Shown: positions 1-64,000 of the stretch, piece after piece
Layout of the letters: each line of letters starts with the position of its first letter
Numbering within the stretch: the first letter of the stretch is position 1
DNA from: a virus
Strand: one strand, 5' to 3'
IMG/VR virus record: IMGVR_UViG_3300031841_003468
Span: 89,712-153,711 of that record
Length of the DNA stretch: 64,000 bases
Notes under the pieces: generated by a model
Told to the model about the DNA's origin: nothing
The model's input: only the letters and a program-made list of their open reading frames with translations
The model's database searches: none
Position numbers and translations under genes: made by a program

Positions 1-16
1 TTCTTGCTATCAAGAA
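1..16 (+). other. Short hairpin at window edge
   Basis: A perfect 6-base inverted repeat (TTCTTG, loop CTAT, CAAGAA) lies directly before the first gene. It has no T tract, so it is not a convincing terminator. It overlaps the leader of the ERCC4-type nuclease gene and its context is cut by the window edge. Confidence 0.3.
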
Positions 17-26
17 AGGTTTACAG

Positions 27-524
27 ATGTCAAAAAATATCCCAAACTACACAGTAATAAAGGATACTAGAGAGAAAGACGGATGGTTTTTCAAACCTTA
101 TGATAAATGTCAAGGCATGGAAGTCATGGGGTTGAAAACTGGCGACTATACTCTCAAAGGATACGAAGACGTAATTTGTATTGAAAGAAAAGCAAGTGCT
201 GCGGAAATTGCCGCAAACTTAGGAAAGAAGAAACGACCATTTCAAGCAGAGATGGAACGTATGACTGAATTCCAACACTCTTTTCTTATACTAGAATTTT
301 CAATGGACGACTTATTAAAGTTCCCTGAAGGCTCTGGTATTCCAAAGTGGCAGCAGAAAAATGTGCGTGTCAGTGGAAAGTACTTACTAAAGTGTTTACT
401 AGAATTTCAACTATGGTATGATACTAAGGTGCTTTTCTGCGGAAGCAAATACAACGCCTTCTTGGTTACTAATAGTTTATTTAAACGTTTAAACGAGATG
501 TTGTATAATGATGAAGAACACTAG
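27..524 (+). CDS. ERCC4-type DNA nuclease
   Basis: Probable structure-specific DNA endonuclease of the ERCC4/XPF-Mus81 nuclease family (165 aa). Seen in sequence: DTRE at residues 13-16, GDY at 39-41 and ERK at 53-55, in the order and spacing of the ERCC4 active site (acidic residues binding metal, then the ERKx signature). There is no obvious helicase or HhH domain, so it is a stand-alone nuclease domain, as in many phages. A purine-rich AAGAAAGG precedes the ATG. The 3' end overlaps the next gene by 17 bases, so it is co-transcribed with the ClpP-like protease and terminase. Inference: it may trim branched replicating DNA before packaging, or take part in recombination. Family call is fairly secure; the role is not. 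Confidence 0.75.
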   Translation: MSKNIPNYTVIKDTREKDGWFFKPYDKCQGMEVMGLKTGDYTLKGYEDVICIERKASAAEIAANLGKKKRPFQAEMERMTEFQHSFLILEFSMDDLLKFPEGSGIPKWQQKNVRVSGKYLLKCLLEFQLWYDTKVLFCGSKYNAFLVTNSLFKRLNEMLYNDEEH

Positions 525-1188
525 GCAACAGAAGCATAGTCTTATATCAGAAATTAATAATTATGATATATTAATAGATACCCGTGAGATTTTTCTACAC
601 GGTTCTCTAGACTTTTCTGAAGACACTGGTGTCGATCATATTATGGCAAATCAGTTTTTAAGAAACGTTAGGCTCTTAGAGTCTTTCAGTTGCAATACTA
701 TCATTGTGCACCAGCACAGTATAGGTGGAAACTGGGATGCAGGTATTATGATCTATGATATTATTAATCAAAGTCAATGTCCGTTCATTTTCATTTGTCA
801 TGGAATGGCCGCTAGCATGGGGAGCATTATTCCTCAGGCTGCTTACGATAAAGGCATGAGAATTTCAATGCCTAACTGTGATTGGCTTATCCACGACGGT
901 GTTGTGGGAACTGAAGGAACACTAAAACAATTCAGTTCTTACCATGAATATATTAAGAAGATAGAAGAAGTCACTATGAATATATATACTAGTGTTTGTA
1001 GTGAAACTGGATCAAGATTTGAAGGAAAGACTTCTAGACAGGTTAATTCTACTATTAGAAAACAACTTAGACAGAAGGAAGACTGGTGGCTTACTCCTAG
1101 AGAAGCTGTCGAATATGGATTCGCTGACGCAGTGTTGGGGGATGAAGGATACGAAAACATTAAAGAGATAAAATCACTACTAGAATGA
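508..1188 (+). CDS. ClpP-like serine protease
   Basis: Serine protease of the ClpP/S14-like fold (226 aa). The catalytic triad is visible: Ser103 in GMAASMGS, His129 in WLIHDG and Asp192 in KEDWWLT, which aligns with the ERDRFLS stretch of cellular ClpP; the following REAVEYGFAD is also ClpP-like. The start could be ATG 508 or ATG 511. It overlaps the preceding nuclease gene and its stop overlaps the terminase start by 4 bases, so translation is probably coupled. Phage ClpP-like proteins placed between packaging genes often act as head maturation proteases, cutting scaffold and capsid termini. A second candidate protease exists downstream (5430-7013), so which one matures the head is open. 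Confidence 0.82.
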   Translation: MMKNTRQQKHSLISEINNYDILIDTREIFLHGSLDFSEDTGVDHIMANQFLRNVRLLESFSCNTIIVHQHSIGGNWDAGIMIYDIINQSQCPFIFICHGMAASMGSIIPQAAYDKGMRISMPNCDWLIHDGVVGTEGTLKQFSSYHEYIKKIEEVTMNIYTSVCSETGSRFEGKTSRQVNSTIRKQLRQKEDWWLTPREAVEYGFADAVLGDEGYENIKEIKSLLE

Positions 1189-3188
1189 GTAAAATAATAA
1201 AACCAAATATGGAACAGATTATTCAGGATGCTTGGCTTGGAATTGAAGTCGATCCTGAAACATTGTTTAACCCACTTAATTATATATATGATCAAGGTGG
1301 GATAGACGACTTTGCGGACAGACTAGCTTGGTTATTTATGCAGCCAGAGTATTTTTACTTTGCCTGTAAATACATTCTAGGAATTGAAATTACTCCCTTT
1401 CAGTCATTACTGCTAAAGGAAATGTGGAATAGGAAGTTCCCAATGCTCATCGGTTCTCGTGGTATGGGTAAGTCATTTATTCTATCTGTGTACCCTATCT
1501 TACGAGCTTTATTTATTCCGGGAAGAAAAGTAACTATTGTTGGTGCTGCTTTCCGTCAATCTAAAGTTTTGTTTGAATATATGGATACCATTTGGAGAAA
1601 TGCTCCAATCCTAAGAGACCTGTGCGATAGTTCAAGTGGGCCAAAGCGTGAAGTTGACCGTTGTGTTATGAAAATTAACGGTTCTGTTATCACTGCGTTG
1701 CCTCTTGGTGATGGTCAGAAGATTCGTGGTCAACGTGCGAACGATATCGTTGCCGACGAATTTGCAACCATTCCTAGAGATATTTTTGAAAACGTTGTTG
1801 CTGGTTTTGCCGCTGTTAGTGCCTCACCTATCGAAAATGTCAAATACTCTGCTGCGAAAAGAAAAGCTGAAGAGCTTGGAATTGAGCTAGAAAAGTCAGA
1901 AGTTAAGACACCTAAAGAATCCATTGCCAACCAGATCATTATCTCTGGTACGGCTTACTATGACTTCAATCATTTCGCTGACTACTGGAAGCGATATAAA
2001 AGAATTATTAATACAGAAGGCAAAAAGAAGAACCTTGAAGAAATGTTCGGAGGCCCTGTACCTAAAGACTTTAACTGGACTGATTATGCAATCATGAGAA
2101 TTCCTTTTGAAATGCTTCCTGACGGATTTATGGATAAGGCTCAGGTAGCAAGATCTAAGGCTACAATTCACTCTGGTATTTATCAAATGGAATATGGTGC
2201 CTGTTTTACTACAGACAGTCAAGGGTTCTTTAGAAGATCTCTCATTGAGTCTTGTGTTGCCAATAAGCATGATCCAGTTAAACTTCCTAGCGGAGATGTC
2301 TGGTTCAATGCTGTAGTTAAGGGTAATCCTAACAAGAAATATGTTTATGGTATTGACCCTGCATCTGAAGTTGATAACTTTTCTATTGTTGTTATAGAGC
2401 TAGAAGCTGACCACAGAAGAATTGTGTATTGCTGGACTACCAATAGACAACGCCATAAGGAGCAGATTAAAAAGGGTCTGACTAACGAAGATGACTTCTA
2501 CTCCTTCTGTGCAAGAAAAATTCGAGACCTAATGAAGATCTTCCCTTGCGAAGAAATCGCTCTCGATGCTCAGGGTGGTGGTATTGCTGTAATGGAAGCT
2601 TTGCACGATAAAGACAAGATTCGTGAAGGCGAAGTAGCAATTTGGCCAAAAATCGACGAAAAAAAATGGAAAGATACAGACGGGGAAGCTGGACTGCATA
2701 TTGTCGAATTATGCCAGTTTGCAAGGGGTGATTGGCTCGCTGAGTGTAATCACGGACTCCGAAAAGATATGGAAGATAAAATATTATTGTTCCCTTATTT
2801 CGATTCTGCCAGTTTAGGGCTTGCATTAGAGGACGATAAGAGATATAATAGAGTATACGATACTCTTGAAGATTGTGTGATGGAAATCGAAGAGTTGAAG
2901 GATGAGCTAGCGATGATTGTCGTTACTGTAAGTGATTCCGGTCGAGAACGATGGGATACACCTCAAGTAAAGGCTGCTGGCTCAAAGAAAGGTAGATTAA
3001 GAAAAGACCGCTACTCTTCTTTGATTATTGCAAACATGTCAGCTAGACAGCTCATGAGAGCACCAGAGAAAGTAGATTACGATACAATCGGCGGTTTTGC
3101 CGGAGGATTAAGGTCTGATCAGGATAATCAGGGCCCAATGTATCATGGCCCATCTTGGTTTACTGAAAAAATAAGTAAATTATATTAA
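1185..3188 (+). CDS. Terminase large subunit
   Basis: DNA-packaging motor and headful/cutting nuclease (667 aa). Walker A GSRGMGKS lies at residues 90-97 and Walker B IVADE at 188-192, giving the ATPase domain; the RNase H-like nuclease domain begins with YGIDPAS (Asp391) and continues with LDAQGGG (Asp461). An insertion of about 40 charged, coiled-coil-prone residues (about 215-255) separates ATPase and linker regions, which is seen in some other large phage terminases. Its start overlaps the upstream ClpP-like gene. No recognisable small terminase subunit is in the window; it may lie upstream. High confidence in function. Confidence 0.95.
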   Translation: MSKIIKPNMEQIIQDAWLGIEVDPETLFNPLNYIYDQGGIDDFADRLAWLFMQPEYFYFACKYILGIEITPFQSLLLKEMWNRKFPMLIGSRGMGKSFILSVYPILRALFIPGRKVTIVGAAFRQSKVLFEYMDTIWRNAPILRDLCDSSSGPKREVDRCVMKINGSVITALPLGDGQKIRGQRANDIVADEFATIPRDIFENVVAGFAAVSASPIENVKYSAAKRKAEELGIELEKSEVKTPKESIANQIIISGTAYYDFNHFADYWKRYKRIINTEGKKKNLEEMFGGPVPKDFNWTDYAIMRIPFEMLPDGFMDKAQVARSKATIHSGIYQMEYGACFTTDSQGFFRRSLIESCVANKHDPVKLPSGDVWFNAVVKGNPNKKYVYGIDPASEVDNFSIVVIELEADHRRIVYCWTTNRQRHKEQIKKGLTNEDDFYSFCARKIRDLMKIFPCEEIALDAQGGGIAVMEALHDKDKIREGEVAIWPKIDEKKWKDTDGEAGLHIVELCQFARGDWLAECNHGLRKDMEDKILLFPYFDSASLGLALEDDKRYNRVYDTLEDCVMEIEELKDELAMIVVTVSDSGRERWDTPQVKAAGSKKGRLRKDRYSSLIIANMSARQLMRAPEKVDYDTIGGFAGGLRSDQDNQGPMYHGPSWFTEKISKLY

Positions 3189-3190
3189 TC

Positions 3191-3203
3191 TTGTGTATTT
3201 TAT
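3191..3203 (+). promoter_or_regulatory. Late-promoter-like element 1
   Basis: TTGTGTATTTTAT lies just after the terminase stop and 45 bases before the portal start. It is identical to the elements at 25837 and 58894 and shares the invariant TTGTGTA with three others. A TATTAT lies 17 bases after TTGTGT, so it could also be read as a -35/-10 pair here, but that spacing is not kept at the other sites. Confidence 0.6.
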
Positions 3204-3248
3204 TTGGTAATCATATTATCAATTAGATTGATCTGGAGAGTGGACAAA

Positions 3249-5345
3249 ATGACTAACGATGGCTTTATAACTTGGGGCGACGACAAAGACAGGTCGAGTG
3301 CCTTCCGCAAGGCAGCAGATAACATCGACCTATACGATGGTATCCAAAAAGCCTCTGCACACAGCAGAAACAACTATATGAACATTGAGCCGAATCGCTC
3401 TGTTCGTACTGGCTTTACCAAAAAAGACTACAATGGTTTCCGTCCCGGAGAAGCTGTTCCTAGTAAGCAAAAAGAAGCCATGAAGATGTGCATGGACGCT
3501 TATGATCGTGTCGGTATTATTCGCAATGTAATTGATTTGATGGGTGACTTCGCTACTCAGGGTATCACTATTACTCACCCAAACAAGACCATCGAGAAGT
3601 TCTACAAAAACTGGTTCAATAAAGTCAACGGAACAGAAAGATCTGAACGCTTCCTTAACTTGCTATATCGCTCTGGAAACGTTGTAGTAAGAAGAAGAAC
3701 AGCTAAAGTAAATAAAAAACAAGAAGTAGAACTAAAAAAGGCTGGTGCAGCAGACCTAGACATTGAAAAGTTTGAGTATGTAAAGAGAGAAATTCCTTGG
3801 CACTACGACTTTCTAAATCCTCTACATGTAGAAGTAAGAGACCAAGCTGGCAACTTCTACGGAGACAAGCAATACCTCTTAAGAGTCTCCAAGACCACAA
3901 AAAACCTTCTAAGCTCTAGTATGCACAACTATGAAACTTTACTAGACTCAATCCCAGAAGATCTAAAAAACAATATTAAAGATGGTATGGACTTCCTACC
4001 TCTAGAAAAAGGTAAGACTAAGTGCTTCCATTATAAAAAGGATGATTGGAAATCTTGGGCTAATCCTATGGTTTACTCCATCCTTGATGACATTCTTATG
4101 CTAGAAAAGATGAAGCTAGCTGACCTCGCAGCACTAGATGGTGCTATCTCTCAAGTAAGGCTTTGGAAAATTGGTGACCTAGAACACAAGATTCTTCCAA
4201 CCAAAGCAGCTATTAATAAGCTTCGTGACATCTTAGGCAGTAATGTTGGCGGTGGTACAATGGACTTAGTTTGGGGCCCTGAGCTTGACTTCAAGGAATC
4301 TGCAACTCAAGTATACAGATTCTTGGGCTCTGAAAAGTACCAACCAGTTCTTACTAGTATTTATGCTGGACTAGGCATTCCTCCTACTTTAACTGGTGCC
4401 TCTGGCGGCGGTGGATACAGCAATAACTTTGTATCTTTAAAGACTTTAGTAGAAAGACTAGAGTATGGTCGTGACATCTTAAAGAGATTCTGGCAAGAAG
4501 AAATTAAAATCATTCAAAAGGCTATGGGCTTTAGACTTCCAGCCATCATTCATTTTGACTCTATCGTATTGTCTGACGAAGCTACTGAAAAGAACCTTCT
4601 AATTCAATTAGCAGATAGAGACATTATCTCTCACGAAACTCTTCTAGAAAGATTTAACGAGAACCACATGATTGAAAAGACTCGCTCTCGCAGAGAAGAA
4701 AAGTACCGCCAAAATGACAGGTACGCTGCCCAGAAAGCTAGCCCATACCATCACCCACAGCATCACGACGATTTAGTTAAGATTGCTCTTACTCAAGATA
4801 GGCTGGCAGATAAGTACCTTACAGACATGGGTATCCCAACTAAAAAGGCTCCAAAGCCTGAAGCTCCTAAACAAGGTGCTCCTCAGGAAGAAAAGCAGGA
4901 ACCGACCGGAAGACCAGAAGATGGACGACCAAAGATGGCTAAAGACAGCCAAAAAAGAAAACAAAAACGAGTACTACCAAAGAGTGGCACGGCATCTGTA
5001 ACTACTACTTTATGGGCATTGAACGCTCAGAAAGAGATCTCAGATGTAATTATGCCAGCAGTACTTAATCACTATGGAAAGAAGGATACTAGAGGACTAA
5101 CTAAGGCTCAAGTACAAGAATGTGAAGACCTAAAGCTTGCCGTTCTCACTGCTACTAAGCCTAATTCCGAAATTACTCCTGAGGCTGTAAAGTCTGCTTT
5201 AGACTCCGGCTTGAGGCCATCATCCGACTTCCTATCTGTGGCATCTAACCTCAGTGAAGAGTTTGAAGCTCAAAATCTTCGTTCTCCAAACACTGAAGAG
5301 ATGAGATATATATACGCATCAGCTTACGCAAGTATCGCTGGGTAA
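3249..5345 (+). CDS. Portal protein
   Basis: Portal vertex protein (about 698 aa), the dodecameric ring through which DNA enters and to which the connector and tail attach. The start chosen is ATG 3249, with GGAG about 10 bases upstream; an open frame continues back only to a TTG at 3204 without a good ribosome site. Portal-like features: an N-terminal region with AYDRVGIIRNVIDLMGDFA, a central beta-rich wing, a stretch around MEKMKLADLAALDGAISQ-type helices, and GLGIPPTLTGASGGGGYSNN, which is typical of portals of this type. The C-terminal ~180 residues are charged, proline/lysine rich and low complexity, possibly disordered. Position directly after terminase supports the call. Confidence 0.88.
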   Translation: MTNDGFITWGDDKDRSSAFRKAADNIDLYDGIQKASAHSRNNYMNIEPNRSVRTGFTKKDYNGFRPGEAVPSKQKEAMKMCMDAYDRVGIIRNVIDLMGDFATQGITITHPNKTIEKFYKNWFNKVNGTERSERFLNLLYRSGNVVVRRRTAKVNKKQEVELKKAGAADLDIEKFEYVKREIPWHYDFLNPLHVEVRDQAGNFYGDKQYLLRVSKTTKNLLSSSMHNYETLLDSIPEDLKNNIKDGMDFLPLEKGKTKCFHYKKDDWKSWANPMVYSILDDILMLEKMKLADLAALDGAISQVRLWKIGDLEHKILPTKAAINKLRDILGSNVGGGTMDLVWGPELDFKESATQVYRFLGSEKYQPVLTSIYAGLGIPPTLTGASGGGGYSNNFVSLKTLVERLEYGRDILKRFWQEEIKIIQKAMGFRLPAIIHFDSIVLSDEATEKNLLIQLADRDIISHETLLERFNENHMIEKTRSRREEKYRQNDRYAAQKASPYHHPQHHDDLVKIALTQDRLADKYLTDMGIPTKKAPKPEAPKQGAPQEEKQEPTGRPEDGRPKMAKDSQKRKQKRVLPKSGTASVTTTLWALNAQKEISDVIMPAVLNHYGKKDTRGLTKAQVQECEDLKLAVLTATKPNSEITPEAVKSALDSGLRPSSDFLSVASNLSEEFEAQNLRSPNTEEMRYIYASAYASIAG

Positions 5346-5377
5346 TTTTAGGAAAAAAAAGTTTTTCTCAAAAATTA

Positions 5378-5390
5378 TTGTGTATTATTC
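5378..5390 (+). promoter_or_regulatory. Late-promoter-like element 2
   Basis: TTGTGTATTATTC in the 84-base gap between portal and protease/scaffold genes, 39 bases before the ATG. A weak A/T hairpin (GAAAAA...TTTTTC, about 5352-5367) precedes it and might end some portal transcripts. Confidence 0.55.
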
Positions 5391-5429
5391 TACAGAGGTC
5401 ACTATAAAATCTATAGGTTATAAATTATT

Positions 5430-7013
5430 ATGAAAATTTATGCACAAGAAATCAAAGATGGGCTAGAACAGTCTATCACTGAAAACAGCACCTTGGCATA
5501 CGCATCACCAGCAGCTTGTACTGCTGAACCGAATTTAGAAGATGTAGCAGTCGCTACCGAACTTCTAAAGACTGAAGCGGAAAACAAGGAGCAAATAGAT
5601 TTATACTACTTAAGTGCTATCTTAGTTAGTACTGGGTGGAATAAGAACGACGACGTATTTGATCCAGCAGAAGTTTGGACTGCACGTAACACGCCTGAAG
5701 ACAAGCAGTTTAATTTTATGCATAATGAGGCTGATATTATTGGCCACATCACTGGTAACTACGCCGTTGACTTTGCGGGAAATAAAATTTCCGACGAGCT
5801 TCAGGAGTCACCTGAAGAGTTCAACATTGTAACATCAGCAGTTCTTTATACTAGCTGGAGTGATCCAGATCTTAGAGAACGTATGAATAAAATCATTGCT
5901 GAAATTGAAGATGGTGACAAATGGTTCGTTTCAATGGAATGTTTATTCTCAAACTTTGATTATGCCCTAACTAATATGGCATCAGGCGAAACTAAAATTG
6001 TAAATCGTAATGAGGCGAGTGCTTTTCTAACTAGACATTTGAGAGCCTATGGCGGCTCTGGATCATACGGTGATTACAAGGTTGGTCGTTTACTAAGAGA
6101 TATATCCTTCTCTGGCAAAGGTTTGGTAAGTAAACCGGCTAATCCAAGATCCGTAATTTTGAAGGAAAGCAATATGGCTTTCAGCGAAGCATCGGCTCAA
6201 ACAATAGAAGACATAAACCTTATAAAGGAGTCTAAAGACATGAATCTAGAAAATAAGATTGAAGAACTAGAAGCTGCTTTGGCTACTGCTAATGCAACTA
6301 TCGAAACTCTTCAAACTCAACTAGAAGAGACTGCTGCTCAAGAAGAACAAGCTCAGGCTGAAGCTCTTGAAACAGCAATGACTGAAAAGGACGAAACCAT
6401 CGCTGGTTTGTCTTCTCAGATCGAAGAAGCTACTGCAAAGGTTGCTGAACTTGAAGCAACTCTAGCAGAAATTACCGAAGCAAAAGAAATTGCAGAAGCT
6501 GCTCTAGCTCAAATCGAACTAGAAAAGATTACTGCTGCTCGTCTTGCTTCACTAGTTGAAGCTGGCCTAACTGAAGAAGCTGCTGAAGAAGCAGTTGCTA
6601 AGTTTGAGTCACTTGACGAAGAAACTTTTGCTGGAATGGTATCTTTACTAGACACTGTTTCCGTTAAAGAAGAAACTGAAGCTGAAGTTGCTCCAGTTGC
6701 TCTAGAAACTGAAGAAGAAGCTGCTGAAGAAGTTGCTGAAATCGAAGTTGAAGAAGTAGCTGAAGAAGCTCCTGCCGAAGAACCTGCTGAAGAAGAAGAA
6801 ATCATCGAAGAACCTGCTGCTGAACTAGAAGAAGAAGCAGACGATGCAGAAGCCGAAGCCTCTGAAGAAGTTTTGGAAGAAGCTGAAGAAGTTGCAGATG
6901 TAACACTAGCTGAAGCTGGCGAACTTGTAGATCCTGCAGAGGAACTACGCACTCAGGCATCTACTTGGATTGCCGAACACGTTTTAACTACTACTAAAAA
7001 TATTACTGAGTAA
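5430..7013 (+). CDS. Prohead protease-scaffold fusion
   Basis: 527-residue protein with two parts. Residues about 55-245 resemble a phage prohead (assemblin-type) protease: His98 in FNFMHNEADIIGH and Ser168 in KWFVSMECLF are the candidate catalytic pair, followed by SGKGLVSKPANP, often seen near the end of such domains. Residues 271-380 are a heptad-rich coiled coil and 400-510 an extremely Glu/Ala-rich acidic tail, as in scaffolding proteins, ending with a short hydrophobic segment that may contact capsid protein. An internal ribosome site makes a separate scaffold from the 3' half (see 6240). The primary start has only a weak ribosome site. Protease assignment rests on motif and position; the scaffold assignment is stronger. 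Confidence 0.7.
   Translation: MKIYAQEIKDGLEQSITENSTLAYASPAACTAEPNLEDVAVATELLKTEAENKEQIDLYYLSAILVSTGWNKNDDVFDPAEVWTARNTPEDKQFNFMHNEADIIGHITGNYAVDFAGNKISDELQESPEEFNIVTSAVLYTSWSDPDLRERMNKIIAEIEDGDKWFVSMECLFSNFDYALTNMASGETKIVNRNEASAFLTRHLRAYGGSGSYGDYKVGRLLRDISFSGKGLVSKPANPRSVILKESNMAFSEASAQTIEDINLIKESKDMNLENKIEELEAALATANATIETLQTQLEETAAQEEQAQAEALETAMTEKDETIAGLSSQIEEATAKVAELEATLAEITEAKEIAEAALAQIELEKITAARLASLVEAGLTEEAAEEAVAKFESLDEETFAGMVSLLDTVSVKEETEAEVAPVALETEEEAAEEVAEIEVEEVAEEAPAEEPAEEEEIIEEPAAELEEEADDAEAEASEEVLEEAEEVADVTLAEAGELVDPAEELRTQASTWIAEHVLTTTKNITE
6225..6230 (+). promoter_or_regulatory. Internal ribosome binding site
   Basis: AAGGAG, 9 bases before an in-frame ATG at 6240. It is a stronger Shine-Dalgarno than that of the full-length gene and lies exactly at the junction of the protease-like and coiled-coil parts. 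Confidence 0.65.
6240..7013 (+). CDS. Nested scaffolding protein
   Basis: Predicted second product of the protease/scaffold gene, in the same frame, starting at Met271 of the long protein (257 aa). It would comprise only the coiled-coil and acidic scaffold regions. The arrangement matches lambda C/Nu3 and herpesvirus UL26/UL26.5, where protease and scaffold share a C-terminus and the shorter form is made in excess. Evidence is the ribosome site at 6225-6230, the ideal spacing, and the coincidence with the domain border. Whether the long form is also made in full is not shown by sequence. Confidence 0.62.
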   Translation: MNLENKIEELEAALATANATIETLQTQLEETAAQEEQAQAEALETAMTEKDETIAGLSSQIEEATAKVAELEATLAEITEAKEIAEAALAQIELEKITAARLASLVEAGLTEEAAEEAVAKFESLDEETFAGMVSLLDTVSVKEETEAEVAPVALETEEEAAEEVAEIEVEEVAEEAPAEEPAEEEEIIEEPAAELEEEADDAEAEASEEVLEEAEEVADVTLAEAGELVDPAEELRTQASTWIAEHVLTTTKNITE

Positions 7014-7040
7014 TTTAATAATACTAAGGAGTAAATTATA

Positions 7041-7508
7041 ATGGCTCTTAAAGCAGATCGTTATGAACTACAAACCGATATCAGCTTCTTCATGAATACT
7101 GCTGGTAATCGTGGTGGCGTTGTTAGCATGAGCACTGGTGGTACTGGTGCAGCTATGGATCAATCCGGTGCATTAGCTGTTTATGCAAGTGACCCATCTG
7201 GTAAGATGCCTCTAGGTATCCTACTTAACGATGTCGTAGACATCGACCTAACTCGTCAACACCTAAACGAGCACAAAGACGAAGTTATCAAGGGTGGAAA
7301 AATCACTATCTTGCGTAAAGGTTACGTTGTAACTAATATGATCAAGAGTGGTGTTGATCCAGTCGCTGGTGACCCAGTACACGTTGCTGCTAATGGTGAA
7401 CTAGATAAAGAAGACGCAATCGGCGGTTGTGAACCAATCGGTAACTTCCTATCAGCTAAAGATGCTGACGGTTACTGCAAGGTTGAAATCAACCTACCTC
7501 GTGCGTAA
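7041..7508 (+). CDS. Putative head decoration protein
   Basis: 155-residue small, beta-rich protein located between scaffold and major capsid genes, the usual place for a decoration/stabilisation protein. Seen: hydrophobic beta segments alternating with short turns (for example GKITILRKGYVVTNM and GDPVHVAANGEL), resembling DUF2190-like or gpD-like head proteins. An excellent AAGGAG ends 9 bases before the ATG. Its codon use is strongly biased (GGT, GTT, CTA, CGT), like the capsid gene, which fits a high-copy virion component. Exact family not certain. Confidence 0.6.
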   Translation: MALKADRYELQTDISFFMNTAGNRGGVVSMSTGGTGAAMDQSGALAVYASDPSGKMPLGILLNDVVDIDLTRQHLNEHKDEVIKGGKITILRKGYVVTNMIKSGVDPVAGDPVHVAANGELDKEDAIGGCEPIGNFLSAKDADGYCKVEINLPRA

Positions 7509-7560
7509 GTTATAACTTAAACTCATAAACCTATCAAGAGATAGGATGGAGAAATATAAA

Positions 7561-8571
7561 ATGGCTAATTTAAGCAAACCTTCCCCAGAAATGCTAGAGT
7601 TGCTAAAGCAATCTGGTTCTTCTGACAAAGCTGTTGCTCTAGAAGCTCAGCGTGAAATCGCTAAAGCTCTAGAAGCTCCACTACGTAAGGGAGTTCTATT
7701 TGGTGACGTTGTAACTAATATCTTCCAAGCTATGCCTATGGAAGCTGGTGCAACTCCTGAATTCCCATTAGACCTACTAGCTCCGGGTTCAGAAACTGAA
7801 CACGTTGCTTACACTAATCCGGGTCACGGTCGTATTCCAGAACGTCACGTTGAAGGTGATTACATCACTGTCAACACCTACGGCATCACTAACAGCATCG
7901 ACTTCCTAAGTCGTTATGCCCGTGAAGCTCGTTGGGACGTTGTACGTCGTGCTCTACAGGTTCTAGAAGCTGGATTCGTTAAGAAGATTAACGATGATGG
8001 TTGGCACACTCTACTAGCTGCTGCTGTTGATCGTAACGTTCTTGTTTACGATGCCGATGCTGCTGCTGGTCAGCTAACTAAGCGTCTAGTATCTCTAATG
8101 AAATCAGTTATGCGTCGTAACTCCGGTGGTAACAGCGTTACTGCTCCGGGTCGTCTAACTGACCTATACATGAGCCCTGAAGCTATCGAAGACATCCGCA
8201 ACTGGGGTGTTGATCAGCTTGATGAAGTTTCACGTCGTGAAATCTACACTGCTGGCGATGGTGCTGCTCCTCTAACTCGTATCTTTGGTGTTAATCTACA
8301 CGACCTATTTGAACTAGGTGAAGGTCAGGAATACCAGACTTTCTTCACTAGCGATCTATCTGGTGCTCTAGAAAGCACTGGTTCTGACGTTGAACTAGTC
8401 ATCGGTCTAGACCTAAACAACAAAGACAGCTTTGTAATGCCTGTTAAGCAGGAAGTTGAAGTATTTGAAGATGACAGTCTTCACAGACAGCAACGTCAAG
8501 GCTACTACGGTTGGGCTGAAATGGGCTTTGGTGTCCTAGACAATCGTCGTGTTATCTGTGGTAGCTTCTAA
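7561..8571 (+). CDS. Major capsid protein
   Basis: Main shell protein, expected HK97 fold (336 aa). The ATG at 7561 is chosen because GGAG lies 10 bases upstream and the next in-frame ATG (7546) lacks this. The N-terminal helix-rich region, a long central alpha-helical spine region (REARWDVVRRALQVLEAGF), and the ending in which a beta segment precedes GWAEMGFGVLDNRRV are typical of phage capsid proteins. Position after scaffold/decoration, extreme codon bias toward CTA, CGT, GGT and GCT, and a terminator directly downstream all agree with the most abundant virion protein. No cleaved N-terminal delta domain is obvious, although maturation cleavage near the N-terminus is possible. Confidence 0.85.
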   Translation: MANLSKPSPEMLELLKQSGSSDKAVALEAQREIAKALEAPLRKGVLFGDVVTNIFQAMPMEAGATPEFPLDLLAPGSETEHVAYTNPGHGRIPERHVEGDYITVNTYGITNSIDFLSRYAREARWDVVRRALQVLEAGFVKKINDDGWHTLLAAAVDRNVLVYDADAAAGQLTKRLVSLMKSVMRRNSGGNSVTAPGRLTDLYMSPEAIEDIRNWGVDQLDEVSRREIYTAGDGAAPLTRIFGVNLHDLFELGEGQEYQTFFTSDLSGALESTGSDVELVIGLDLNNKDSFVMPVKQEVEVFEDDSLHRQQRQGYYGWAEMGFGVLDNRRVICGSF

Positions 8572-8608
8572 TTTCTGAAGCTAATACGTAATACGTAACA
8601 ATATAAAG

Positions 8609-8645
8609 AATAGCCGTTGGAGTAAAATCTGGCGGCTATTTTTTT
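8609..8645 (+). terminator. Rho-independent terminator after capsid gene
   Basis: Perfect 8-bp stem (AATAGCCG, CGGCTATT; arms 8609-8616 and 8633-8640), 16-base loop, then a run of seven T. It ends the capsid transcription unit and is followed within ten bases by the next promoter-like element. Confidence 0.8.
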
Positions 8646-8648
8646 ATT

Positions 8649-8661
8649 TTGTGTATAATAT
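8649..8661 (+). promoter_or_regulatory. Late-promoter-like element 3
   Basis: TTGTGTATAATAT, 80 bases before the first gene of the fibre island and just after the capsid terminator. This copy also contains TATAAT with an upstream TGTG, so it could be read as an extended -10 element. Confidence 0.62.
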
Positions 8662-8741
8662 GATAGAGGAATAGAAGAAACTCCTCTTAAAGTATACTTA
8701 AAAATAACTGATTAATCAACATATATAGGAGATATTTTACA

Positions 8742-9155
8742 ATGTCTGCAATGTCTAATTATTTGGAAGAAAAGCTAATCGACCACATCTTTCGTGGAAC
8801 TTCCTACACTGCTCCAACTACTGTTAAGGTAGGCTTGGTAAAGAAATTTGTTGCCGCTGACCTAGAAGCTGGCACTCTAACTGAAGAAATGTCTGGCAAT
8901 ACTTATGCTGCTCAAACTGTTGGGCCGGGTTCATCTGATTGGGATGCAATCGCTGGTGGTAATGGTGCTACAGCTAATACTGCTAGAATTGAATTCCCTC
9001 AAGCAACTGCTGATTGGGGTCACATTTCTGGTGTTTACATTTGTGATGAGTCTAACAATGTTCTTCTTTACGGTCAATTAACAACTACTCGTTTTGTTCG
9101 TGACGGAGACCAGTTTGTTTTTGCTGCTGGCGACTTAGACATCACATTCGCCTAA
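8742..9155 (+). CDS. Small tail/fibre-associated protein
   Basis: 137-residue protein beginning SAMSNYLEEKLIDHIFRGTSY, a signature of a widespread phage structural family (mycobacteriophage Gp80-like in Pfam terms) often found beside tail fibre genes. The rest is beta-rich and ends with VRDGDQFVFAAGDLDITF. An AGGAGA lies 9 bases upstream of ATG 8742; an in-frame ATG at 8751 is an alternative. It is the first gene after element 3, so probably made in quantity. Role in the virion (fibre adaptor or decoration) is not known. Confidence 0.6.
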   Translation: MSAMSNYLEEKLIDHIFRGTSYTAPTTVKVGLVKKFVAADLEAGTLTEEMSGNTYAAQTVGPGSSDWDAIAGGNGATANTARIEFPQATADWGHISGVYICDESNNVLLYGQLTTTRFVRDGDQFVFAAGDLDITFA

Positions 9156-9174
9156 TGATTAGGAGGGTATCACT

Positions 9175-9489
9175 ATGGCTATTCATGGCGTAGATATACC
9201 AGATGAAATTTTGGATCAAGTTGTTAATGCATTGGCATACAACTATGGATACCAAGAAAATATTGACAATCCTAATTTTAATAATGAAGAGCCAATCTCA
9301 GAAGAGAATCCAGTACAGGTTCCAAACCCTGAGACTATTGGTATGTTTGCTAATAGGTGTGTGAGAAACTTTCTAATTGATAATGTTAAAACTGCACAGG
9401 TTAGACAAGCTACTGAAGCTGCAAAATTAGCAGCGGAACAAGCTCTAGAAAGCTTAGAATTAGGTATAACCGATCCTGACCCTACTTAG
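9175..9489 (+). CDS. Hypothetical small acidic protein
   Basis: 104 residues, not recognised. The N-terminal half is polar with a proline-rich linker; the C-terminal half (about 55-97) is predicted alpha-helical with an alanine-rich heptad-like pattern, compatible with a small coiled-coil adaptor. A perfect AGGAGG stands 8 bases before ATG, and the gene lies 19 bases after the preceding one and 17 bases before the long fibre gene, so it is likely a co-expressed fibre accessory or chaperone (inference). Confidence 0.55.
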   Translation: MAIHGVDIPDEILDQVVNALAYNYGYQENIDNPNFNNEEPISEENPVQVPNPETIGMFANRCVRNFLIDNVKTAQVRQATEAAKLAAEQALESLELGITDPDPT

Positions 9490-9506
9490 TATAGGAGCTT
9501 TACCTA

Positions 9507-12491
9507 ATGCTCGTCAAAGACAGAGTAAAGGAATCGGCCACAGGTACGTCCGGTAATCTGTCCCTTCAGGGGGCAGACACCGGCTATGTGGCTTTTTCTA
9601 CTATTGGAAATAATGAATATACATACTACTGCGTTATAAGTGCAGATAGAACTCAATGGGAAGTTGGCTACGGTCAACTTAACTCTGATTCTAGTGAGCT
9701 TATTAGACCAGCTACAGTTATATCTAACAGTGCAGGCAACACTTCAAGACTTACTCTTGGTAGTGGAACCCACACTGTTTTTTGCACGTCTCCCGCTAGC
9801 AAATCTGTCTACCTTGACAATTCTGGGGCAGCAAATGTAGCTGTTAGTGTATTTACTAATGATGCTGGCTATTTAACATCCTATACAGAAACAAATGATC
9901 TAAGCTCGGCAGTTACTTGGGCAAATGTTCCTGATGCCAACATTACAGAATCGTCGGTAACACAGCATCAAGCTGCTCTTTCTATAACAGAATCACAGAT
10001 CAGTGACTTTGGAACTTACCTTACTTCTGAGACTTCACATGCAGATGTCGTTGTGGATGGAGACTTTGGTTCAGAAGGCTTGATGAAGCGTGGCGGTAGT
10101 GCTGGAACATATACTATAGTAACTGATAACTCATCTAATTGGAACACTGCCTTTGGATGGGGTAATCATGCATCCGCTGGCTACTTAACTTCTATATCTG
10201 GAATAACAACATCTAGTTTTGATGCTGCAACATTAGTTACAGAAGCAGATGACATATCAGACAATGATAATGATACAACAATCCCGACTTCTGCAGCAGT
10301 AAAAGATTATGCTGATCATGCAGAAAGTATTCTTAAATGTGTAAATGCTAGCGGTGGAACCCTCAATGCTGGCGAAGCCGTTTATCTTTCTGGTCATACT
10401 GGAACACAGATACAGGTTGACAAAGCAGACAATACTGATGCGGCTAAGATGCCAGCCATAGGTATAGTTAAGACTTCTGCTAGTAATAATGCCGCAGTAG
10501 ATATTGTCACGCATGGTAAACTTATAGGGATTGATACTTCTACACCAGCCTACTCAGTAGGGGATGAATTATATATTAACGGCTCAGGTGCTTTAACAGA
10601 TGTTGTTCCTACCGGTGAGTCATCACTAATACAAAAAATGGCAAAAGTTGTAAGGGTTCATGCCAGTAGCGGTGAAATATATATTATGGGTGCAGGAAGA
10701 AGTAATGCTGTACCTAATCTAAATTCAGCTAAAATATTTCTAGGTAATGCTAGCAATAAGGCTGTCGCCACCAGTATCACCGGAGATGTTACTATTACTA
10801 ACGCTGGCGTTACTACCGTTGGCTCTGTTGGTGAGTCTATTGTAACAGCACACCAAGCTGCACTGTCTATAACTGAGTCACAAATAAGTGATTTAGGCTC
10901 TTACATCACTGCTAGTTCTATAGATACATTAACAAATAAGAGTGGTAATATTTCTCAGTGGACAAATGACTCAGGTTATTTAACTGCTGTTTCTGGATTA
11001 ACTGTAAGTAATTTTGATGCTGCAACAATAGTTTTAGAATCTGAAGGAATTGGGTCTAACGATAATGACACAACTATTCCTACCTCTGCTGCAGTTGTAG
11101 ACTATGTAGCCAATAATGCTGGTGGTGCTAGCGACCTAAATGACTTAGGGGACGTTTCTTATGGTGGAACAAATCTGAGTCATACCATATTGATTAATAA
11201 TAATCCCGGCTCTGCACCTAACCATGGAACTTTAGGGTCAGACAATACTAGAAATCTTGGGATTGGCTACTTTGCTTTATCTAGTATAACAGACGCTTCC
11301 TACAATATTGCTTTAGGTAGTCTTTCCGGATGGCAGTTGACTACAGGGGACAAAAATGTATTTATAGGGCAAGATGCTGGATCACAAATTACAGACGGGG
11401 ACAGTAATATATGCATTGGCTATCAAACTCAGTATTACGGCAATGACGGAGATTACAACATAGCTATTGGTATTCATGCCTTAAGGGGAAACAGTAATGG
11501 TACTAGCACAACAAACAACTATAATAATATAGGTATTGGACAGCAAGCTTTATACAAAATTGAAGATGGAGATTCAAATGTAGCAGTCGGATATAAGGCT
11601 GCAAATGAAGTTAAAAACGGACAACAAAATGTTGCCGTTGGATATCAGGCACAACTATATGACGAAACTTGCGACCATAATGTTGCTATTGGTAGAGACG
11701 CTTTAAAAGGAAGTGCTAGCTCTGATAATCAGCAATACAACACGGGCGTAGGAGCTACAGCCCTTTTTGCCATTACAACCGGAAGTTATAATACCGGTGC
11801 TGGAGCATATACTGGAGCAGATCTTACGACAGGTGATAAAAATGTATATCTAGGGTACTCTGCTGGAACTGGAGCAACCGCAACAGAAAGCAACATGCTA
11901 TACATTGGAAACGCTATTGTTTCTCTTGATGGAACAATTATCAAAGCAGATATGGCAGAAAAACATATTGCTTTCGGCATGGCCGACGACCATTTTAGTA
12001 ACACTACTGGCTCAGCTACTGTCCAGATATATCCTAAAGATGCAGCAGACAATGCTTTAGAAATTAAGATGACTGCAACTCCTTCCGCTGCTACTCGTGC
12101 ACTAGAAGTCAAGAACAGTTCTGGTACTAGCCAATACTCGGTCACTGCAGACGGTGCAGTAAAAAGCAAAATGCACACCGAAACTTATGGAGCTACTACA
12201 ACATTTGACTTAAACGAATCAAACTTTTTTACGGTTACATTAACTGGCGACAGTACTTTTGCACTTTCAAACTCTACTACAGGGCAAAGATTTGTAATTA
12301 GGGTTGTACAAGACGGCACTGGTAGTCATGGTGTAACTTGGTGGAGTGGATTAAAGTGGGCTAATGCAACCGCACCAACTTTAACAACTGCCGCAAACTC
12401 AATCGACACATTTGGCTTCATTTGCACGGATTCTTCGACTCCTGTTTATGAAGGTTATATCATAGGACAGAATGTAGCGACACCATCATAA
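9507..12491 (+). CDS. Long tail fibre, collar-repeat type
   Basis: 994-residue fibre. The N-terminal ~100 residues (beginning LVKDRVKESATGTSG) match the style of N-terminal attachment domains of marine-phage fibres. Two related stretches, around residues 110-270 and 440-535, repeat SITESQISD, AGYLT and NDNDTTIPTSAAV, indicating an internal duplication. Residues about 585-800 hold at least nine short repeats of the form N-V/I-A-x-G-x-x-A (NVFIGQDAG, NIAIGIHAL, NVAVGYKAA and others), as in YadA/Hia head repeats that build trimeric beta rolls. The last ~110 residues form a separate beta-rich domain. No S74 chaperone domain is visible. Host recognition is the expected role. Confidence 0.8.
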   Translation: MLVKDRVKESATGTSGNLSLQGADTGYVAFSTIGNNEYTYYCVISADRTQWEVGYGQLNSDSSELIRPATVISNSAGNTSRLTLGSGTHTVFCTSPASKSVYLDNSGAANVAVSVFTNDAGYLTSYTETNDLSSAVTWANVPDANITESSVTQHQAALSITESQISDFGTYLTSETSHADVVVDGDFGSEGLMKRGGSAGTYTIVTDNSSNWNTAFGWGNHASAGYLTSISGITTSSFDAATLVTEADDISDNDNDTTIPTSAAVKDYADHAESILKCVNASGGTLNAGEAVYLSGHTGTQIQVDKADNTDAAKMPAIGIVKTSASNNAAVDIVTHGKLIGIDTSTPAYSVGDELYINGSGALTDVVPTGESSLIQKMAKVVRVHASSGEIYIMGAGRSNAVPNLNSAKIFLGNASNKAVATSITGDVTITNAGVTTVGSVGESIVTAHQAALSITESQISDLGSYITASSIDTLTNKSGNISQWTNDSGYLTAVSGLTVSNFDAATIVLESEGIGSNDNDTTIPTSAAVVDYVANNAGGASDLNDLGDVSYGGTNLSHTILINNNPGSAPNHGTLGSDNTRNLGIGYFALSSITDASYNIALGSLSGWQLTTGDKNVFIGQDAGSQITDGDSNICIGYQTQYYGNDGDYNIAIGIHALRGNSNGTSTTNNYNNIGIGQQALYKIEDGDSNVAVGYKAANEVKNGQQNVAVGYQAQLYDETCDHNVAIGRDALKGSASSDNQQYNTGVGATALFAITTGSYNTGAGAYTGADLTTGDKNVYLGYSAGTGATATESNMLYIGNAIVSLDGTIIKADMAEKHIAFGMADDHFSNTTGSATVQIYPKDAADNALEIKMTATPSAATRALEVKNSSGTSQYSVTADGAVKSKMHTETYGATTTFDLNESNFFTVTLTGDSTFALSNSTTGQRFVIRVVQDGTGSHGVTWWSGLKWANATAPTLTTAANSIDTFGFICTDSSTPVYEGYIIGQNVATPS

Positions 12492-13321
12492 TGGAAATAT
12501 TAGTAAATATAAACCATAATACTGACATAGATCAGTACAGCGATGGAGATGTCATTAGATGTTTTCCTCCTGAAGAAATTTTAGTGACTAGAGCACAAAC
12601 AATTTGCAACGCTGCAAACTTTGGCTTTAATTCACATGGATTAAGAGAACTAGGAACACTATTAGAAAAATACCAACAGAAGACTAGTAAGTTTAAGTTT
12701 ATAAGACTGAACTCAAATAATGTTCTAAAAAGAAACTTGATTACTGGTGAAGAGATCGTCGTCTCTAATACTGCAAATGAAGAAGGTGAAAGAATTCATA
12801 CTGAAGCATTTCTAAAGAGAAGACTTGCTAGACCAAAGCATAAAATATTTGGTAATAGTCAGGGCCGAGAGATATGGTATTCTAATAGTATTTACTTGAT
12901 TGATAGGATGGATTTAGTTGATGCCATATGGAATGACATTGAAACAGAAACTGGTATCTTAAAAGCAGATAATACTAGAAAGCATTTCACTAGAACTGAA
13001 AAAAGAAACTTCTTAGTCTTAGACTGCACAGGATTTATTAATAATGAATACAAAGACATTTCTATGGGAACAGCCGTAGAAAGATCTAATAGTGTCATTA
13101 ATCCAATAGGTGATAGTGAAGACCAAGAATACGAAATTCTAGCAAAAAGAAGATGGAACATCCCATACTTTGATCTTGCTACTGAACTTGGTATTGACAT
13201 TGATAAAGTTAGAGATCCAAGTAAACTAGTTGACCCTAGACAGGATATTCCTAGAGAACAAAAAAACAAGCTTGACGATATTATGATTGATAAAGTCAAC
13301 ACTGGAGAAATTATTATATAA
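12491..13321 (+). CDS. Hypothetical fibre-locus protein
   Basis: 276 residues, family not recognised. Its start overlaps the stop of the long fibre gene by one base (TAATG) and its own stop overlaps the next start the same way, so it is translationally coupled to fibre genes on both sides. The sequence is soluble, charged, with no signal or membrane segment; a lysine/arginine-rich middle (HTEAFLKRRLARPKHKIFG) and an acidic C-terminus stand out. Unlike its neighbours it is not low-complexity or beta-repeat. A cytoplasmic fibre chaperone or a virion adaptor are both possible. Confidence 0.55.
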   Translation: MEILVNINHNTDIDQYSDGDVIRCFPPEEILVTRAQTICNAANFGFNSHGLRELGTLLEKYQQKTSKFKFIRLNSNNVLKRNLITGEEIVVSNTANEEGERIHTEAFLKRRLARPKHKIFGNSQGREIWYSNSIYLIDRMDLVDAIWNDIETETGILKADNTRKHFTRTEKRNFLVLDCTGFINNEYKDISMGTAVERSNSVINPIGDSEDQEYEILAKRRWNIPYFDLATELGIDIDKVRDPSKLVDPRQDIPREQKNKLDDIMIDKVNTGEIII

Positions 13322-14691
13322 TGGCAACCATATACAAAAGCATAGGAGAAAGGGCAGATATTACCATAGTTGATGGTGATTCTAGCTTGCCTACTAGTTC
13401 AACGGGCTCAGGCACGTTTGCTAGCCCCTATTCAATGACCTACAGTTCCTCTCCGGGAAATGTTGGTATTGGTGATGTATTAGAGGTAATAGACGGAACC
13501 TCTTTTGCCACATATTATTACTACGTAAAGTCTGTTTCAGGAAACACTGTCGAAGTTGTTTGGGTTTATGAAGATTCAGGTATGGGCTATGGAACTTCAT
13601 CTCCAACTGATTTGTTTGATATGTCTTTTCAGCAGGCTGGACATGATTACAGTCGTGGGTACAGTTCTATGACTGCTTGGGAAACTGGACTAAGTAATTC
13701 AGACTGGTATAGCTCAGGCGATGATGTTGTTGGCTGGGTTCATGATGACAATGACTATTTTGAAGAAAATGTAATTTTTAATAACACTACTAGCTTCAAT
13801 AGCGTAAAGCTTACCGTGCCTGAATCAGATAGACATGATGGCACCGCAAACACTGGCGTTATTAACAAGCCAAACGCTGATCCCGGTGCAAATAATTCAA
13901 CGTCTATTTTTAATATAGATATGAGTAACTTTACTCTTGAGTGGATAGAAATTGACATGTCTGGATCAACAAGTACTAATATTTGTATTCAGACCGGTAC
14001 TAGCAACACTAATGCAGATACAGACATTACAATACAAAATATGATTATACACACTTGGGGTACTAATCAGACTACCGACCCTCAGCACGGAATACTTATG
14101 AGGGGTGCAAGCGGAGGGTACCACAAGATATACAATAACATATTTTATAACTTTGATGAATCGGATGATAGTAATGTATTTATTAACTGTAATCAATCCC
14201 GTGCTACTGTCTATGTTTATAATAACACTGGGTTTGATATTCAGACTGGATCTAGTGGCAAAGTAGCCTATGGTATTTTATTTAGCAGTGATAATCCTGC
14301 TGAAGTTAATATAGTAAATAATATAATGCTTGATGCCAACAATACAAATAGTGCTTCAAATCAATATGATTTTTATAGAGGAAGCTCAAATAGAAGTGGA
14401 ACTAGATCACATAATCTTTCCAGCGATTCTAGTGCTTCCACCTATGGCACTGATGCACAAACAGGACAAACTGCTTCCAATGTTTGTGTTTCAACTACTG
14501 GCTCGATAGATCTACATATACTTGATACGTCAGATGCAGTTGGTAATGGAACAGACTTAGGCACGGAAGCAAATATAGATATAAATGGTTTTGACAGAAA
14601 CGGTACTGATGTTGATTGGGATATTGGTGCTCATCAAGTAACAACAGGTGGCACTACTGCAGGAGCCGCATTTTTATTATTCGTAGATTAA
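13321..14691 (+). CDS. Beta-helix tail spike-like protein
   Basis: 456 residues. The central part (about 150-400) has the spaced short strands and Asn ladders of right-handed parallel beta-helices (ITIQNMIIHTWG, HKIYNNIFYNFD, VYVYNNTGF, VNIVNNIMLDA), and the end DINGFDRNGTDVDWDIGAHQ is the DIDG...DIGAxE motif common at the end of secreted bacterial beta-helix proteins. The N-terminal ~100 residues are probably a virion attachment domain. Such folds in phage spikes bind or cleave surface polysaccharide; no catalytic residues can be assigned by eye. The start overlaps the previous stop. Confidence 0.65.
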   Translation: MATIYKSIGERADITIVDGDSSLPTSSTGSGTFASPYSMTYSSSPGNVGIGDVLEVIDGTSFATYYYYVKSVSGNTVEVVWVYEDSGMGYGTSSPTDLFDMSFQQAGHDYSRGYSSMTAWETGLSNSDWYSSGDDVVGWVHDDNDYFEENVIFNNTTSFNSVKLTVPESDRHDGTANTGVINKPNADPGANNSTSIFNIDMSNFTLEWIEIDMSGSTSTNICIQTGTSNTNADTDITIQNMIIHTWGTNQTTDPQHGILMRGASGGYHKIYNNIFYNFDESDDSNVFINCNQSRATVYVYNNTGFDIQTGSSGKVAYGILFSSDNPAEVNIVNNIMLDANNTNSASNQYDFYRGSSNRSGTRSHNLSSDSSASTYGTDAQTGQTASNVCVSTTGSIDLHILDTSDAVGNGTDLGTEANIDINGFDRNGTDVDWDIGAHQVTTGGTTAGAAFLLFVD

Positions 14692-14701
14692 GGTTTTAGT
14701 A

Positions 14702-15337
14702 ATGGCAAATAAACAAATTAAAGATCTTAATGTAAGGTCTGATGTACATAAAACAGATAAGTTGATTGTTCAGTCTGCGGATGATACTGTAAGTAACATT
14801 TCTGTAGATGCTTTGGCTGATGAAACAAGATTCCAAATAATGGGATGGGGATATAGGTCTGATAATGGCTTAGATACAACCCCGCTAAGTGTAGATGGAG
14901 ACACATGGACTCAATTAACCAATGATGGTGCATCCTCATCCTCTGCTACTGGGTTTTTGGCAGATGGCATAACAAGAGTATTTGACACATCAACAGGACA
15001 AGTCAAACTAGATCAATTATCATTAGCATCTACTGTTTTATTTAGGGTTGGTCTTGAAATGACACCTTCTGTAAACAACACGCTTGTTTCCGTTAGGTTA
15101 AACTATAATGCTAGAGACGAAAATAATGACATATTATATTCATTCCAGCAAGACTCTCAAACTTCAGAGTTAGCAGAATCTGGAGCTGGTACGGTATACA
15201 ATAAAATTTTTATAATTCCAGTTTATGTCGGAGATGAAAATTCTCGCAGAGGAGAGGGATACTTTGAGGTTCATAGCTCTGCAGCTCTTTCTGTTAACGA
15301 CGTTAAGATATTAAGCATCATTTCAGGAGGTGCATAA
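14702..15337 (+). CDS. Fibre/spike accessory protein
   Basis: 211 residues beginning MANKQIKDLNVRSDVHKTDK, an N-terminal pattern (KQI.DL....D.L.V) widely found at the start of phage fibre proteins that bind the virion. Residues 80-211 look like a compact beta-sandwich (alternating strands VLFRVGLEMTP, LVSVRLNYNARD, IFIIPVYVGDE), perhaps a receptor-binding tip. The stop overlaps the start of the 1622-residue spike gene (TAATG), and an AGGAGGT for that gene sits inside its last codons. Precise role not known. Confidence 0.6.
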   Translation: MANKQIKDLNVRSDVHKTDKLIVQSADDTVSNISVDALADETRFQIMGWGYRSDNGLDTTPLSVDGDTWTQLTNDGASSSSATGFLADGITRVFDTSTGQVKLDQLSLASTVLFRVGLEMTPSVNNTLVSVRLNYNARDENNDILYSFQQDSQTSELAESGAGTVYNKIFIIPVYVGDENSRRGEGYFEVHSSAALSVNDVKILSIISGGA

Positions 15338-18300
15338 TGGCCCAGTATTTACTCAAAAGATCAAAAAATGACCAGAGCATTGTTTTTCAAAGAGATGCTA
15401 AAAGAGTTGGCACACACCCTCTTGGTGTATTACTTGCCGTAGGTAATGGTGACGGAACTGTCTCTATCAAAAATGAAGGTAAGTCAATAGATGGCATAGA
15501 TTTTTTTGAGCTATCTAATATTCCTTTTGCAGAATACAGAGTAAGAGATTTACAGGCTGGGGGTACGTATGCTGCCCAAAGACAGGTTGGTTCAGATGAA
15601 GCAGAAACTGTATCCGAACTAAATGAACTACTTGGTAATAATATTAGTAATAATCCTGACGAAACATTAGCTAGGCTTAGTGGTGACTTGATTGTAGATG
15701 CTGCTCGTGGTAGTGATACTACTGGTAATGGTACTGTATCTAAACCTTATGCAACTATTGGAGCTGCATACGCTGCGTCAGCTAGCGGTCAGACTATCGC
15801 TATTTGTGCCGGAACATACACTGAAACTATTATTGCAGACGGATCAAAATCCATAAGGTTCATTGGTATGGACAGAGAGCTTGTTATCTGGCAAGCAGCT
15901 GCATCTTTCTCGGATACCAATGATTCATGTTTTGAAACTACTGGAACATCATCGACTAATGAATTTCACTTTACTGGAATATCCTTTAAAAAAGGTTGTT
16001 TTGCAGTCAAAATCATGTCTGCTTCTAAAGTGCTAATAAATAATTGTGTGTTTTACCATAATGGATGGAGTGGATCAAGACTATCTTTATCTGCGGCACA
16101 AACAGATACTTGGGCAAATGAGGGAACACTGGGTTATGACTCCTCTGCTTCAGACTTACAATCTTTCGCTGCCAGCTCTGAGGTTATGAGTACTGAGGGT
16201 GGTGCAATCTTCATTGAAAATTCAACTGAGGTTGAAATCACAGACAACGACATTCATCATTGCAGATCTGGAATTTATTTACTAGACTGTGGAGAAAATG
16301 GTTTTGGCAATATTTCAAGAAACCAAATACACACATGTATATTGAGTGCCATTCACTTAAATTCTTCTAGCCTAACTGCCACAGATGGATGTTCAAACTT
16401 TAATATTTATAATAATTCTGCATCACTTACTGGGGACAATGGTATTTTTGTATGCGGTGGAATTGATAACATTGTTGCCTTAAACGTAATTAAAAATAAT
16501 TGGAATGCTGGATGCATGGCAGCAGATGCTTCCAATACTCGTTTTAGAGACATGGACTTATCTGATAATAATAGGGCTGCAACTAATGCAATGGGAGAAA
16601 CTGGCCATGCAGAAGGATCTATTGTCATCAAGGGGTCTACACTAAGATCTGATGCAGATTTTATCTGTGAAATTTTAGACACTCAAATTTATAATACTGG
16701 GCTGGGCTCTAGTAGCGAAAAGGTTGGTATTTATATTGACGACGGTCTTGATGCAATTAACGACAGAAGTAGGGCATTAATCAACATTGACGATGTTGGC
16801 TTTAAGAGTCAGGACTATGCCATCAAAGCAGAGTGTGATTTAGATGAAATAAAATTGACGCTTGGCGACTTAAGATTCATAGACACTGTAGAAAAAAATA
16901 TAGTAGCAACTAATGGTAAATACTATGAGCTACCATTTTCAAATCACCACACTAATATTAATGTTATTGACTTTAAGCTAGATGACACTAATTCACAGAT
17001 TCAGGTTAGAGAAGGTCATAATGGTAATGTAATTAATACTTACCCAATTAACTCTTTACAGGCTGTAGCTTTTGGCACTAAGATTAGAGTCATACTTAAG
17101 GGGTCAGACAAAATTCAATTTGACGACATCCCTGTTTCCGGCTGTAGTATTGGTGGTGTAGCCGTTAACTCTGTCCTTGCTACTGCAGTAAACACACTAA
17201 ATGGTATATTTACCAACACATCTGGTTTTTCTACTACTGGAGTCACTGTTACTGGTGGTAGTGTAACTGGCAATGATCTTACTTTAAATATGTCTGATAG
17301 CAGTTCTATAACTATTGACGTTACATCTTTAGCAGTTGACACAGACAATGAAGTGTCCAGCGGTGCAGTTAGTGGGACTGATCTTGTTCTTACTATGAGT
17401 GATGCATCTACTGTTACTATTGATGTTGCAAACTTAGTTAATGGTGCGACTGTTAATCTTGCCAATCCAAACTGGTTCTACCTGAATGGCCCCGATGCCG
17501 GTGACGCTGTTCCAGATACTAGTAGTGCAGAACAATCCAAGGCACCATTTTACTTTGGTGAAGCTCTTTATCCGGGTGAAGAAATTGCTTGGACACCTAA
17601 TTATGATAGCGATACACGATTTGGGATATGGCAAGGTGGAACTTTATACGGTTGGAGTAACATAAATAATACTCATTACTCAAAAAGCATGTATTATGAT
17701 GAGAGTCACAATAACTTACCGAGCGGCAAATCTTATGGCTGGGACTGGACTGAATCCCAAGGTAATTCATTTGCTAACGGGGATAGTATAATTTTAAGAT
17801 ACGATACAGATAATTTTCTAAAATTATTTAAGGTTCACCGTTACACTGGACAGGAAGACCTACGAGCAGTAGGGTCTGTAGCAGAAGATGGAACTGCAAG
17901 AACCATTGTTTGTCATATGGCAGATGATAATGCTGACTTACAGCTATTTACACACAGAGCAACAACCCCTAAACCTTTTTATGTTCGCACTGGTATTATA
18001 AGTACTAGGGGCGATCAGCACTTAAATTCCACATTCCAGCTTAATGACTACCAACCTTTAGACTACGGGCCTTTATTGGAAAAGGGTCAAGAACTAGTCT
18101 GGCAACATAGTAGTTCACTCACGGCTAGTAATACTATGGCTGTTGGTGTTTATGGTACTGATCTTACTGAAGGAACTTCTAACGCCAGAAAAGCTCAGTA
18201 CTGGGTAAGATCTGTAGCTATTGAGTCAGGTAGAGTTAGAGCGGATGGCGGTGCTACTTATGATGGTACTGGTTTCGACATCAATACTCGCTATGCTAGT

Positions 18301-20205
18301 GGGTACACCGTAACCTCTAATACCATATTTGCTCTTAGATATGCGTCTGACAATAAGCTTAAGTTATATGATATTACTGACGAAGGTCAAATCCTTATCA
18401 CTGAGGCCAATGTTGCCGAAGATGGAAATCCAGTTCAAATTACATTTGCTGCTCACCATTCTGAAACAGTACCTTCAATAACAAAAAGAGAAGCTGAATG
18501 GGAAATTGTCCATGAAGATTCTACTGGGCATGAAGGTGATTGGTATGATGGCATTAAACCTAGAACAGTTATTAAAAGTAGATTAGAAATAAATCCGGGA
18601 GAAAAATTAAGTTTCACTTGGGCTCCTCATACTAATACTTCTAATTTTGGTCTAGATTGGCTTGGCAATGCAACCGGTCATACTGGCGGTATCAATACTA
18701 AAACCCTGTGGGAAGCTGGATTACTAAAAACTTCTAGTAGCACAGACAATGAGTTTAGGTCAATTAATAATTCACAGCCTGACTGGAATATGAATACTAA
18801 CAATCAGTATTATGATGATTCAAGCGGCACTATCCTTTGGAGCAAACCAAGGGCTACAATGAACTTGGAAATAAGATACTTTGCCAATTACTCAGTTCAA
18901 CTACTGGACGTAGATACTGGTGAAGTAATAGCCACAATCGCACAGTCTTTGACCGGAAGTCCATTTAGATTTTGCATAGGGTCTAATCATGGTTTAGCAG
19001 CTAGTGAAATACCTACCAATTTGACAAAGGCTTCTTTAAGCTCAAGTCCATCTCCTTCACTACTGACACATGCACCCGATATTTCAAATCAGACTTTAAA
19101 TGCTGTTGAAAATTCAACCATTAACTTTACACCATCATTAGACACTAGTTCTAACAAGGTTACAATGTGGGCTTTTGAAAATCTTCCTAGCTGGCTAGTT
19201 GCCGATGAATCTACAGGTCAGATTACTGGAACTGCACCGGCTTACGCTGGAACAGCAGGTAGCGGAGTAAATGATGAGTATTATGTAACTGTTAAAGTTG
19301 GTAATCCTTTTGGTATAGATACGTGTACCCTTACAGTCAGTATAGCAGAATTATTACTGAATACAACATATACTAAGTGTATAGATAACGATAATACAAA
19401 TGAGTGGCTACAGCAAGTCACCAATAGCCTATCACAAAACCCGTTGAGAAGAAATGCAAATGGTACTGGCTCTAGTGATGCTTGGACTGTTAGTATATTG
19501 CAAGAATTTACGGGCGACACTACTGGTGGCTATTTGTTTGCACAGGGTGATAGTGCAACTGGAGTAGGTGTAAGATTATTCACCAATGGCAATGGAAATC
19601 TATCTTTTAGATATGGTAACAGTACATATAAATTATGGCAAAGCTGGAATAATGGAACCCTATCTACAGGAAATGACGTTTTTCACCTTATTACTATAAC
19701 ATATGATGGGGGAACAACTGGATCTGACTCCGCATATCTAAGTGACTACTTTGGTAGATTTAATTTTTATCTAACCGACTTAGATACTAAACAGACTTCC
19801 CAGATAACACCTGATTCTCAGAATCATAATAATGATGGTGTTAATCAAGCAATTTACGGTCGCCTTACAGTCGGCGGTAACTATAATAATAACTACATTA
19901 TGGGAGGTAAAGTTGCCGCTATGTCAATAACTAATTCTGCATTGACTTTATCTGAAATTCAAGGTGATAGCACAACTGGTGAAAATGGTTTTGCACTTGA
20001 TCCGCTTGGATGGAAAACTGAGAATAGTATTACAGATCCTGATCAGCATAAAATCTGGTTAATGGGTGATGGTGTAGATGACAACGATAATGGAGACCTT
20101 TACATCAGAAATCAGGTTGATACAACTGATAATGGATCAATGCTACAGATGAAGAATATGACATCAGATAGAATTGTAAATCACACACCTACAGGACTTC
20201 AATAA
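15337..20205 (+). CDS. Very large multidomain tail spike
   Basis: 1622 residues. Residues 118-160 contain a DUF1565-like beta-helix entry (DAARGSDTTGNGTVSKPYA, then AIGAAYAAS-type and CAGTYTE), and about 160-450 continue as a NosD-like right-handed beta-helix with Asn-rich turns. A repeat pair SVTGNDLTLNMSDSSSITID / AVSGTDLVLTMSDASTVTID lies around 630-700. Residues about 1245-1340 resemble a bacterial Ig/cadherin-like (He_PIG) module containing GQITGTAP, and about 1350-1600 have a LamG/concanavalin-like pattern. The mixture suggests a polysaccharide-binding or degrading spike with several carbohydrate-binding modules. Catalytic residues not assignable by eye. Confidence 0.75.
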   Translation: MAQYLLKRSKNDQSIVFQRDAKRVGTHPLGVLLAVGNGDGTVSIKNEGKSIDGIDFFELSNIPFAEYRVRDLQAGGTYAAQRQVGSDEAETVSELNELLGNNISNNPDETLARLSGDLIVDAARGSDTTGNGTVSKPYATIGAAYAASASGQTIAICAGTYTETIIADGSKSIRFIGMDRELVIWQAAASFSDTNDSCFETTGTSSTNEFHFTGISFKKGCFAVKIMSASKVLINNCVFYHNGWSGSRLSLSAAQTDTWANEGTLGYDSSASDLQSFAASSEVMSTEGGAIFIENSTEVEITDNDIHHCRSGIYLLDCGENGFGNISRNQIHTCILSAIHLNSSSLTATDGCSNFNIYNNSASLTGDNGIFVCGGIDNIVALNVIKNNWNAGCMAADASNTRFRDMDLSDNNRAATNAMGETGHAEGSIVIKGSTLRSDADFICEILDTQIYNTGLGSSSEKVGIYIDDGLDAINDRSRALINIDDVGFKSQDYAIKAECDLDEIKLTLGDLRFIDTVEKNIVATNGKYYELPFSNHHTNINVIDFKLDDTNSQIQVREGHNGNVINTYPINSLQAVAFGTKIRVILKGSDKIQFDDIPVSGCSIGGVAVNSVLATAVNTLNGIFTNTSGFSTTGVTVTGGSVTGNDLTLNMSDSSSITIDVTSLAVDTDNEVSSGAVSGTDLVLTMSDASTVTIDVANLVNGATVNLANPNWFYLNGPDAGDAVPDTSSAEQSKAPFYFGEALYPGEEIAWTPNYDSDTRFGIWQGGTLYGWSNINNTHYSKSMYYDESHNNLPSGKSYGWDWTESQGNSFANGDSIILRYDTDNFLKLFKVHRYTGQEDLRAVGSVAEDGTARTIVCHMADDNADLQLFTHRATTPKPFYVRTGIISTRGDQHLNSTFQLNDYQPLDYGPLLEKGQELVWQHSSSLTASNTMAVGVYGTDLTEGTSNARKAQYWVRSVAIESGRVRADGGATYDGTGFDINTRYASGYTVTSNTIFALRYASDNKLKLYDITDEGQILITEANVAEDGNPVQITFAAHHSETVPSITKREAEWEIVHEDSTGHEGDWYDGIKPRTVIKSRLEINPGEKLSFTWAPHTNTSNFGLDWLGNATGHTGGINTKTLWEAGLLKTSSSTDNEFRSINNSQPDWNMNTNNQYYDDSSGTILWSKPRATMNLEIRYFANYSVQLLDVDTGEVIATIAQSLTGSPFRFCIGSNHGLAASEIPTNLTKASLSSSPSPSLLTHAPDISNQTLNAVENSTINFTPSLDTSSNKVTMWAFENLPSWLVADESTGQITGTAPAYAGTAGSGVNDEYYVTVKVGNPFGIDTCTLTVSIAELLLNTTYTKCIDNDNTNEWLQQVTNSLSQNPLRRNANGTGSSDAWTVSILQEFTGDTTGGYLFAQGDSATGVGVRLFTNGNGNLSFRYGNSTYKLWQSWNNGTLSTGNDVFHLITITYDGGTTGSDSAYLSDYFGRFNFYLTDLDTKQTSQITPDSQNHNNDGVNQAIYGRLTVGGNYNNNYIMGGKVAAMSITNSALTLSEIQGDSTTGENGFALDPLGWKTENSITDPDQHKIWLMGDGVDDNDNGDLYIRNQVDTTDNGSMLQMKNMTSDRIVNHTPTGLQ

Positions 20206-20227
20206 TTTTAACCCGGAGATTATCTAA

Positions 20228-22621
20228 ATGACATTTTCATTTGGAGCTTTTTCATCAGCACCCTATAGTGGGTTAGCTGTACAAGAGATATACGGTAGCT
20301 GTACTATATCAGCATCGGCATCTACTTCCTCCTCTGCTAAAACAGAGGTTTCGGGAGGATCTACAATCTCTGCCAGCGGTTCCGTTGTTTCTGTTAGTAA
20401 AATTGAAACTTCTGCACAGTCAGCAATTACTGTTAATGGTGCGATTGTAAGTGATGCGGTAACTACTCCACTTGGCGTATCACTGGCTTCCGGGATTAGT
20501 TTAACTTCTAGTGGCTCTGTTGTAGTATTAAATTCATCTTCTGTATCAGCCTCAACACTTGACTTGTCTAGTGACAGCAAAACAGAAATACCATCACGGG
20601 GGGCAACATCACTTTCGGCAAGCGTTGTTACTGAAGGCTTTACTAGAACATTAGGTTCTTCAATAGCTTCTTCTGTCTTATCTACGTCTATTCAGGGTAA
20701 AACAGAAATACCATCACAGGGGACAACATCACTTTCGGCAAGCGTTGTTACTGAAGGCTTTACTAGAACACTAGGTTCTTCAATAGCTTCTTCTGTCTTG
20801 TCTACGTCTATTCAGAGTAAAACAGAAATACCATCACAGGGGGCAACATCACTTTCGGCAAGTGTTGTTACTGAAGGTTTTACTAGAACATTAGGTTCTT
20901 CAATAGCTTCTTCTGTCTTATCTACATCTATTCAGGGTAAAACAGAAATACCTTCTTCTGCATCTGGTATAACTATCGGATCTGTTGTTTCTATTGGTAT
21001 ACCTTTAACACTAGCGTCTTCAATAACTCCTGCTGTTGGTCTTGTGTCTTCAGGTTCTGTTATTTCACTAAATTCATCTTCATTGTCTGCATCTAGTGGT
21101 TCATTTGTGCCTGAAGGAAAAACTACAATACCTTCAACATCCACAACATCTGCATCAGGAAGTATTAGTAGTGAATCATTTATTAGGCTTAACTCACTTT
21201 CCAGCCTATCTGGTTCTGGTAGTACAAGTGCTAACTCTGTAATTACATCATTTGGAAACTCGAATGTTAGTGCGTTAGCATCATCAACTCCTGATAGTGC
21301 AATACAGCTACTTCAAGAAAGTAGTATACAGGGTAGCGGAACAACATCGTTTGCTGGAAAAATAACTCCTCTTGGTAGTTCTGATATTAATGGTGGATTG
21401 AATGCTGTTCTTGGTACTGCAACTACACCCATTATTGTTATACCTACTCAGGGTACATCACTAGCAAGTGGCATAAATATTACCGCCAGTTTAATTAATG
21501 TATTTGGTGAAACCATAAAGGCTGGTGCCTTCCAGATTTCTTCAAATGGAACTATTGTTCTAAATCAAGAATCTTCAGTAAGCACATCTGGTTCTATTTT
21601 ATCTAACGGGATTGTTCAGCCATTAGGATCTTCCAGTACTAATCTATCTGCAAGCACTAATGCACACGCTAGATTAGAAACATTTGCAACTTCCGCACTA
21701 AACTCCTCAGGTATATCTGCATTTACTGGATTTATAACACCGCTTGGTTCATCCACACTAAATAATAGTGGTGTATTTACATCTGATAATCATATAGAAA
21801 TATCTTCGCTGTCAACTGTCCAATCTTTAGCCTCTACTTCTGCTAAGGGTGGGCTAATTATTCATCTTTCAGAAGAATATAGTGCTGCCTCATCATTTAC
21901 ATCTCAGGGTTTTTGTGTATTAAATAACAGCATAACTGGCGAATATATCTTATCAGATCAATTTGGAAACCCAATTACTGACCATCTAGGTAACTATATA
22001 GTTATGTCAGCCGATGGTGCAGTTTCAGATGCTCTTGTACAAAGCAGAATGATAGTTCAGCCTTTAGGTACTACAACTATGGGTGGAACATTAATTCAAA
22101 CTAGCGAAGCAAAGACTATTATTCCTAGTATTGCATCTGGCAGCGTAAATGCTAGCATCTCCTCTCAGTCATTCATTGAAATGGCTAATGACGCAACCTT
22201 GCCAACTTCACTATCTTTAGACATGCATACAATTATAGAAATGTTTGGTGAAGGATCTCAGAGTGCAAATGTAACAATAGTCCCACATGCAGCGACTGTA
22301 GTCAGAGGTTATTCTACTGCAGTTATTGAGGCTTTCTCAGCTTCAGTGGGCAAAATAACAATTCCTGTCACATCAACTCCTCAGGGTGTAGCACGATTCG
22401 TTAAGGCTAAGCTTTCTAGCCTGTACGAAAATCCTGATATTATAGATATAATTGTGTATATTAACTTAGAGGAAACTATGGATGTGAACATCAATAAGAT
22501 TGAGGACGGTATTACTGCAAATATTACTAAAACCAACAGTATTACCAAGAATATAACAAAACAATCCGGCTTCACAGCCACAATCGAACGTTCAAACTCA
22601 CTAACAGCAACAAGAGGTTAA
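20228..22621 (+). CDS. Ser/Thr-rich repetitive fibre protein
   Basis: 797 residues made almost entirely of Ser, Thr, Ala, Gly and Ile in loosely repeating ~20-residue units (SLSASVVTEGFTRTLGSS, TSASGSISSESFIRLNS and many more). Three 40-residue units are nearly identical (see repeat at 20581). Only the middle (about 575-600) and the C-terminal ~65 residues, with VNINKIEDGITANITKTNSI, have normal complexity. The regular alternation suggests a long thin beta-structured shaft. A CGGAG lies before the ATG. Likely a tail or head fibre; receptor role is inferred only from location. Confidence 0.62.
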   Translation: MTFSFGAFSSAPYSGLAVQEIYGSCTISASASTSSSAKTEVSGGSTISASGSVVSVSKIETSAQSAITVNGAIVSDAVTTPLGVSLASGISLTSSGSVVVLNSSSVSASTLDLSSDSKTEIPSRGATSLSASVVTEGFTRTLGSSIASSVLSTSIQGKTEIPSQGTTSLSASVVTEGFTRTLGSSIASSVLSTSIQSKTEIPSQGATSLSASVVTEGFTRTLGSSIASSVLSTSIQGKTEIPSSASGITIGSVVSIGIPLTLASSITPAVGLVSSGSVISLNSSSLSASSGSFVPEGKTTIPSTSTTSASGSISSESFIRLNSLSSLSGSGSTSANSVITSFGNSNVSALASSTPDSAIQLLQESSIQGSGTTSFAGKITPLGSSDINGGLNAVLGTATTPIIVIPTQGTSLASGINITASLINVFGETIKAGAFQISSNGTIVLNQESSVSTSGSILSNGIVQPLGSSSTNLSASTNAHARLETFATSALNSSGISAFTGFITPLGSSTLNNSGVFTSDNHIEISSLSTVQSLASTSAKGGLIIHLSEEYSAASSFTSQGFCVLNNSITGEYILSDQFGNPITDHLGNYIVMSADGAVSDALVQSRMIVQPLGTTTMGGTLIQTSEAKTIIPSIASGSVNASISSQSFIEMANDATLPTSLSLDMHTIIEMFGEGSQSANVTIVPHAATVVRGYSTAVIEAFSASVGKITIPVTSTPQGVARFVKAKLSSLYENPDIIDIIVYINLEETMDVNINKIEDGITANITKTNSITKNITKQSGFTATIERSNSLTATRG
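20581..20940 (+). repeat. Three tandem 120-base repeats
   Basis: Three head-to-tail copies of exactly 120 bases (20581-20700, 20701-20820, 20821-20940), each encoding 40 residues beginning about TEIPS.G.TSLSASVV. By eye, copies 1 and 2 differ at 5 positions, 1 and 3 at 4, and 2 and 3 at 7. A more diverged unit follows. The frame is preserved, so copy-number change would lengthen or shorten the fibre. Confidence 0.95.
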
Positions 22622-22623
22622 TA

Positions 22624-22932
22624 ATGGCCATAAACGAAATTCATGTAAATGATATCGGTACAGTCTTCAAATTGACTGTAAAAGACGGCACTAGTGTTGT
22701 CGATCTTTCTTCCAATACGGGCTTAACCGTTATTTTCAAGAAGCCTAGCAATGCAAAACTAGAGCAGACTGCAGTGCTTACTAATACTGGAACTGATGGC
22801 CTTATCGAATATACGATAGCTGAAGGCGACCTAGATGAATCTGGTACTTGGCAGATACAGGCTAAGGTTCAGATTAGTGATGGAACCTTTTATTCTGATA
22901 TCCACACTTTCAAAGTACATAGAAACCTATAA
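22624..22932 (+). CDS. BppU-N-like baseplate/fibre module
   Basis: 102-residue beta-sandwich protein resembling the N-terminal domain of phage baseplate upper protein (BppU_N/DUF2479): VFKLTVKDGTSVVDLSSNTG, then YTIAEGDLDESGTWQIQAKV and YSDIHTFKV are the classic strands. In known phages this domain joins receptor-binding proteins to the baseplate or forms Ig-like units on fibres. It starts 2 bases after the repetitive fibre gene, so the two products probably work together. Confidence 0.65.
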   Translation: MAINEIHVNDIGTVFKLTVKDGTSVVDLSSNTGLTVIFKKPSNAKLEQTAVLTNTGTDGLIEYTIAEGDLDESGTWQIQAKVQISDGTFYSDIHTFKVHRNL

Positions 22933-22943
22933 GGAGAACTTTA

Positions 22944-23456
22944 ATGGCTTGGCAAAATGAAATGACATTGATCGTTCGTCACCTAGTTAACGATCTAGAT
23001 AGCTCTAGTTATACATTCCAAGATGACAGAATCCAAGAAGCAATCCTTGTTTCTGCTCAGCTAATGGTTAATGAACTAGACTTTGAAAAAGAATACACTA
23101 TTGAGGTTGATGGTGCAAGTCTAAGCCCAGATCCAACTGAGGGTACTAAAGACGATCCATTTATCTCTCTTGTAGCTCTTAAATGTGCCTGCATCCTAAC
23201 TGGCAGTGAGCTCAAAACTAAATCACTAAGTGCCATGTCTATCAAAGACGGCCCATCAGCCATTGATACTCGTGGTATTGTTCAAGGTCTTAATATTATT
23301 TATACAGACCTATGTAGCAAATATGAAACAGCTAAGCTACAATACTTAGCAACTAGAACTGTCAATGGAACAGCTATTCTTTCTCCATACAGTTCACCAA
23401 ATTACAGTTATCCAAGAAGTACTGGTGGAACTCACCGTTCTGGAGATTTTATTTAA
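22944..23456 (+). CDS. Head-tail adaptor (connector) protein
   Basis: 170 residues. An N-terminal helical bundle of the type in head-tail adaptors (YTFQDDRIQEAILVSAQLMV, then FISLVALKCACILTGSELKT, and a later DLCSKYETAKLQYLA helix) matches gp6/gp15-like connectors that form the first ring below the portal. AAGGAGA before the ATG. It begins the connector cluster that continues to 25821. The family fit is by pattern and position. Confidence 0.65.
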   Translation: MAWQNEMTLIVRHLVNDLDSSSYTFQDDRIQEAILVSAQLMVNELDFEKEYTIEVDGASLSPDPTEGTKDDPFISLVALKCACILTGSELKTKSLSAMSIKDGPSAIDTRGIVQGLNIIYTDLCSKYETAKLQYLATRTVNGTAILSPYSSPNYSYPRSTGGTHRSGDFI

Positions 23457-23481
23457 TTTTTAATCCTTAAGGAGATTTATT

Positions 23482-23694
23482 ATGGCAGACGTAGCAATCA
23501 AAGCAAAAACTGCAGCCACTCAACCTAATGGTGGTCGTGCCGTTGTTTCAGTTCCTAAGGCAGGTATTGCCAATGGCCAAAACGTACTAGCTTCACCAAT
23601 CGGTGCACTAGATGACACTGTGGCTAACATGGATACTAAGCTAGACAACAGATTTGATGATGTTAGATATTACTCAGGCGATCTAATTACTTAA
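23482..23694 (+). CDS. Hypothetical small protein in connector cluster
   Basis: 70 residues, not recognised. No membrane segment or cysteines. A perfect AAGGAG sits before the ATG and codon use is biased like that of abundant structural genes, so it is probably a real and well-expressed protein. The C-terminal half (LDDTVANMDTKLDNRFDDV) may form a short helix. Location between connector and neck genes suggests a minor head or neck component. Confidence 0.55.
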   Translation: MADVAIKAKTAATQPNGGRAVVSVPKAGIANGQNVLASPIGALDDTVANMDTKLDNRFDDVRYYSGDLIT

Positions 23695-23712
23695 TTTTAG
23701 AGGTGTAGTCAA

Positions 23713-24228
23713 ATGGCTATAGATATCCCAGCAGATGTATTTAACATCTATAATGAAGCAGTACAGCTATTTATCAGAAAGGCTAAATTAATCTACCCGG
23801 CTAAAAGGGAAGAATGTCCTAACTGCTACGTAGCTAACAATCACTATGGTGGAAGATCTACCTCCAAGTATAAAACTGGAGGGCCAGATCCATTTTCCGC
23901 TGGAATGACCTGTCCTGTATGTCACGGTCGTGGATATAAAGAAGTAGAAGCATCAGAAGAAATTGATGTTAGAATTTATTGGGATAGAAGAAGCTGGACT
24001 GATGTAGGTATTGATAATCTTGACTTACCTAATGGTGCTATCCAGACTATTGGATATATGAGCGATTTAGGCAAGATAGAAAAAGCAAAATACCTAGTTC
24101 CTCAAAACTATGGTAATATTTCAAATCATCATGAAATGAAATTCCAAAGAGTAGGGACATCATATCCACAAGGATTTAAGCAGAACCCAACAAAATATGT
24201 TGTAACATTTTGGGAGATGGTTAAATAG
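23713..24228 (+). CDS. Zinc-ribbon head-closure-like protein
   Basis: 171 residues. Cys35-x2-Cys38 and Cys67-x2-Cys70 (in CPNC and CPVCHGRG) form a zinc ribbon like the DnaJ CxxCxGxG units. The remainder is beta-rich (VDVRIYWDR-like, AIQTIGYMSDL, KYLVPQNY, ERVGTSYPQGF) and fits head-closure or stopper proteins found at this point in many siphoviruses. Zinc-bearing versions occur in other large phage genomes and are usually annotated as hypothetical. The function by position is head-tail interface. Confidence 0.6.
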   Translation: MAIDIPADVFNIYNEAVQLFIRKAKLIYPAKREECPNCYVANNHYGGRSTSKYKTGGPDPFSAGMTCPVCHGRGYKEVEASEEIDVRIYWDRRSWTDVGIDNLDLPNGAIQTIGYMSDLGKIEKAKYLVPQNYGNISNHHEMKFQRVGTSYPQGFKQNPTKYVVTFWEMVK

Positions 24229-24229
24229 G

Positions 24230-24862
24230 ATGGTCAAAAAAGGACTTACAATAGTAGAGACTAATGCTCAAATTGCATTAAAGATGAACAAGGAAATAGC
24301 AGCCTATCTAAATAGAATGGCTAAGGCTAAGTATGGCTACATTGAAGGCAAACTTAAGCCTGTTGTTGCAAGTGCAATAGCGAGCTCTCCTGAAATATCA
24401 TCACTACAAAGCGGTAAATTGAAGATGGACTTTGGATTAAATCATGACCCTACACAAGGAATTATTACCGCTATCACTGAAACAGTAGAAGTTAAACTTG
24501 GTACTGGCATAAGCCCTAGATCTCTAAAGGGAACATTAATCACCATTAACGTACAGCCAACAAGCTTAAGCAATTTATTAAATCAATCTTTTGCATTTCA
24601 GCAAACCGAAGAAGGATATTTGCTTCCTTGGTTTAGATGGTTAACTACAGCGGGTGATACTCCTGTAGTTATGGATTATGATGTTTCTTATGGAAATTAT
24701 AGGCAAAGTAGGGCAGGTGGAGCTATAATGAAGAAGGGTGGTGCATTTCGTGTAGACCCAACATATTCTGGTACAAGAGAAGAAAACTTTATCTCCAGAG
24801 CACTATCTAGTAATGCTCTACTTAGAGAAATAGATAATATACTTACAAAGGCATTTAAATAA
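24230..24862 (+). CDS. Neck / tail-completion-like protein
   Basis: 210 residues. The N-terminal half is alpha-helical and the end, GGAFRVDPTYSGTREENF followed by a C-terminal amphipathic helix, is the form seen in phage neck proteins (HK97 gp10-like, tail completion). Starts 2 bases after the preceding stop and its stop overlaps the next start (TAATG), so strongly coupled. No motif for enzymatic activity. Confidence 0.6.
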   Translation: MVKKGLTIVETNAQIALKMNKEIAAYLNRMAKAKYGYIEGKLKPVVASAIASSPEISSLQSGKLKMDFGLNHDPTQGIITAITETVEVKLGTGISPRSLKGTLITINVQPTSLSNLLNQSFAFQQTEEGYLLPWFRWLTTAGDTPVVMDYDVSYGNYRQSRAGGAIMKKGGAFRVDPTYSGTREENFISRALSSNALLREIDNILTKAFK

Positions 24863-25821
24863 TGGCATATAACAATCAACTAAAAGGGATCGTTAATACA
24901 TCAGATGTTAATCTGACTACAATCCTCATGGAAAACATGATTGGTTTTTTAGATCATGGTTTAATTAACGCTGGTTCTTTCTTTAATGTAGAGCGTGGAG
25001 ACATGGGTCTTTATAACGCATCGGAAGCCAAGCTAAGAATGGTGCAAGACCCTAGATATACAGACGGTCAGGTTTGGGAATCATATAGATCTAACTGGGT
25101 ATGGGAAACTGGATTAGACTCTTCAGATGATCCAATTTCTATTTCTGGCGTATGGGTTAATGGTAGTTATTATGAAAATGGCAATGTGAGCAAACCTTTC
25201 CATATTGATTATCCTAATGGTCACGTAGTATTTGATACTCCACTTGCTTCAACAGACCTAGTGGAAGTCAACCATAGTAATAAATGGGTTAAAGTTATGC
25301 CTCAGAGAGGTATGCCTTGGTTTAGAGAAATACAAACTGGTTCTTTTAGAAATGATAATCCTCACTTCCTTCAGTCTGGATCAGGCGAATGGGCACAATT
25401 AGCAGAGACTAGAGTTCAGCTTCCTGCTATTGGGGTAGAGGTTGTCCCGAATAGATCGTTTAGACCATATCAGATTGGTGGTACTCAGTGGGCTATGACC
25501 GATGTTATTTTCCACATTGTTGCTGAAGAAGAGTGGGTAGCCGCCAATTTAACAGACATTATATCCTATCAAAACGATAGAACAATCGTATTATTCGACA
25601 GTAATCAGGTAGCTGCTTCCGGGTCGTATCCTCTTGATGTAAACGGCTCAAAAACTACTAATGCCAATACAGAAGCACAATATCCTCAGTATGTAGATAC
25701 TTATCCATACCAGAAGTGTTTTATTACTAACACTAGAGGACAGGGGATTACACAGATAGCCCCAGAGCTGTATATAGGCACTGTTCGTTGCACAACTGAA
25801 GTAGAAATGACAAATATTTAG
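24862..25821 (+). CDS. Tail terminator/neck-region structural protein
   Basis: 319 residues, directly before the tail tube gene. Mixed alpha/beta with many aromatic residues, no signal peptide and no repeats. By position (after neck protein, before tube) a tail terminator or tail-joining protein is expected, but it is longer than the usual ~130-200-residue terminators, so it may combine two functions. Family not recognised from the sequence. The following gap carries a promoter-like element. Confidence 0.5.
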   Translation: MAYNNQLKGIVNTSDVNLTTILMENMIGFLDHGLINAGSFFNVERGDMGLYNASEAKLRMVQDPRYTDGQVWESYRSNWVWETGLDSSDDPISISGVWVNGSYYENGNVSKPFHIDYPNGHVVFDTPLASTDLVEVNHSNKWVKVMPQRGMPWFREIQTGSFRNDNPHFLQSGSGEWAQLAETRVQLPAIGVEVVPNRSFRPYQIGGTQWAMTDVIFHIVAEEEWVAANLTDIISYQNDRTIVLFDSNQVAASGSYPLDVNGSKTTNANTEAQYPQYVDTYPYQKCFITNTRGQGITQIAPELYIGTVRCTTEVEMTNI

Positions 25822-25836
25822 TCAAAAAAACTCATA

Positions 25837-25849
25837 TTGTGTATTTTAT
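25837..25849 (+). promoter_or_regulatory. Late-promoter-like element 4
   Basis: TTGTGTATTTTAT, 82 bases before the tail tube ATG. A perfect 12-base palindrome, TAATACGTATTA (25890-25901), lies between the element and the gene. Confidence 0.6.
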
Positions 25850-25889
25850 TGTATACCACTTTTGCCAAAAAGTACGAAGGATAGTTTTT

Positions 25890-25901
25890 TAATACGTATT
25901 A
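25890..25901. repeat. TAATACGTATTA palindrome
   Basis: Perfect 12-base palindrome in the leader of the tail tube gene. Related TACGTA palindromic clusters occur at 8585-8597 and 58909-58920, all three in gaps that carry a late-promoter-like element. A protein operator is possible, but AT-rich chance palindromes cannot be excluded. Confidence 0.4.
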
Positions 25902-25931
25902 CTATAACTAAACTTTTGGAGAATTTTTGTT

Positions 25932-26942
25932 ATGGCCAATAAAAGAATTTTTTATGCTTGCCAAGCCGTAGCTATCACAACCCAAGACGGTTCCGTTGGA
26001 GCTGGGAATGTGATGAAAGGTGTCCAGAGTGTTGGTATTAATACCAATATTTCTCTAGACCAAGTTTTCGAGCTAGGTCAAGCAGCCATTTATGAAAATA
26101 TAGAAGAAGTTGCCGAAGTTGAAGTAACCATTGAAAAGGTTCTTGACGGGCACAAACTTCTATATAACGCTGCTGCTCCATCTGGTGGCACTGATATCGT
26201 TGCTGCTTCTGCGGAAGAATGTGACGTTTATCTAGCTATTTATGCTGATAGTGCCAACGCAATCGCTTCAACTAATAAAGTAAACGTCGTAGCCTGCCCT
26301 AAAATGGTAGTAGGTTCTGTTTCTTATAGTTGGACTGTTGACGGAACAGCAACTGAATCTGTTACCCTAGTCGGTAACGATAAGGTCTGGAATACCCAAG
26401 CTAGTGATCTAATGAGTGCCGATGCAGACACTAAGTATGCAGACGGTCTTGCCACTGGTATTGATGGAACTCACAGCCCTCTACACGCAGCCGCTGGCTC
26501 TGGTGTTGTTCGTAGAAGCAACGTTTATAGTCACGGTGATGGTGGTGCCGATTGGCCTGCCGCTGTTTTGACTAACGGTACTGCTGGTAGTCGTCGTGTT
26601 CAATCTATCAGCATGAGTGCTGACTTTGGACGTGAGAACATTCTAGAACTTGGCTCTTTCGGGCCTTATTGCAAGTACGCTAGTTTCCCATTTGAAGTTT
26701 CAGCCGAATTTGAAGTTGTTTCTTCTGGTGGTGACTTAGTTAACGTTTCTGGTACTGGTAAAAACCTAGGTACTGGTGAGACTATCACCGTTACTGACCA
26801 AGCTGGAACTGTTGTCTCAGGTGACAACTTCAAGCTAACTGGAGTTTCATACTCTGGTGGAGATACTGGTGGCGGTAACGCTAGTGTTACTTTTAGCTAC
26901 TCTACTTTCAATAGCTTCACAGCTACTAACCCATCTGCCTAA
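25932..26942 (+). CDS. Major tail tube protein
   Basis: 336 residues. Position after the neck genes, strong codon bias and its own promoter-like element fit the abundant tail tube. The sequence starts with beta strands around YACQAVAIT and ISLDQVFELGQAAIYEN; VEVTIEKVLDG is typical of tube proteins, and the C-terminal ~80 residues (from about 255) contain an Ig-like or additional beta domain (GDLVNVSGTGKNLGTG). TTGGAGA precedes the ATG. No sheath gene accompanies it, arguing for a non-contractile tail. Confidence 0.75.
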   Translation: MANKRIFYACQAVAITTQDGSVGAGNVMKGVQSVGINTNISLDQVFELGQAAIYENIEEVAEVEVTIEKVLDGHKLLYNAAAPSGGTDIVAASAEECDVYLAIYADSANAIASTNKVNVVACPKMVVGSVSYSWTVDGTATESVTLVGNDKVWNTQASDLMSADADTKYADGLATGIDGTHSPLHAAAGSGVVRRSNVYSHGDGGADWPAAVLTNGTAGSRRVQSISMSADFGRENILELGSFGPYCKYASFPFEVSAEFEVVSSGGDLVNVSGTGKNLGTGETITVTDQAGTVVSGDNFKLTGVSYSGGDTGGGNASVTFSYSTFNSFTATNPSA

Positions 26943-27079
26943 TAGCGGATAAGTAGAATAGCAATAAAGACTTTTTATAGCGATAGCTAGATTTACAGAT
27001 AAATATATAGGATAGAATTTGTCTAGCAAGTAATATTAAGTCATGATTAGGGATAATAGGAAGGAACTTTTTTTTAGCT
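26943..27079 (+). other. Intergenic gap before first chaperone-like gene
   Basis: 137 bases with no copy of the TTGTGTA element. It holds only a weak stem (GCAATAAA...TTTATAGC, near 26960-26980) without a T tract, and an AGGAAGGA far (about 15 bases) from ATG 27080, separated by a run of eight T. That spacing is unusually long and may reduce translation of the chaperone-like gene. Confidence 0.5.
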
Positions 27080-28129
27080 ATGGAACAAGAGCAAAAAGAA
27101 GCTATAACTTACAGGATAATTTCTGGCGAATTTAGATTTCGTTACGGTGACATGCGTCTCAAGGTGATTGAGCCAGACAGTTCATTGATGTATGAAGCCA
27201 GCGAAATATATAAAGAAGCATTTGAAGATGCTTATCTACAGGGTCTCTATACCGAGCAAGAAAGACTTGATCTTCTGCTAAAGAACAATCTATGGTCTCC
27301 TCTTGACGATAAACATGCAGAATCTCTCTCTAAAGAAATTGATGATCTTAAGGTAGAATGTTTTAAGAACTTTTGGAACAAAAGAGAGCTTAGAGGATTT
27401 AAAAACTCTCTTAGAAGAAAAGAAAAAGAGTGGCAGGAAGCCCTTATGAAAAAACATCAGTTTTCCGATGTTAGTATTTCTGGCTACGCATCTGCCGCCA
27501 AATGGACTTATATAATTAGTAATTCAACATATCATATGAATGATGAAAAGTGTTTGTTTGAAAACGTAACACTTCCAAAAGTAGTTCAAACATATCAGTC
27601 CAATAAAATAAAAGACTCCGAAATAAGAGAGTGTGCAAGATCTACTCCTTGGAGCGGAATGTGGGGTGCGGCTAACCGAGAAGGCTCTTTGTTCGGAAAA
27701 CCCACAGCTACCCTAACAAGAGAGCAGCTACTTATATGTCAGTATTCTAGAATGTATGATGGAATATATGAAAACCCGGATGCTCCTGATGATAAAATAA
27801 TTGAAGACGATGACGCATTAGACGGATGGATGATATCCGAAAGAAAGAAACGAAAAGAAGAAAAAGCCAAAAGCGAAGCAGAGCAAATGATTGGAAATAG
27901 TAAAATTTCCGGTGCCGGAGAAGTCTTTGTAATGGCAGACTCAATAGAAGAAAGAGAAAAGATTATGTCTCTTAATTCAGCTGAGTCTAAAAATATCATT
28001 GCCGAAAGGAATGCAAGATTAGAACAGGAAGGATCTCTGGTTGATGCCCAACTTCCAGATGTCCAGCGGGATTTGCTGGTTCAGCAAAACGAAGCATTTA
28101 TATCAAATATGGGCGGTAACAAAACTTAA
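27080..28129 (+). CDS. Tail assembly chaperone-like protein A
   Basis: 349 residues between tail tube and tape measure, the position of tail assembly chaperones. N-terminal part (residues 26-80) has LKVIEPDSSLMYEA and LYTEQERLDLLLKNNLWSP, which aligns with the N-terminus of the 290-residue protein at 28505 (VKVISPNAKAVRDG, LLRQKLGEYMEEQGLWDE); further similarity continues to about residue 140. Residues 260-349 are charged and helical. No frameshift site is seen; in other siphoviruses two chaperones come from one frameshifted gene, here there are paralogues. Function inferred. Confidence 0.55.
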   Translation: MEQEQKEAITYRIISGEFRFRYGDMRLKVIEPDSSLMYEASEIYKEAFEDAYLQGLYTEQERLDLLLKNNLWSPLDDKHAESLSKEIDDLKVECFKNFWNKRELRGFKNSLRRKEKEWQEALMKKHQFSDVSISGYASAAKWTYIISNSTYHMNDEKCLFENVTLPKVVQTYQSNKIKDSEIRECARSTPWSGMWGAANREGSLFGKPTATLTREQLLICQYSRMYDGIYENPDAPDDKIIEDDDALDGWMISERKKRKEEKAKSEAEQMIGNSKISGAGEVFVMADSIEEREKIMSLNSAESKNIIAERNARLEQEGSLVDAQLPDVQRDLLVQQNEAFISNMGGNKT

Positions 28130-28145
28130 TTTTAAGGAAAATTAG

Positions 28146-28502
28146 ATGGACAATTTTAATGATCTATTAAAGCAGTCTCTCGACTACAAGCAGAAGAGAG
28201 ATAGCAGGTATAAGGAGGTCTCTAAAGATCGCCTTTGTAAGATCGCTAAAAAGAAAGTTCAAACAACTATGATTGGCTCTCTTTCTAGCATCGAAAAACA
28301 TTTAGGATTTTTATGGGGTCACGGCGAAGCCGTTGAGGACTTAACCCCAGAACAGGCTGCAGTCAGGGCACTATTTGAAGAAGCACGAGCAGAAATTCTT
28401 GATCGTGGTAATACTCAAATCAGAAATCTAGAAACTGAGCTTGTTAACTACGATATAACTTGGAATAAACAAACTACTAATCTAAGAATGAAGGACAACT
28501 AA
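28146..28502 (+). CDS. Small helical protein between chaperones
   Basis: 118 residues, highly charged and helical, with IEKHLGFLWGHGEAVEDLTPEQ in the middle and a helix-rich end. Not recognised. It lies between two paralogous chaperone-like genes with 16-base and 2-base gaps, and has AAGGAA before its ATG. Inference: it assists tail assembly with its neighbours. Confidence 0.5.
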   Translation: MDNFNDLLKQSLDYKQKRDSRYKEVSKDRLCKIAKKKVQTTMIGSLSSIEKHLGFLWGHGEAVEDLTPEQAAVRALFEEARAEILDRGNTQIRNLETELVNYDITWNKQTTNLRMKDN

Positions 28503-28504
28503 AA

Positions 28505-29377
28505 ATGGAACGTATTATAAAAAGTGTAAGCCTAGAAGGAAATGAAGTATCTGTCAAGGTTATCTCCCCCAATGCTAAAGCAGTTAGAGATGGACAGGCA
28601 GCATACAATAAAGTATTTAGAGAGTCTCTAGAAAACGGTTCTTTATTGCGTCAAAAGCTTGGCGAATACATGGAAGAGCAGGGACTATGGGACGAAGCCA
28701 AAGAACTGAAATACGCTGAAATTATGCAAGCTATTGCTCAAGATGAAGAGACACTACAGTCTGGTGGTATTCCTTTGTCCGAAGCTAAAGAAATTGCATT
28801 TGGACTTAAAGCAAAAAGAGCACAGTTCACCGAACTTATTTCTGAAAGAAATCAGCTAGACGCTATGACCGCAGAAGGAACAGCAGACAATGCTCGTTTT
28901 AACTCTTTGGTTGTTTCTTGTGTGCTAAATCTTTCTGGTGGTCAAATTTGGAATAGTATTGAAGATTATGACTTAGAAGCAAATGAGCCTTGGGCTGTCG
29001 AAGCTGCAAGTGCTTTAGCTAACATGATTTATGGTATTGATGAAAATTATGACCAGACTAGAGTTGAGCATAAATTTTTAGTTGAATATAAATTCACCGA
29101 CGAAAAAGGTAGACGCATTAATGAAGAAGGCCATCTTGTAGACAATGAGGGTCGTCTAATTAATGAAGAAAACCATTATATTAAATATGATGATGAAGGT
29201 AATGAAATTAGAATTACCAAAGACGGTGAAGAAATGGACGAAAATGGAAATGTAGTCACAAAATTTTCTCCATTTTTAGATGATTCTGGAAAACCAGTTA
29301 CTCCTCCTTCTGAAGAAGAAAAGGAAGAGCCAAAAAAACCTGCCAGAAGAACACGAAAATCTACGGCAAAAAGCTAA
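28505..29377 (+). CDS. Tail assembly chaperone-like protein B
   Basis: 290 residues. The N-terminal half is the paralogue of the 27080 product. Residues about 200-250 contain repeated short units around INEEGHLVDNEGRLINEEN and DEGNEIRITKDGEEMDENG, looking like a small beta-solenoid or EF-hand-free acidic repeat. The C-terminal tail is Lys/Pro-rich (KPARRTRKST). Directly upstream of the tape measure unit, as expected for chaperones that bind the tape measure. Function inferred from position and the shared domain. Confidence 0.55.
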   Translation: MERIIKSVSLEGNEVSVKVISPNAKAVRDGQAAYNKVFRESLENGSLLRQKLGEYMEEQGLWDEAKELKYAEIMQAIAQDEETLQSGGIPLSEAKEIAFGLKAKRAQFTELISERNQLDAMTAEGTADNARFNSLVVSCVLNLSGGQIWNSIEDYDLEANEPWAVEAASALANMIYGIDENYDQTRVEHKFLVEYKFTDEKGRRINEEGHLVDNEGRLINEENHYIKYDDEGNEIRITKDGEEMDENGNVVTKFSPFLDDSGKPVTPPSEEEKEEPKKPARRTRKSTAKS

Positions 29378-29380
29378 TTT

Positions 29381-29394
29381 TTGTGTAATTATAG
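29381..29394 (+). promoter_or_regulatory. Late-promoter-like element 5
   Basis: TTGTGTAATTATAG just after the 28505 gene. The variant of the consensus is the least similar of the six. The hairpin at 29424 lies downstream of it and upstream of the tape measure start. Confidence 0.5.
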
Positions 29395-29423
29395 GTAGGG
29401 TAAGCTCTACAAACGGTTAGTGC

Positions 29424-29485
29424 AAGGTATGCGGATAGTGTTTAAGATAACAATGTATTACTCACTATTCGTATACCTTTTTTTT
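29424..29485 (+). terminator. Strong hairpin and T tract before the tape measure gene
   Basis: 17-bp stem (arms 29424-29440 and 29463-29479) with two G.U wobbles and no mismatches, a 22-base loop, then eight T (29478-29485). The wobble pairs are compatible with the plus-strand RNA only, so this is a plus-strand RNA element. It looks like a full rho-independent terminator, yet it lies after promoter-like element 5 and 22 bases before the tape measure start. See findings. Confidence 0.75.
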
Positions 29486-29507
29486 GAAAAAATGGACTTA
29501 GGAAAGT

Positions 29508-32500
29508 ATGTCGTTTAACCTAACCGCACACCTACAGGTTCAGGCTCCTAATCTTAGACCTGTCATTACTCAAATGCGTCAGCAGCTAGCTAATGCAGGT
29601 AATGTACAAATTAATCCAGTTTCTCCTCAAACTGCAGCCAACGTCGCTCAGGTTGGTAAGCAAGCACAAGCCGCAGGAAAGCACCTAAAAAATGCTGCTC
29701 ATGCAGGCAGGGGCTTTGCCGGATCTTTAATGGAAAGTGTCAAGCGTGCTGCTGGTCTTAGTATTGCACTGGGTACAATTATTGCGTTGCAAAGAGCCAT
29801 TACAGACGGTTTTGCTGCAGCATTTAAGTTTGAAAGAGAACTAGCTAGATTACAACAGGTTACTGGCAAAACAAAGGCTCAGTTAGGTGGGTTAACCGAG
29901 GAAGTTCGTAGGCTAGCAAAAACCTTTGGTACATCTTCTGAAGAGTTACTAACGGTATCTAGAACATTAGCACAAGCAGGCTTCTCCGCTGAAACAACTA
30001 AAAGATTGCTAGACACATTAGCAAAGACTGATGTTGCAGCTACATTTGATAGCATTGAAGACTCTGCCGAAGGTATGATCGCATTACTAAATCAGTTTGG
30101 TAGAGATATTGTTGGTGCTGCACAAAAAGCAGATTTTGCAAGAAGTGTATTTGAAAAGATTAATGTTGTATCTAAAAGTTTTGCTGTTGAATCTGCCGAC
30201 TTAATTACAGTTATTAGACGTGCTGGTTCTGTATTCAAAGAAGCTGGTGGTAGTGTTGACGAACTATTAGCAGCCTTTACTTCTGTTCGTTCTGCTACCC
30301 GTGAATCTGCAGAAAGTATTGCAGTTGGTTTTAGAACCATTTTTACTCGTATCCAAAGAGTTGAAACTATTGATCAGCTTAGATCTCTTGGTATTGCCCT
30401 GCAGGATGCTGAAGGTAAGTTTATTGGGCCACTTCAGGCTGTTGAGAAACTTGCTCGTGCATTAGATACTCTTGACCCTAGAGACGCTAGATTTTCAGCT
30501 ATTGTTGAAGAGCTTGGTGGTTTCCGTCAGGTTTCTAAGGTTATTCCATTAATTAAAAACTATGCTGTTACACAAGAAGCATTAAACCTTCAGAAAAAAG
30601 CTGATGCTAGTTTGACTAAAGATGCAGCTTATGCGACTGCAACATATGCACAAAGAATGCAACAGTTAAAAGAGACCTTTCTAGATCTCATAAACAATAT
30701 GGTGGGAAGCAAGGGCTTTAAAGATATAGCAGATGACGTTTTAACGCTAGCTAAATCATTAGCATCAGTCATTGAAAGAATGGGTAAATTCTTGCCAATG
30801 CTTGCAGCATTAGGTACTGTTGGTGGTTTTAAATTATTAGGGGGTATGATTAAGGGCGGTAGAGGTTATGCCACTGGCGGTAAAGTACATGCTTTCAATA
30901 GTGGCGGTTTTGTGCCGGGCACTGGAAACACAGATAGTGTCAATGCTGTTTTGACTCCGGGCGAATATGTTCTTAGAAAAAGTGCTGTTAAAAACTTACA
31001 GGCCAACGGTGTTGACCTTAATTCTATGAATAGATACTCTGGTGGTGGTAGAGTAGGCTATGCTGTATTAGGTAAAAAAAATAAGGCAACATCATCTTCA
31101 TATAGTTTGGGAAATCAGCTTCCAACTGAAAGCGGAGCAAGAAAAAACATAGCCTCAGCCGCAGCTAAGAAAAAGGTTTCTGAGGCACAAGCAAATAAAG
31201 CTTGGCAAAGAGCTGTCCCTAAAACCATGAAAAACTTTAGTATTACCTTTGCTGGCCCCAAGGGTAGTCCTACTATGTCGGAAGATTTTACCGAAGCGGT
31301 AGAAAGTTCTTATCTTAATGCTATTAGTGCAGCGTCAAAGTCAGTTGGTGAACCATTTGGCTTAAAGGGCACAGATATTACAAAAGGCAATAGAGCAAGA
31401 GTACTAAAAGGTCTTAACGATGCTACTATTGGTAACTTGTTTGAACAGACTTTAACAAATCTTAGTGGTAATAGATATGATAAGAACCCTAATCCTCGTG
31501 CAGCTTATGACCTACCAAAAGGTCTTGGAAATGCAGGTAAATTATTCCCAGAGCTAAAAGCATTTACACCTGTTGAAGCTAAAGCTACAATGCAGGCTGC
31601 AGGTAAAAAGAATGACAGAATTAAAAAATGGGCCAACTATCTTGGTGAAAAAGTCTCTGCAAGAAAGATCGAAAGAGAAATTGACAGAGGAGCCAAGAAG
31701 AAATCGCAACAGGGCACACAGGTCGCAGCAGGTCGTAGTAAATTTACTACACATCAGGCTGGCACCTTTAAGATGCCGAAGATTACAACATCCTCAAGGG
31801 GCGGTCTGATCAGCAGGTTCTCTAGAGGTGGTCAAAACACAGATAGTGTACCCGCTAAAGTAATGCCGGGTGAGTTTATCATCAATAAGAAGTCTGCTTC
31901 TGCGATTGGCATGGCCAACCTAGAAAAGATGAACCAGTCTGGAAAACCTTTACACTTTGCTAAGGGTGGTGCGGTTCCGGGTGCTCAGATTAAGAGATAT
32001 TCCGGCGGTGGCGGCGTTGCAGGTAATTTCGGCACGTTAGCTCTTTTGGGGCTTCCTATAGCTATGTCGAGCATGACAAAAGCACTAGAAAAAGCAACTG
32101 AGGAAACCAAGGCATTTGTCAATGAGTTTATGGCATGGATTCCTATAATCGGTCTTGCTGCCTATATAACAAACAATCTTGTTGCCTCATTCACCGCACT
32201 AGATGCTGCTGCTAAAAAACGTGCCGCTGAGGAAGCTGGCGGCGGGATGATCGCCGGAGGTGCCATTGGAGGGGCTATTACGGGTGCTGTAACAGGTGGC
32301 TTTATTGCTGCTGCACACGAAGCTGCTCGTGCTGCCGAAAGATTTACCAAACTTAATAATGCTGCTGATGCGGCCTCTAAAGGTGTTAAGGCATTTACTG
32401 AAGCACTAAGAACTGGTTCAGAAAGAGCACCAAATAGAGAAAGATATATAAATCAGGTTCAAAGAGCCGCAGCAGCCAGAGCTAAAACAACAAGACAAGA

Positions 32501-35500
32501 GTATGTTGATGATAGAAGTTTTGGGGATATGGCATACCAAGTCGGTGGGGCCATTGTTGGTGCTATTGGTGGTGGTATTCAGGGTGCGGCAATGACTTCA
32601 GGTACTGGTGTTGGTGCTATTGGTGGTGCCACTGTTGGTGCTGGACTTGGTGCATATGGTGGATACACCGCTGCGAGTGCTGACATCCAAGAAGACAGAG
32701 CAAGTTATATTGATAGCATTGCTGGAGTAGATGGGCTAAGGTCTGATCTAGATTCAGCCGAAGCAGTTATAGCTAACAATATACGTCTTGCTGCTGCGGC
32801 AGAAGCATTCGGTGCAGCATTGTTTGACACAACAAAAGCACTTCAAAAATATGATGAAGTCCAAGAAAATAGAACAAGACAAGAAAAAGAGCTTGGCGGC
32901 ACAGGGTTCACTAATGAACAAAAACTAAGTCAAGCCCAGTCAGACTTTGATAGCCTACAGCAAGCAAGACAAGGTAATAAAGCTGAAGTTGCTAGAGCAC
33001 AACAAAGACTAGAACAAACACGTCTAGAAATGTATAGGCAAGCTGACTTACTAGATGAAGATGGAAATCTCGCTGCTAATGCTAGTGATAAAGATCTAGA
33101 TGAAGGAGCACAGGCTCAATTAAAAGAGCAGCAACAACTTCTGGATGACCTAAATTCCAACTACGATGCTTTAGATAAAAAACTTGCTGAAGCTAATATG
33201 AGAACACTTGAGTTTACTCAAGGGTTAGTGACAGAAGGTGTTAAGGCTGGTAAAGGCTTTAAAGAAATCTTCGATAGTAGCGACTATGAAGATGCACTAA
33301 AGAGATATGCACAACAGCTAAGAGACAGAGGCTTTGAAGAATCAGAAGTTCAGGCTTCCCTGCAAAGAGTAAGAAAAGGCCACCAAGAACAATACAAAGA
33401 GTCTGTTAAGCTAAGAAATGAATCACTAAAACGCATAGCTATAGAGAAAAAATTTAGAGCCACAGTAGATAGTTCTATTAGAGCACTAACTGGAATAGCT
33501 CAGGTTAATGTTATATTCAAAGAAATGGCCAACGCTGCAAAAGGTCTAGTTGGAGCACTTTCTGGAACTGGGTCGCTAATATCTGGAGGTGGTTTCTCAA
33601 AGGTATTATTAGATCAGTTTGGCAAATCTATTCAGACTGCTAATGTAGGCCAAATGTTACAAAACCTTCTCGGAAGAAGCTTCGGAGAAGGCGGTGCTTA
33701 CTACATGGCTGGTGAGTTTAATAAGATCAATACTGCGATGGCTAGATTGCCTCAGGCACTAGAAAGACTTAAGGTTGCAGCTAAAGGTATTACTGCAGAA
33801 GAATTTAAGGGCATGAAACCTCAAGAGATTGTTGATAAAATCTTGGGTGAAAGCGGTCTTACATCGGGTTCTATTGGTAAAGTATTATTTGATAGAATTA
33901 GAGAAACTATTAGTCAGGCTTATGTTGCTGGTGCCGATAGTCCAGACTTCTCAGCAGTACAAAATATGATTAAAGAGCTTGGTGAAAATGCCAAGAAGTT
34001 TATTAGTGAAGTTGTTAATCTTCAGCAGGGCTACACTCAAGCTCACGGTGCTGTTGTTCAAGCTATTTATAAGGCTGGCGATGCAGTCCGCAACGCAACA
34101 GCTCAGGTTTTCTCTAATATAATTAAGAATAGAGATAGATTAGATGCTGCAAGAGGAACTGATCGTGGTCTTGGCAATAGAGTAAGAGAAAGAAGCCAAG
34201 CCTTTGCAGGAACTTATGGTACTACTAACATTAATTCTATCGTTGCTCGTGGTGCTGCGGCTAGACGTGGTTTAGCAAGCAATTATGCTCAGGGTGTTGG
34301 TGCAGGTGCAACCTTTGACTTTGATACAATTAGAAAGCTAAATACAGAAAACGCTGCATATCAAGCTGAAATAAGAAAAACAAAACAAGCACTTAAAGAT
34401 TACAGCTCAGTATTAGATCAAAATGCAAACGATATTGTAAAATCTGTAGAAAAAGAAAAGGCTGCTAGAGCATCAATTCAATCTGCAATTAAAGACTTTA
34501 CTTTTGCAGACAATGAAGGTAGAAAACAAATCGCTCAGTCTTACACTGCATTAAATCAAGCATTAAGTGCTGGTAGCATTGAGGCTATTCCAGATTCAAT
34601 GCGTGGTGCAGTTGGTTCGTTATTAGATCAGTTCAAAGATGTACAGATCGCTGGCGGCTTAACTGGAGATCAAATTTCCAAAGGCTTCCAAGTTCAAACC
34701 CTAGATAGACTAATTAAGTCTCAGGGTGGAGCAGGTGTAACACACGATCAGATTAAACAGATCTACGAATCTACTACTAAAGAAGATCAGCTAATTAAGG
34801 GTCTTGAAAACCTCGCTAAAGAACAGCAGCGAGTTGACATGCTGAACCTAGAGTTTGAAAGACAGAATATTGATATTCTAAAGCAGACTCTAACTCAGCT
34901 AAATACTCAGTTCTTAGGAAGCTTAAATGCTATATTTAATAACTACTTTGGTGACAACGCTGGTGTAGCTGGCGGTGGCCCACAGTTTAACAATGCTGGT
35001 GGCAAGATCTTCTCCAGTATATTCCAGTCTCGTGGCAGTGACACTGTTCCTGCTATGTTGACTCCGGGCGAGTTTGTTATGAATACAAGGGCTGTAAAGA
35101 ACATCGGCCTTGGTACACTACAAGCCATGAATAATGGTACTCAGTACTTTAATGAAGGTGGTGCTGTTCAGGTTGCTGACGGTAAAGGTTCTGCACTTAG
35201 CATGGCACGTTACATTGGTAACAATCCTAAGTTAATGCGTAGGTTTGGATATAAAGGTAAAGATGACCTGAAGACTCTAAAGGAATCTAATAATGTTCTT
35301 GACATTCTACGTGCTGCAGATGATCCTATAAATGGCCCAATCGGAACATTATACAGATCATTAAACATCATGAAAAAGTTTAGTGACGCTGGACTATTTA
35401 AGACACTAAACGGTCGTGCTGTACAGTTTGACACAACATCTCCTAAATCATTATATAACAACTTCCTTAAGGAATGGGGAACAGTTGGTGGAAACTATAA

Positions 35501-36098
35501 TGCAATCGGCATTATTGGAAGCATATTACCACAGGCTTTATTAGCATTTGATGCTGTCTCTGGTGCTGTACAAGACTTTATGGCTGGTGGGCCGGGTGGC
35601 TATAATATGCGTCATGGCGATGAAAAATACATGAAAAAACTTAAGGCTCAATACAGAAATCGTGGTGGTATGATTAATCGTGCTGACACAGTTCCTGCGA
35701 TGCTGTCTAAGGGCGAATTTGTAATGAGCAAAAGTGCTGTTAACAAGCATGGTGGAAACTTCTTAAATGCCTTAAACAATGGCAAGGTTTCTGGCTTTTA
35801 TGACGGTGGAAACGTTGGTAGTGTTGCAAGAAGTGGCACTGGTGGATATAATAGTGGTGGAGGACTAGATGCATCTGGCTTAGCTAGAGAATTTGATAAT
35901 TTAGGCCAAAAACTACAGGGTGTAGCGGATGCACTTGATGGACTAACTATTAAGCACACTGTGACAATGGATGGTTCAATGACTATTGGTGGATTTGACA
36001 GCAAGACTATTGCCAAGGCAGTAAAGAATGAAGTTGAAGACCTAGTAGTTAAAGAAGTAAAAGAACGAATGGGCAAACGAGGCTTTAGGGCTGGGTAA
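29508..36098 (+). CDS. Tape measure protein
   Basis: 2196 residues; sets tail length and is threaded through the tube. N-terminal TP901-type domain (about 100-230: FERELARLQQVTGKTKAQLG and FGTSSEELLTVSRTLAQAGF). Four copies of the S/D-T-D-S-V-P-A-x-L-x-P-G-E-F-V-M motif, at about 30915-31000, 31830-31910, 35030-35100 and 35680-35750, are usual in such proteins. Glycine-zipper hydrophobic segments at about 905-940 and 1010-1060 are candidate membrane segments. Residues about 540-720 hold an unusual PD-(D/E)XK-like pattern (see findings). The rest is long helical coiled coil. AGGAAAG before the ATG. Confidence 0.9.
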   Translation: MSFNLTAHLQVQAPNLRPVITQMRQQLANAGNVQINPVSPQTAANVAQVGKQAQAAGKHLKNAAHAGRGFAGSLMESVKRAAGLSIALGTIIALQRAITDGFAAAFKFERELARLQQVTGKTKAQLGGLTEEVRRLAKTFGTSSEELLTVSRTLAQAGFSAETTKRLLDTLAKTDVAATFDSIEDSAEGMIALLNQFGRDIVGAAQKADFARSVFEKINVVSKSFAVESADLITVIRRAGSVFKEAGGSVDELLAAFTSVRSATRESAESIAVGFRTIFTRIQRVETIDQLRSLGIALQDAEGKFIGPLQAVEKLARALDTLDPRDARFSAIVEELGGFRQVSKVIPLIKNYAVTQEALNLQKKADASLTKDAAYATATYAQRMQQLKETFLDLINNMVGSKGFKDIADDVLTLAKSLASVIERMGKFLPMLAALGTVGGFKLLGGMIKGGRGYATGGKVHAFNSGGFVPGTGNTDSVNAVLTPGEYVLRKSAVKNLQANGVDLNSMNRYSGGGRVGYAVLGKKNKATSSSYSLGNQLPTESGARKNIASAAAKKKVSEAQANKAWQRAVPKTMKNFSITFAGPKGSPTMSEDFTEAVESSYLNAISAASKSVGEPFGLKGTDITKGNRARVLKGLNDATIGNLFEQTLTNLSGNRYDKNPNPRAAYDLPKGLGNAGKLFPELKAFTPVEAKATMQAAGKKNDRIKKWANYLGEKVSARKIEREIDRGAKKKSQQGTQVAAGRSKFTTHQAGTFKMPKITTSSRGGLISRFSRGGQNTDSVPAKVMPGEFIINKKSASAIGMANLEKMNQSGKPLHFAKGGAVPGAQIKRYSGGGGVAGNFGTLALLGLPIAMSSMTKALEKATEETKAFVNEFMAWIPIIGLAAYITNNLVASFTALDAAAKKRAAEEAGGGMIAGGAIGGAITGAVTGGFIAAAHEAARAAERFTKLNNAADAASKGVKAFTEALRTGSERAPNRERYINQVQRAAAARAKTTRQEYVDDRSFGDMAYQVGGAIVGAIGGGIQGAAMTSGTGVGAIGGATVGAGLGAYGGYTAASADIQEDRASYIDSIAGVDGLRSDLDSAEAVIANNIRLAAAAEAFGAALFDTTKALQKYDEVQENRTRQEKELGGTGFTNEQKLSQAQSDFDSLQQARQGNKAEVARAQQRLEQTRLEMYRQADLLDEDGNLAANASDKDLDEGAQAQLKEQQQLLDDLNSNYDALDKKLAEANMRTLEFTQGLVTEGVKAGKGFKEIFDSSDYEDALKRYAQQLRDRGFEESEVQASLQRVRKGHQEQYKESVKLRNESLKRIAIEKKFRATVDSSIRALTGIAQVNVIFKEMANAAKGLVGALSGTGSLISGGGFSKVLLDQFGKSIQTANVGQMLQNLLGRSFGEGGAYYMAGEFNKINTAMARLPQALERLKVAAKGITAEEFKGMKPQEIVDKILGESGLTSGSIGKVLFDRIRETISQAYVAGADSPDFSAVQNMIKELGENAKKFISEVVNLQQGYTQAHGAVVQAIYKAGDAVRNATAQVFSNIIKNRDRLDAARGTDRGLGNRVRERSQAFAGTYGTTNINSIVARGAAARRGLASNYAQGVGAGATFDFDTIRKLNTENAAYQAEIRKTKQALKDYSSVLDQNANDIVKSVEKEKAARASIQSAIKDFTFADNEGRKQIAQSYTALNQALSAGSIEAIPDSMRGAVGSLLDQFKDVQIAGGLTGDQISKGFQVQTLDRLIKSQGGAGVTHDQIKQIYESTTKEDQLIKGLENLAKEQQRVDMLNLEFERQNIDILKQTLTQLNTQFLGSLNAIFNNYFGDNAGVAGGGPQFNNAGGKIFSSIFQSRGSDTVPAMLTPGEFVMNTRAVKNIGLGTLQAMNNGTQYFNEGGAVQVADGKGSALSMARYIGNNPKLMRRFGYKGKDDLKTLKESNNVLDILRAADDPINGPIGTLYRSLNIMKKFSDAGLFKTLNGRAVQFDTTSPKSLYNNFLKEWGTVGGNYNAIGIIGSILPQALLAFDAVSGAVQDFMAGGPGGYNMRHGDEKYMKKLKAQYRNRGGMINRADTVPAMLSKGEFVMSKSAVNKHGGNFLNALNNGKVSGFYDGGNVGSVARSGTGGYNSGGGLDASGLAREFDNLGQKLQGVADALDGLTIKHTVTMDGSMTIGGFDSKTIAKAVKNEVEDLVVKEVKERMGKRGFRAG

Positions 36099-36129
36099 GA
36101 GAGTAAAAGAGTTTTTGGACTAAGGAAAT

Positions 36130-39100
36130 ATGGCAAACTCAAACGAAAATTTAACTTTGACAATCGGTGACTTAATCACTGATTCTAACCTTAATCTTGG
36201 CTTAAAAGCACAAGACGTTGGTATTTCGCATTTTACGAACTTCAACAAAATGCTTTCTGGTAAGCACGAGAATAAGCTTAGTGACTATCTGCATATTGTA
36301 GATAAAGCCCCAAATACTTATGCAGGTAATCCTGTACTTAATAACGACAATCTTCCTATGTCCTCAGTGGCAGTTGATGACCTGCTATTTATTGGTTCTC
36401 CTCACGCCTCCTCTATTGAATCATTTTCACAGACTAAAACAACCAATCTTTTCATCCCGTCTGTAGCTGCAGAAGTAACATATAATACTGATGGCGGCTC
36501 TGGTGCTGGCGGTGAAACCGTTACTGAAACTACTTACTGCTTTAACGGTGGGTTTTTAATTAATGATGTGCCAAACCCAACCCAGACTCAAAACACTTCA
36601 AATTCTAGAATTGGTGAAACTACCCTGTATTCACTGACTGGCATTAATGAATCTTATTACACTAGTCAGGCTACCAATGCTATTAGCCAAGAAGAGTTTG
36701 AAGAAAGTTTAGATCTCAATCATTCTTTTATTAAGGTTGGACTAAATGCTTCTACTACTGGTTTAGAATATAATTTATCTTTTGGTGGTTTTGTAGACTT
36801 TGCAGACTGGTGGACATATGTACCTAACTTTGATAATACAAAATGGTACATGATAAGAGTTCCAGAACTAGATCAAAATGGTTTTGCCTTAAATAAAACT
36901 AGGTATACAATAGGTCTAGGTATTAGTTTACATAATACTATTGAGGCTACAGTTGCTCACCCAACTACCGGACAACAGGTTCCAGTTTATTTTTGGAAGC
37001 CCGGCACAACTCTTGGTGCTCTCGCAACAGATCACTTTAGTCCAAATACTCATATTGCACTTGGTGTTCCGGGAGTCTTTGTAGATCCAACATCAACTAC
37101 TGCACAAGAGTTCAGCTCTACTTTACCTGTAGGAGCACAAACTTATACACAGGGCCATTCAAACGCATTTATGTCAACAGACTTTGATGCCACCATTGAA
37201 TTCTATAAATACAACCCTGTTTATGGTCACGGGAAAGTACATATTTTTAAGCGTAAAAATGGCGTAACATCCCCAAGAGCAGTTGCAACACAAGGCAATA
37301 AACTATTCAGCTCAAATCATAATCTATCTGATGGAGATATTATTAGAGTAGAGCAGGCTCTTTCTGCAGACGCAGACTCATTACAGCCCAGAGCATTCCT
37401 TAAGGATGAATATGAAGTAAAGGTAGATAATTCAGAAAGCTTTTGGCTTTACGACAAAGATACTTCTGAAATCGTAGACTTAAACATTAGAGAAGGTGAC
37501 ACTGTTATCTGGACTTGCACACAGGGTGCAAATGGTAGCTGGGAAGGTGCATACAAACATATTTATGAAATAAGCTCTCCTATGGGTAAAAACGGACATG
37601 GTTTTACTTGGGAAGATGCTAGCAGAACAGACAATAGCGGTTCCACTAATGACAAGCTCGTGTATGCCATTGAGCCTAACTCAACAAATCTACCTCCAAA
37701 AGATAAGACTATAAGTAAGTCCAATTCCTATTCTGATGACTTTGTTGGATATAGTAGTCAAAATGACCTTGAGTGGCTAAAGCACAGAAACTATCCTAAT
37801 GTTGGATGTACTAGTCTAGCATTCGCATCTTTTGTCAATGGGCCAACCAGCTTCCTTCCATACAAGGCTGACGTAGCCGCAGGTAACAGGTTTGGCTTTG
37901 CTATTGATGCAATCAGAATACCAAGAGAAGAGTTTGTTGGACTAGATAGTTTAATCACTACCAATGACTATGAAGGCGTACACAAGTATAGCACTAGCTA
38001 TCCCGGAGATAGAACAGGACAAAAAGGTCAGTTTTATGCCTTGACTGTTACAGAACCGGGAATGCATAAGCACTATGCTTATAATGAAAATCTAGCTGAT
38101 CTATCTATGGGCTCTAAGTCTGAAGATGGAAAACTAAAGTTAGTACCAGATGTTCAACCAAACGGTAAGCTTTATACCTTTATGGTTAGAGTAAAGGAAG
38201 ATGGCTCTGTAGAAATTAGCTACGGTGGAAGAAAAGAGGTTCCAACTCCCTATGCTCCTAGCTCATACAAAAATACCGCCGAAGGAAGTGATAGCTTTAT
38301 TCATGGTGTGGTTAATAATCTCTGGACTGGTCAACCTTCAGAGCTAGAAATAATCAAAACAAATCACAATGGAAGATTTAATCTTGGCCCTATTAACGGA
38401 GTATCTTCTTTAAATACATTAGTTCATGATCCTTACCATGATTCTTCTGGTACAGAAGTACAAATGAGTCTTGACTCACAAGAGTTTCCGTTTACTGGTG
38501 ACATTGACTTAACTGTCGAAGAAAATGAAGGAGATGCCTTCCCCGCCAAGACAGACCATAGTAGTGTTCTTTTAGATATTGATAGTTGGTACAGTGCCTC
38601 TGATCCTAATAGCTCAAATCAACTAGATCAAGAATTCCAAAACCAGCCAAATAACTGGTTTGAAAAATACTATGACATTAAATCCAACCTTATGTATCTA
38701 GACAACAGAATTACTAGAAGACATGTGGGATGTATCTCTATAGATGACTTAGTAAAACAGCAGGAAAGAATTGACAATAATGATAAGTCATATCTTGTTC
38801 CTAATATATGGAAAAAGTTTAGCGACGCTATTGATGACTACACTCCAGAATATTATAGTGGAAACCCAAACCTAGTTCAAGACTTTGATAGTAATCAGTT
38901 TGGTGGAGTTACATATAATGGTAAGTTCTGGAAAGACTTCAAAAGAGTTGTTAAAACTTGTGATATGTACTGGTTTGAGGCTTCACAAACACAGCTTCTA
39001 GATATTAACAACTATCATGCCACATCAGACTATATAACAAATAAAAGACCTTTAGATAGCCAGTTCTTATTTACAGAAAACGCTTTTACTTCTGTAAAGA

Positions 39101-42100
39101 CAAGGTTCTTGCTGGACGGGCAGATTCCAAAAATACTCATTCTAACGAATAATAATGTAACTAAGAACTCTCACTATGAAGATCTTGGCTTTAGGAATAC
39201 TGTCGGTGACTTTGTCGGCCCTGAAAGAATGAAGAGATGGTCAGACGAAGAAATGGGTCAGTCATTATGCTCACTGTACTCGGCCTACATAGAGTGGCCT
39301 ATTGATTCTGTAGGACAGGCTAATGTTGTGCCTACGCTAGAGCTAAATAGCATTGTTTATAAAGAAGACAAACAAAGTGCTACCAACGGCTCGATAAACT
39401 ATGACTATAGGTTTAATGCAGAATGTAGATTTTACACTCCTGCTAAATATCATCATCCGGCACCAAAAGATGTGTCTCATACAACAGGTTACAACGGTAA
39501 TGCACAAAATAACTTAGATAAGTATGTCACATACCTATTTGGTTCCTCATTTGAGTTTGGTAAGTCCGGCAAAGGTGGAGACATCTTTGTTTCAGAACAT
39601 AACTTTTCTATTGATGGCGACAATACAAAGCTTGATGAATTTGAATTATTTGTTGGTAACTCAGGACATCCCGGAGACACTGAAGCTCATGACTTCTTAG
39701 GGTTCACTAACTCAGGTCTATTGGGATGGGGAATGGTTCATAGACTAAGAGCTTCCTCTAGAGCAGGCTGGGAATTCTATCGTGACCACGAAAACAGTCT
39801 CTTATATTTAACTGCCGCAGCCGTTAAGAATTTTGTATACACAAACTTGGATGAGCACAATAATCAGCAAGCGGGATCAATTATTGGTAACTTTGTTTCT
39901 GATTTGGGTTCAAGCGTAGGTAACGCAGAAAGCAACTGGCTAATAAGCAACAACAATTTCTCAAGAAGAGGTTTTGGCTCATACTTGTCTTACGATCCAG
40001 ATTGTGATGTTCTTCTTGTTGGTGCAGAGGCAGATCCATTTAATGAGCAAAACGTATTAATTGATACAGATCCTAATGAGTTCTTAAAGACAAATAACTG
40101 TGCTCCTACTATCTTCTTGTATGAAAGAGGTAAAAATAGCAAGTCTTCAGAGGTTGTTGATGCATTTAACTTAACACAAAAACTTACTATGACAATGAAA
40201 ACACCAGTGTCCAGTAAGAGAAGACCTTTTGGCAACAGATCATTGGATGGCAATGTTGGTGCTGACTATACAACAGCATACACTAATCCTAAATCCTCTA
40301 GCGACACTATTTTCCAAGATAGATATCCAGAAATGCCTTACTCCATCGACATGAAAGATGGGATTATCACTGCTAGTTTTGGAACAGCATCAGCACTATG
40401 GAATAAGAATGGTAATCAAGAAACTAAGTTTTCTTCAATAACAAACCAACAGCTTATTAAAAGTGCCGAGTACACAGAAATTGTAGACTTTACTACAATA
40501 GATGCTACTACCAATAATAAAACTGTAGAATGGAAGCACTCTGATCAATTTACTACATCAGACTTCATTAATGGCCTACACCAAAACGCCAGCTACTCAG
40601 GTGTGAGCCTTAGCGATGCCAAGTCTGTTGCTTTGGTTAAACACTTTTCTATACCTTCTAGCAATGTTGAGGATGGATATGTAAATCTAGAATCACTAAG
40701 ATTAGCACTAACAAGTAATGACTTTGTTAATGGAAGCTCTATAGACTTTAATATTACATTTTTGTATCAACATGCAAGTTACAATCCTCAAGGAACTTCG
40801 CTACCTTTGGACGACACTTACTATCTTGGTACAGCCAGCTTTAACACTTCAAATGGTATATTTTCAAATACTACAAATACCATACAATTAGAAGATTACT
40901 TTGACCTGAAATCTTTAATGGTTTCCTCTGAGTTCTTAGATAGATCCTCTGATGTTTCTGCTGGCAGACGTACATCCGTACCAAACTCACTTGGTACACT
41001 TTTAATGGCCATCTCTGTTGTGACACCTCAGAGTGACAAGCACAATACATACAAGACTTCTGATATAGGTTCTTTACCTATTTCTTTTGAGGTTTCAGAT
41101 GCAAAGATGTTTGTTACTCTTTCAACTAAGCCTTTCGGTGAATACATTGGTGTTGACTGGTATAACTTTGACAGAACAGATAACTACTATGAGCCAGAAT
41201 TTGCAGCGATTAGCTTCACTAACCTATCGGGCTACTATAGTCTTTCTGCATATGCTGATGTCAATCCTTCGTTAAGAGGAACATATAGCAAAGCATACAG
41301 TATCACAACTGACAGTGCTTTGTTTAGCCCTCATAAGCCAGAGTACCTACCTCTTGCAACCTCAGGTTCTGAAACAGCAAATGGTGGATTAACACTTAAG
41401 CATCATGGTGCCCAAAGCTACGACGATAGCAATGATGACACCAAGATGAGTCTATTTACATTCTCACTAGAGCAACAAGCTAATGATATGAGTTTGGTTG
41501 TCGGCCCTCCAACTAGTGATCAAGGAATGACCTTGCTCTATGCTAATATATATGGCGTAGATCAAGGAGATATGGTTCTTCATAGACCTATCATGAAGGG
41601 TACAGACTTCAACGCAAATGCTCCGCTAATCATTAAAGCTCCTGACTTTAATAATGACATGAGTCTAGTGACTAAAGCTCCTGAAGCAGCGAATGCAAAT
41701 GCTCCACTTGTAACTAGTGGCCCTATATCAGAAAACGGAGAAATGATCCTAACTGGCTCTATTGGTCACTTCTCATACGATGGATTCTTAGGTTTGATTC
41801 TATCTGGAATGGAAGACTTCAATAGTAATATGACTTTGCATGTTGGTGTAGAGTCTGATAATCAGGGTATGAGCCTAGTTCAGTCTTCACCTGAGCCTAA
41901 CAATAATAACATGTCTCTAATCACTCAGGCATCGTTCACAGCGGCCATGCCTTTATTGCTTGAAAGAATTGGCTCTTTTGCATCAACAACTAAGTTGGCC
42001 ATCTTTGACACCAATGAAGCTGAAGCCTTAACTCTTGCTATGAATGCTCTAAACCAAACTGAGTTTGAAACTTCAGATCCATTCACTTTGCATGTAGAGT

Positions 42101-45100
42101 ACAATCCTGCCCTAGCAAATAGTATTGATGATTCGGCTAAAGCTTCTAGAATTATAGGCTTACCTCAAGGTATATTTGACATATCTGATGACGCTGAAGC
42201 ACCTAGACCTTCTGGTAAAAATTCGATAGGTCATAAAAATGCCTTTATTTCCAGTAGAAGTTTTGGTAAAGCTGCTCATAATGCAAGACCTATGGGTGCC
42301 AAAACATTTAATTTTGGTGGCTTTGGAGATGGAATAAATAGCAATCTTCATGGTCAAATCATAAATGGACTAGAGTCCCAACAGGGGCCAAAACATAGTT
42401 CTACCCCTATTGGCCATAATTACGCAATGGGTTTTGCTAGTGAGGGCTTTAGAAGAAGGACTGACATTAGACCAGCCTTTAAGCAAACTTTAGATTCCGC
42501 TGACTTTATTTTTGATCTTGGAAATAAGTTGTTTGTTGGTGGTGGTAGTATATCTAAAATAACAAGAAACATGAATACAAATAGCAACTCTACCACATCA
42601 CTTCATTACGCTAATGGTGCAGACTGGGATCAAAGAACTCCAATCAAAATTGAAGTATTTGATAAAACTGCAAATAAGCAGGTAGAAAAATTATTTGATC
42701 TTGACTTTACTACTGCAATAAATGACATTATTAATGATAATAGCGGATTTGTTTTAGGTGAATCTGGGTTCCGTCACATATTGCGTGAGTCGCTTCATTC
42801 TATGGGTGCATATCAGGAAGCTGGTTCATTCTTCAGTATTACTCCTATGAGTACCGGTATTTTTGACTCAAAGCAGTTGGTAGTTGAAATTAAAGATATC
42901 GCATTGGCAGAAAGAATTGACCATGTAACCAAATTAAATCCATTCAATTCAGAAGTAGAATCTGGTTTGTTCAAGGATTACTATGTCTATAATGATGGTT
43001 CCTTTAGATATCAAGCAGACTGGGAAATCAAAGATACTTATGGTGTTGACAGCAATTACTTTACTGCAGATGGCGACCATACAGCACAAGAGTCTGCAGC
43101 ATGGAAAGATTATCTAGAAGACAACCTCCATTCAGCCTCTCAATTATGTGCAATAAGCGTTGACTTTGTAATGACTAGAATGTCAGAAGACGAACAGGCG
43201 AGATCCTGTAATGCAATATTTGTATTTGACATTGGCTCTGTTCTGCTATATAATGAAAAGCATGAAAAATACAACTGGTCTGGAAGTAAAAAACAGATTT
43301 CCTCAAACGATCTAATGTACTTCTTGTCTCCTAATACTTCTGTGCAAATGAGCCACATTGACCGGGAAACTAAAGGCTGGGGATTGTCTAGTCTAGCTTG
43401 GCATAGAAATGATCTTGGTACAGATTTTGACGGTACAGATTTTGATGGCGGTATAGAGTTTACCCTAATTTCAGATTATCATCTAAATAAAAATAATGAT
43501 TTCTTCTTGCCTTCAGATCAACAGATACAGATTATTTATAGTAATGTTTGGTTCCCCGCTAAGTATGGTGAATATAAGCATCCTAGTCAGTGGCAGTTTA
43601 GCAACAGTACGGTTTTGACTAACCCTGATGGTTCTACGCTATCTGTTTTAAGCACACCTAAAAAGAGATATAATGGAACTTGGAAATATTCTCCAATGTC
43701 TGCACCTCTTAATAACAAGCATAATGCTCAAACTGCAGGTTATGACTTAGACGATTTCTTTAGCACTACACATGACTGGCCAAAGCATGTTGATTCCTAT
43801 GCTTTGCGTCGTCCTGTAAACCATAGTTTAGACTGTGTTGACAAGAATAGAACTGGCCCTAGTGGTGACTCTAGAAAAATTGACATACCAACACCTTTCG
43901 TTATAGAGCCTTGGAATGAATACGAATGGGATGTGTTCTCCTCTGAATATAGTGGATGGGGAAGCACTACTAGCCCAAGCTCTGCAAGCGACAGAAACAT
44001 TATTCAGCCTAGCAATGAGGCAGGTTTCTTTGGTGCTTTATCCAAGAGCAATAATGAATATAAAAGCCCATACCATAACCATGTGCAGAAAATATTAATT
44101 GAAGGCGATTTAATGTTTGTGGCTGTTCCTACTGCTCAGGCAACCATAGAATATTATAGTCACTGGGATGATATTCCTACGTGGAAGCCTGAAAGATACT
44201 TGTACCCTATGTGTCATGGAAAAGTTATGGTGTATAAGTTCGATAGAACAGACACCAGATTTGACAAAAAGGGCTTCTGGAAGCTAGTAGAAACTGTTTA
44301 TGCAAAGGGTAAAACTAGGTCAGAAATGCTGGCTTTAAGTGAGGCAGACTTTAAGGATAATTATCCGTTTGCTGGCAGTGATAACAACTACAATATTGGT
44401 GCCAATGCTGCCCTTTACCATGATTTCTTTGGTTTTGATATTGATTATAAAAATGGAAAGTTGATTGTTGGAGCTCCCGGAGAGGCTGCTGGTAGTGATA
44501 GAGTTAAGTACTTCATAGGCAGCCAAGGTGGGGCAGGGTTTGACACAAATGCAGTTATACCAAATGCTGGTGCTGTCTATGAGTTTGATATTAATCAAAC
44601 AACTGGTGCAGCAACTCTATTAAGAGAAACTAAGGGGTCAGATTTCTTTAGCGATTTCCCAGCTCTTGGTTCGCTTGATTCAAGTTTGACTGAAGAAACT
44701 AGAAAATGGTGGGGTCTTGAATTTGGTAGAGAGGTTAAACTAACTAGTGATAGCTCTTACTGTATGTCTGGTTACTGGGAAGAAAATAGCAAATACATCA
44801 ACGCTGCTACTTCAACAGGTGGAATAGACGTAACCCTTAACTCATTGCATGATATTGGTAGAAATATTACTGAAACTATCAACAATGATAATATCAACGA
44901 AGCTAAAAATTACTATGATGATGTTAACTGGGGGCTAAAGAATGATAGTACATTCTACAATGGTTATGGAACAAATTCTATTAACCTAATGAACCTATTT
45001 AGCGGCATTTCTGTAGTAAACTTTGATGGCAAAGATGAAATATTGGCTACTTCTAGTCTCTCACTATTCACTAGAAACTTCCAAGCTGCATACCCTATCG

Positions 45101-46530
45101 AAGTTCATAAAATAGCTAAGATGGGTGAAACTGTAGTAGATCAGTTTACATTGTACCTGCAGGCACCAGACACCAATAATGAAGAACTAAACTTAGCTAT
45201 GCCTCAAACAGCAGGATTGTTTAATCAACAGCTTGATCTAAGACAGGCTGGTCATATTGCAAGTAATGGTTCTATGAGCCTTTACCTACATCAGCCAACA
45301 CCAGTAAATCAGGGTATGGTTCTTAATATAAACCTACCAGTAGAAGATGGGTACTTCCCTCTGTTTATAGATGTTCAGGGTGACGATGTTGTAGCAAATG
45401 CAACACTTGTTACTGCTGGCCCAAGACTACAAAACTCTGGCGGTTGGAATCCTGCTGGAAAGTTTGAAATTAGTTCAGGTACAGGAACTTCTTACAATAT
45501 ATCTCAAACATATTACGATGAAAACTATGGTATCGTAATGCAAAGAGGTAGAAAATACAATGTAATCGCAGACAACATTGGTGGTTCTTTGGATCAGGTT
45601 ACTTTCTATTCTGATTCAGACTTCACAAGTGTCTGGGATAAGATGGTTGATAACAGTAGTATTTCTCGTGGAGACACTGCAGTATTTACTCTACCATTAA
45701 CAACTGAAGATTTAGATAAACAACTAGGCACAGAAGAATACACTAATCCTTACACTGGAGCAGTTGAAACTGCACATGTATTCTACTTCAAGAATACTAT
45801 TCTAGACAAGAATGGAAAAGGTTACATCGTAGCACCATTCAATGACTTTGGTATGACACTACTTGTTGACTGTGATAGCCTAGTCGATAATGAAAATATT
45901 AAACTATCTCTACCGTTTGTAGCAGAAATTGGACAGGGCACAGAAACTATGGTCAGCTCTTTCCCTATGCTAATTAAACAAGACGATAGAGTTCCAACGG
46001 CAGATAATGGTTCTACTGCATTAGTAACAGTAGCATCACCTGCAGGTATTCCAGCAGCCTTCAAATCTATGAATTTGGTTGCAGGAAATGGTGTGACTGG
46101 ACTGGAAGAAAGTAACTTCCCAATGTACTTGAAAACCATTGAAAAAGGTAATTCAAGTGCTAACATCCCAATCATTGTGTATAATCCTATTGAGACGGGT
46201 GTTGCATTTGCACCGGCACCATTAATAGTTGGAGCACCAACAACAGGACTACAAGAACAGAAATTTTCCACAATTCCACTTGCAATTCATAACGAAAACT
46301 CCTATAATAATAATATACCACTATTACTTTATAGAGAGGGTATCTCTGGAGGACAAGAAAACACTGGAGATGCAACCCTATTGATTCACAACGAGTCTAT
46401 TTCAGGGAACATGTCACTTGTATTTGGATCTGGAGATGCGACAAGTTCAGGAAATATGACCACAATAATTGAAGGCTTTACTTGGCCTTCTGGAATTACA
46501 CCACTAATGACAAGAGGTTATAACGTATAA
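36130..46530 (+). CDS. Giant tail-tip/adhesin-like protein
   Basis: 3466 residues, about 10.4 kb, the largest gene in the window. Two blocks of short repeats of the form N.NMSL(V/I)..P (about 1770-1955 and 3005-3460; examples NDMSLVTKAPEA, NNNMSLITQA, SGNMSLVFGS) frame a central part that includes a FG-GAP-like unit near residue 2760-2830 (FFGFDIDYKNGKLIVGAPGE then GAVYEFDIN), as in integrin-type beta propellers; a second possible unit is near 1290 (DCDVLLVGAEADP). N-terminal 1500 residues have many aromatic beta segments but no recognised family. Follows the tape measure, so probably the tail tip or a long central fibre. AAGGAAAT before ATG. Confidence 0.65.
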   Translation: MANSNENLTLTIGDLITDSNLNLGLKAQDVGISHFTNFNKMLSGKHENKLSDYLHIVDKAPNTYAGNPVLNNDNLPMSSVAVDDLLFIGSPHASSIESFSQTKTTNLFIPSVAAEVTYNTDGGSGAGGETVTETTYCFNGGFLINDVPNPTQTQNTSNSRIGETTLYSLTGINESYYTSQATNAISQEEFEESLDLNHSFIKVGLNASTTGLEYNLSFGGFVDFADWWTYVPNFDNTKWYMIRVPELDQNGFALNKTRYTIGLGISLHNTIEATVAHPTTGQQVPVYFWKPGTTLGALATDHFSPNTHIALGVPGVFVDPTSTTAQEFSSTLPVGAQTYTQGHSNAFMSTDFDATIEFYKYNPVYGHGKVHIFKRKNGVTSPRAVATQGNKLFSSNHNLSDGDIIRVEQALSADADSLQPRAFLKDEYEVKVDNSESFWLYDKDTSEIVDLNIREGDTVIWTCTQGANGSWEGAYKHIYEISSPMGKNGHGFTWEDASRTDNSGSTNDKLVYAIEPNSTNLPPKDKTISKSNSYSDDFVGYSSQNDLEWLKHRNYPNVGCTSLAFASFVNGPTSFLPYKADVAAGNRFGFAIDAIRIPREEFVGLDSLITTNDYEGVHKYSTSYPGDRTGQKGQFYALTVTEPGMHKHYAYNENLADLSMGSKSEDGKLKLVPDVQPNGKLYTFMVRVKEDGSVEISYGGRKEVPTPYAPSSYKNTAEGSDSFIHGVVNNLWTGQPSELEIIKTNHNGRFNLGPINGVSSLNTLVHDPYHDSSGTEVQMSLDSQEFPFTGDIDLTVEENEGDAFPAKTDHSSVLLDIDSWYSASDPNSSNQLDQEFQNQPNNWFEKYYDIKSNLMYLDNRITRRHVGCISIDDLVKQQERIDNNDKSYLVPNIWKKFSDAIDDYTPEYYSGNPNLVQDFDSNQFGGVTYNGKFWKDFKRVVKTCDMYWFEASQTQLLDINNYHATSDYITNKRPLDSQFLFTENAFTSVKTRFLLDGQIPKILILTNNNVTKNSHYEDLGFRNTVGDFVGPERMKRWSDEEMGQSLCSLYSAYIEWPIDSVGQANVVPTLELNSIVYKEDKQSATNGSINYDYRFNAECRFYTPAKYHHPAPKDVSHTTGYNGNAQNNLDKYVTYLFGSSFEFGKSGKGGDIFVSEHNFSIDGDNTKLDEFELFVGNSGHPGDTEAHDFLGFTNSGLLGWGMVHRLRASSRAGWEFYRDHENSLLYLTAAAVKNFVYTNLDEHNNQQAGSIIGNFVSDLGSSVGNAESNWLISNNNFSRRGFGSYLSYDPDCDVLLVGAEADPFNEQNVLIDTDPNEFLKTNNCAPTIFLYERGKNSKSSEVVDAFNLTQKLTMTMKTPVSSKRRPFGNRSLDGNVGADYTTAYTNPKSSSDTIFQDRYPEMPYSIDMKDGIITASFGTASALWNKNGNQETKFSSITNQQLIKSAEYTEIVDFTTIDATTNNKTVEWKHSDQFTTSDFINGLHQNASYSGVSLSDAKSVALVKHFSIPSSNVEDGYVNLESLRLALTSNDFVNGSSIDFNITFLYQHASYNPQGTSLPLDDTYYLGTASFNTSNGIFSNTTNTIQLEDYFDLKSLMVSSEFLDRSSDVSAGRRTSVPNSLGTLLMAISVVTPQSDKHNTYKTSDIGSLPISFEVSDAKMFVTLSTKPFGEYIGVDWYNFDRTDNYYEPEFAAISFTNLSGYYSLSAYADVNPSLRGTYSKAYSITTDSALFSPHKPEYLPLATSGSETANGGLTLKHHGAQSYDDSNDDTKMSLFTFSLEQQANDMSLVVGPPTSDQGMTLLYANIYGVDQGDMVLHRPIMKGTDFNANAPLIIKAPDFNNDMSLVTKAPEAANANAPLVTSGPISENGEMILTGSIGHFSYDGFLGLILSGMEDFNSNMTLHVGVESDNQGMSLVQSSPEPNNNNMSLITQASFTAAMPLLLERIGSFASTTKLAIFDTNEAEALTLAMNALNQTEFETSDPFTLHVEYNPALANSIDDSAKASRIIGLPQGIFDISDDAEAPRPSGKNSIGHKNAFISSRSFGKAAHNARPMGAKTFNFGGFGDGINSNLHGQIINGLESQQGPKHSSTPIGHNYAMGFASEGFRRRTDIRPAFKQTLDSADFIFDLGNKLFVGGGSISKITRNMNTNSNSTTSLHYANGADWDQRTPIKIEVFDKTANKQVEKLFDLDFTTAINDIINDNSGFVLGESGFRHILRESLHSMGAYQEAGSFFSITPMSTGIFDSKQLVVEIKDIALAERIDHVTKLNPFNSEVESGLFKDYYVYNDGSFRYQADWEIKDTYGVDSNYFTADGDHTAQESAAWKDYLEDNLHSASQLCAISVDFVMTRMSEDEQARSCNAIFVFDIGSVLLYNEKHEKYNWSGSKKQISSNDLMYFLSPNTSVQMSHIDRETKGWGLSSLAWHRNDLGTDFDGTDFDGGIEFTLISDYHLNKNNDFFLPSDQQIQIIYSNVWFPAKYGEYKHPSQWQFSNSTVLTNPDGSTLSVLSTPKKRYNGTWKYSPMSAPLNNKHNAQTAGYDLDDFFSTTHDWPKHVDSYALRRPVNHSLDCVDKNRTGPSGDSRKIDIPTPFVIEPWNEYEWDVFSSEYSGWGSTTSPSSASDRNIIQPSNEAGFFGALSKSNNEYKSPYHNHVQKILIEGDLMFVAVPTAQATIEYYSHWDDIPTWKPERYLYPMCHGKVMVYKFDRTDTRFDKKGFWKLVETVYAKGKTRSEMLALSEADFKDNYPFAGSDNNYNIGANAALYHDFFGFDIDYKNGKLIVGAPGEAAGSDRVKYFIGSQGGAGFDTNAVIPNAGAVYEFDINQTTGAATLLRETKGSDFFSDFPALGSLDSSLTEETRKWWGLEFGREVKLTSDSSYCMSGYWEENSKYINAATSTGGIDVTLNSLHDIGRNITETINNDNINEAKNYYDDVNWGLKNDSTFYNGYGTNSINLMNLFSGISVVNFDGKDEILATSSLSLFTRNFQAAYPIEVHKIAKMGETVVDQFTLYLQAPDTNNEELNLAMPQTAGLFNQQLDLRQAGHIASNGSMSLYLHQPTPVNQGMVLNINLPVEDGYFPLFIDVQGDDVVANATLVTAGPRLQNSGGWNPAGKFEISSGTGTSYNISQTYYDENYGIVMQRGRKYNVIADNIGGSLDQVTFYSDSDFTSVWDKMVDNSSISRGDTAVFTLPLTTEDLDKQLGTEEYTNPYTGAVETAHVFYFKNTILDKNGKGYIVAPFNDFGMTLLVDCDSLVDNENIKLSLPFVAEIGQGTETMVSSFPMLIKQDDRVPTADNGSTALVTVASPAGIPAAFKSMNLVAGNGVTGLEESNFPMYLKTIEKGNSSANIPIIVYNPIETGVAFAPAPLIVGAPTTGLQEQKFSTIPLAIHNENSYNNNIPLLLYREGISGGQENTGDATLLIHNESISGNMSLVFGSGDATSSGNMTTIIEGFTWPSGITPLMTRGYNV

Positions 46531-46531
46531 A

Positions 46532-47977
46532 ATGGCAGTTATTTGGAAAGGAACATCACTAGCAGGAAATGGGACAGAGCCATATCCTAATATTGATATT
46601 ACCGCAACAGCACTTAGAGGCGGCGATGGTGCTTATATCGCCACTGACTATTCTATTAGAGTTACAGGGCAAATGGTCGCCACTGGAAGTTTAGTTGTTG
46701 CAGGTGAAAGGCAGAATAGTCTATTTGGTAAAATAAACGCAATGGCTGCTGCTGTCGATGGTGAAGATGTCGGCAAGCTAGATATTCAGCCATACGGTGG
46801 TGGTGCCAGCAACATGACTTTCCCAGACGCTAAACTAACAAGCGTCAACTTCTCAGAAGCACCAGAAAATTCAGCACAGGTTCAATTCCAAGATTACAGT
46901 CTAGAGTTTACGGCTAGAAAATGGAATGAAGGTGGAACTACCCCTACTTATAAAATCTCTGAAGGTAGTGTGTCTTGGTCTTATAGCGTTAGTGGTGACG
47001 TTACAACCCCAACATTGGTCATTTCCCCTGTGCTCAACAAAGGCACAACTGTAACCATAACAGCCCAAGCAACTGGATATGCTACTGCTACATCGGGTGG
47101 TGTGATTGATCAAGAAGCAGCCCGAAATGCACAGTTATGGTGCAAGCACATGATGGACAACCTTCAAAGCACTTCTAATGGAAAGAGTGCGGTTGGTGCA
47201 TTAGCTCTTGCAAATCTTGCACAAGGTAAGTCTGGAGCAGCTGCAACTTTCGATAGTACTACATATACTGGTGTAAACAAAGCTTTTTCTGAGAATATGG
47301 ATATCCCTAACGGAACATATAGCTTAGAACAGACCATTACTTTAGTAAAAGACACCTTTAATTTAGATTACTCCGTAGAAGGTTCTATCTCTGACCAAAA
47401 TGAACAAAATACAATTACGGTTCAGGGTACATGCACACCATACGACACGTCTAATCCTAATACAAACACTAAGACCATTGAGAATAAACTAGATGATTAT
47501 GATACTTGGTCTATAGCTGCCGCATCATTAGCCTCTCACATATATAGCAAATTAGGTGGAGAAGGAACTTTAAAGAGCGACCCTACTAACTCAAGCCTTG
47601 GATACTCTCCTAAAACTGGAGAGATTACTTTTAATTTTACTTTTGATGATGGTGAAGTATTAGTAGCCGATTCTATCTCAAGTTCAGTCCAGATCAATGA
47701 TGTAAATAAAGACCAGTCAGCAATGATTGTAGCAGTTATACCTGTTATAGCTAGACCTGATGGCCCAATCCTCCAAGATATAGGGACTCCAATTCAACGT
47801 ACAAGAAGCCTTACTATCACTGCTACCATGAAAAAAGCAAATAGAACTTCTGCTCCTGATGTGTCTAATTTAATTACTACATATACACCTCCGGGAACTG
47901 CTTTGATTACTGGAAAAAGCGAACAGTGGAACCCTACTTCTGGATCATTTACTCTTGATGTGGAGTGGACTTACTAA
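46532..47977 (+). CDS. Distal tail / baseplate protein
   Basis: 481 residues, beta-rich (VIWKGTSLAGNGTEPYPN at the start; later VSWSYSVSGDVTTPTLVIS and SVEGSISDQNEQNTITVQG), with a middle helical portion. By position it precedes the hub-like gene and could be the Dit-like or tail-tip connector. Its start has only a poor ribosome site in the preceding stop region, so coupling to the giant gene upstream is likely. Its stop overlaps the next ATG (TAATG). Confidence 0.55.
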   Translation: MAVIWKGTSLAGNGTEPYPNIDITATALRGGDGAYIATDYSIRVTGQMVATGSLVVAGERQNSLFGKINAMAAAVDGEDVGKLDIQPYGGGASNMTFPDAKLTSVNFSEAPENSAQVQFQDYSLEFTARKWNEGGTTPTYKISEGSVSWSYSVSGDVTTPTLVISPVLNKGTTVTITAQATGYATATSGGVIDQEAARNAQLWCKHMMDNLQSTSNGKSAVGALALANLAQGKSGAAATFDSTTYTGVNKAFSENMDIPNGTYSLEQTITLVKDTFNLDYSVEGSISDQNEQNTITVQGTCTPYDTSNPNTNTKTIENKLDDYDTWSIAAASLASHIYSKLGGEGTLKSDPTNSSLGYSPKTGEITFNFTFDDGEVLVADSISSSVQINDVNKDQSAMIVAVIPVIARPDGPILQDIGTPIQRTRSLTITATMKKANRTSAPDVSNLITTYTPPGTALITGKSEQWNPTSGSFTLDVEWTY

Positions 47978-50900
47978 TGGCTTTTGAACCTAGAAATGAC
48001 AACAGTCTTTGGGCTCCTTTAGAAAACACAGAACAGCAATCTCCTGAAATAGGTGATTTGTCTGGGAATGTACAAAGTCTTTTTTCCGGCCCGTTTACAT
48101 TTTCTGGTGCCTATGTAACTAACATGAGCATCAATCTTGGCTGGGGTGGAGATACAAGTTCTTGCCAAATGACTCTAGTAGAAGACCCTGATAATGGTAA
48201 AGTTTTTGATAAGCCTGCGGTTGGTACATGTATGGGTATCAATATTGGCGAAGCAGAATTTATCGGCATATTCCAAAGATGGACTAAAAACCAAAGCACT
48301 AGTGGTACTACATATGATGTTGTTTTGGAGTCTCCATCTAAGATTATGACTGGAGTTAGTGTAATTCTAGACGGGTTTCAGGGTACTGGGTACACTGGTG
48401 TAAACATAGCACAGCCTTACAATGAACCTGTCTTCACAACTCAAATGTCTAATGTTTGGAATCCATTTGCTGTTAGGGAAAATTACCAGTATGGAGGAAT
48501 ATTTGGTGGTGCAAATACTAACTCCGCTGGTTTCCCTGTTCTTGATCTTGTTAATCTACTAGAAGAGATTTCAAAAGGACAACATAGTTTTGGTGGCCCA
48601 ATTTTATTTGGTGAAAGTAGCTTTAGTTTAGATTTAACTGAGTTACGTCCATTTGCCGCTATAATCCCTCATTATCGTGTCTCTGGTACAGTAATGACAC
48701 TTCATGATATCATCAATGATATATCTCAAGCTTCAGTATCTAACTTTATGTATAGTATTACTGGTCACATTGATCCTTCTACTAATATTGTAGAACTACC
48801 ATCTATTTCTGTCAAAATGACGGATACCAGCATCCAGCCTGACCTGAATACTATTAGAGGCATTGTCGAGACAGAAAAGACTTCTGGTAAACTTATATCT
48901 GCAGATAACGGTGAAGAGCTATCTGACCATGTAACACAAAAAATGGTTATAGGTGCTCCTGCAAGTAGATGGTGGCAAACTAGCAACGTTGTTCCTGTTT
49001 GGGGGAGAACTTCAGCAGGTCAATGGATTGGTGGTGACGGCTTTGGTATGTTTGACGGAGCATCTATTATTGAAAGCGATGGAAGTATACGAGAAACAGA
49101 CATACTAGAAATCAGATGTGCTGCATCAGGTAGAGAAGCTTGGAATATGTACCATGCCATTACAAAGGCTTGGACTGGAAAATCAGCAGTAGAAGCATAC
49201 AGTGGTATGAATACTGATGTTCTTCAGAGGTTACTTGATGGTCTAGCTAACTCTAATGATGTTGAACAAACAGACTTAACTGAGGCAGAAAGATATCGAA
49301 AAGCTGGCGTAAATAATATAAAAGCCCTGCACGATAAATTATTTGACGCTGCCAAGAATGTAGCAGATAACTTTTGGGGAAAACAATACTTGGTATATCT
49401 CCCTGCAGAGCCGGGTGGGGTTAGCAATAACTTAAAGTTTGTCGCTGAAGATATTGACTTTGTATCGTCTTGGGAAATTGCAGACTCAGCTTGGCTTGAT
49501 AACGCCAACCAGTATGTTAATGACATATCTTTCTTTGACTCTAGTGGTAGACTTAGAGCTGGTGTTGTATACCCGTTTTCAAATGAAGTAGACTACAGTA
49601 GTATTGGTACTGGTTACACATCCGCTTTTGGTGGCATTTTCACTAAAGAAGTACAGGTAGAAAATGAAATCTTCTGGGGCGACCTTCCCGGATTTAATTC
49701 TGCGGTTGCACTAACTCACTTTACAGCACCTGCTGTATTTAAGTATGACAAATGGAGTCAGATGGACGGATTAGCTGCCTTAATAGAGCTAATTACAGGT
49801 AGGGAGTTTGACGCTGCAGCTAATAATGGTAACATGTTTGGCTTAGATAATAACCAATTCTACTTAGCTCCAATGGCTGTTAAACCATCTTCCGTAGGTA
49901 TTCCTCAAGAAAGTAAAAGATATTCTTGGGGCCCTTGGTATGCATTTAATGATACCACAGGAAAGACTAGTGTTGAAGTAGACACAGATCTAGCACCTGA
50001 AAACTTTGGGACTTACTCTCTGCTAAATGAAGCAGGTTTCTCATCTGTTATTACTGCTACTGCAAATAATGCTACTGTAGAAGCAGGGTCAATTACACTT
50101 GCAGAACTACCTAGATTAAGCTTAGCCGATAGATTTGAAGATGCTGGGCCTTACTTAACTAGCATGAATATTAGTGTTGGAGAAGGTGGAGTCAATACTC
50201 AGTATTCATTTAATACTTACACTGTAGAGTTCGGCAAAATAGCAAAATATAATCGTGATAGAATTTCTAGAATTCGCAAAAACACAATCGAGCAACTACA
50301 AAAGCAACGTGAATTAATTCGTAAGCCAGCACTACCTAAGTATGAACCACATAGGCTTCCATCTAGAACTAAAGCTAACTCAGACCTTAAGTTTGCTGGC
50401 TTTGGAGCTATGGCTGGATTTTTTGGTAACATGCACTTAAATGCACATAAGCCAAGACCTCACGTTATTGGTCAACCCGCAGCTAATGCCGCAGTAAATT
50501 CATCCAAAAACTACGATCAAGCCCATGGTCAAAGTATGGAGCAGTTTATAACTCCAATTACTATTCACAAAGAACTGCCAGATGATGATGCCGCAGCAGC
50601 ACTTCAAAATGCAAGACAAGATGAACCACCTATGTTCCTTGCTCCTACTGACGAAGCTGGTCATAATGACGGGTTATTCCTTGAAGGTCATGCTAGTCCA
50701 ACTAGTGAAGAGCTAAACAAATACTTTGCCTTTGGTGGCGAGACAGACTTCTGTTTAGTTTATCGTGACGATGCAGCTTCTGTTACAGACATCAACCAAA
50801 GAAAAGGTAATCCTCCACAGTCTGAGGTTAGACCTATGGCTCAGGTTGGCCCACTTACTCTTTCTGGATGGGGATATGACATAGCAGATCAGCCAGTTCC

Positions 50901-51297
50901 CGGAAAAAGACAGGGCGATAAAGATAATAATAATAAACTACAGTTTGACCCAGAAAACCCTGCTCTTGACAGAACTAGCTGGAAGACAGGCCCAGTTCAC
51001 TTAATGTGGGATGATGAAAGACGTGTTTGGGCTGGTGGACTACAAATTGTAGAAGGTATTCTAGATGAAGATCTTGAAGCACCTGATAATCCCGGAAACC
51101 CTACTGAAGCCACAATGAAACTTAGAAGAGGTCTAAAGAATCAGTGGGGTGACCTAGACGAAACAATTACATTGGTAAATAGAGATCCGTCATTGTCTGT
51201 AAGTCTTGACGATGCTGAGTTCGATCTTCTTTGCATTGCTATAAGAATTAACTACGAGTGGCGACCGCTATGGGTTAGTTGTACAGCTAGAGGTTAA
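47977..51297 (+). CDS. Tail hub-like protein
   Basis: 1106 residues. Start ATG 47977 overlaps the previous stop; an upstream GTG at 47965 is less likely. The N-terminal third resembles hub/late-control proteins (GAYVTNMSINLGWGGDTSSC, then IGIFQRWTKN and YDVVLESPSKIMTGVSVILD), which form the baseplate hub. Later regions include a Lys/Arg-rich segment (about 765-800) and an acidic end. No lysozyme or M23 peptidase motif was seen. Together with the 46532 product it would build the tip under the tube. Confidence 0.6.
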   Translation: MAFEPRNDNSLWAPLENTEQQSPEIGDLSGNVQSLFSGPFTFSGAYVTNMSINLGWGGDTSSCQMTLVEDPDNGKVFDKPAVGTCMGINIGEAEFIGIFQRWTKNQSTSGTTYDVVLESPSKIMTGVSVILDGFQGTGYTGVNIAQPYNEPVFTTQMSNVWNPFAVRENYQYGGIFGGANTNSAGFPVLDLVNLLEEISKGQHSFGGPILFGESSFSLDLTELRPFAAIIPHYRVSGTVMTLHDIINDISQASVSNFMYSITGHIDPSTNIVELPSISVKMTDTSIQPDLNTIRGIVETEKTSGKLISADNGEELSDHVTQKMVIGAPASRWWQTSNVVPVWGRTSAGQWIGGDGFGMFDGASIIESDGSIRETDILEIRCAASGREAWNMYHAITKAWTGKSAVEAYSGMNTDVLQRLLDGLANSNDVEQTDLTEAERYRKAGVNNIKALHDKLFDAAKNVADNFWGKQYLVYLPAEPGGVSNNLKFVAEDIDFVSSWEIADSAWLDNANQYVNDISFFDSSGRLRAGVVYPFSNEVDYSSIGTGYTSAFGGIFTKEVQVENEIFWGDLPGFNSAVALTHFTAPAVFKYDKWSQMDGLAALIELITGREFDAAANNGNMFGLDNNQFYLAPMAVKPSSVGIPQESKRYSWGPWYAFNDTTGKTSVEVDTDLAPENFGTYSLLNEAGFSSVITATANNATVEAGSITLAELPRLSLADRFEDAGPYLTSMNISVGEGGVNTQYSFNTYTVEFGKIAKYNRDRISRIRKNTIEQLQKQRELIRKPALPKYEPHRLPSRTKANSDLKFAGFGAMAGFFGNMHLNAHKPRPHVIGQPAANAAVNSSKNYDQAHGQSMEQFITPITIHKELPDDDAAAALQNARQDEPPMFLAPTDEAGHNDGLFLEGHASPTSEELNKYFAFGGETDFCLVYRDDAASVTDINQRKGNPPQSEVRPMAQVGPLTLSGWGYDIADQPVPGKRQGDKDNNNKLQFDPENPALDRTSWKTGPVHLMWDDERRVWAGGLQIVEGILDEDLEAPDNPGNPTEATMKLRRGLKNQWGDLDETITLVNRDPSLSVSLDDAEFDLLCIAIRINYEWRPLWVSCTARG

Positions 51298-51308
51298 GGG
51301 GAAATATA

Positions 51309-54300
51309 ATGGGAAGACCGGGATGTTCAGGATGCTGTGAACACGAAGATCAGGGCTGTGAATTCACGCCCACTATAAAGTTCTGGCACAAGAATAGAGA
51401 CGACGATTTAGTTCAAGGCTACACCCCTGAAGAGTATAAGGGTGAGTTTGGAGATCAGGCTGTCGATAGACGTATGCTAGAGGTTGGCGATATTGTCAAA
51501 TGGCAGGAGCAGCCAAACGCACTTGTTGTAGATAACGAATGGGAAATAATGGATACCAATCTTCCCAATGAAAATAGCTATGACTTAAGAAATGTTCAAG
51601 ACCGTACCATCCGCAAAGTTAATATTGGTAGATGGTTTCTTCTTATGCTTCGTCCATTAAACCCAGATAGACCGGATACTAGATTTGAGCTTCCAGATTT
51701 TAAGGGCATCTCTGTAGAGTTTGAAAAACCACACAAGAAACTTCCACCAGAAATGTGGCATGATGGAACAATGAATAACTTTTACGGCGATGTCGAGCCT
51801 GAAGGTTATTATGTAAGTTTCATTGGTGACAATCAAGTTTGGCAGATTATAGATAATCGTGGCAGAAATGATTTGGGCCTTGTCGAGTTTGAGATACAAC
51901 TTGAGGGTGGAAATAGAAAAGAGATTGTAACAGAAAACGATATTGATTTTGCCTCCGAAGACTATGAAAAGTGGTATTGGAATATTAATACGGATGAAAA
52001 TGGTGATTTAATTGACCCAGTTCCTCATCCTAATGCACCAGCTCATCCCGAGGGCCTTAGAGTGCAGGATAGAGTTTCTGGTGTAAGAACAGGTTGTGCT
52101 GGCCCATTTTTTAACTTCGGTGATGAAAAGGGAGATGACACTAGTCATACAGAAAAAGCAGTCCCTAACGATATTCCTTTAAGTCACTTGGCAAAGCTAC
52201 CAGACCCTAAAGCACTACAAAACAGCAATGAAATTTTTGTTGCTGGTGGATGGTTAATGAGGGCTAGTTACTGGGGCGACTATGGTTTGGCGGGTTGGTC
52301 TGAGGGAAGTGATCGAACTGAAGTTTTCGACTTTATGCTACATGAGCCTGCCCCAACTATTGGGAATGGCGATAGTCGTGAAGAGGTATTAGCCGACATC
52401 CTTCGTGAAGATACCCAAAGCTACCCAAACCCTGTATATACTAGCTATCTTTACGATGGCGAATTTTCGGGTCTCAATTTTGACGCTCCAACTTCCCCGG
52501 TTTGGAATTCTTTTAATTACAATGCCCATCCTATACCTAATGAGGATTTTCTTTGGTATAGAAATGAACATTACGGTACTCAGTTTGTGGTAGAAGATAC
52601 ATATTACTCTAAGGTTGTAAATCAAGCTGTTTATTTCCCGCTTGATGAAAACAATAAAAGAATAGATAGTCGTATTAAGTGGCTGGAAGTAGTTCAAAAA
52701 GGGAATCCTTTTTTAAGTTTAGACTTAATGCCTTATAACTATTCTACGTATACGAATAATGGAAATATAAATAAACTGTTTGATAAGTTGAGAGATTTTG
52801 AAAATCTATTCACTCATGACATTGGTTATATTGCACCATACGGTTCTTATTGTATAAACAAAGATATAGTATACATGGATTATCACTCATATTATTCTGA
52901 CTGGACTCATGATTTTTATGCAACAAACAACGGTATTTATAGTAAGGACGCAACCGACTGGAAAGCCTATAAAGTGAAGGGCTCCTTAAATCCAGTAAGT
53001 TATACAGGAAAGAAAAACCTGCATGTAAAATCTGGAAAACTATACCTTGATGGAAATTCATATACTATAGATATACCTGATTTTAATGGAACTATAGAAG
53101 ATTGGGACTACCAAGATCAAATAAAAAGTATTTGTTATTTTTGGCCCTCAAGAGCAGCTAGTAAATATACCTTTGCTCCCGGATCTCCTTTTCCAGATCC
53201 TAAAGATGACAACTATAAATATTATAATCTTTATCAGGCAAATCCCGGCTATTTTGAAGGTAAATTTGCTTTAGGTGCAGAGGGTGCTGATCTTGATAGT
53301 GATTCATTAGGTATGAAACCAACTGTCGCAGGAACTGTATTTGCCGATGGATACATGATGAATCCTAGACAGCTAAATGACTATAGGGGTGCAGAAGATG
53401 ATGACCCGATTACAGCCTCGGATTGGCAGGATACTAAAAGAAGAGATATATATCTAGATCACAAAGAAGAAATTGCATTAAGCCCATATGAACTTGTTAG
53501 AAATGCAAAACCTCGTGACCATGATGTTTCTCATGGATCAATAAAGCTAAGAGAGTATTTTGACGATGCAGAAAAGACATCTGAATTTAAAAAACAGTTT
53601 TGGTGCCAATGGTCTTCGCATTCAGAAACAGATAACAGACAAATTATTAAGGTTAGTACTGTCGATACACATGAAAAGGGTGAGGCCATTCATGGAGAAC
53701 TATGGTCTTGGACTTACTTCATTAAGGTATTCAATGCTCTTGATTCAGCGACAGGCTATAGTGCCAGCTCACAAAAAAGGAAAGAATTTAAAAAATGGTA
53801 TTTGTCTGGAGGTGGTAGAGGAGAGCAGATTACAGGAATTAATATAGGTGGAGATAAATACTGGGAAAATGTTACCGGCGAAGGCGGCAATGTAAAACCA
53901 GATAACTACGCACCAAAGGATGAATTAGAAGTAGGAGATTTCTTCTTTTCTAAGTTTGATTTTAAGCAAGACGATGAACACGACATAGAAGAATGGCTTG
54001 TTCCATTAAATCACCCGAAAGATTATAGGCAAGGACTAATTGACTTTGGTTTAAATGCTGTAGAACAGTACTTGTGGAAAATAACCGAAATAGTAGAGGG
54101 TGTTGGATATAGGGCTACGCCCGTAATTGGCGGTGGAAACCCCAAAGTATTTGCTCGCAGCCAAATGATTATAAGTGTGAATCAAGACAATAGATCACTG
54201 GCTTGTCTGTCTGCTATAAAAGAACTAGATAACGTCGGCTCAATAGATATTAATAAAATTACTATTGATGGAAAAATAGCTTGGGAAGTTAAGGGGGATC

Positions 54301-54683
54301 ATTTACAAATTCACTGGCCTCATCTAAAAATTAAAAACATTAGATTGATTGAAAAATTGGCTAAGCAGTCGGCTAAGATTGAGGATGCTAACTTTGAACC
54401 TTATGGGGATTTACTCAGCATGCGTGACCCTCACGATAGCTACTTGGACTTTTCATCAGGCGGTAGAATTAATAATGATCCTGAACAGTTGGCAAATATC
54501 CAAGCAAGAATAGCTCATCCTTTTGAGCAGCACTATTCATATACGAGTGGCAAGGACACTCCTATTAGTGCCTTTGCATTTCTAGTAAAAGGTACTGCTT
54601 TATTAAAGTCTCCTTTTTACGCAATATCAGGAAATGTAAAAATTATATATGACCTAGATACAATAGAAGAAGTAAGGGAATAA
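51309..54683 (+). CDS. Minor tail protein of unknown family (1)
   Basis: 1124 residues with no family I recognise. The N-terminus is cysteine rich (CSGCCEHEDQGC within the first 20 residues), suggesting a metal or disulfide knot. It is rich in aromatic residues and in Asn, Asp and Gly; no coiled coil and no repeats. Codon use is relaxed (TTA, AGA, ATA are common), unlike the capsid and tube genes, so low copy is likely. AAGGGGA before the ATG. It forms a pair with the next gene (2-base gap), both presumably tail-tip or fibre proteins. Confidence 0.55.
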   Translation: MGRPGCSGCCEHEDQGCEFTPTIKFWHKNRDDDLVQGYTPEEYKGEFGDQAVDRRMLEVGDIVKWQEQPNALVVDNEWEIMDTNLPNENSYDLRNVQDRTIRKVNIGRWFLLMLRPLNPDRPDTRFELPDFKGISVEFEKPHKKLPPEMWHDGTMNNFYGDVEPEGYYVSFIGDNQVWQIIDNRGRNDLGLVEFEIQLEGGNRKEIVTENDIDFASEDYEKWYWNINTDENGDLIDPVPHPNAPAHPEGLRVQDRVSGVRTGCAGPFFNFGDEKGDDTSHTEKAVPNDIPLSHLAKLPDPKALQNSNEIFVAGGWLMRASYWGDYGLAGWSEGSDRTEVFDFMLHEPAPTIGNGDSREEVLADILREDTQSYPNPVYTSYLYDGEFSGLNFDAPTSPVWNSFNYNAHPIPNEDFLWYRNEHYGTQFVVEDTYYSKVVNQAVYFPLDENNKRIDSRIKWLEVVQKGNPFLSLDLMPYNYSTYTNNGNINKLFDKLRDFENLFTHDIGYIAPYGSYCINKDIVYMDYHSYYSDWTHDFYATNNGIYSKDATDWKAYKVKGSLNPVSYTGKKNLHVKSGKLYLDGNSYTIDIPDFNGTIEDWDYQDQIKSICYFWPSRAASKYTFAPGSPFPDPKDDNYKYYNLYQANPGYFEGKFALGAEGADLDSDSLGMKPTVAGTVFADGYMMNPRQLNDYRGAEDDDPITASDWQDTKRRDIYLDHKEEIALSPYELVRNAKPRDHDVSHGSIKLREYFDDAEKTSEFKKQFWCQWSSHSETDNRQIIKVSTVDTHEKGEAIHGELWSWTYFIKVFNALDSATGYSASSQKRKEFKKWYLSGGGRGEQITGINIGGDKYWENVTGEGGNVKPDNYAPKDELEVGDFFFSKFDFKQDDEHDIEEWLVPLNHPKDYRQGLIDFGLNAVEQYLWKITEIVEGVGYRATPVIGGGNPKVFARSQMIISVNQDNRSLACLSAIKELDNVGSIDINKITIDGKIAWEVKGDHLQIHWPHLKIKNIRLIEKLAKQSAKIEDANFEPYGDLLSMRDPHDSYLDFSSGGRINNDPEQLANIQARIAHPFEQHYSYTSGKDTPISAFAFLVKGTALLKSPFYAISGNVKIIYDLDTIEEVRE

Positions 54684-54685
54684 TA

Positions 54686-57600
54686 ATGGCTAAAGAAATA
54701 ATTAAAACAATTAAAGTCACTAAGGAACAAAATTTTTCCTCGGATTGGCTAGATGACAATTATTTGGTTGGGGTAGTGCATCAGGAATGTGCGGTATGCT
54801 CTCAGCATGTTGATGGCTTTGAACCTTTATACAACGCTCATTCACCATTGTCACCAACCCATAACTCCAACCTTCTTTCGAGGTATAATCAAAGAGTTGT
54901 TGGATGGGATTATTTTTATCAGGCAACAAATTATTTTACTGTTGTAGGTGGTCAGTTTGGACAATATAAATCACTTCAGGGCCCATATCAATGGCACTAT
55001 AAAGAAAAGATGTCAACACCACCGGACTTCATAGGCGATCCACCCAATGTTTTTGAGATGGATTGTATTGTTGATATCGACACCACCGTAGCTCAAGGTG
55101 AGTGGCCCACAACGGATGGCAAAACTTTTGCATCCCCGCATCCAACTGGTAACAGTCAAGATTTGTCTCAAGTGTATGGAATATATGTCAGAACTGAACA
55201 ATTAGACACTTACTGGTTCGCTACAGATTTTCCTATTAAAAAGTTTAACATTGAACACGCCTATTCTGTGCGTGGAAAAAGCCGAATAGTAGATGAAAAT
55301 ACAGCTCGGGGACAACATAGAAGTGTATATCTTGGGGCCAACTATTATCCAACAGCTATTTATATGGGCGAGGTTTTTGATGTTCACGATATGTTGGTTA
55401 GTATCAATGCTGAAACATTGTTCGACGAAGAGGTTATGCAGGCCAGTATTTCCCAGTATCCACACAGATATAATGCTGTACATGAGCTCAATGAAGATAA
55501 AAGCTTTACTTTTGACAAAGATGACAAACAAGACCTAACTGACATAAGTCGTGGTGCTTGGGCACATCAGTACTATGCTACTAGAAAAGGATTTTTCAAA
55601 ATACAGAAAAATGGTAGACATGTTTATCCGCTTGTTGTTGGAGTTGAATCTGTTAATAGAATAAACAGGGTTGCAAAAAAATTGGAGTGGAAGGAATGGA
55701 TGAGATGGATGGCTGCACACGAACGAGTAACTGAAGAAATCCAGCTAGATCCTCCTCATGGTGAAGGACAGCTTCTACCCCCGGACGTTGACAATGAAGA
55801 TAAAATAGACTGCTACGACCTTTATTATTCTGCAAGTGGGTCACAAGATTGTAGGATTAAAAGCTTAAGGCATTATCCGAATGGCATGACAGAGGGTGAA
55901 ATTGCAGAAAATGTTAGGCTTACAACTTTTGACACTTTTTTAAATTGGGTACTCGAAGGTATCAACAAGAATATTGAACTAGGAAGGGATACACAGGAGT
56001 CAATAACCAGTTACAATGAAGCAGTTGCAAAACTCGATGAAGAACGTGGTACTTTTTTTAATCCTGCGACTTGCCCAAATGAACTTTACATTTTAAGTAA
56101 CGGAGTTTTAAGCCCCGGTATATCTAACCATATTTTTGCTAGGAATAGTCCTCTTGATTTGGATACAATGTCGTGGTTCTTAAGAGAATACTACGGCGAA
56201 GAAAAATGGAATCAATTTTCGTACATTTGGCGTAACTTACATGCCTTAGTGCCAGATTCGTACTCTTTTTCTAATTTCGAGAAAAAGGTGGGTATTCCAG
56301 AAATAATTGATAGTGGTAGTGAAATCGTACTTGATCCTGACGGAAACCCTGTAAATCGTGAAACCCCAGTTTCATCATCTGGTTTATATAGACTATTTTC
56401 TTTTAGTGCAGCATGTGCGGTTTGCCCATGTAGCGGTTTGCCGATACCTCTGTTTTTCAATGGCATAAGGGATGTGGTGAATACAGTTGGGATGGATCTA
56501 GAAAGAAACAGAAGGAGCGATGTTGGACTATCACCGGAAAATGCACACGACTGCAACCCGAGAAAAGATATGTCTGCTCATGAGCTTAATAGCATTGCAC
56601 AATCTGTTGAAAAAGACGATGTATTTAGGTCATTAACCCCGAAGATGTCTGAGTTATTTGTCATGCCAAAGAATTATAATCTCAATGACATACAGTTCAT
56701 AGAGGGTAATAGTTCTGGTCAAATGGGAGATAATAACGGGTGGGCTGGGCCTTCATTAAATGGAGTGGTTACAGATAACAATGGAAACCCTATGCGGATT
56801 ATTTGGCCGTGTGCACCTAGTCCCAGAACTCACAGCGGCGAACAAACAGTGTCTTCCGCACGACAAACTAATAATATATATAATAATGATTACTCAGCCA
56901 GAATAGATAAGTTCAGAAGAGAGTTTAATCCTTTTACAGGTAAGCTTGAAGATCGTGCTGAAAATATAGTTTTACAGGGCGAAAAAATAGTTCTTGGGTT
57001 AGGGGGTGTATTTCCACATAATTCAGACATTAGAACAGATAGCAATAATTTTTCAGAGTCATGTGAAGGGGTTGTTCAGGTTAACTTTTATGGAGGAAGT
57101 CCTGTAACACAAAGCTGGAAGGTAAACACCACTATTCTTGGCATCAGTCCTTACGGCAAACCAGCCGGATGGATGTTAGATGGCAATGATAACATTACGT
57201 TTGATACAATACCTAGAGAAAACGATGATCCGGCATATGACCAATTCTCATTAACTGCTAATTCATGGGACATGGGTAAAGATGTTGCTATAAATCTTGA
57301 TGTATTCCATAGTATTGAAGCATTCAATCATTATCCTAGAATACTTGATATCAATAATATTAACCCGTTTAGGATATCTTCGGAGGATCTTAATGAAGCA
57401 TTTGCTGCATATCTTTCTCAAAAATACAAATATCGTTTTATAGATGAAAGACTGATTTTTACTGGCAAAGCCTATCTTTACAATAATAATCAAAGTACAC
57501 ATAAATCTTACGAGAAAATAGAGCAAGGAAAGGATTTCCATCAAATACCGTGTCTAGTATCTGGATATACGCCCAATAATACTTATCTTCCTTATTCTTA

Positions 57601-58378
57601 CGGTGAATTTATACACTATAGAAATTTAATTAATCCTAATCTTTACTTTTCAGTGGAAAACAAGGTAGATCAGACTTGGTTTGAAAAAGGAGATCCAGAT
57701 GGATTCGGCAACATTGCTATTACTCAAAAATATTCATATTTTGGGCACACTTGCCGTTACGAATGGTATTCGTTATTGCCAGACGCTGGTATATATAAGG
57801 GCCCATTTGGAGACCTAGATCAGGTATTTTATTCGTGGCCAAAAATAGCCATGTCTAACAGTACAGACGATAGCTATAATATTTTTCTTCCTGTAGATAG
57901 ACCTTGGCAGGTTACATTTAATCATAGCAATTTTGATGGAAGGGTTTTACCATCGACAGGATTTCATGACGATAGTGTCACTACCTCACATGTAAATTTA
58001 GTAGGCCGTGTGCAGTTGCCTTATTACAACCATAATGTATACGGTGTTTTACCACAAATAATAAAAGATCAAGACTTTTGCAATGGCTCAAATCATGCAT
58101 CTGTAACTGCCGATATATTTGAGTCATATTCAAGACAGGGAGACATAATAGAGTATGATTCGCATAATCCACGAACAGTAATTATACAAAATGCAGATAC
58201 AAATTTATTGTCTAAGAGTCCATTAGAAATAGGTAGAAGGGTTAGTGGTAGTTCTGATGACAGTAACGAAATAGGTAGCGATGACTGGACATGGTATCCT
58301 ACTCAAAAAGGTTTTGGTGGCATTATTGCCCCAATGAGTCGCCATGGAGGAGTCCTTGTTGAAAACCCCTTCATGTAA
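54686..58378 (+). CDS. Minor tail protein of unknown family (2)
   Basis: 1230 residues, not recognised. Contains two small cysteine clusters, CAVCSQHVDGF near the N-terminus (about residues 35-45) and CAVCPCSG near residue 575, and many Tyr, Trp and Asn. AAGGGAA lies before the ATG. It has the same codon style and composition as the preceding gene, and the pair occupies 7 kb, which suggests a large, low-copy tail-tip complex. Function not known. Confidence 0.55.
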   Translation: MAKEIIKTIKVTKEQNFSSDWLDDNYLVGVVHQECAVCSQHVDGFEPLYNAHSPLSPTHNSNLLSRYNQRVVGWDYFYQATNYFTVVGGQFGQYKSLQGPYQWHYKEKMSTPPDFIGDPPNVFEMDCIVDIDTTVAQGEWPTTDGKTFASPHPTGNSQDLSQVYGIYVRTEQLDTYWFATDFPIKKFNIEHAYSVRGKSRIVDENTARGQHRSVYLGANYYPTAIYMGEVFDVHDMLVSINAETLFDEEVMQASISQYPHRYNAVHELNEDKSFTFDKDDKQDLTDISRGAWAHQYYATRKGFFKIQKNGRHVYPLVVGVESVNRINRVAKKLEWKEWMRWMAAHERVTEEIQLDPPHGEGQLLPPDVDNEDKIDCYDLYYSASGSQDCRIKSLRHYPNGMTEGEIAENVRLTTFDTFLNWVLEGINKNIELGRDTQESITSYNEAVAKLDEERGTFFNPATCPNELYILSNGVLSPGISNHIFARNSPLDLDTMSWFLREYYGEEKWNQFSYIWRNLHALVPDSYSFSNFEKKVGIPEIIDSGSEIVLDPDGNPVNRETPVSSSGLYRLFSFSAACAVCPCSGLPIPLFFNGIRDVVNTVGMDLERNRRSDVGLSPENAHDCNPRKDMSAHELNSIAQSVEKDDVFRSLTPKMSELFVMPKNYNLNDIQFIEGNSSGQMGDNNGWAGPSLNGVVTDNNGNPMRIIWPCAPSPRTHSGEQTVSSARQTNNIYNNDYSARIDKFRREFNPFTGKLEDRAENIVLQGEKIVLGLGGVFPHNSDIRTDSNNFSESCEGVVQVNFYGGSPVTQSWKVNTTILGISPYGKPAGWMLDGNDNITFDTIPRENDDPAYDQFSLTANSWDMGKDVAINLDVFHSIEAFNHYPRILDINNINPFRISSEDLNEAFAAYLSQKYKYRFIDERLIFTGKAYLYNNNQSTHKSYEKIEQGKDFHQIPCLVSGYTPNNTYLPYSYGEFIHYRNLINPNLYFSVENKVDQTWFEKGDPDGFGNIAITQKYSYFGHTCRYEWYSLLPDAGIYKGPFGDLDQVFYSWPKIAMSNSTDDSYNIFLPVDRPWQVTFNHSNFDGRVLPSTGFHDDSVTTSHVNLVGRVQLPYYNHNVYGVLPQIIKDQDFCNGSNHASVTADIFESYSRQGDIIEYDSHNPRTVIIQNADTNLLSKSPLEIGRRVSGSSDDSNEIGSDDWTWYPTQKGFGGIIAPMSRHGGVLVENPFM

Positions 58379-58420
58379 ATTTGACTGGGCAGATTTAGCT
58401 AATAACAATGGGAGAAAAAT

Positions 58421-58876
58421 ATGAAAATAATTTGTGAATGTGGACATATACAGGTTGCAGTGGCCGACAAGCGACCCTACGATCAATGTGGTAAGTGTGG
58501 TCTTTTAATTAGCAAATCAAATATATTTCTAGATGACTCTGAAATCCAGAATAATACTATTTCTAAATCCGAGCCCAAAAGAGCTAATATATTTACTAAG
58601 GCTAAAAACTTCGCTAAGGCTGTGGTAAAACATACATATAATGGCTTTGGTGAGACCACCCCTGAGGTGCAGCAGACTAGGCTATCCATTTGTAATTCCT
58701 GTCCCCTGCTAATTACTAACCTTCCAATGCCGGAATGTGGTAGCTGTGGTTGCCCTGTTGAACAAAAGGTAAAATGGCCTTTAGAACAGTGTCCAGAGGG
58801 TAAATGGGGTGCAGAATCTACAAATAAAGCAAAACGCAGTACTGGCTGTAGCTCTTGTCAAAAAGGCAAAAAATAA
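58421..58876 (+). CDS. Cysteine-rich (DUF6171-like) small protein
   Basis: 151 residues with about a dozen cysteines: CECGH at the start, CGKCG at 23-27, then RLSICNSCPLL, ECGSCGCP, EQCPEGKW and GCSSCQ. The spacing CxxC...CGxCGC...CPxGKW is common in small phage and bacterial proteins of the DUF6171 type, expected to bind zinc. GGGAG before the ATG. Position after the last minor tail gene and before a structural gene suggests a structural or assembly partner; not known. Confidence 0.6.
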   Translation: MKIICECGHIQVAVADKRPYDQCGKCGLLISKSNIFLDDSEIQNNTISKSEPKRANIFTKAKNFAKAVVKHTYNGFGETTPEVQQTRLSICNSCPLLITNLPMPECGSCGCPVEQKVKWPLEQCPEGKWGAESTNKAKRSTGCSSCQKGKK

Positions 58877-58893
58877 GCTACACATTGCCAATA

Positions 58894-58906
58894 TTGTGTA
58901 TTTTAT
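58894..58906 (+). promoter_or_regulatory. Late-promoter-like element 6
   Basis: TTGTGTATTTTAT, 54 bases before the next ATG. It is identical to elements 1 and 4. The palindrome TACGTATACGTA follows at once (58909-58920). Confidence 0.6.
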
Positions 58907-58908
58907 AT

Positions 58909-58920
58909 TACGTATACGTA
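58909..58920. repeat. TACGTATACGTA palindrome
   Basis: Perfect 12-base palindrome directly downstream of late-promoter-like element 6. Similar TACGTA clusters are near elements 3 and 4. Confidence 0.4.
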
Positions 58921-58960
58921 TCGACTTTTTAAACATGTTTAATTTTAGGAGTTTTCTAAA

Positions 58961-59911
58961 ATGGCTGAAATCGTATTTTCAACAAAAGACGATGACAATA
59001 TTGCTGGTTCCGGCTTAGGCTTTTATGGAACTACTTTTGGTTCATCTGTCCAAATTGGTGAATACCAAGACACAACTTTCATTGTGAACGATGACGGTAG
59101 CCAGAATAAGGCTGCTGCAGCAAATATTAAATTCTTGAACTTTGAATCTGGCAATGTAGAATCTGGTAACCAAGACGGTTACTTAGGTCGTATCAACTCT
59201 AGTGAAGCTACACTAAAGATTGACTTCCTACATGGTACTCCAGTCAACGTTCAGAACGTTCAATTAAGAATTTATGACAGAGTTAGTATCAATAATCCAG
59301 CTTCTGGTGTTCTAACTAAAGTAGCAGAACTTGTTAACTTTGACAATGACGGTCAGGGTTCAAATGCTTCTACTGGTTGGACTACTTGGAGCGGTGCTCC
59401 CGGCGACGAAGTTGCTGGCGTATCTGGTTCAGGTGACCTTTTCTGGTGGGGTGCTCCTTGGCCTGCAGCTCAGTGTAATCTAAGCTGGCACGGTGGAAGT
59501 AGCAACTATGCTTACAAAAACTCATCTGGTGTTAAGTTTTACAACTTCACTGATGCTGAAGTAGGTAATGGTGACGCTCGCCTAACTGGTCTTACTGGTG
59601 CTCAGGAAACTGTTGGTGGTACTGGTATTATCGTACCTCTACTAAACAGTCCGGGTTCTGGTGGTAAGAACCTTCACATGCAGTACGCACTGTCTGCTGG
59701 TGGCGAACTAAAGCCTAAGTACATGCAGTACTACAAGCACACTGATACTCCGGGTGGATCTCCAAACATTGGTGCAAACCAAATTGAGAACACTTACGGT
59801 GGTACTGGTGTTGATACTCGTCACACTTGGCACGTTGCACTAAGTGCATCACCAATTAGTATCGGTTCTAAGACTGATTACGGTCTATATGTATCACTAG
59901 AATACCTATAA
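58961..59911 (+). CDS. Abundant structural protein, unrecognised
   Basis: 316 residues, beta-rich, no family recognised. Seen: a strong AGGAG with good spacing, own promoter-like element, a terminator 44 bases after the stop, and codon bias (CTA, GGT, GTT, ACT) as strong as in the major capsid gene. All this marks a highly expressed virion protein placed at the end of the late region. Sequence features include ATLKIDFLHGTPVNVQNVQLR near residues 75-95 and three tryptophans close together near 155-165. Possible roles: head fibre, tail-tip coat or host-binding protein. Confidence 0.6.
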   Translation: MAEIVFSTKDDDNIAGSGLGFYGTTFGSSVQIGEYQDTTFIVNDDGSQNKAAAANIKFLNFESGNVESGNQDGYLGRINSSEATLKIDFLHGTPVNVQNVQLRIYDRVSINNPASGVLTKVAELVNFDNDGQGSNASTGWTTWSGAPGDEVAGVSGSGDLFWWGAPWPAAQCNLSWHGGSSNYAYKNSSGVKFYNFTDAEVGNGDARLTGLTGAQETVGGTGIIVPLLNSPGSGGKNLHMQYALSAGGELKPKYMQYYKHTDTPGGSPNIGANQIENTYGGTGVDTRHTWHVALSASPISIGSKTDYGLYVSLEYL

Positions 59912-59928
59912 TGGTAACGAGTGAGACA

Positions 59929-59957
59929 TTGACTGTTTTACTATAAAAAGATATAAG
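59929..59957 (+). promoter_or_regulatory. Sigma70-type promoter for the DUF1501 gene
   Basis: TTGACT (59929-59934), a 17-base spacer, TATAAG (59952-59957): five of six matches to consensus in each box with ideal spacing. Predicted start near 59964 lies inside the left arm of the adjacent terminator hairpin, so transcripts from here would lack most of that arm and escape it. This is unlike the late-promoter-like elements. Confidence 0.6.
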
Positions 59958-59994
59958 GGGTTTGTGGGTTTTAATACCTATGAGCCCCTTTTTT
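59955..59994 (+). terminator. Terminator after the 316-residue gene
   Basis: 14-bp stem (arms 59955-59968 and 59977-59990, four G.U wobbles, no mismatches), 8-base loop, then six T (59989-59994). It ends the late transcript before the DUF1501 gene. Confidence 0.8.
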
Positions 59995-60012
59995 ATTACA
60001 TGGAGACAAGGG

Positions 60013-61263
60013 ATGATTAACTTAAATATTGATAGAAGAAACTTTATGCAGATTGGTGGTATATCAGCTTCTCTTTCTGCTATTGGATTGTCGGACTTGC
60101 ATGCACAAGATACTTGTCTAACCCCTGACGATAAGTCAGTAATCTGGGTTTGGTTAGGTGGTGGAGCAACACAGGTAGAAACTTTTGACCCTAAACCAAA
60201 TGCTACCTCTGATGTGCGTGCTGTTAACGGATGGACTAAAACCTCTGGAGACTATTTGATTGGTGCTGACTGGGCTAATTTAGCTACTGTCGGCGATAAA
60301 ATGACTGTTGTTAGATCTTTCTCTCATGGCAACTCTAGCCACCGAACTGCAACACACTGGGTAATGACAGGTCATAATAGTACTGATAACACACCTCAGT
60401 CGCCTGCTCAGGAACCCTCTTATGGTTCTATTATATCTAATATGTATGGCTCAAACCACCCGTTTAGTGGAATGCCCTCTTATGTTAGAGTTAATAACAT
60501 TACTTTTGATGAAGCAGCTTGGTTAGGCTCCGTATATAAGCCGTATGAAGCCACAGGAGAAGGCGTAAAGAACTTACAGTTAAAGATCAAGGAAGATATG
60601 TTCAATCGTAGAGCAGACCTCCTGAAGGGACTGGACACCCTTAAAAGGGGAATAGACACGGGTGCTGATGACTGGGCTGACTTGAGAAAGCAGTCATATA
60701 ACATGATACTTGGTAATATAGCTAAGGCATTTGACATTAAGAATGAAAAGCCGGAGACTATTGAGAAATATGGAACTGGTGTTGGTGAACAGCTCTTACT
60801 TGCTAGAAGACTAGCCGAAGCGGGTACAAAGTTTGTTACTATTCATTACGGCGGTTGGGATATGCACAGTAATATATCTACTGCCCTTAAGAGTCGTGTG
60901 CCTCCTATTGACAAGGGATTGACAGCACTTATTAATGACTTGCACGACCGAGGAAAAAACAAGGACATTTTGGTTGTTGTGACGGGTGAATTCGGCAGGA
61001 CTTATAAAATTAATGCCAATTCTGGACGTGACCACTGGCCTAAGCTATCACCACTAATGATGGCGGGTGGAAATTTTGATATGGGATATGCTCTGGGAGA
61101 ATCAACCTCAAAGGCTGAGGAACCTAAGACAGATCCATTTGGGCCAAACAATGTTACAGCCACGTTGTTTAAGCATTTTGGAATAGACCAACACACTCAA
61201 AGAGTTGATATGAACGGTCGCCCAAGGTATTTCGTAGAGGTAGGCACACGGTCTATTATATAA
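60013..61263 (+). CDS. DUF1501 protein, Tat-exported
   Basis: 416 residues from ATG 60013 (GGAG 7 bases upstream); an open frame extends to a TTG at 59962 but that lies in the terminator. N-terminus DRRNFMQIGG, a hydrophobic stretch and LHAQD form a twin-arginine signal peptide. The body carries DUF1501 signatures: VWLGGGATQVETFDPKPNA, RSFSHGNSSHRTATHWVMTG, GGWDMHSNI and GEFGRTYKINANSGRDHWPK. DUF1501 belongs to the alkaline phosphatase/sulfatase superfamily fold; the reaction is unknown. The family is abundant in Planctomycetota and not a normal phage component. It has its own promoter and terminator. Role in the phage is unknown; envelope modification is one idea. Confidence 0.88.
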   Translation: MINLNIDRRNFMQIGGISASLSAIGLSDLHAQDTCLTPDDKSVIWVWLGGGATQVETFDPKPNATSDVRAVNGWTKTSGDYLIGADWANLATVGDKMTVVRSFSHGNSSHRTATHWVMTGHNSTDNTPQSPAQEPSYGSIISNMYGSNHPFSGMPSYVRVNNITFDEAAWLGSVYKPYEATGEGVKNLQLKIKEDMFNRRADLLKGLDTLKRGIDTGADDWADLRKQSYNMILGNIAKAFDIKNEKPETIEKYGTGVGEQLLLARRLAEAGTKFVTIHYGGWDMHSNISTALKSRVPPIDKGLTALINDLHDRGKNKDILVVVTGEFGRTYKINANSGRDHWPKLSPLMMAGGNFDMGYALGESTSKAEEPKTDPFGPNNVTATLFKHFGIDQHTQRVDMNGRPRYFVEVGTRSII

Positions 61264-61265
61264 CT

Positions 61266-61303
61266 CCATAAAAAAACCCCCGACTTTCGTCAGGGGCTTT
61301 CTT
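61266..61303 (-). terminator. Terminator between convergent genes
   Basis: Stem arms 61277-61284 and 61289-61296 with a 4-base loop; on the minus strand the stem CCCCTGAC / GTCGGGG contains a T.G wobble, closes with a GAAA tetraloop and is followed by a run of T, so it best serves the minus-strand cluster. On the plus strand it has one mismatch, but may also end the DUF1501 transcript. Confidence 0.75.
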
Positions 61304-61309
61304 TAAGGC

Positions 61310-61645
61310 TTACTCTACGGACTTGGTTTTATTGTTCCACTTTGTCCAGCCACGATCAGGTAGCCATTCTCCACTCGCAGATTTGCGTTTGGGGAATAGG
61401 CCGCCACCCTTACGGTTAAGACCGTATGCTAGCTTAGCTCCACAATCCAAGCACTTGAGTTCATAGTACTGATTTCCATCATTCTCACGAACAATAAATC
61501 TCAGTTCAGTGCTGTCACACTTCCCGCAAGAACCTTCGTCGAATACTTCTTGGAAGGTAGCGAGCTGTGCAAACAATTCTCTAGGAGAATCTGCTTCAAA
61601 CTCACATGAGAGGTTGCCACTACGGTTACGGTAAGTAACTTTCAT
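61310..61645 (-). CDS. Small zinc-ribbon protein
   Basis: 111 residues. CGKC (about 40-43) and CLDC (about 65-68) form a zinc ribbon; the end (GRGWTKW-like, GEWLPDRGWTKWNN) is basic and aromatic. Its start overlaps the stop of the Rad52-like gene (TAATG on the minus strand) with GGAG inside that gene, so the two are coupled. Small zinc-ribbon proteins next to annealing proteins occur in other phages and may bind single-stranded DNA (inference). It is the last gene of the minus-strand cluster. Confidence 0.6.
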   Translation of the reverse strand: MKVTYRNRSGNLSCEFEADSPRELFAQLATFQEVFDEGSCGKCDSTELRFIVRENDGNQYYELKCLDCGAKLAYGLNRKGGGLFPKRKSASGEWLPDRGWTKWNNKTKSVE

Positions 61646-62415
61646 TAGTCTCTCCAGTTCGGATTATAACCTTTGATTTCAGATGGGATATCTTGTGACC
61701 CATTCTGGTATTTATTGAGAATAGCCAGCATCTTACTTGCTACACTCTTAGTAACCTGCTCAATACGGTCGTAAGTACCTTCACCACTATTGATGAATGA
61801 AATTACATTGATATCGAGCTGCTTACTCTTATTGTTGATGAAGTTAATCTGCTGCACGCTTAATGATTCATCCTCATTCCATTCTCCGTCTGTAGGGGTG
61901 TTAGCTTTAACACTCTGCTGGACGATAGAAACAATGTCCTTTTTGCGTGTAAGTTCTTCAGCCGCTAGTGCTCGAATCTTCAAAGCTTTGCGTAATGCTC
62001 GGCCTTCAGCCCGTGTACTCGCTGTTGCTACAGGGTGAGCACAAAACAGGTCGTCAGTATTTCCGTGCCACACATCGGCTACTTCTGAATAACTTCTCAA
62101 CTGTCCACTATTGTTCCAGTTAAAGACAACCTTAAATACTACGGTTGCTCTACCCGGCCCATTAGGATCATTAGCAGGAAATACCTGAGTAGGGCCAGTC
62201 TCGACAATATCACCAAGCAATAGCTCAGCTACTCGTCGTAGTCCACCACAGGTAGGATTCCCGTCAAATGTTTCGTAATCATGGAAGTGACTCATAACAT
62301 ACTCGTTCCAGCCTTCTCCACCATAGGTAGGGATATTAGGATCGACTTCAGTTACAATCACATCTTGGTCGGTAACTTGTTCAAATTCAAACATTTCTGT
62401 ATTCTCTTCACTCAT
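61645..62415 (-). CDS. Rad52-like annealing protein (putative)
   Basis: 256 residues. The central part, GGLRRVAELLLGDIVETGPT, then VVFKVVFNW, YSEVADVWHG and CAHPVATASTRAEGRALRKAL, has the beta-beta-beta-alpha order and the VATA.TRAEGRALR helix seen in Rad52/Sak-type single-strand annealing proteins of phages. The end (SVQQINFINNKSKQLDIN, then TKSVASKMLAILNKYQ) is the QxxxIxxL...A..lL..L helical hairpin commonly found at the C-terminus of phage recombination proteins. Middle gene of a three-to-four-gene minus-strand unit; stop overlaps the next start. Probable role: recombination-dependent replication or repair. Family not proven. Confidence 0.5.
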   Translation of the reverse strand: MSEENTEMFEFEQVTDQDVIVTEVDPNIPTYGGEGWNEYVMSHFHDYETFDGNPTCGGLRRVAELLLGDIVETGPTQVFPANDPNGPGRATVVFKVVFNWNNSGQLRSYSEVADVWHGNTDDLFCAHPVATASTRAEGRALRKALKIRALAAEELTRKKDIVSIVQQSVKANTPTDGEWNEDESLSVQQINFINNKSKQLDINVISFINSGEGTYDRIEQVTKSVASKMLAILNKYQNGSQDIPSEIKGYNPNWRD

Positions 62416-62417
62416 TC

Positions 62418-63185
62418 TTATAACTCCACTTCGATAAGTTTCTGATCAGTAGGAAGAGAACCGCTCTCGACCTTATCAATTTGCTCTGTCACTACTTCAA
62501 GTAATCTATTTAATACAGCCAGAGTTGAATTCTTAGCCATATACTTTACTCGAATGACTGTGTATCCTTTGCTAATTAATGCACCATTCTTCGCAGCATC
62601 GTTCTTAACATAGTTTCTAAGGTGTTCTTCCCCAAAAACAGGCTCAAAATGCTGTGGGCCATCAACTTCAATCGCAATTAATTTGTCATGAATAACTAGG
62701 TCACATTCAAATGCTCCACCAACAATAGATGAATCATGCATGGTAATATTATAACCAAGACCAGTTAAGTGTTCATACAAAAATCTTTCTGCTTTAGATC
62801 CTCGCTTTCCAGCTTCGGATAAAGCAGCACCGGCAAGCCGTTGCAATTCCAGAATCTCTTCGGGACTTTTAGCTGCCCAATGATCCTGTGCGATCTGTCT
62901 ACGGCGTTCACGCTCAGACTCTGACATATCTTGCCATGCTTTTACATTCGACTGAGAGATCTTGCTTCTTGTTTCATAGCTTCTTTTAGTACCCTTAGTT
63001 GGGTGCTTAATACGTCCTGTTTCTAATGCTTTCTTTTGAGCACTAGATTTGTCACGTAACTCGACACCTTCTGACACTAGGATTCTTCTGATTTTATTTG
63101 GGTACGTATTGAAGTGCTTAGAGATAGAAAGAGTAGACTCTCCGTTCTCATACATTTCCAGTACCGTACTGATATTAATGTCCAT
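62418..63185 (-). CDS. Vsr-like (EDxHD-type) homing endonuclease
   Basis: About 255 residues from ATG 63185 (AGGAA upstream); an open frame extends to a TTG at 63203. The N-terminal part has a helix-turn-helix (MYENGESTLSISKHFNTYPN) and a NUMOD3-like stretch (GTKRSYETRSKISQSNVKAW), followed by basic helices. The C-terminal part has KAERFLYEHL, AFECDLVI, IAIEVDGPQHFE and YVKNDAAKN, matching the Vsr-like EDxHD active-site order (E, D, H, D) of the I-Bth0305I type endonucleases. Likely a free-standing homing endonuclease inserted in the replication cluster; a resident nuclease in DNA repair is the alternative. Confidence 0.65.
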   Translation of the reverse strand: MDINISTVLEMYENGESTLSISKHFNTYPNKIRRILVSEGVELRDKSSAQKKALETGRIKHPTKGTKRSYETRSKISQSNVKAWQDMSESERERRRQIAQDHWAAKSPEEILELQRLAGAALSEAGKRGSKAERFLYEHLTGLGYNITMHDSSIVGGAFECDLVIHDKLIAIEVDGPQHFEPVFGEEHLRNYVKNDAAKNGALISKGYTVIRVKYMAKNSTLAVLNRLLEVVTEQIDKVESGSLPTDQKLIEVEL

Positions 63186-63196
63186 GCTTTCTGTTC

Positions 63197-63664
63197 CTAA
63201 CAAATAGATTCTTGTAGTAGAGGCAATAGTTGATCCAGATTCCAGTCCTCTACGATACCGGCTACTGGCTTATTACAATAATTTTCGATGATTGCCTGAT
63301 GGCTCTTTGATCTTGCTATAAGTGACAGATGAGGATCTCTCATAATGTTCATTGCATAATCAAAGCTAACGATAGTTTTCAACCATTCAATGTCGAATAT
63401 ATAATAAAAAGGTATGACTGCAGAGTTGTTCTTAAGTAACGTGTCTGCCAGTTCCAATGTAGTGGCGATACCGATACCTTTGAATGTATTTAACTCAGAC
63501 AGATTCATGGTTGCAAAGCAAGGCTCGCTGGCAGGATTCGCCAAACGTTGCCAATATGCTGTTACTTGATGCTCGTTGCCTGCGGCTAACTCGTTAAAGG
63601 ACTTAACCATGCCATAAGCACATTGATTGAGTCCTAACTCAGTAACTAAACCTCCGATTTGCAT
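63197..63664 (-). CDS. Phage glycosyltransferase-like protein
   Basis: 155 residues beginning MQIGGLVTELGLNQCAYGMV and containing FATMNLSELNTFKGIGIATT, YYIFDIEWLKTIVSFDY and LSLIARSKSHQAIIENYCNKPVAGIVEDWN. This set is found in proteins of many T4-like and marine phages that are often labelled glycosyltransferase or left hypothetical; the protein is small for a full GT-B enzyme. GGAG lies 7 bases before the ATG. It starts the minus-strand cluster. Role unclear; the fold call is moderate. Confidence 0.5.
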   Translation of the reverse strand: MQIGGLVTELGLNQCAYGMVKSFNELAAGNEHQVTAYWQRLANPASEPCFATMNLSELNTFKGIGIATTLELADTLLKNNSAVIPFYYIFDIEWLKTIVSFDYAMNIMRDPHLSLIARSKSHQAIIENYCNKPVAGIVEDWNLDQLLPLLQESIC

Positions 63665-63710
63665 AAACTCACTCCGTTCGATAAATAGTAATAGAAAACT
63701 CTTCTAGGTC

Positions 63711-63716
63711 ATTATA
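63711..63716 (-). promoter_or_regulatory. Possible -10 for the minus-strand cluster
   Basis: On the minus strand these bases read TATAAT, 47 bases before the first minus-strand ATG (63664). No good -35 hexamer at 16-18 bases was found, so the promoter call is weak. Confidence 0.35.
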
Positions 63717-63868
63717 TACTTAGGTTGGACATAATGCACACGCCCAAATCATTAAAGTTAGACATTTTCTTAGATTTTATTTCGTGTGGCTGTTTATAGG
63801 GATTATATGAGTAGCAGAAAGAATGTTTATCCCTGTCAATCTATATTTCTTACATAATTTTTATAAAT

Positions 63869-63927
63869 AGGGGTGTGGATACACGTCTCTTTATATCAAC
63901 GTATGTTAGCGTGTACCACAGACCCCT
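63869..63927. other. 59-base conserved-looking hairpin
   Basis: Arms pair as AGGGGT/ACCCCT, GTGG/CCAC and TACACG/CGTGTA (63869-63885 with 63910-63927), 16 bp in all with one A bulge on one side and two bases on the other, and a 24-base loop. It has no T tract, so it does not look like a simple terminator. Possible structured RNA, recombination or packaging site, or origin element. Confidence 0.55.
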
Positions 63928-64000
63928 TAGAATTGAAATTTACAGTGTCTTGTAAGTACGTGGATTACAAGCATATGGTACAAAAGTTGGTGTAGTGAAC

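Follow-up and report, generated by a model that had tools for sequence, protein, structure and literature searches.

The protein family DUF1501 has expanded hugely in planctomycetes and verrucomicrobia and is little understood; we know of no reaction assigned to any of its members. Genomic clusters of DUF1501 genes are the subject of Kamneva 2012, as cited in PMC4452313. The stress response of Rhodopirellula has been linked to the PSC2-PSD1 protein RB10051 and to an ECF sigma factor suggested as its regulator (PMC2754498). Our search for literature on DUF1501 in phages returned nothing beyond a weak CDD match in a 61-aa ORF of a Pseudomonas phage (PMC5418858), and a DUF1501 annotation already exists for one viral protein in the databases, A0A6J5M742 from an uncultured Caudovirales phage. 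Here we describe a DUF1501 gene of a large uncultivated phage, in a window of 64,000 nucleotides (bases 89712-153711 of an IMG/VR virus record of 153,711 bp), its relatives in a lineage of viral contigs and its probable origin in Planctomycetota and Verrucomicrobiota.

A DUF1501 gene in a slot between two operon ends

The locus comprises the following features, in window coordinates:

58961..59911 (+), P0002, the 316-aa upstream neighbour and left border of the slot, defined by 8 syntenic relatives
59929..59957 (+), candidate sigma70-type promoter TTGACT-17-TATAAG, 10/12 consensus match in the sequence
59955..59990 (+), intrinsic terminator of the structural-gene operon, -23 kcal/mol, z -6.3
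60002-60005 (+), Shine-Dalgarno sequence GGAG, 7 nt 5' of the ATG
60013..61263 (+), DUF1501 gene of subfamily D1 (P0001), 416 aa, with a PF07394 match and an AlphaFold2 model
60013..60105 (+), predicted twin-arginine signal peptide MINLNIDRRNFMQIGGISASLSAIGLSDLHA, predicted cleavage after LHA, from the invariant RR and a Tat rule
61269..61303 (-), intrinsic terminator of the convergent minus-strand operon from its hairpin z, plus-strand use possible
61310..61645 (-), 111-aa downstream neighbour and right border of the slot, with a 43-68% identical homologue in 8/8 relatives

The initial annotation had assigned the gene to DUF1501, and a profile search bore this out: PF07394 matched the 416-aa protein with E=1.3e-72 and 245.6 bits (cut-off 27), aligning residues 41-407 to profile positions 2-379 of 390. 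The mechanical ORF finder called a longer ORF from TTG 59962; all relatives in alignment A1 start at the equivalent of 60013, and the gene was read from the ATG there to a stop codon ending at 61263.

The gene had also been described as a moron-like unit positioned after the terminator of the late region, and comparison with relatives supported its insertion between conserved genes. The hairpin at 59955-59990 lies 3' of the structural genes, and homologues of P0002 were found on 8 viral contigs (the 1230-aa upstream protein returned no relatives as a query). DUF1501 was missing from the slot in all 8 of these syntenic relatives, and the minus-strand genes of 61310, 61645 and 62418 sat beyond it in every one. 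The flanking genes were directly adjacent in 6/8, separated by a gap of 118-201 bp with hairpin terminators (118-143 bp in L206, L209-L211 and L213), and 6 of the 8 carried DUF1501 elsewhere on the contig. The remaining 2/8, L207 and L208, had a different gene in the same slot, which identifies the space between the terminators as a cargo hotspot. The occupant (L207:6979-7869 and L208:6981-7829, both on the minus strand) is about 290 aa long and, judged by eye, resembles an FkbM-type methyltransferase. The absence of DUF1501 from the slot in 8 relatives indicates that the window copy was inserted or relocated into this cargo slot, which is bounded by the ends of two operons.

The regulatory signals proposed for the gene fared less uniformly. 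A plus-strand hairpin terminator was also present 3' of the P0002 homologue in relatives lacking DUF1501 there, and the hairpin at 61269-61303 had a counterpart at the empty sites; both hairpins therefore belong to the neighbouring operons. With z -5.8 on the minus strand, where it is strong, and a weaker z -2.6 on the plus strand, the latter mainly ends the convergent minus-strand operon. A terminator does follow the gene as had been claimed, but it is not the gene's own, and of the moron layout the inserted gene stands whereas the dedicated terminator does not. The candidate promoter (TTGACT at 59929-59934, a 17-base spacer, TATAAG at 59952-59957) is the sole 10/12 site within the intergenic gaps of the structural block, and TATAAG breaks the search rule, which wants a final T. 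The -10 box shares bases with the 5' arm of the upstream terminator. As the initial annotation proposed, a transcript from this promoter would therefore escape that hairpin, since a start about 7 nt past the promoter would leave the RNA without the full stem. The promoter site is thus present as annotated; its status as the gene's own promoter is weak, a 10/12 site being expected by chance at about 0.03 in a gap of such composition.

Distribution, origin and likely host of the phage genes

Relatives of P0001 were encoded by at least 114 IMG/VR viral contigs, 80 of which were retained for analysis. Across 81 loci, 151 full-length DUF1501 proteins sorted into four subfamilies, namely D1 (81 proteins, including that of the window), D2 (31), D3 (17) and D4 (22), and the genes were frequently arranged in tandem with one to four per phage contig. 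Selection on them was strongly purifying, with a median dN/dS of 0.03-0.05 per subfamily, values that are only rough because dS was high and near saturation. The start of 68/81 D1 genes lay within 30 nt of the upstream gene, so that D1 is usually operonic and not an autonomous moron. Neighbours of D1 in the relatives were genes for PolIII alpha, primase, DnaB, a PD-(D/E)XK nuclease, dNMP kinase or ribonucleotide reductase (RNR), several of these identities resting on inspection by eye. The window phage is a member of this lineage with the same replication and RNR genes, and it has no DUF1501 gene at the two sites where relatives carry one. Its DNA polymerase III alpha is of bacterial type and split across two genes (G000:C1:12015-16696, minus strand). 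When contigs of at least 20 kb were selected by an independent lineage marker, DUF1501 was present in 7/25, and one 148-kb contig was without it, indicating that DUF1501 is accessory and not core. The family had initially been called no normal phage part; its occurrence on at least 114 viral contigs makes it a frequent accessory gene of this lineage, and the wide distribution rules out a one-off moron.

The best cellular matches to D1 were from Planctomycetota and Verrucomicrobiota at 41-47% identity, two binned phage contigs having been set aside. In the tree, phage D1 formed one clade (SH-aLRT 100) beside a Planctomycetota/Verrucomicrobiota clade, phage D3 was nested within Verrucomicrobiota, and the phage D4 clade included a gene from a Pirellulales MAG that was 75% identical over its full length. 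D2 had relatives of 58-61% identity in Verrucomicrobiota. A single viral clade for all phage copies was rejected by an AU test on a 46-row data set (p-AU 6e-52), and there were therefore several captures; the same result rules out one capture followed by duplication within phages. As judged from these trees and identities, the phage genes are several captures from Planctomycetota and Verrucomicrobiota, and the planctomycete-type origin proposed initially was upheld by the placement of D1 beside the PVC clade and of D4 with the Pirellulales gene. That gene (L203:916-2184, minus strand) lies on a chromosomal contig, where it adjoins a PSCyt2-PSD1 gene and an ECF-sigma-like gene. Its position inside the phage D4 clade suggests that transfer may also have run from phage to host. 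Each of 14 tested Planctomycetota and Verrucomicrobiota genomes contained at least 47 DUF1501 genes, counted up to a ceiling of 68.

A further gene of the window phage bears on the host:

G000:C1:65870-66784 (-), also L183:8870-9784, SASA-type esterase with dockerin repeats, PF07595 above cut-off

PF07595 is the Planctomycete extracellular motif, and the esterase, besides marking the host, is a second exported enzyme of this phage. Together with the PVC ancestry of DUF1501, the motif makes a planctomycete host likely for the window phage, probably a marine member of the Pirellulales or their kin. PF07595 was absent from the 19 other phage records tested, the window phage being the sole carrier among 20, and the host claim is accordingly strongest for the window phage only. 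Two phage contigs of the group (L090 and L141) were binned in the SAR202 MAG OSU_TB57, and L141 was identical to viral contig L022 over the stretch compared. Other DUF1501 genes in the class of this MAG are far more distant, so the binning is probably an error; alternatively, hosts may vary within the group. A SAR202 host was not adopted, given that L090 and L141 are phage contigs, that the other DUF1501 genes of the class are distant and that the window phage carries a planctomycete export motif. The DUF1501 counts of OSU_TB57 are inflated by these phage contigs. Gene content thereby yields a host assignment for a phage group whose P0001 relatives were absent, at E 1e-5, from 50,697 deposited phage records (0 matches).

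Export signal, predicted fold and neighbouring genes

Near its N-terminus the window protein carries RRNFM, which precedes a long run of uncharged residues. Tat calls were made with a TATFIND-like rule, which asks for an N-terminal RR and an uncharged, moderately hydrophobic stretch. The rule was passed by 79/81 D1, 17/17 D3, 18/22 D4 and 17/31 D2 proteins and by just 17/1304 other ORFs, 8 of these 17 being DUF1501 fragments. In the window phage, the DUF1501 ORF was the sole one to pass among 168. The RR pair was invariant across 27/27 D1 proteins in alignment A1, and residues 10-33 had low confidence in both AlphaFold2 models (built from 27 and 122 sequences). The Tat signal claimed initially is consistent with both the rule and the alignment, and we infer that the window protein would be exported by the Tat system of the host.

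The AlphaFold2 model from 122 sequences reached a pLDDT of 86.8 and superseded an earlier, poor model from 27 sequences (pLDDT 59). Its best Foldseek matches among solved structures were sulfatases, followed by LtaS and YejM, with a best E of 2.7e-7 and a probability of 1.00, yet TM-scores of just 0.3-0.44; a sequence search of the solved structures found no relative. The fold is thus predicted to be sulfatase/alkaline-phosphatase-like. A bona fide sulfatase was excluded by two absences: the nucleophile motif C/S-x-P-S/A-R is missing, the region reading x-H110 with an almost invariant His, and PF00884 matched neither the DUF1501 protein nor anything in 20 phage records. Residues invariant across phage and cellular DUF1501 were R266, W282, D283, H285, D300, D309, R329, R339 and H341, with H110 and E326 almost so. 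By analogy, D283, H285, H341, R329 and R339 (plus E326) would fit the metal site expected from alkaline phosphatase. The low TM-scores and the missing nucleophile motif mean that catalysis is not assured.

Proteins with a hydrophobic N-terminus, suggestive of export or membrane location, were commoner near DUF1501 genes (96/378 vs 119/918), an enrichment that was weaker when counted by cluster (24/85 vs 41/215). Among the neighbours were proteases of trypsin-like and matrixin type as well as small membrane proteins rich in Cys, with a PAP2 gene nearby. The window phage itself encodes a matrixin (M10) metalloprotease (G000:C1:69807-70550, plus strand; L183:12807-13550) that begins MLRREFIGVAAATIISRPS, an export-like N-terminus, and a matrixin homologue lies directly 3' of DUF1501 in L004-L006. 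Tiny membrane-anchored proteins whose tails are rich in Cys are encoded beside DUF1501 (L051:4832-5026, L049:11496-11690 and L048:11731-11919, among others) and possibly handle metal or heme. PSCyt2 genes were found in 0 of 20 phage records tested and in just 7/49 tested same-strand neighbours of cellular DUF1501 genes. Lacking both PSCyt2 and PF00884 sulfatases in these 20 records, the phages keep DUF1501 alone.

Proposed role and comparison with known systems

We lean towards the view that the phage DUF1501 product is a hydrolase, exported by Tat, with which the phage supplements or redirects the host's DUF1501 system in the metabolic phase of infection. The gene would be a host-derived accessory gene carried by a phage of Planctomycetota, and transcription of the window copy would start at its own promoter or reach it by read-through. 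Its product, a putative metal-dependent hydrolase of the alkaline-phosphatase/sulfatase superfamily, would fold in the cytoplasm, leave via the host Tat system and act in the periplasm or at the surface. There it would most likely augment or redirect the host's own DUF1501 enzymes, which may adjoin PSCyt2-PSD1 proteins and ECF sigma factors, and its target may be an ester-bearing envelope or polysaccharide compound, attacked during phage replication to the presumed benefit of the phage. The presence of one to four DUF1501 genes per phage, from separate captures, makes it probable that these genes remodel or exploit the envelope of the infected cell, a role not described in the literature we searched. 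Envelope change, phage exclusion and nutrient access, the roles put forward initially, are candidate functions of the exported protein.

The export signal would also serve if the enzyme modified the envelope to bring about superinfection exclusion or receptor change, so that competitors fail to adsorb or progeny come off the cell more readily. In relatives, DUF1501 adjoins genes for exported proteases, PAP2 and small membrane proteins, as such a role might lead one to expect, and several subfamilies per phage would suit a varied surface chemistry. We consider it unlikely, though the main rival, because the location of DUF1501 in replication and nucleotide-metabolism operons of the relatives suggests a role in the metabolic phase. 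Much the same location, among replication or RNR genes in most relatives, argues against a virion component, as do the conserved Tat signal and the absence of the gene from the corresponding site in 8 relatives, 6 of which have DUF1501 elsewhere. A tail- or capsid-associated depolymerase-like enzyme is suggested by the placement of the window copy after the structural block and by the precedent that sulfatase-like or esterase proteins of phage tails would offer; we judge it very improbable. From the position of the copy near the end of its contig (window 60013 of 64000), one might suspect an artefact of assembly or binning, or a piece of bacterial DNA at a contig end. Phage genes on both flanks, syntenic in 8 other contigs, and closest relatives that are viral, at 74% and 71% identity, leave that explanation with hardly any credibility.

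Beyond the exported hydrolase that we favour, it is possible, and we suggest this tentatively, that large planctomycete phages carry an exported-enzyme cassette that takes over the expanded DUF1501 envelope system of the host. Such a cassette would perhaps combine up to four separately captured PVC DUF1501 families with exported proteases, PAP2 and Cys-rich membrane proteins. If true, this would be a new class among phage auxiliary systems, one that is exported, and would open a route to finding the function of DUF1501. Phages retain few unneeded genes, and the repeated capture and strong selection seen in this lineage indicate that the family is important at the envelope of infected cells. 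The phage DUF1501 sets are also small natural gene collections in which the function of the family could be tested.

Compared with known systems, phage D1 is closest to the DUF1501 proteins of Planctomycetota and Verrucomicrobiota, with 41-47% identity over the full length, the same Tat motif and the same invariant residues, but it forms a separate clade, has a shorter N-terminus and comes from phages with PSCyt2 in 0/20 records. The sulfatase/alkaline phosphatase superfamily (PF00884, LtaS, YejM) provides the best fold matches; unlike PF00884 sulfatases, the phage proteins are without C/S-x-P-S/A-R and have the near-invariant H110 in that region. The DUF1501-annotated phage protein A0A6J5M742 was the best match in a viral fold library and is 13% identical to the window protein. 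Like the morons of tailed phages, the window gene is one extra gene between conserved genes, missing there in relatives, with GC3 slightly above that of 12 large structural genes. Unlike morons, it is flanked by terminators that are its neighbours', has only a candidate promoter of its own and is operonic elsewhere in the lineage. The phage genes resemble auxiliary metabolic genes in being host-derived, as judged from trees and identities, under purifying selection and patchy (7/25 marker-selected contigs), and differ from them in having no known reaction, in their predicted export and in comprising four subfamilies from separate captures.
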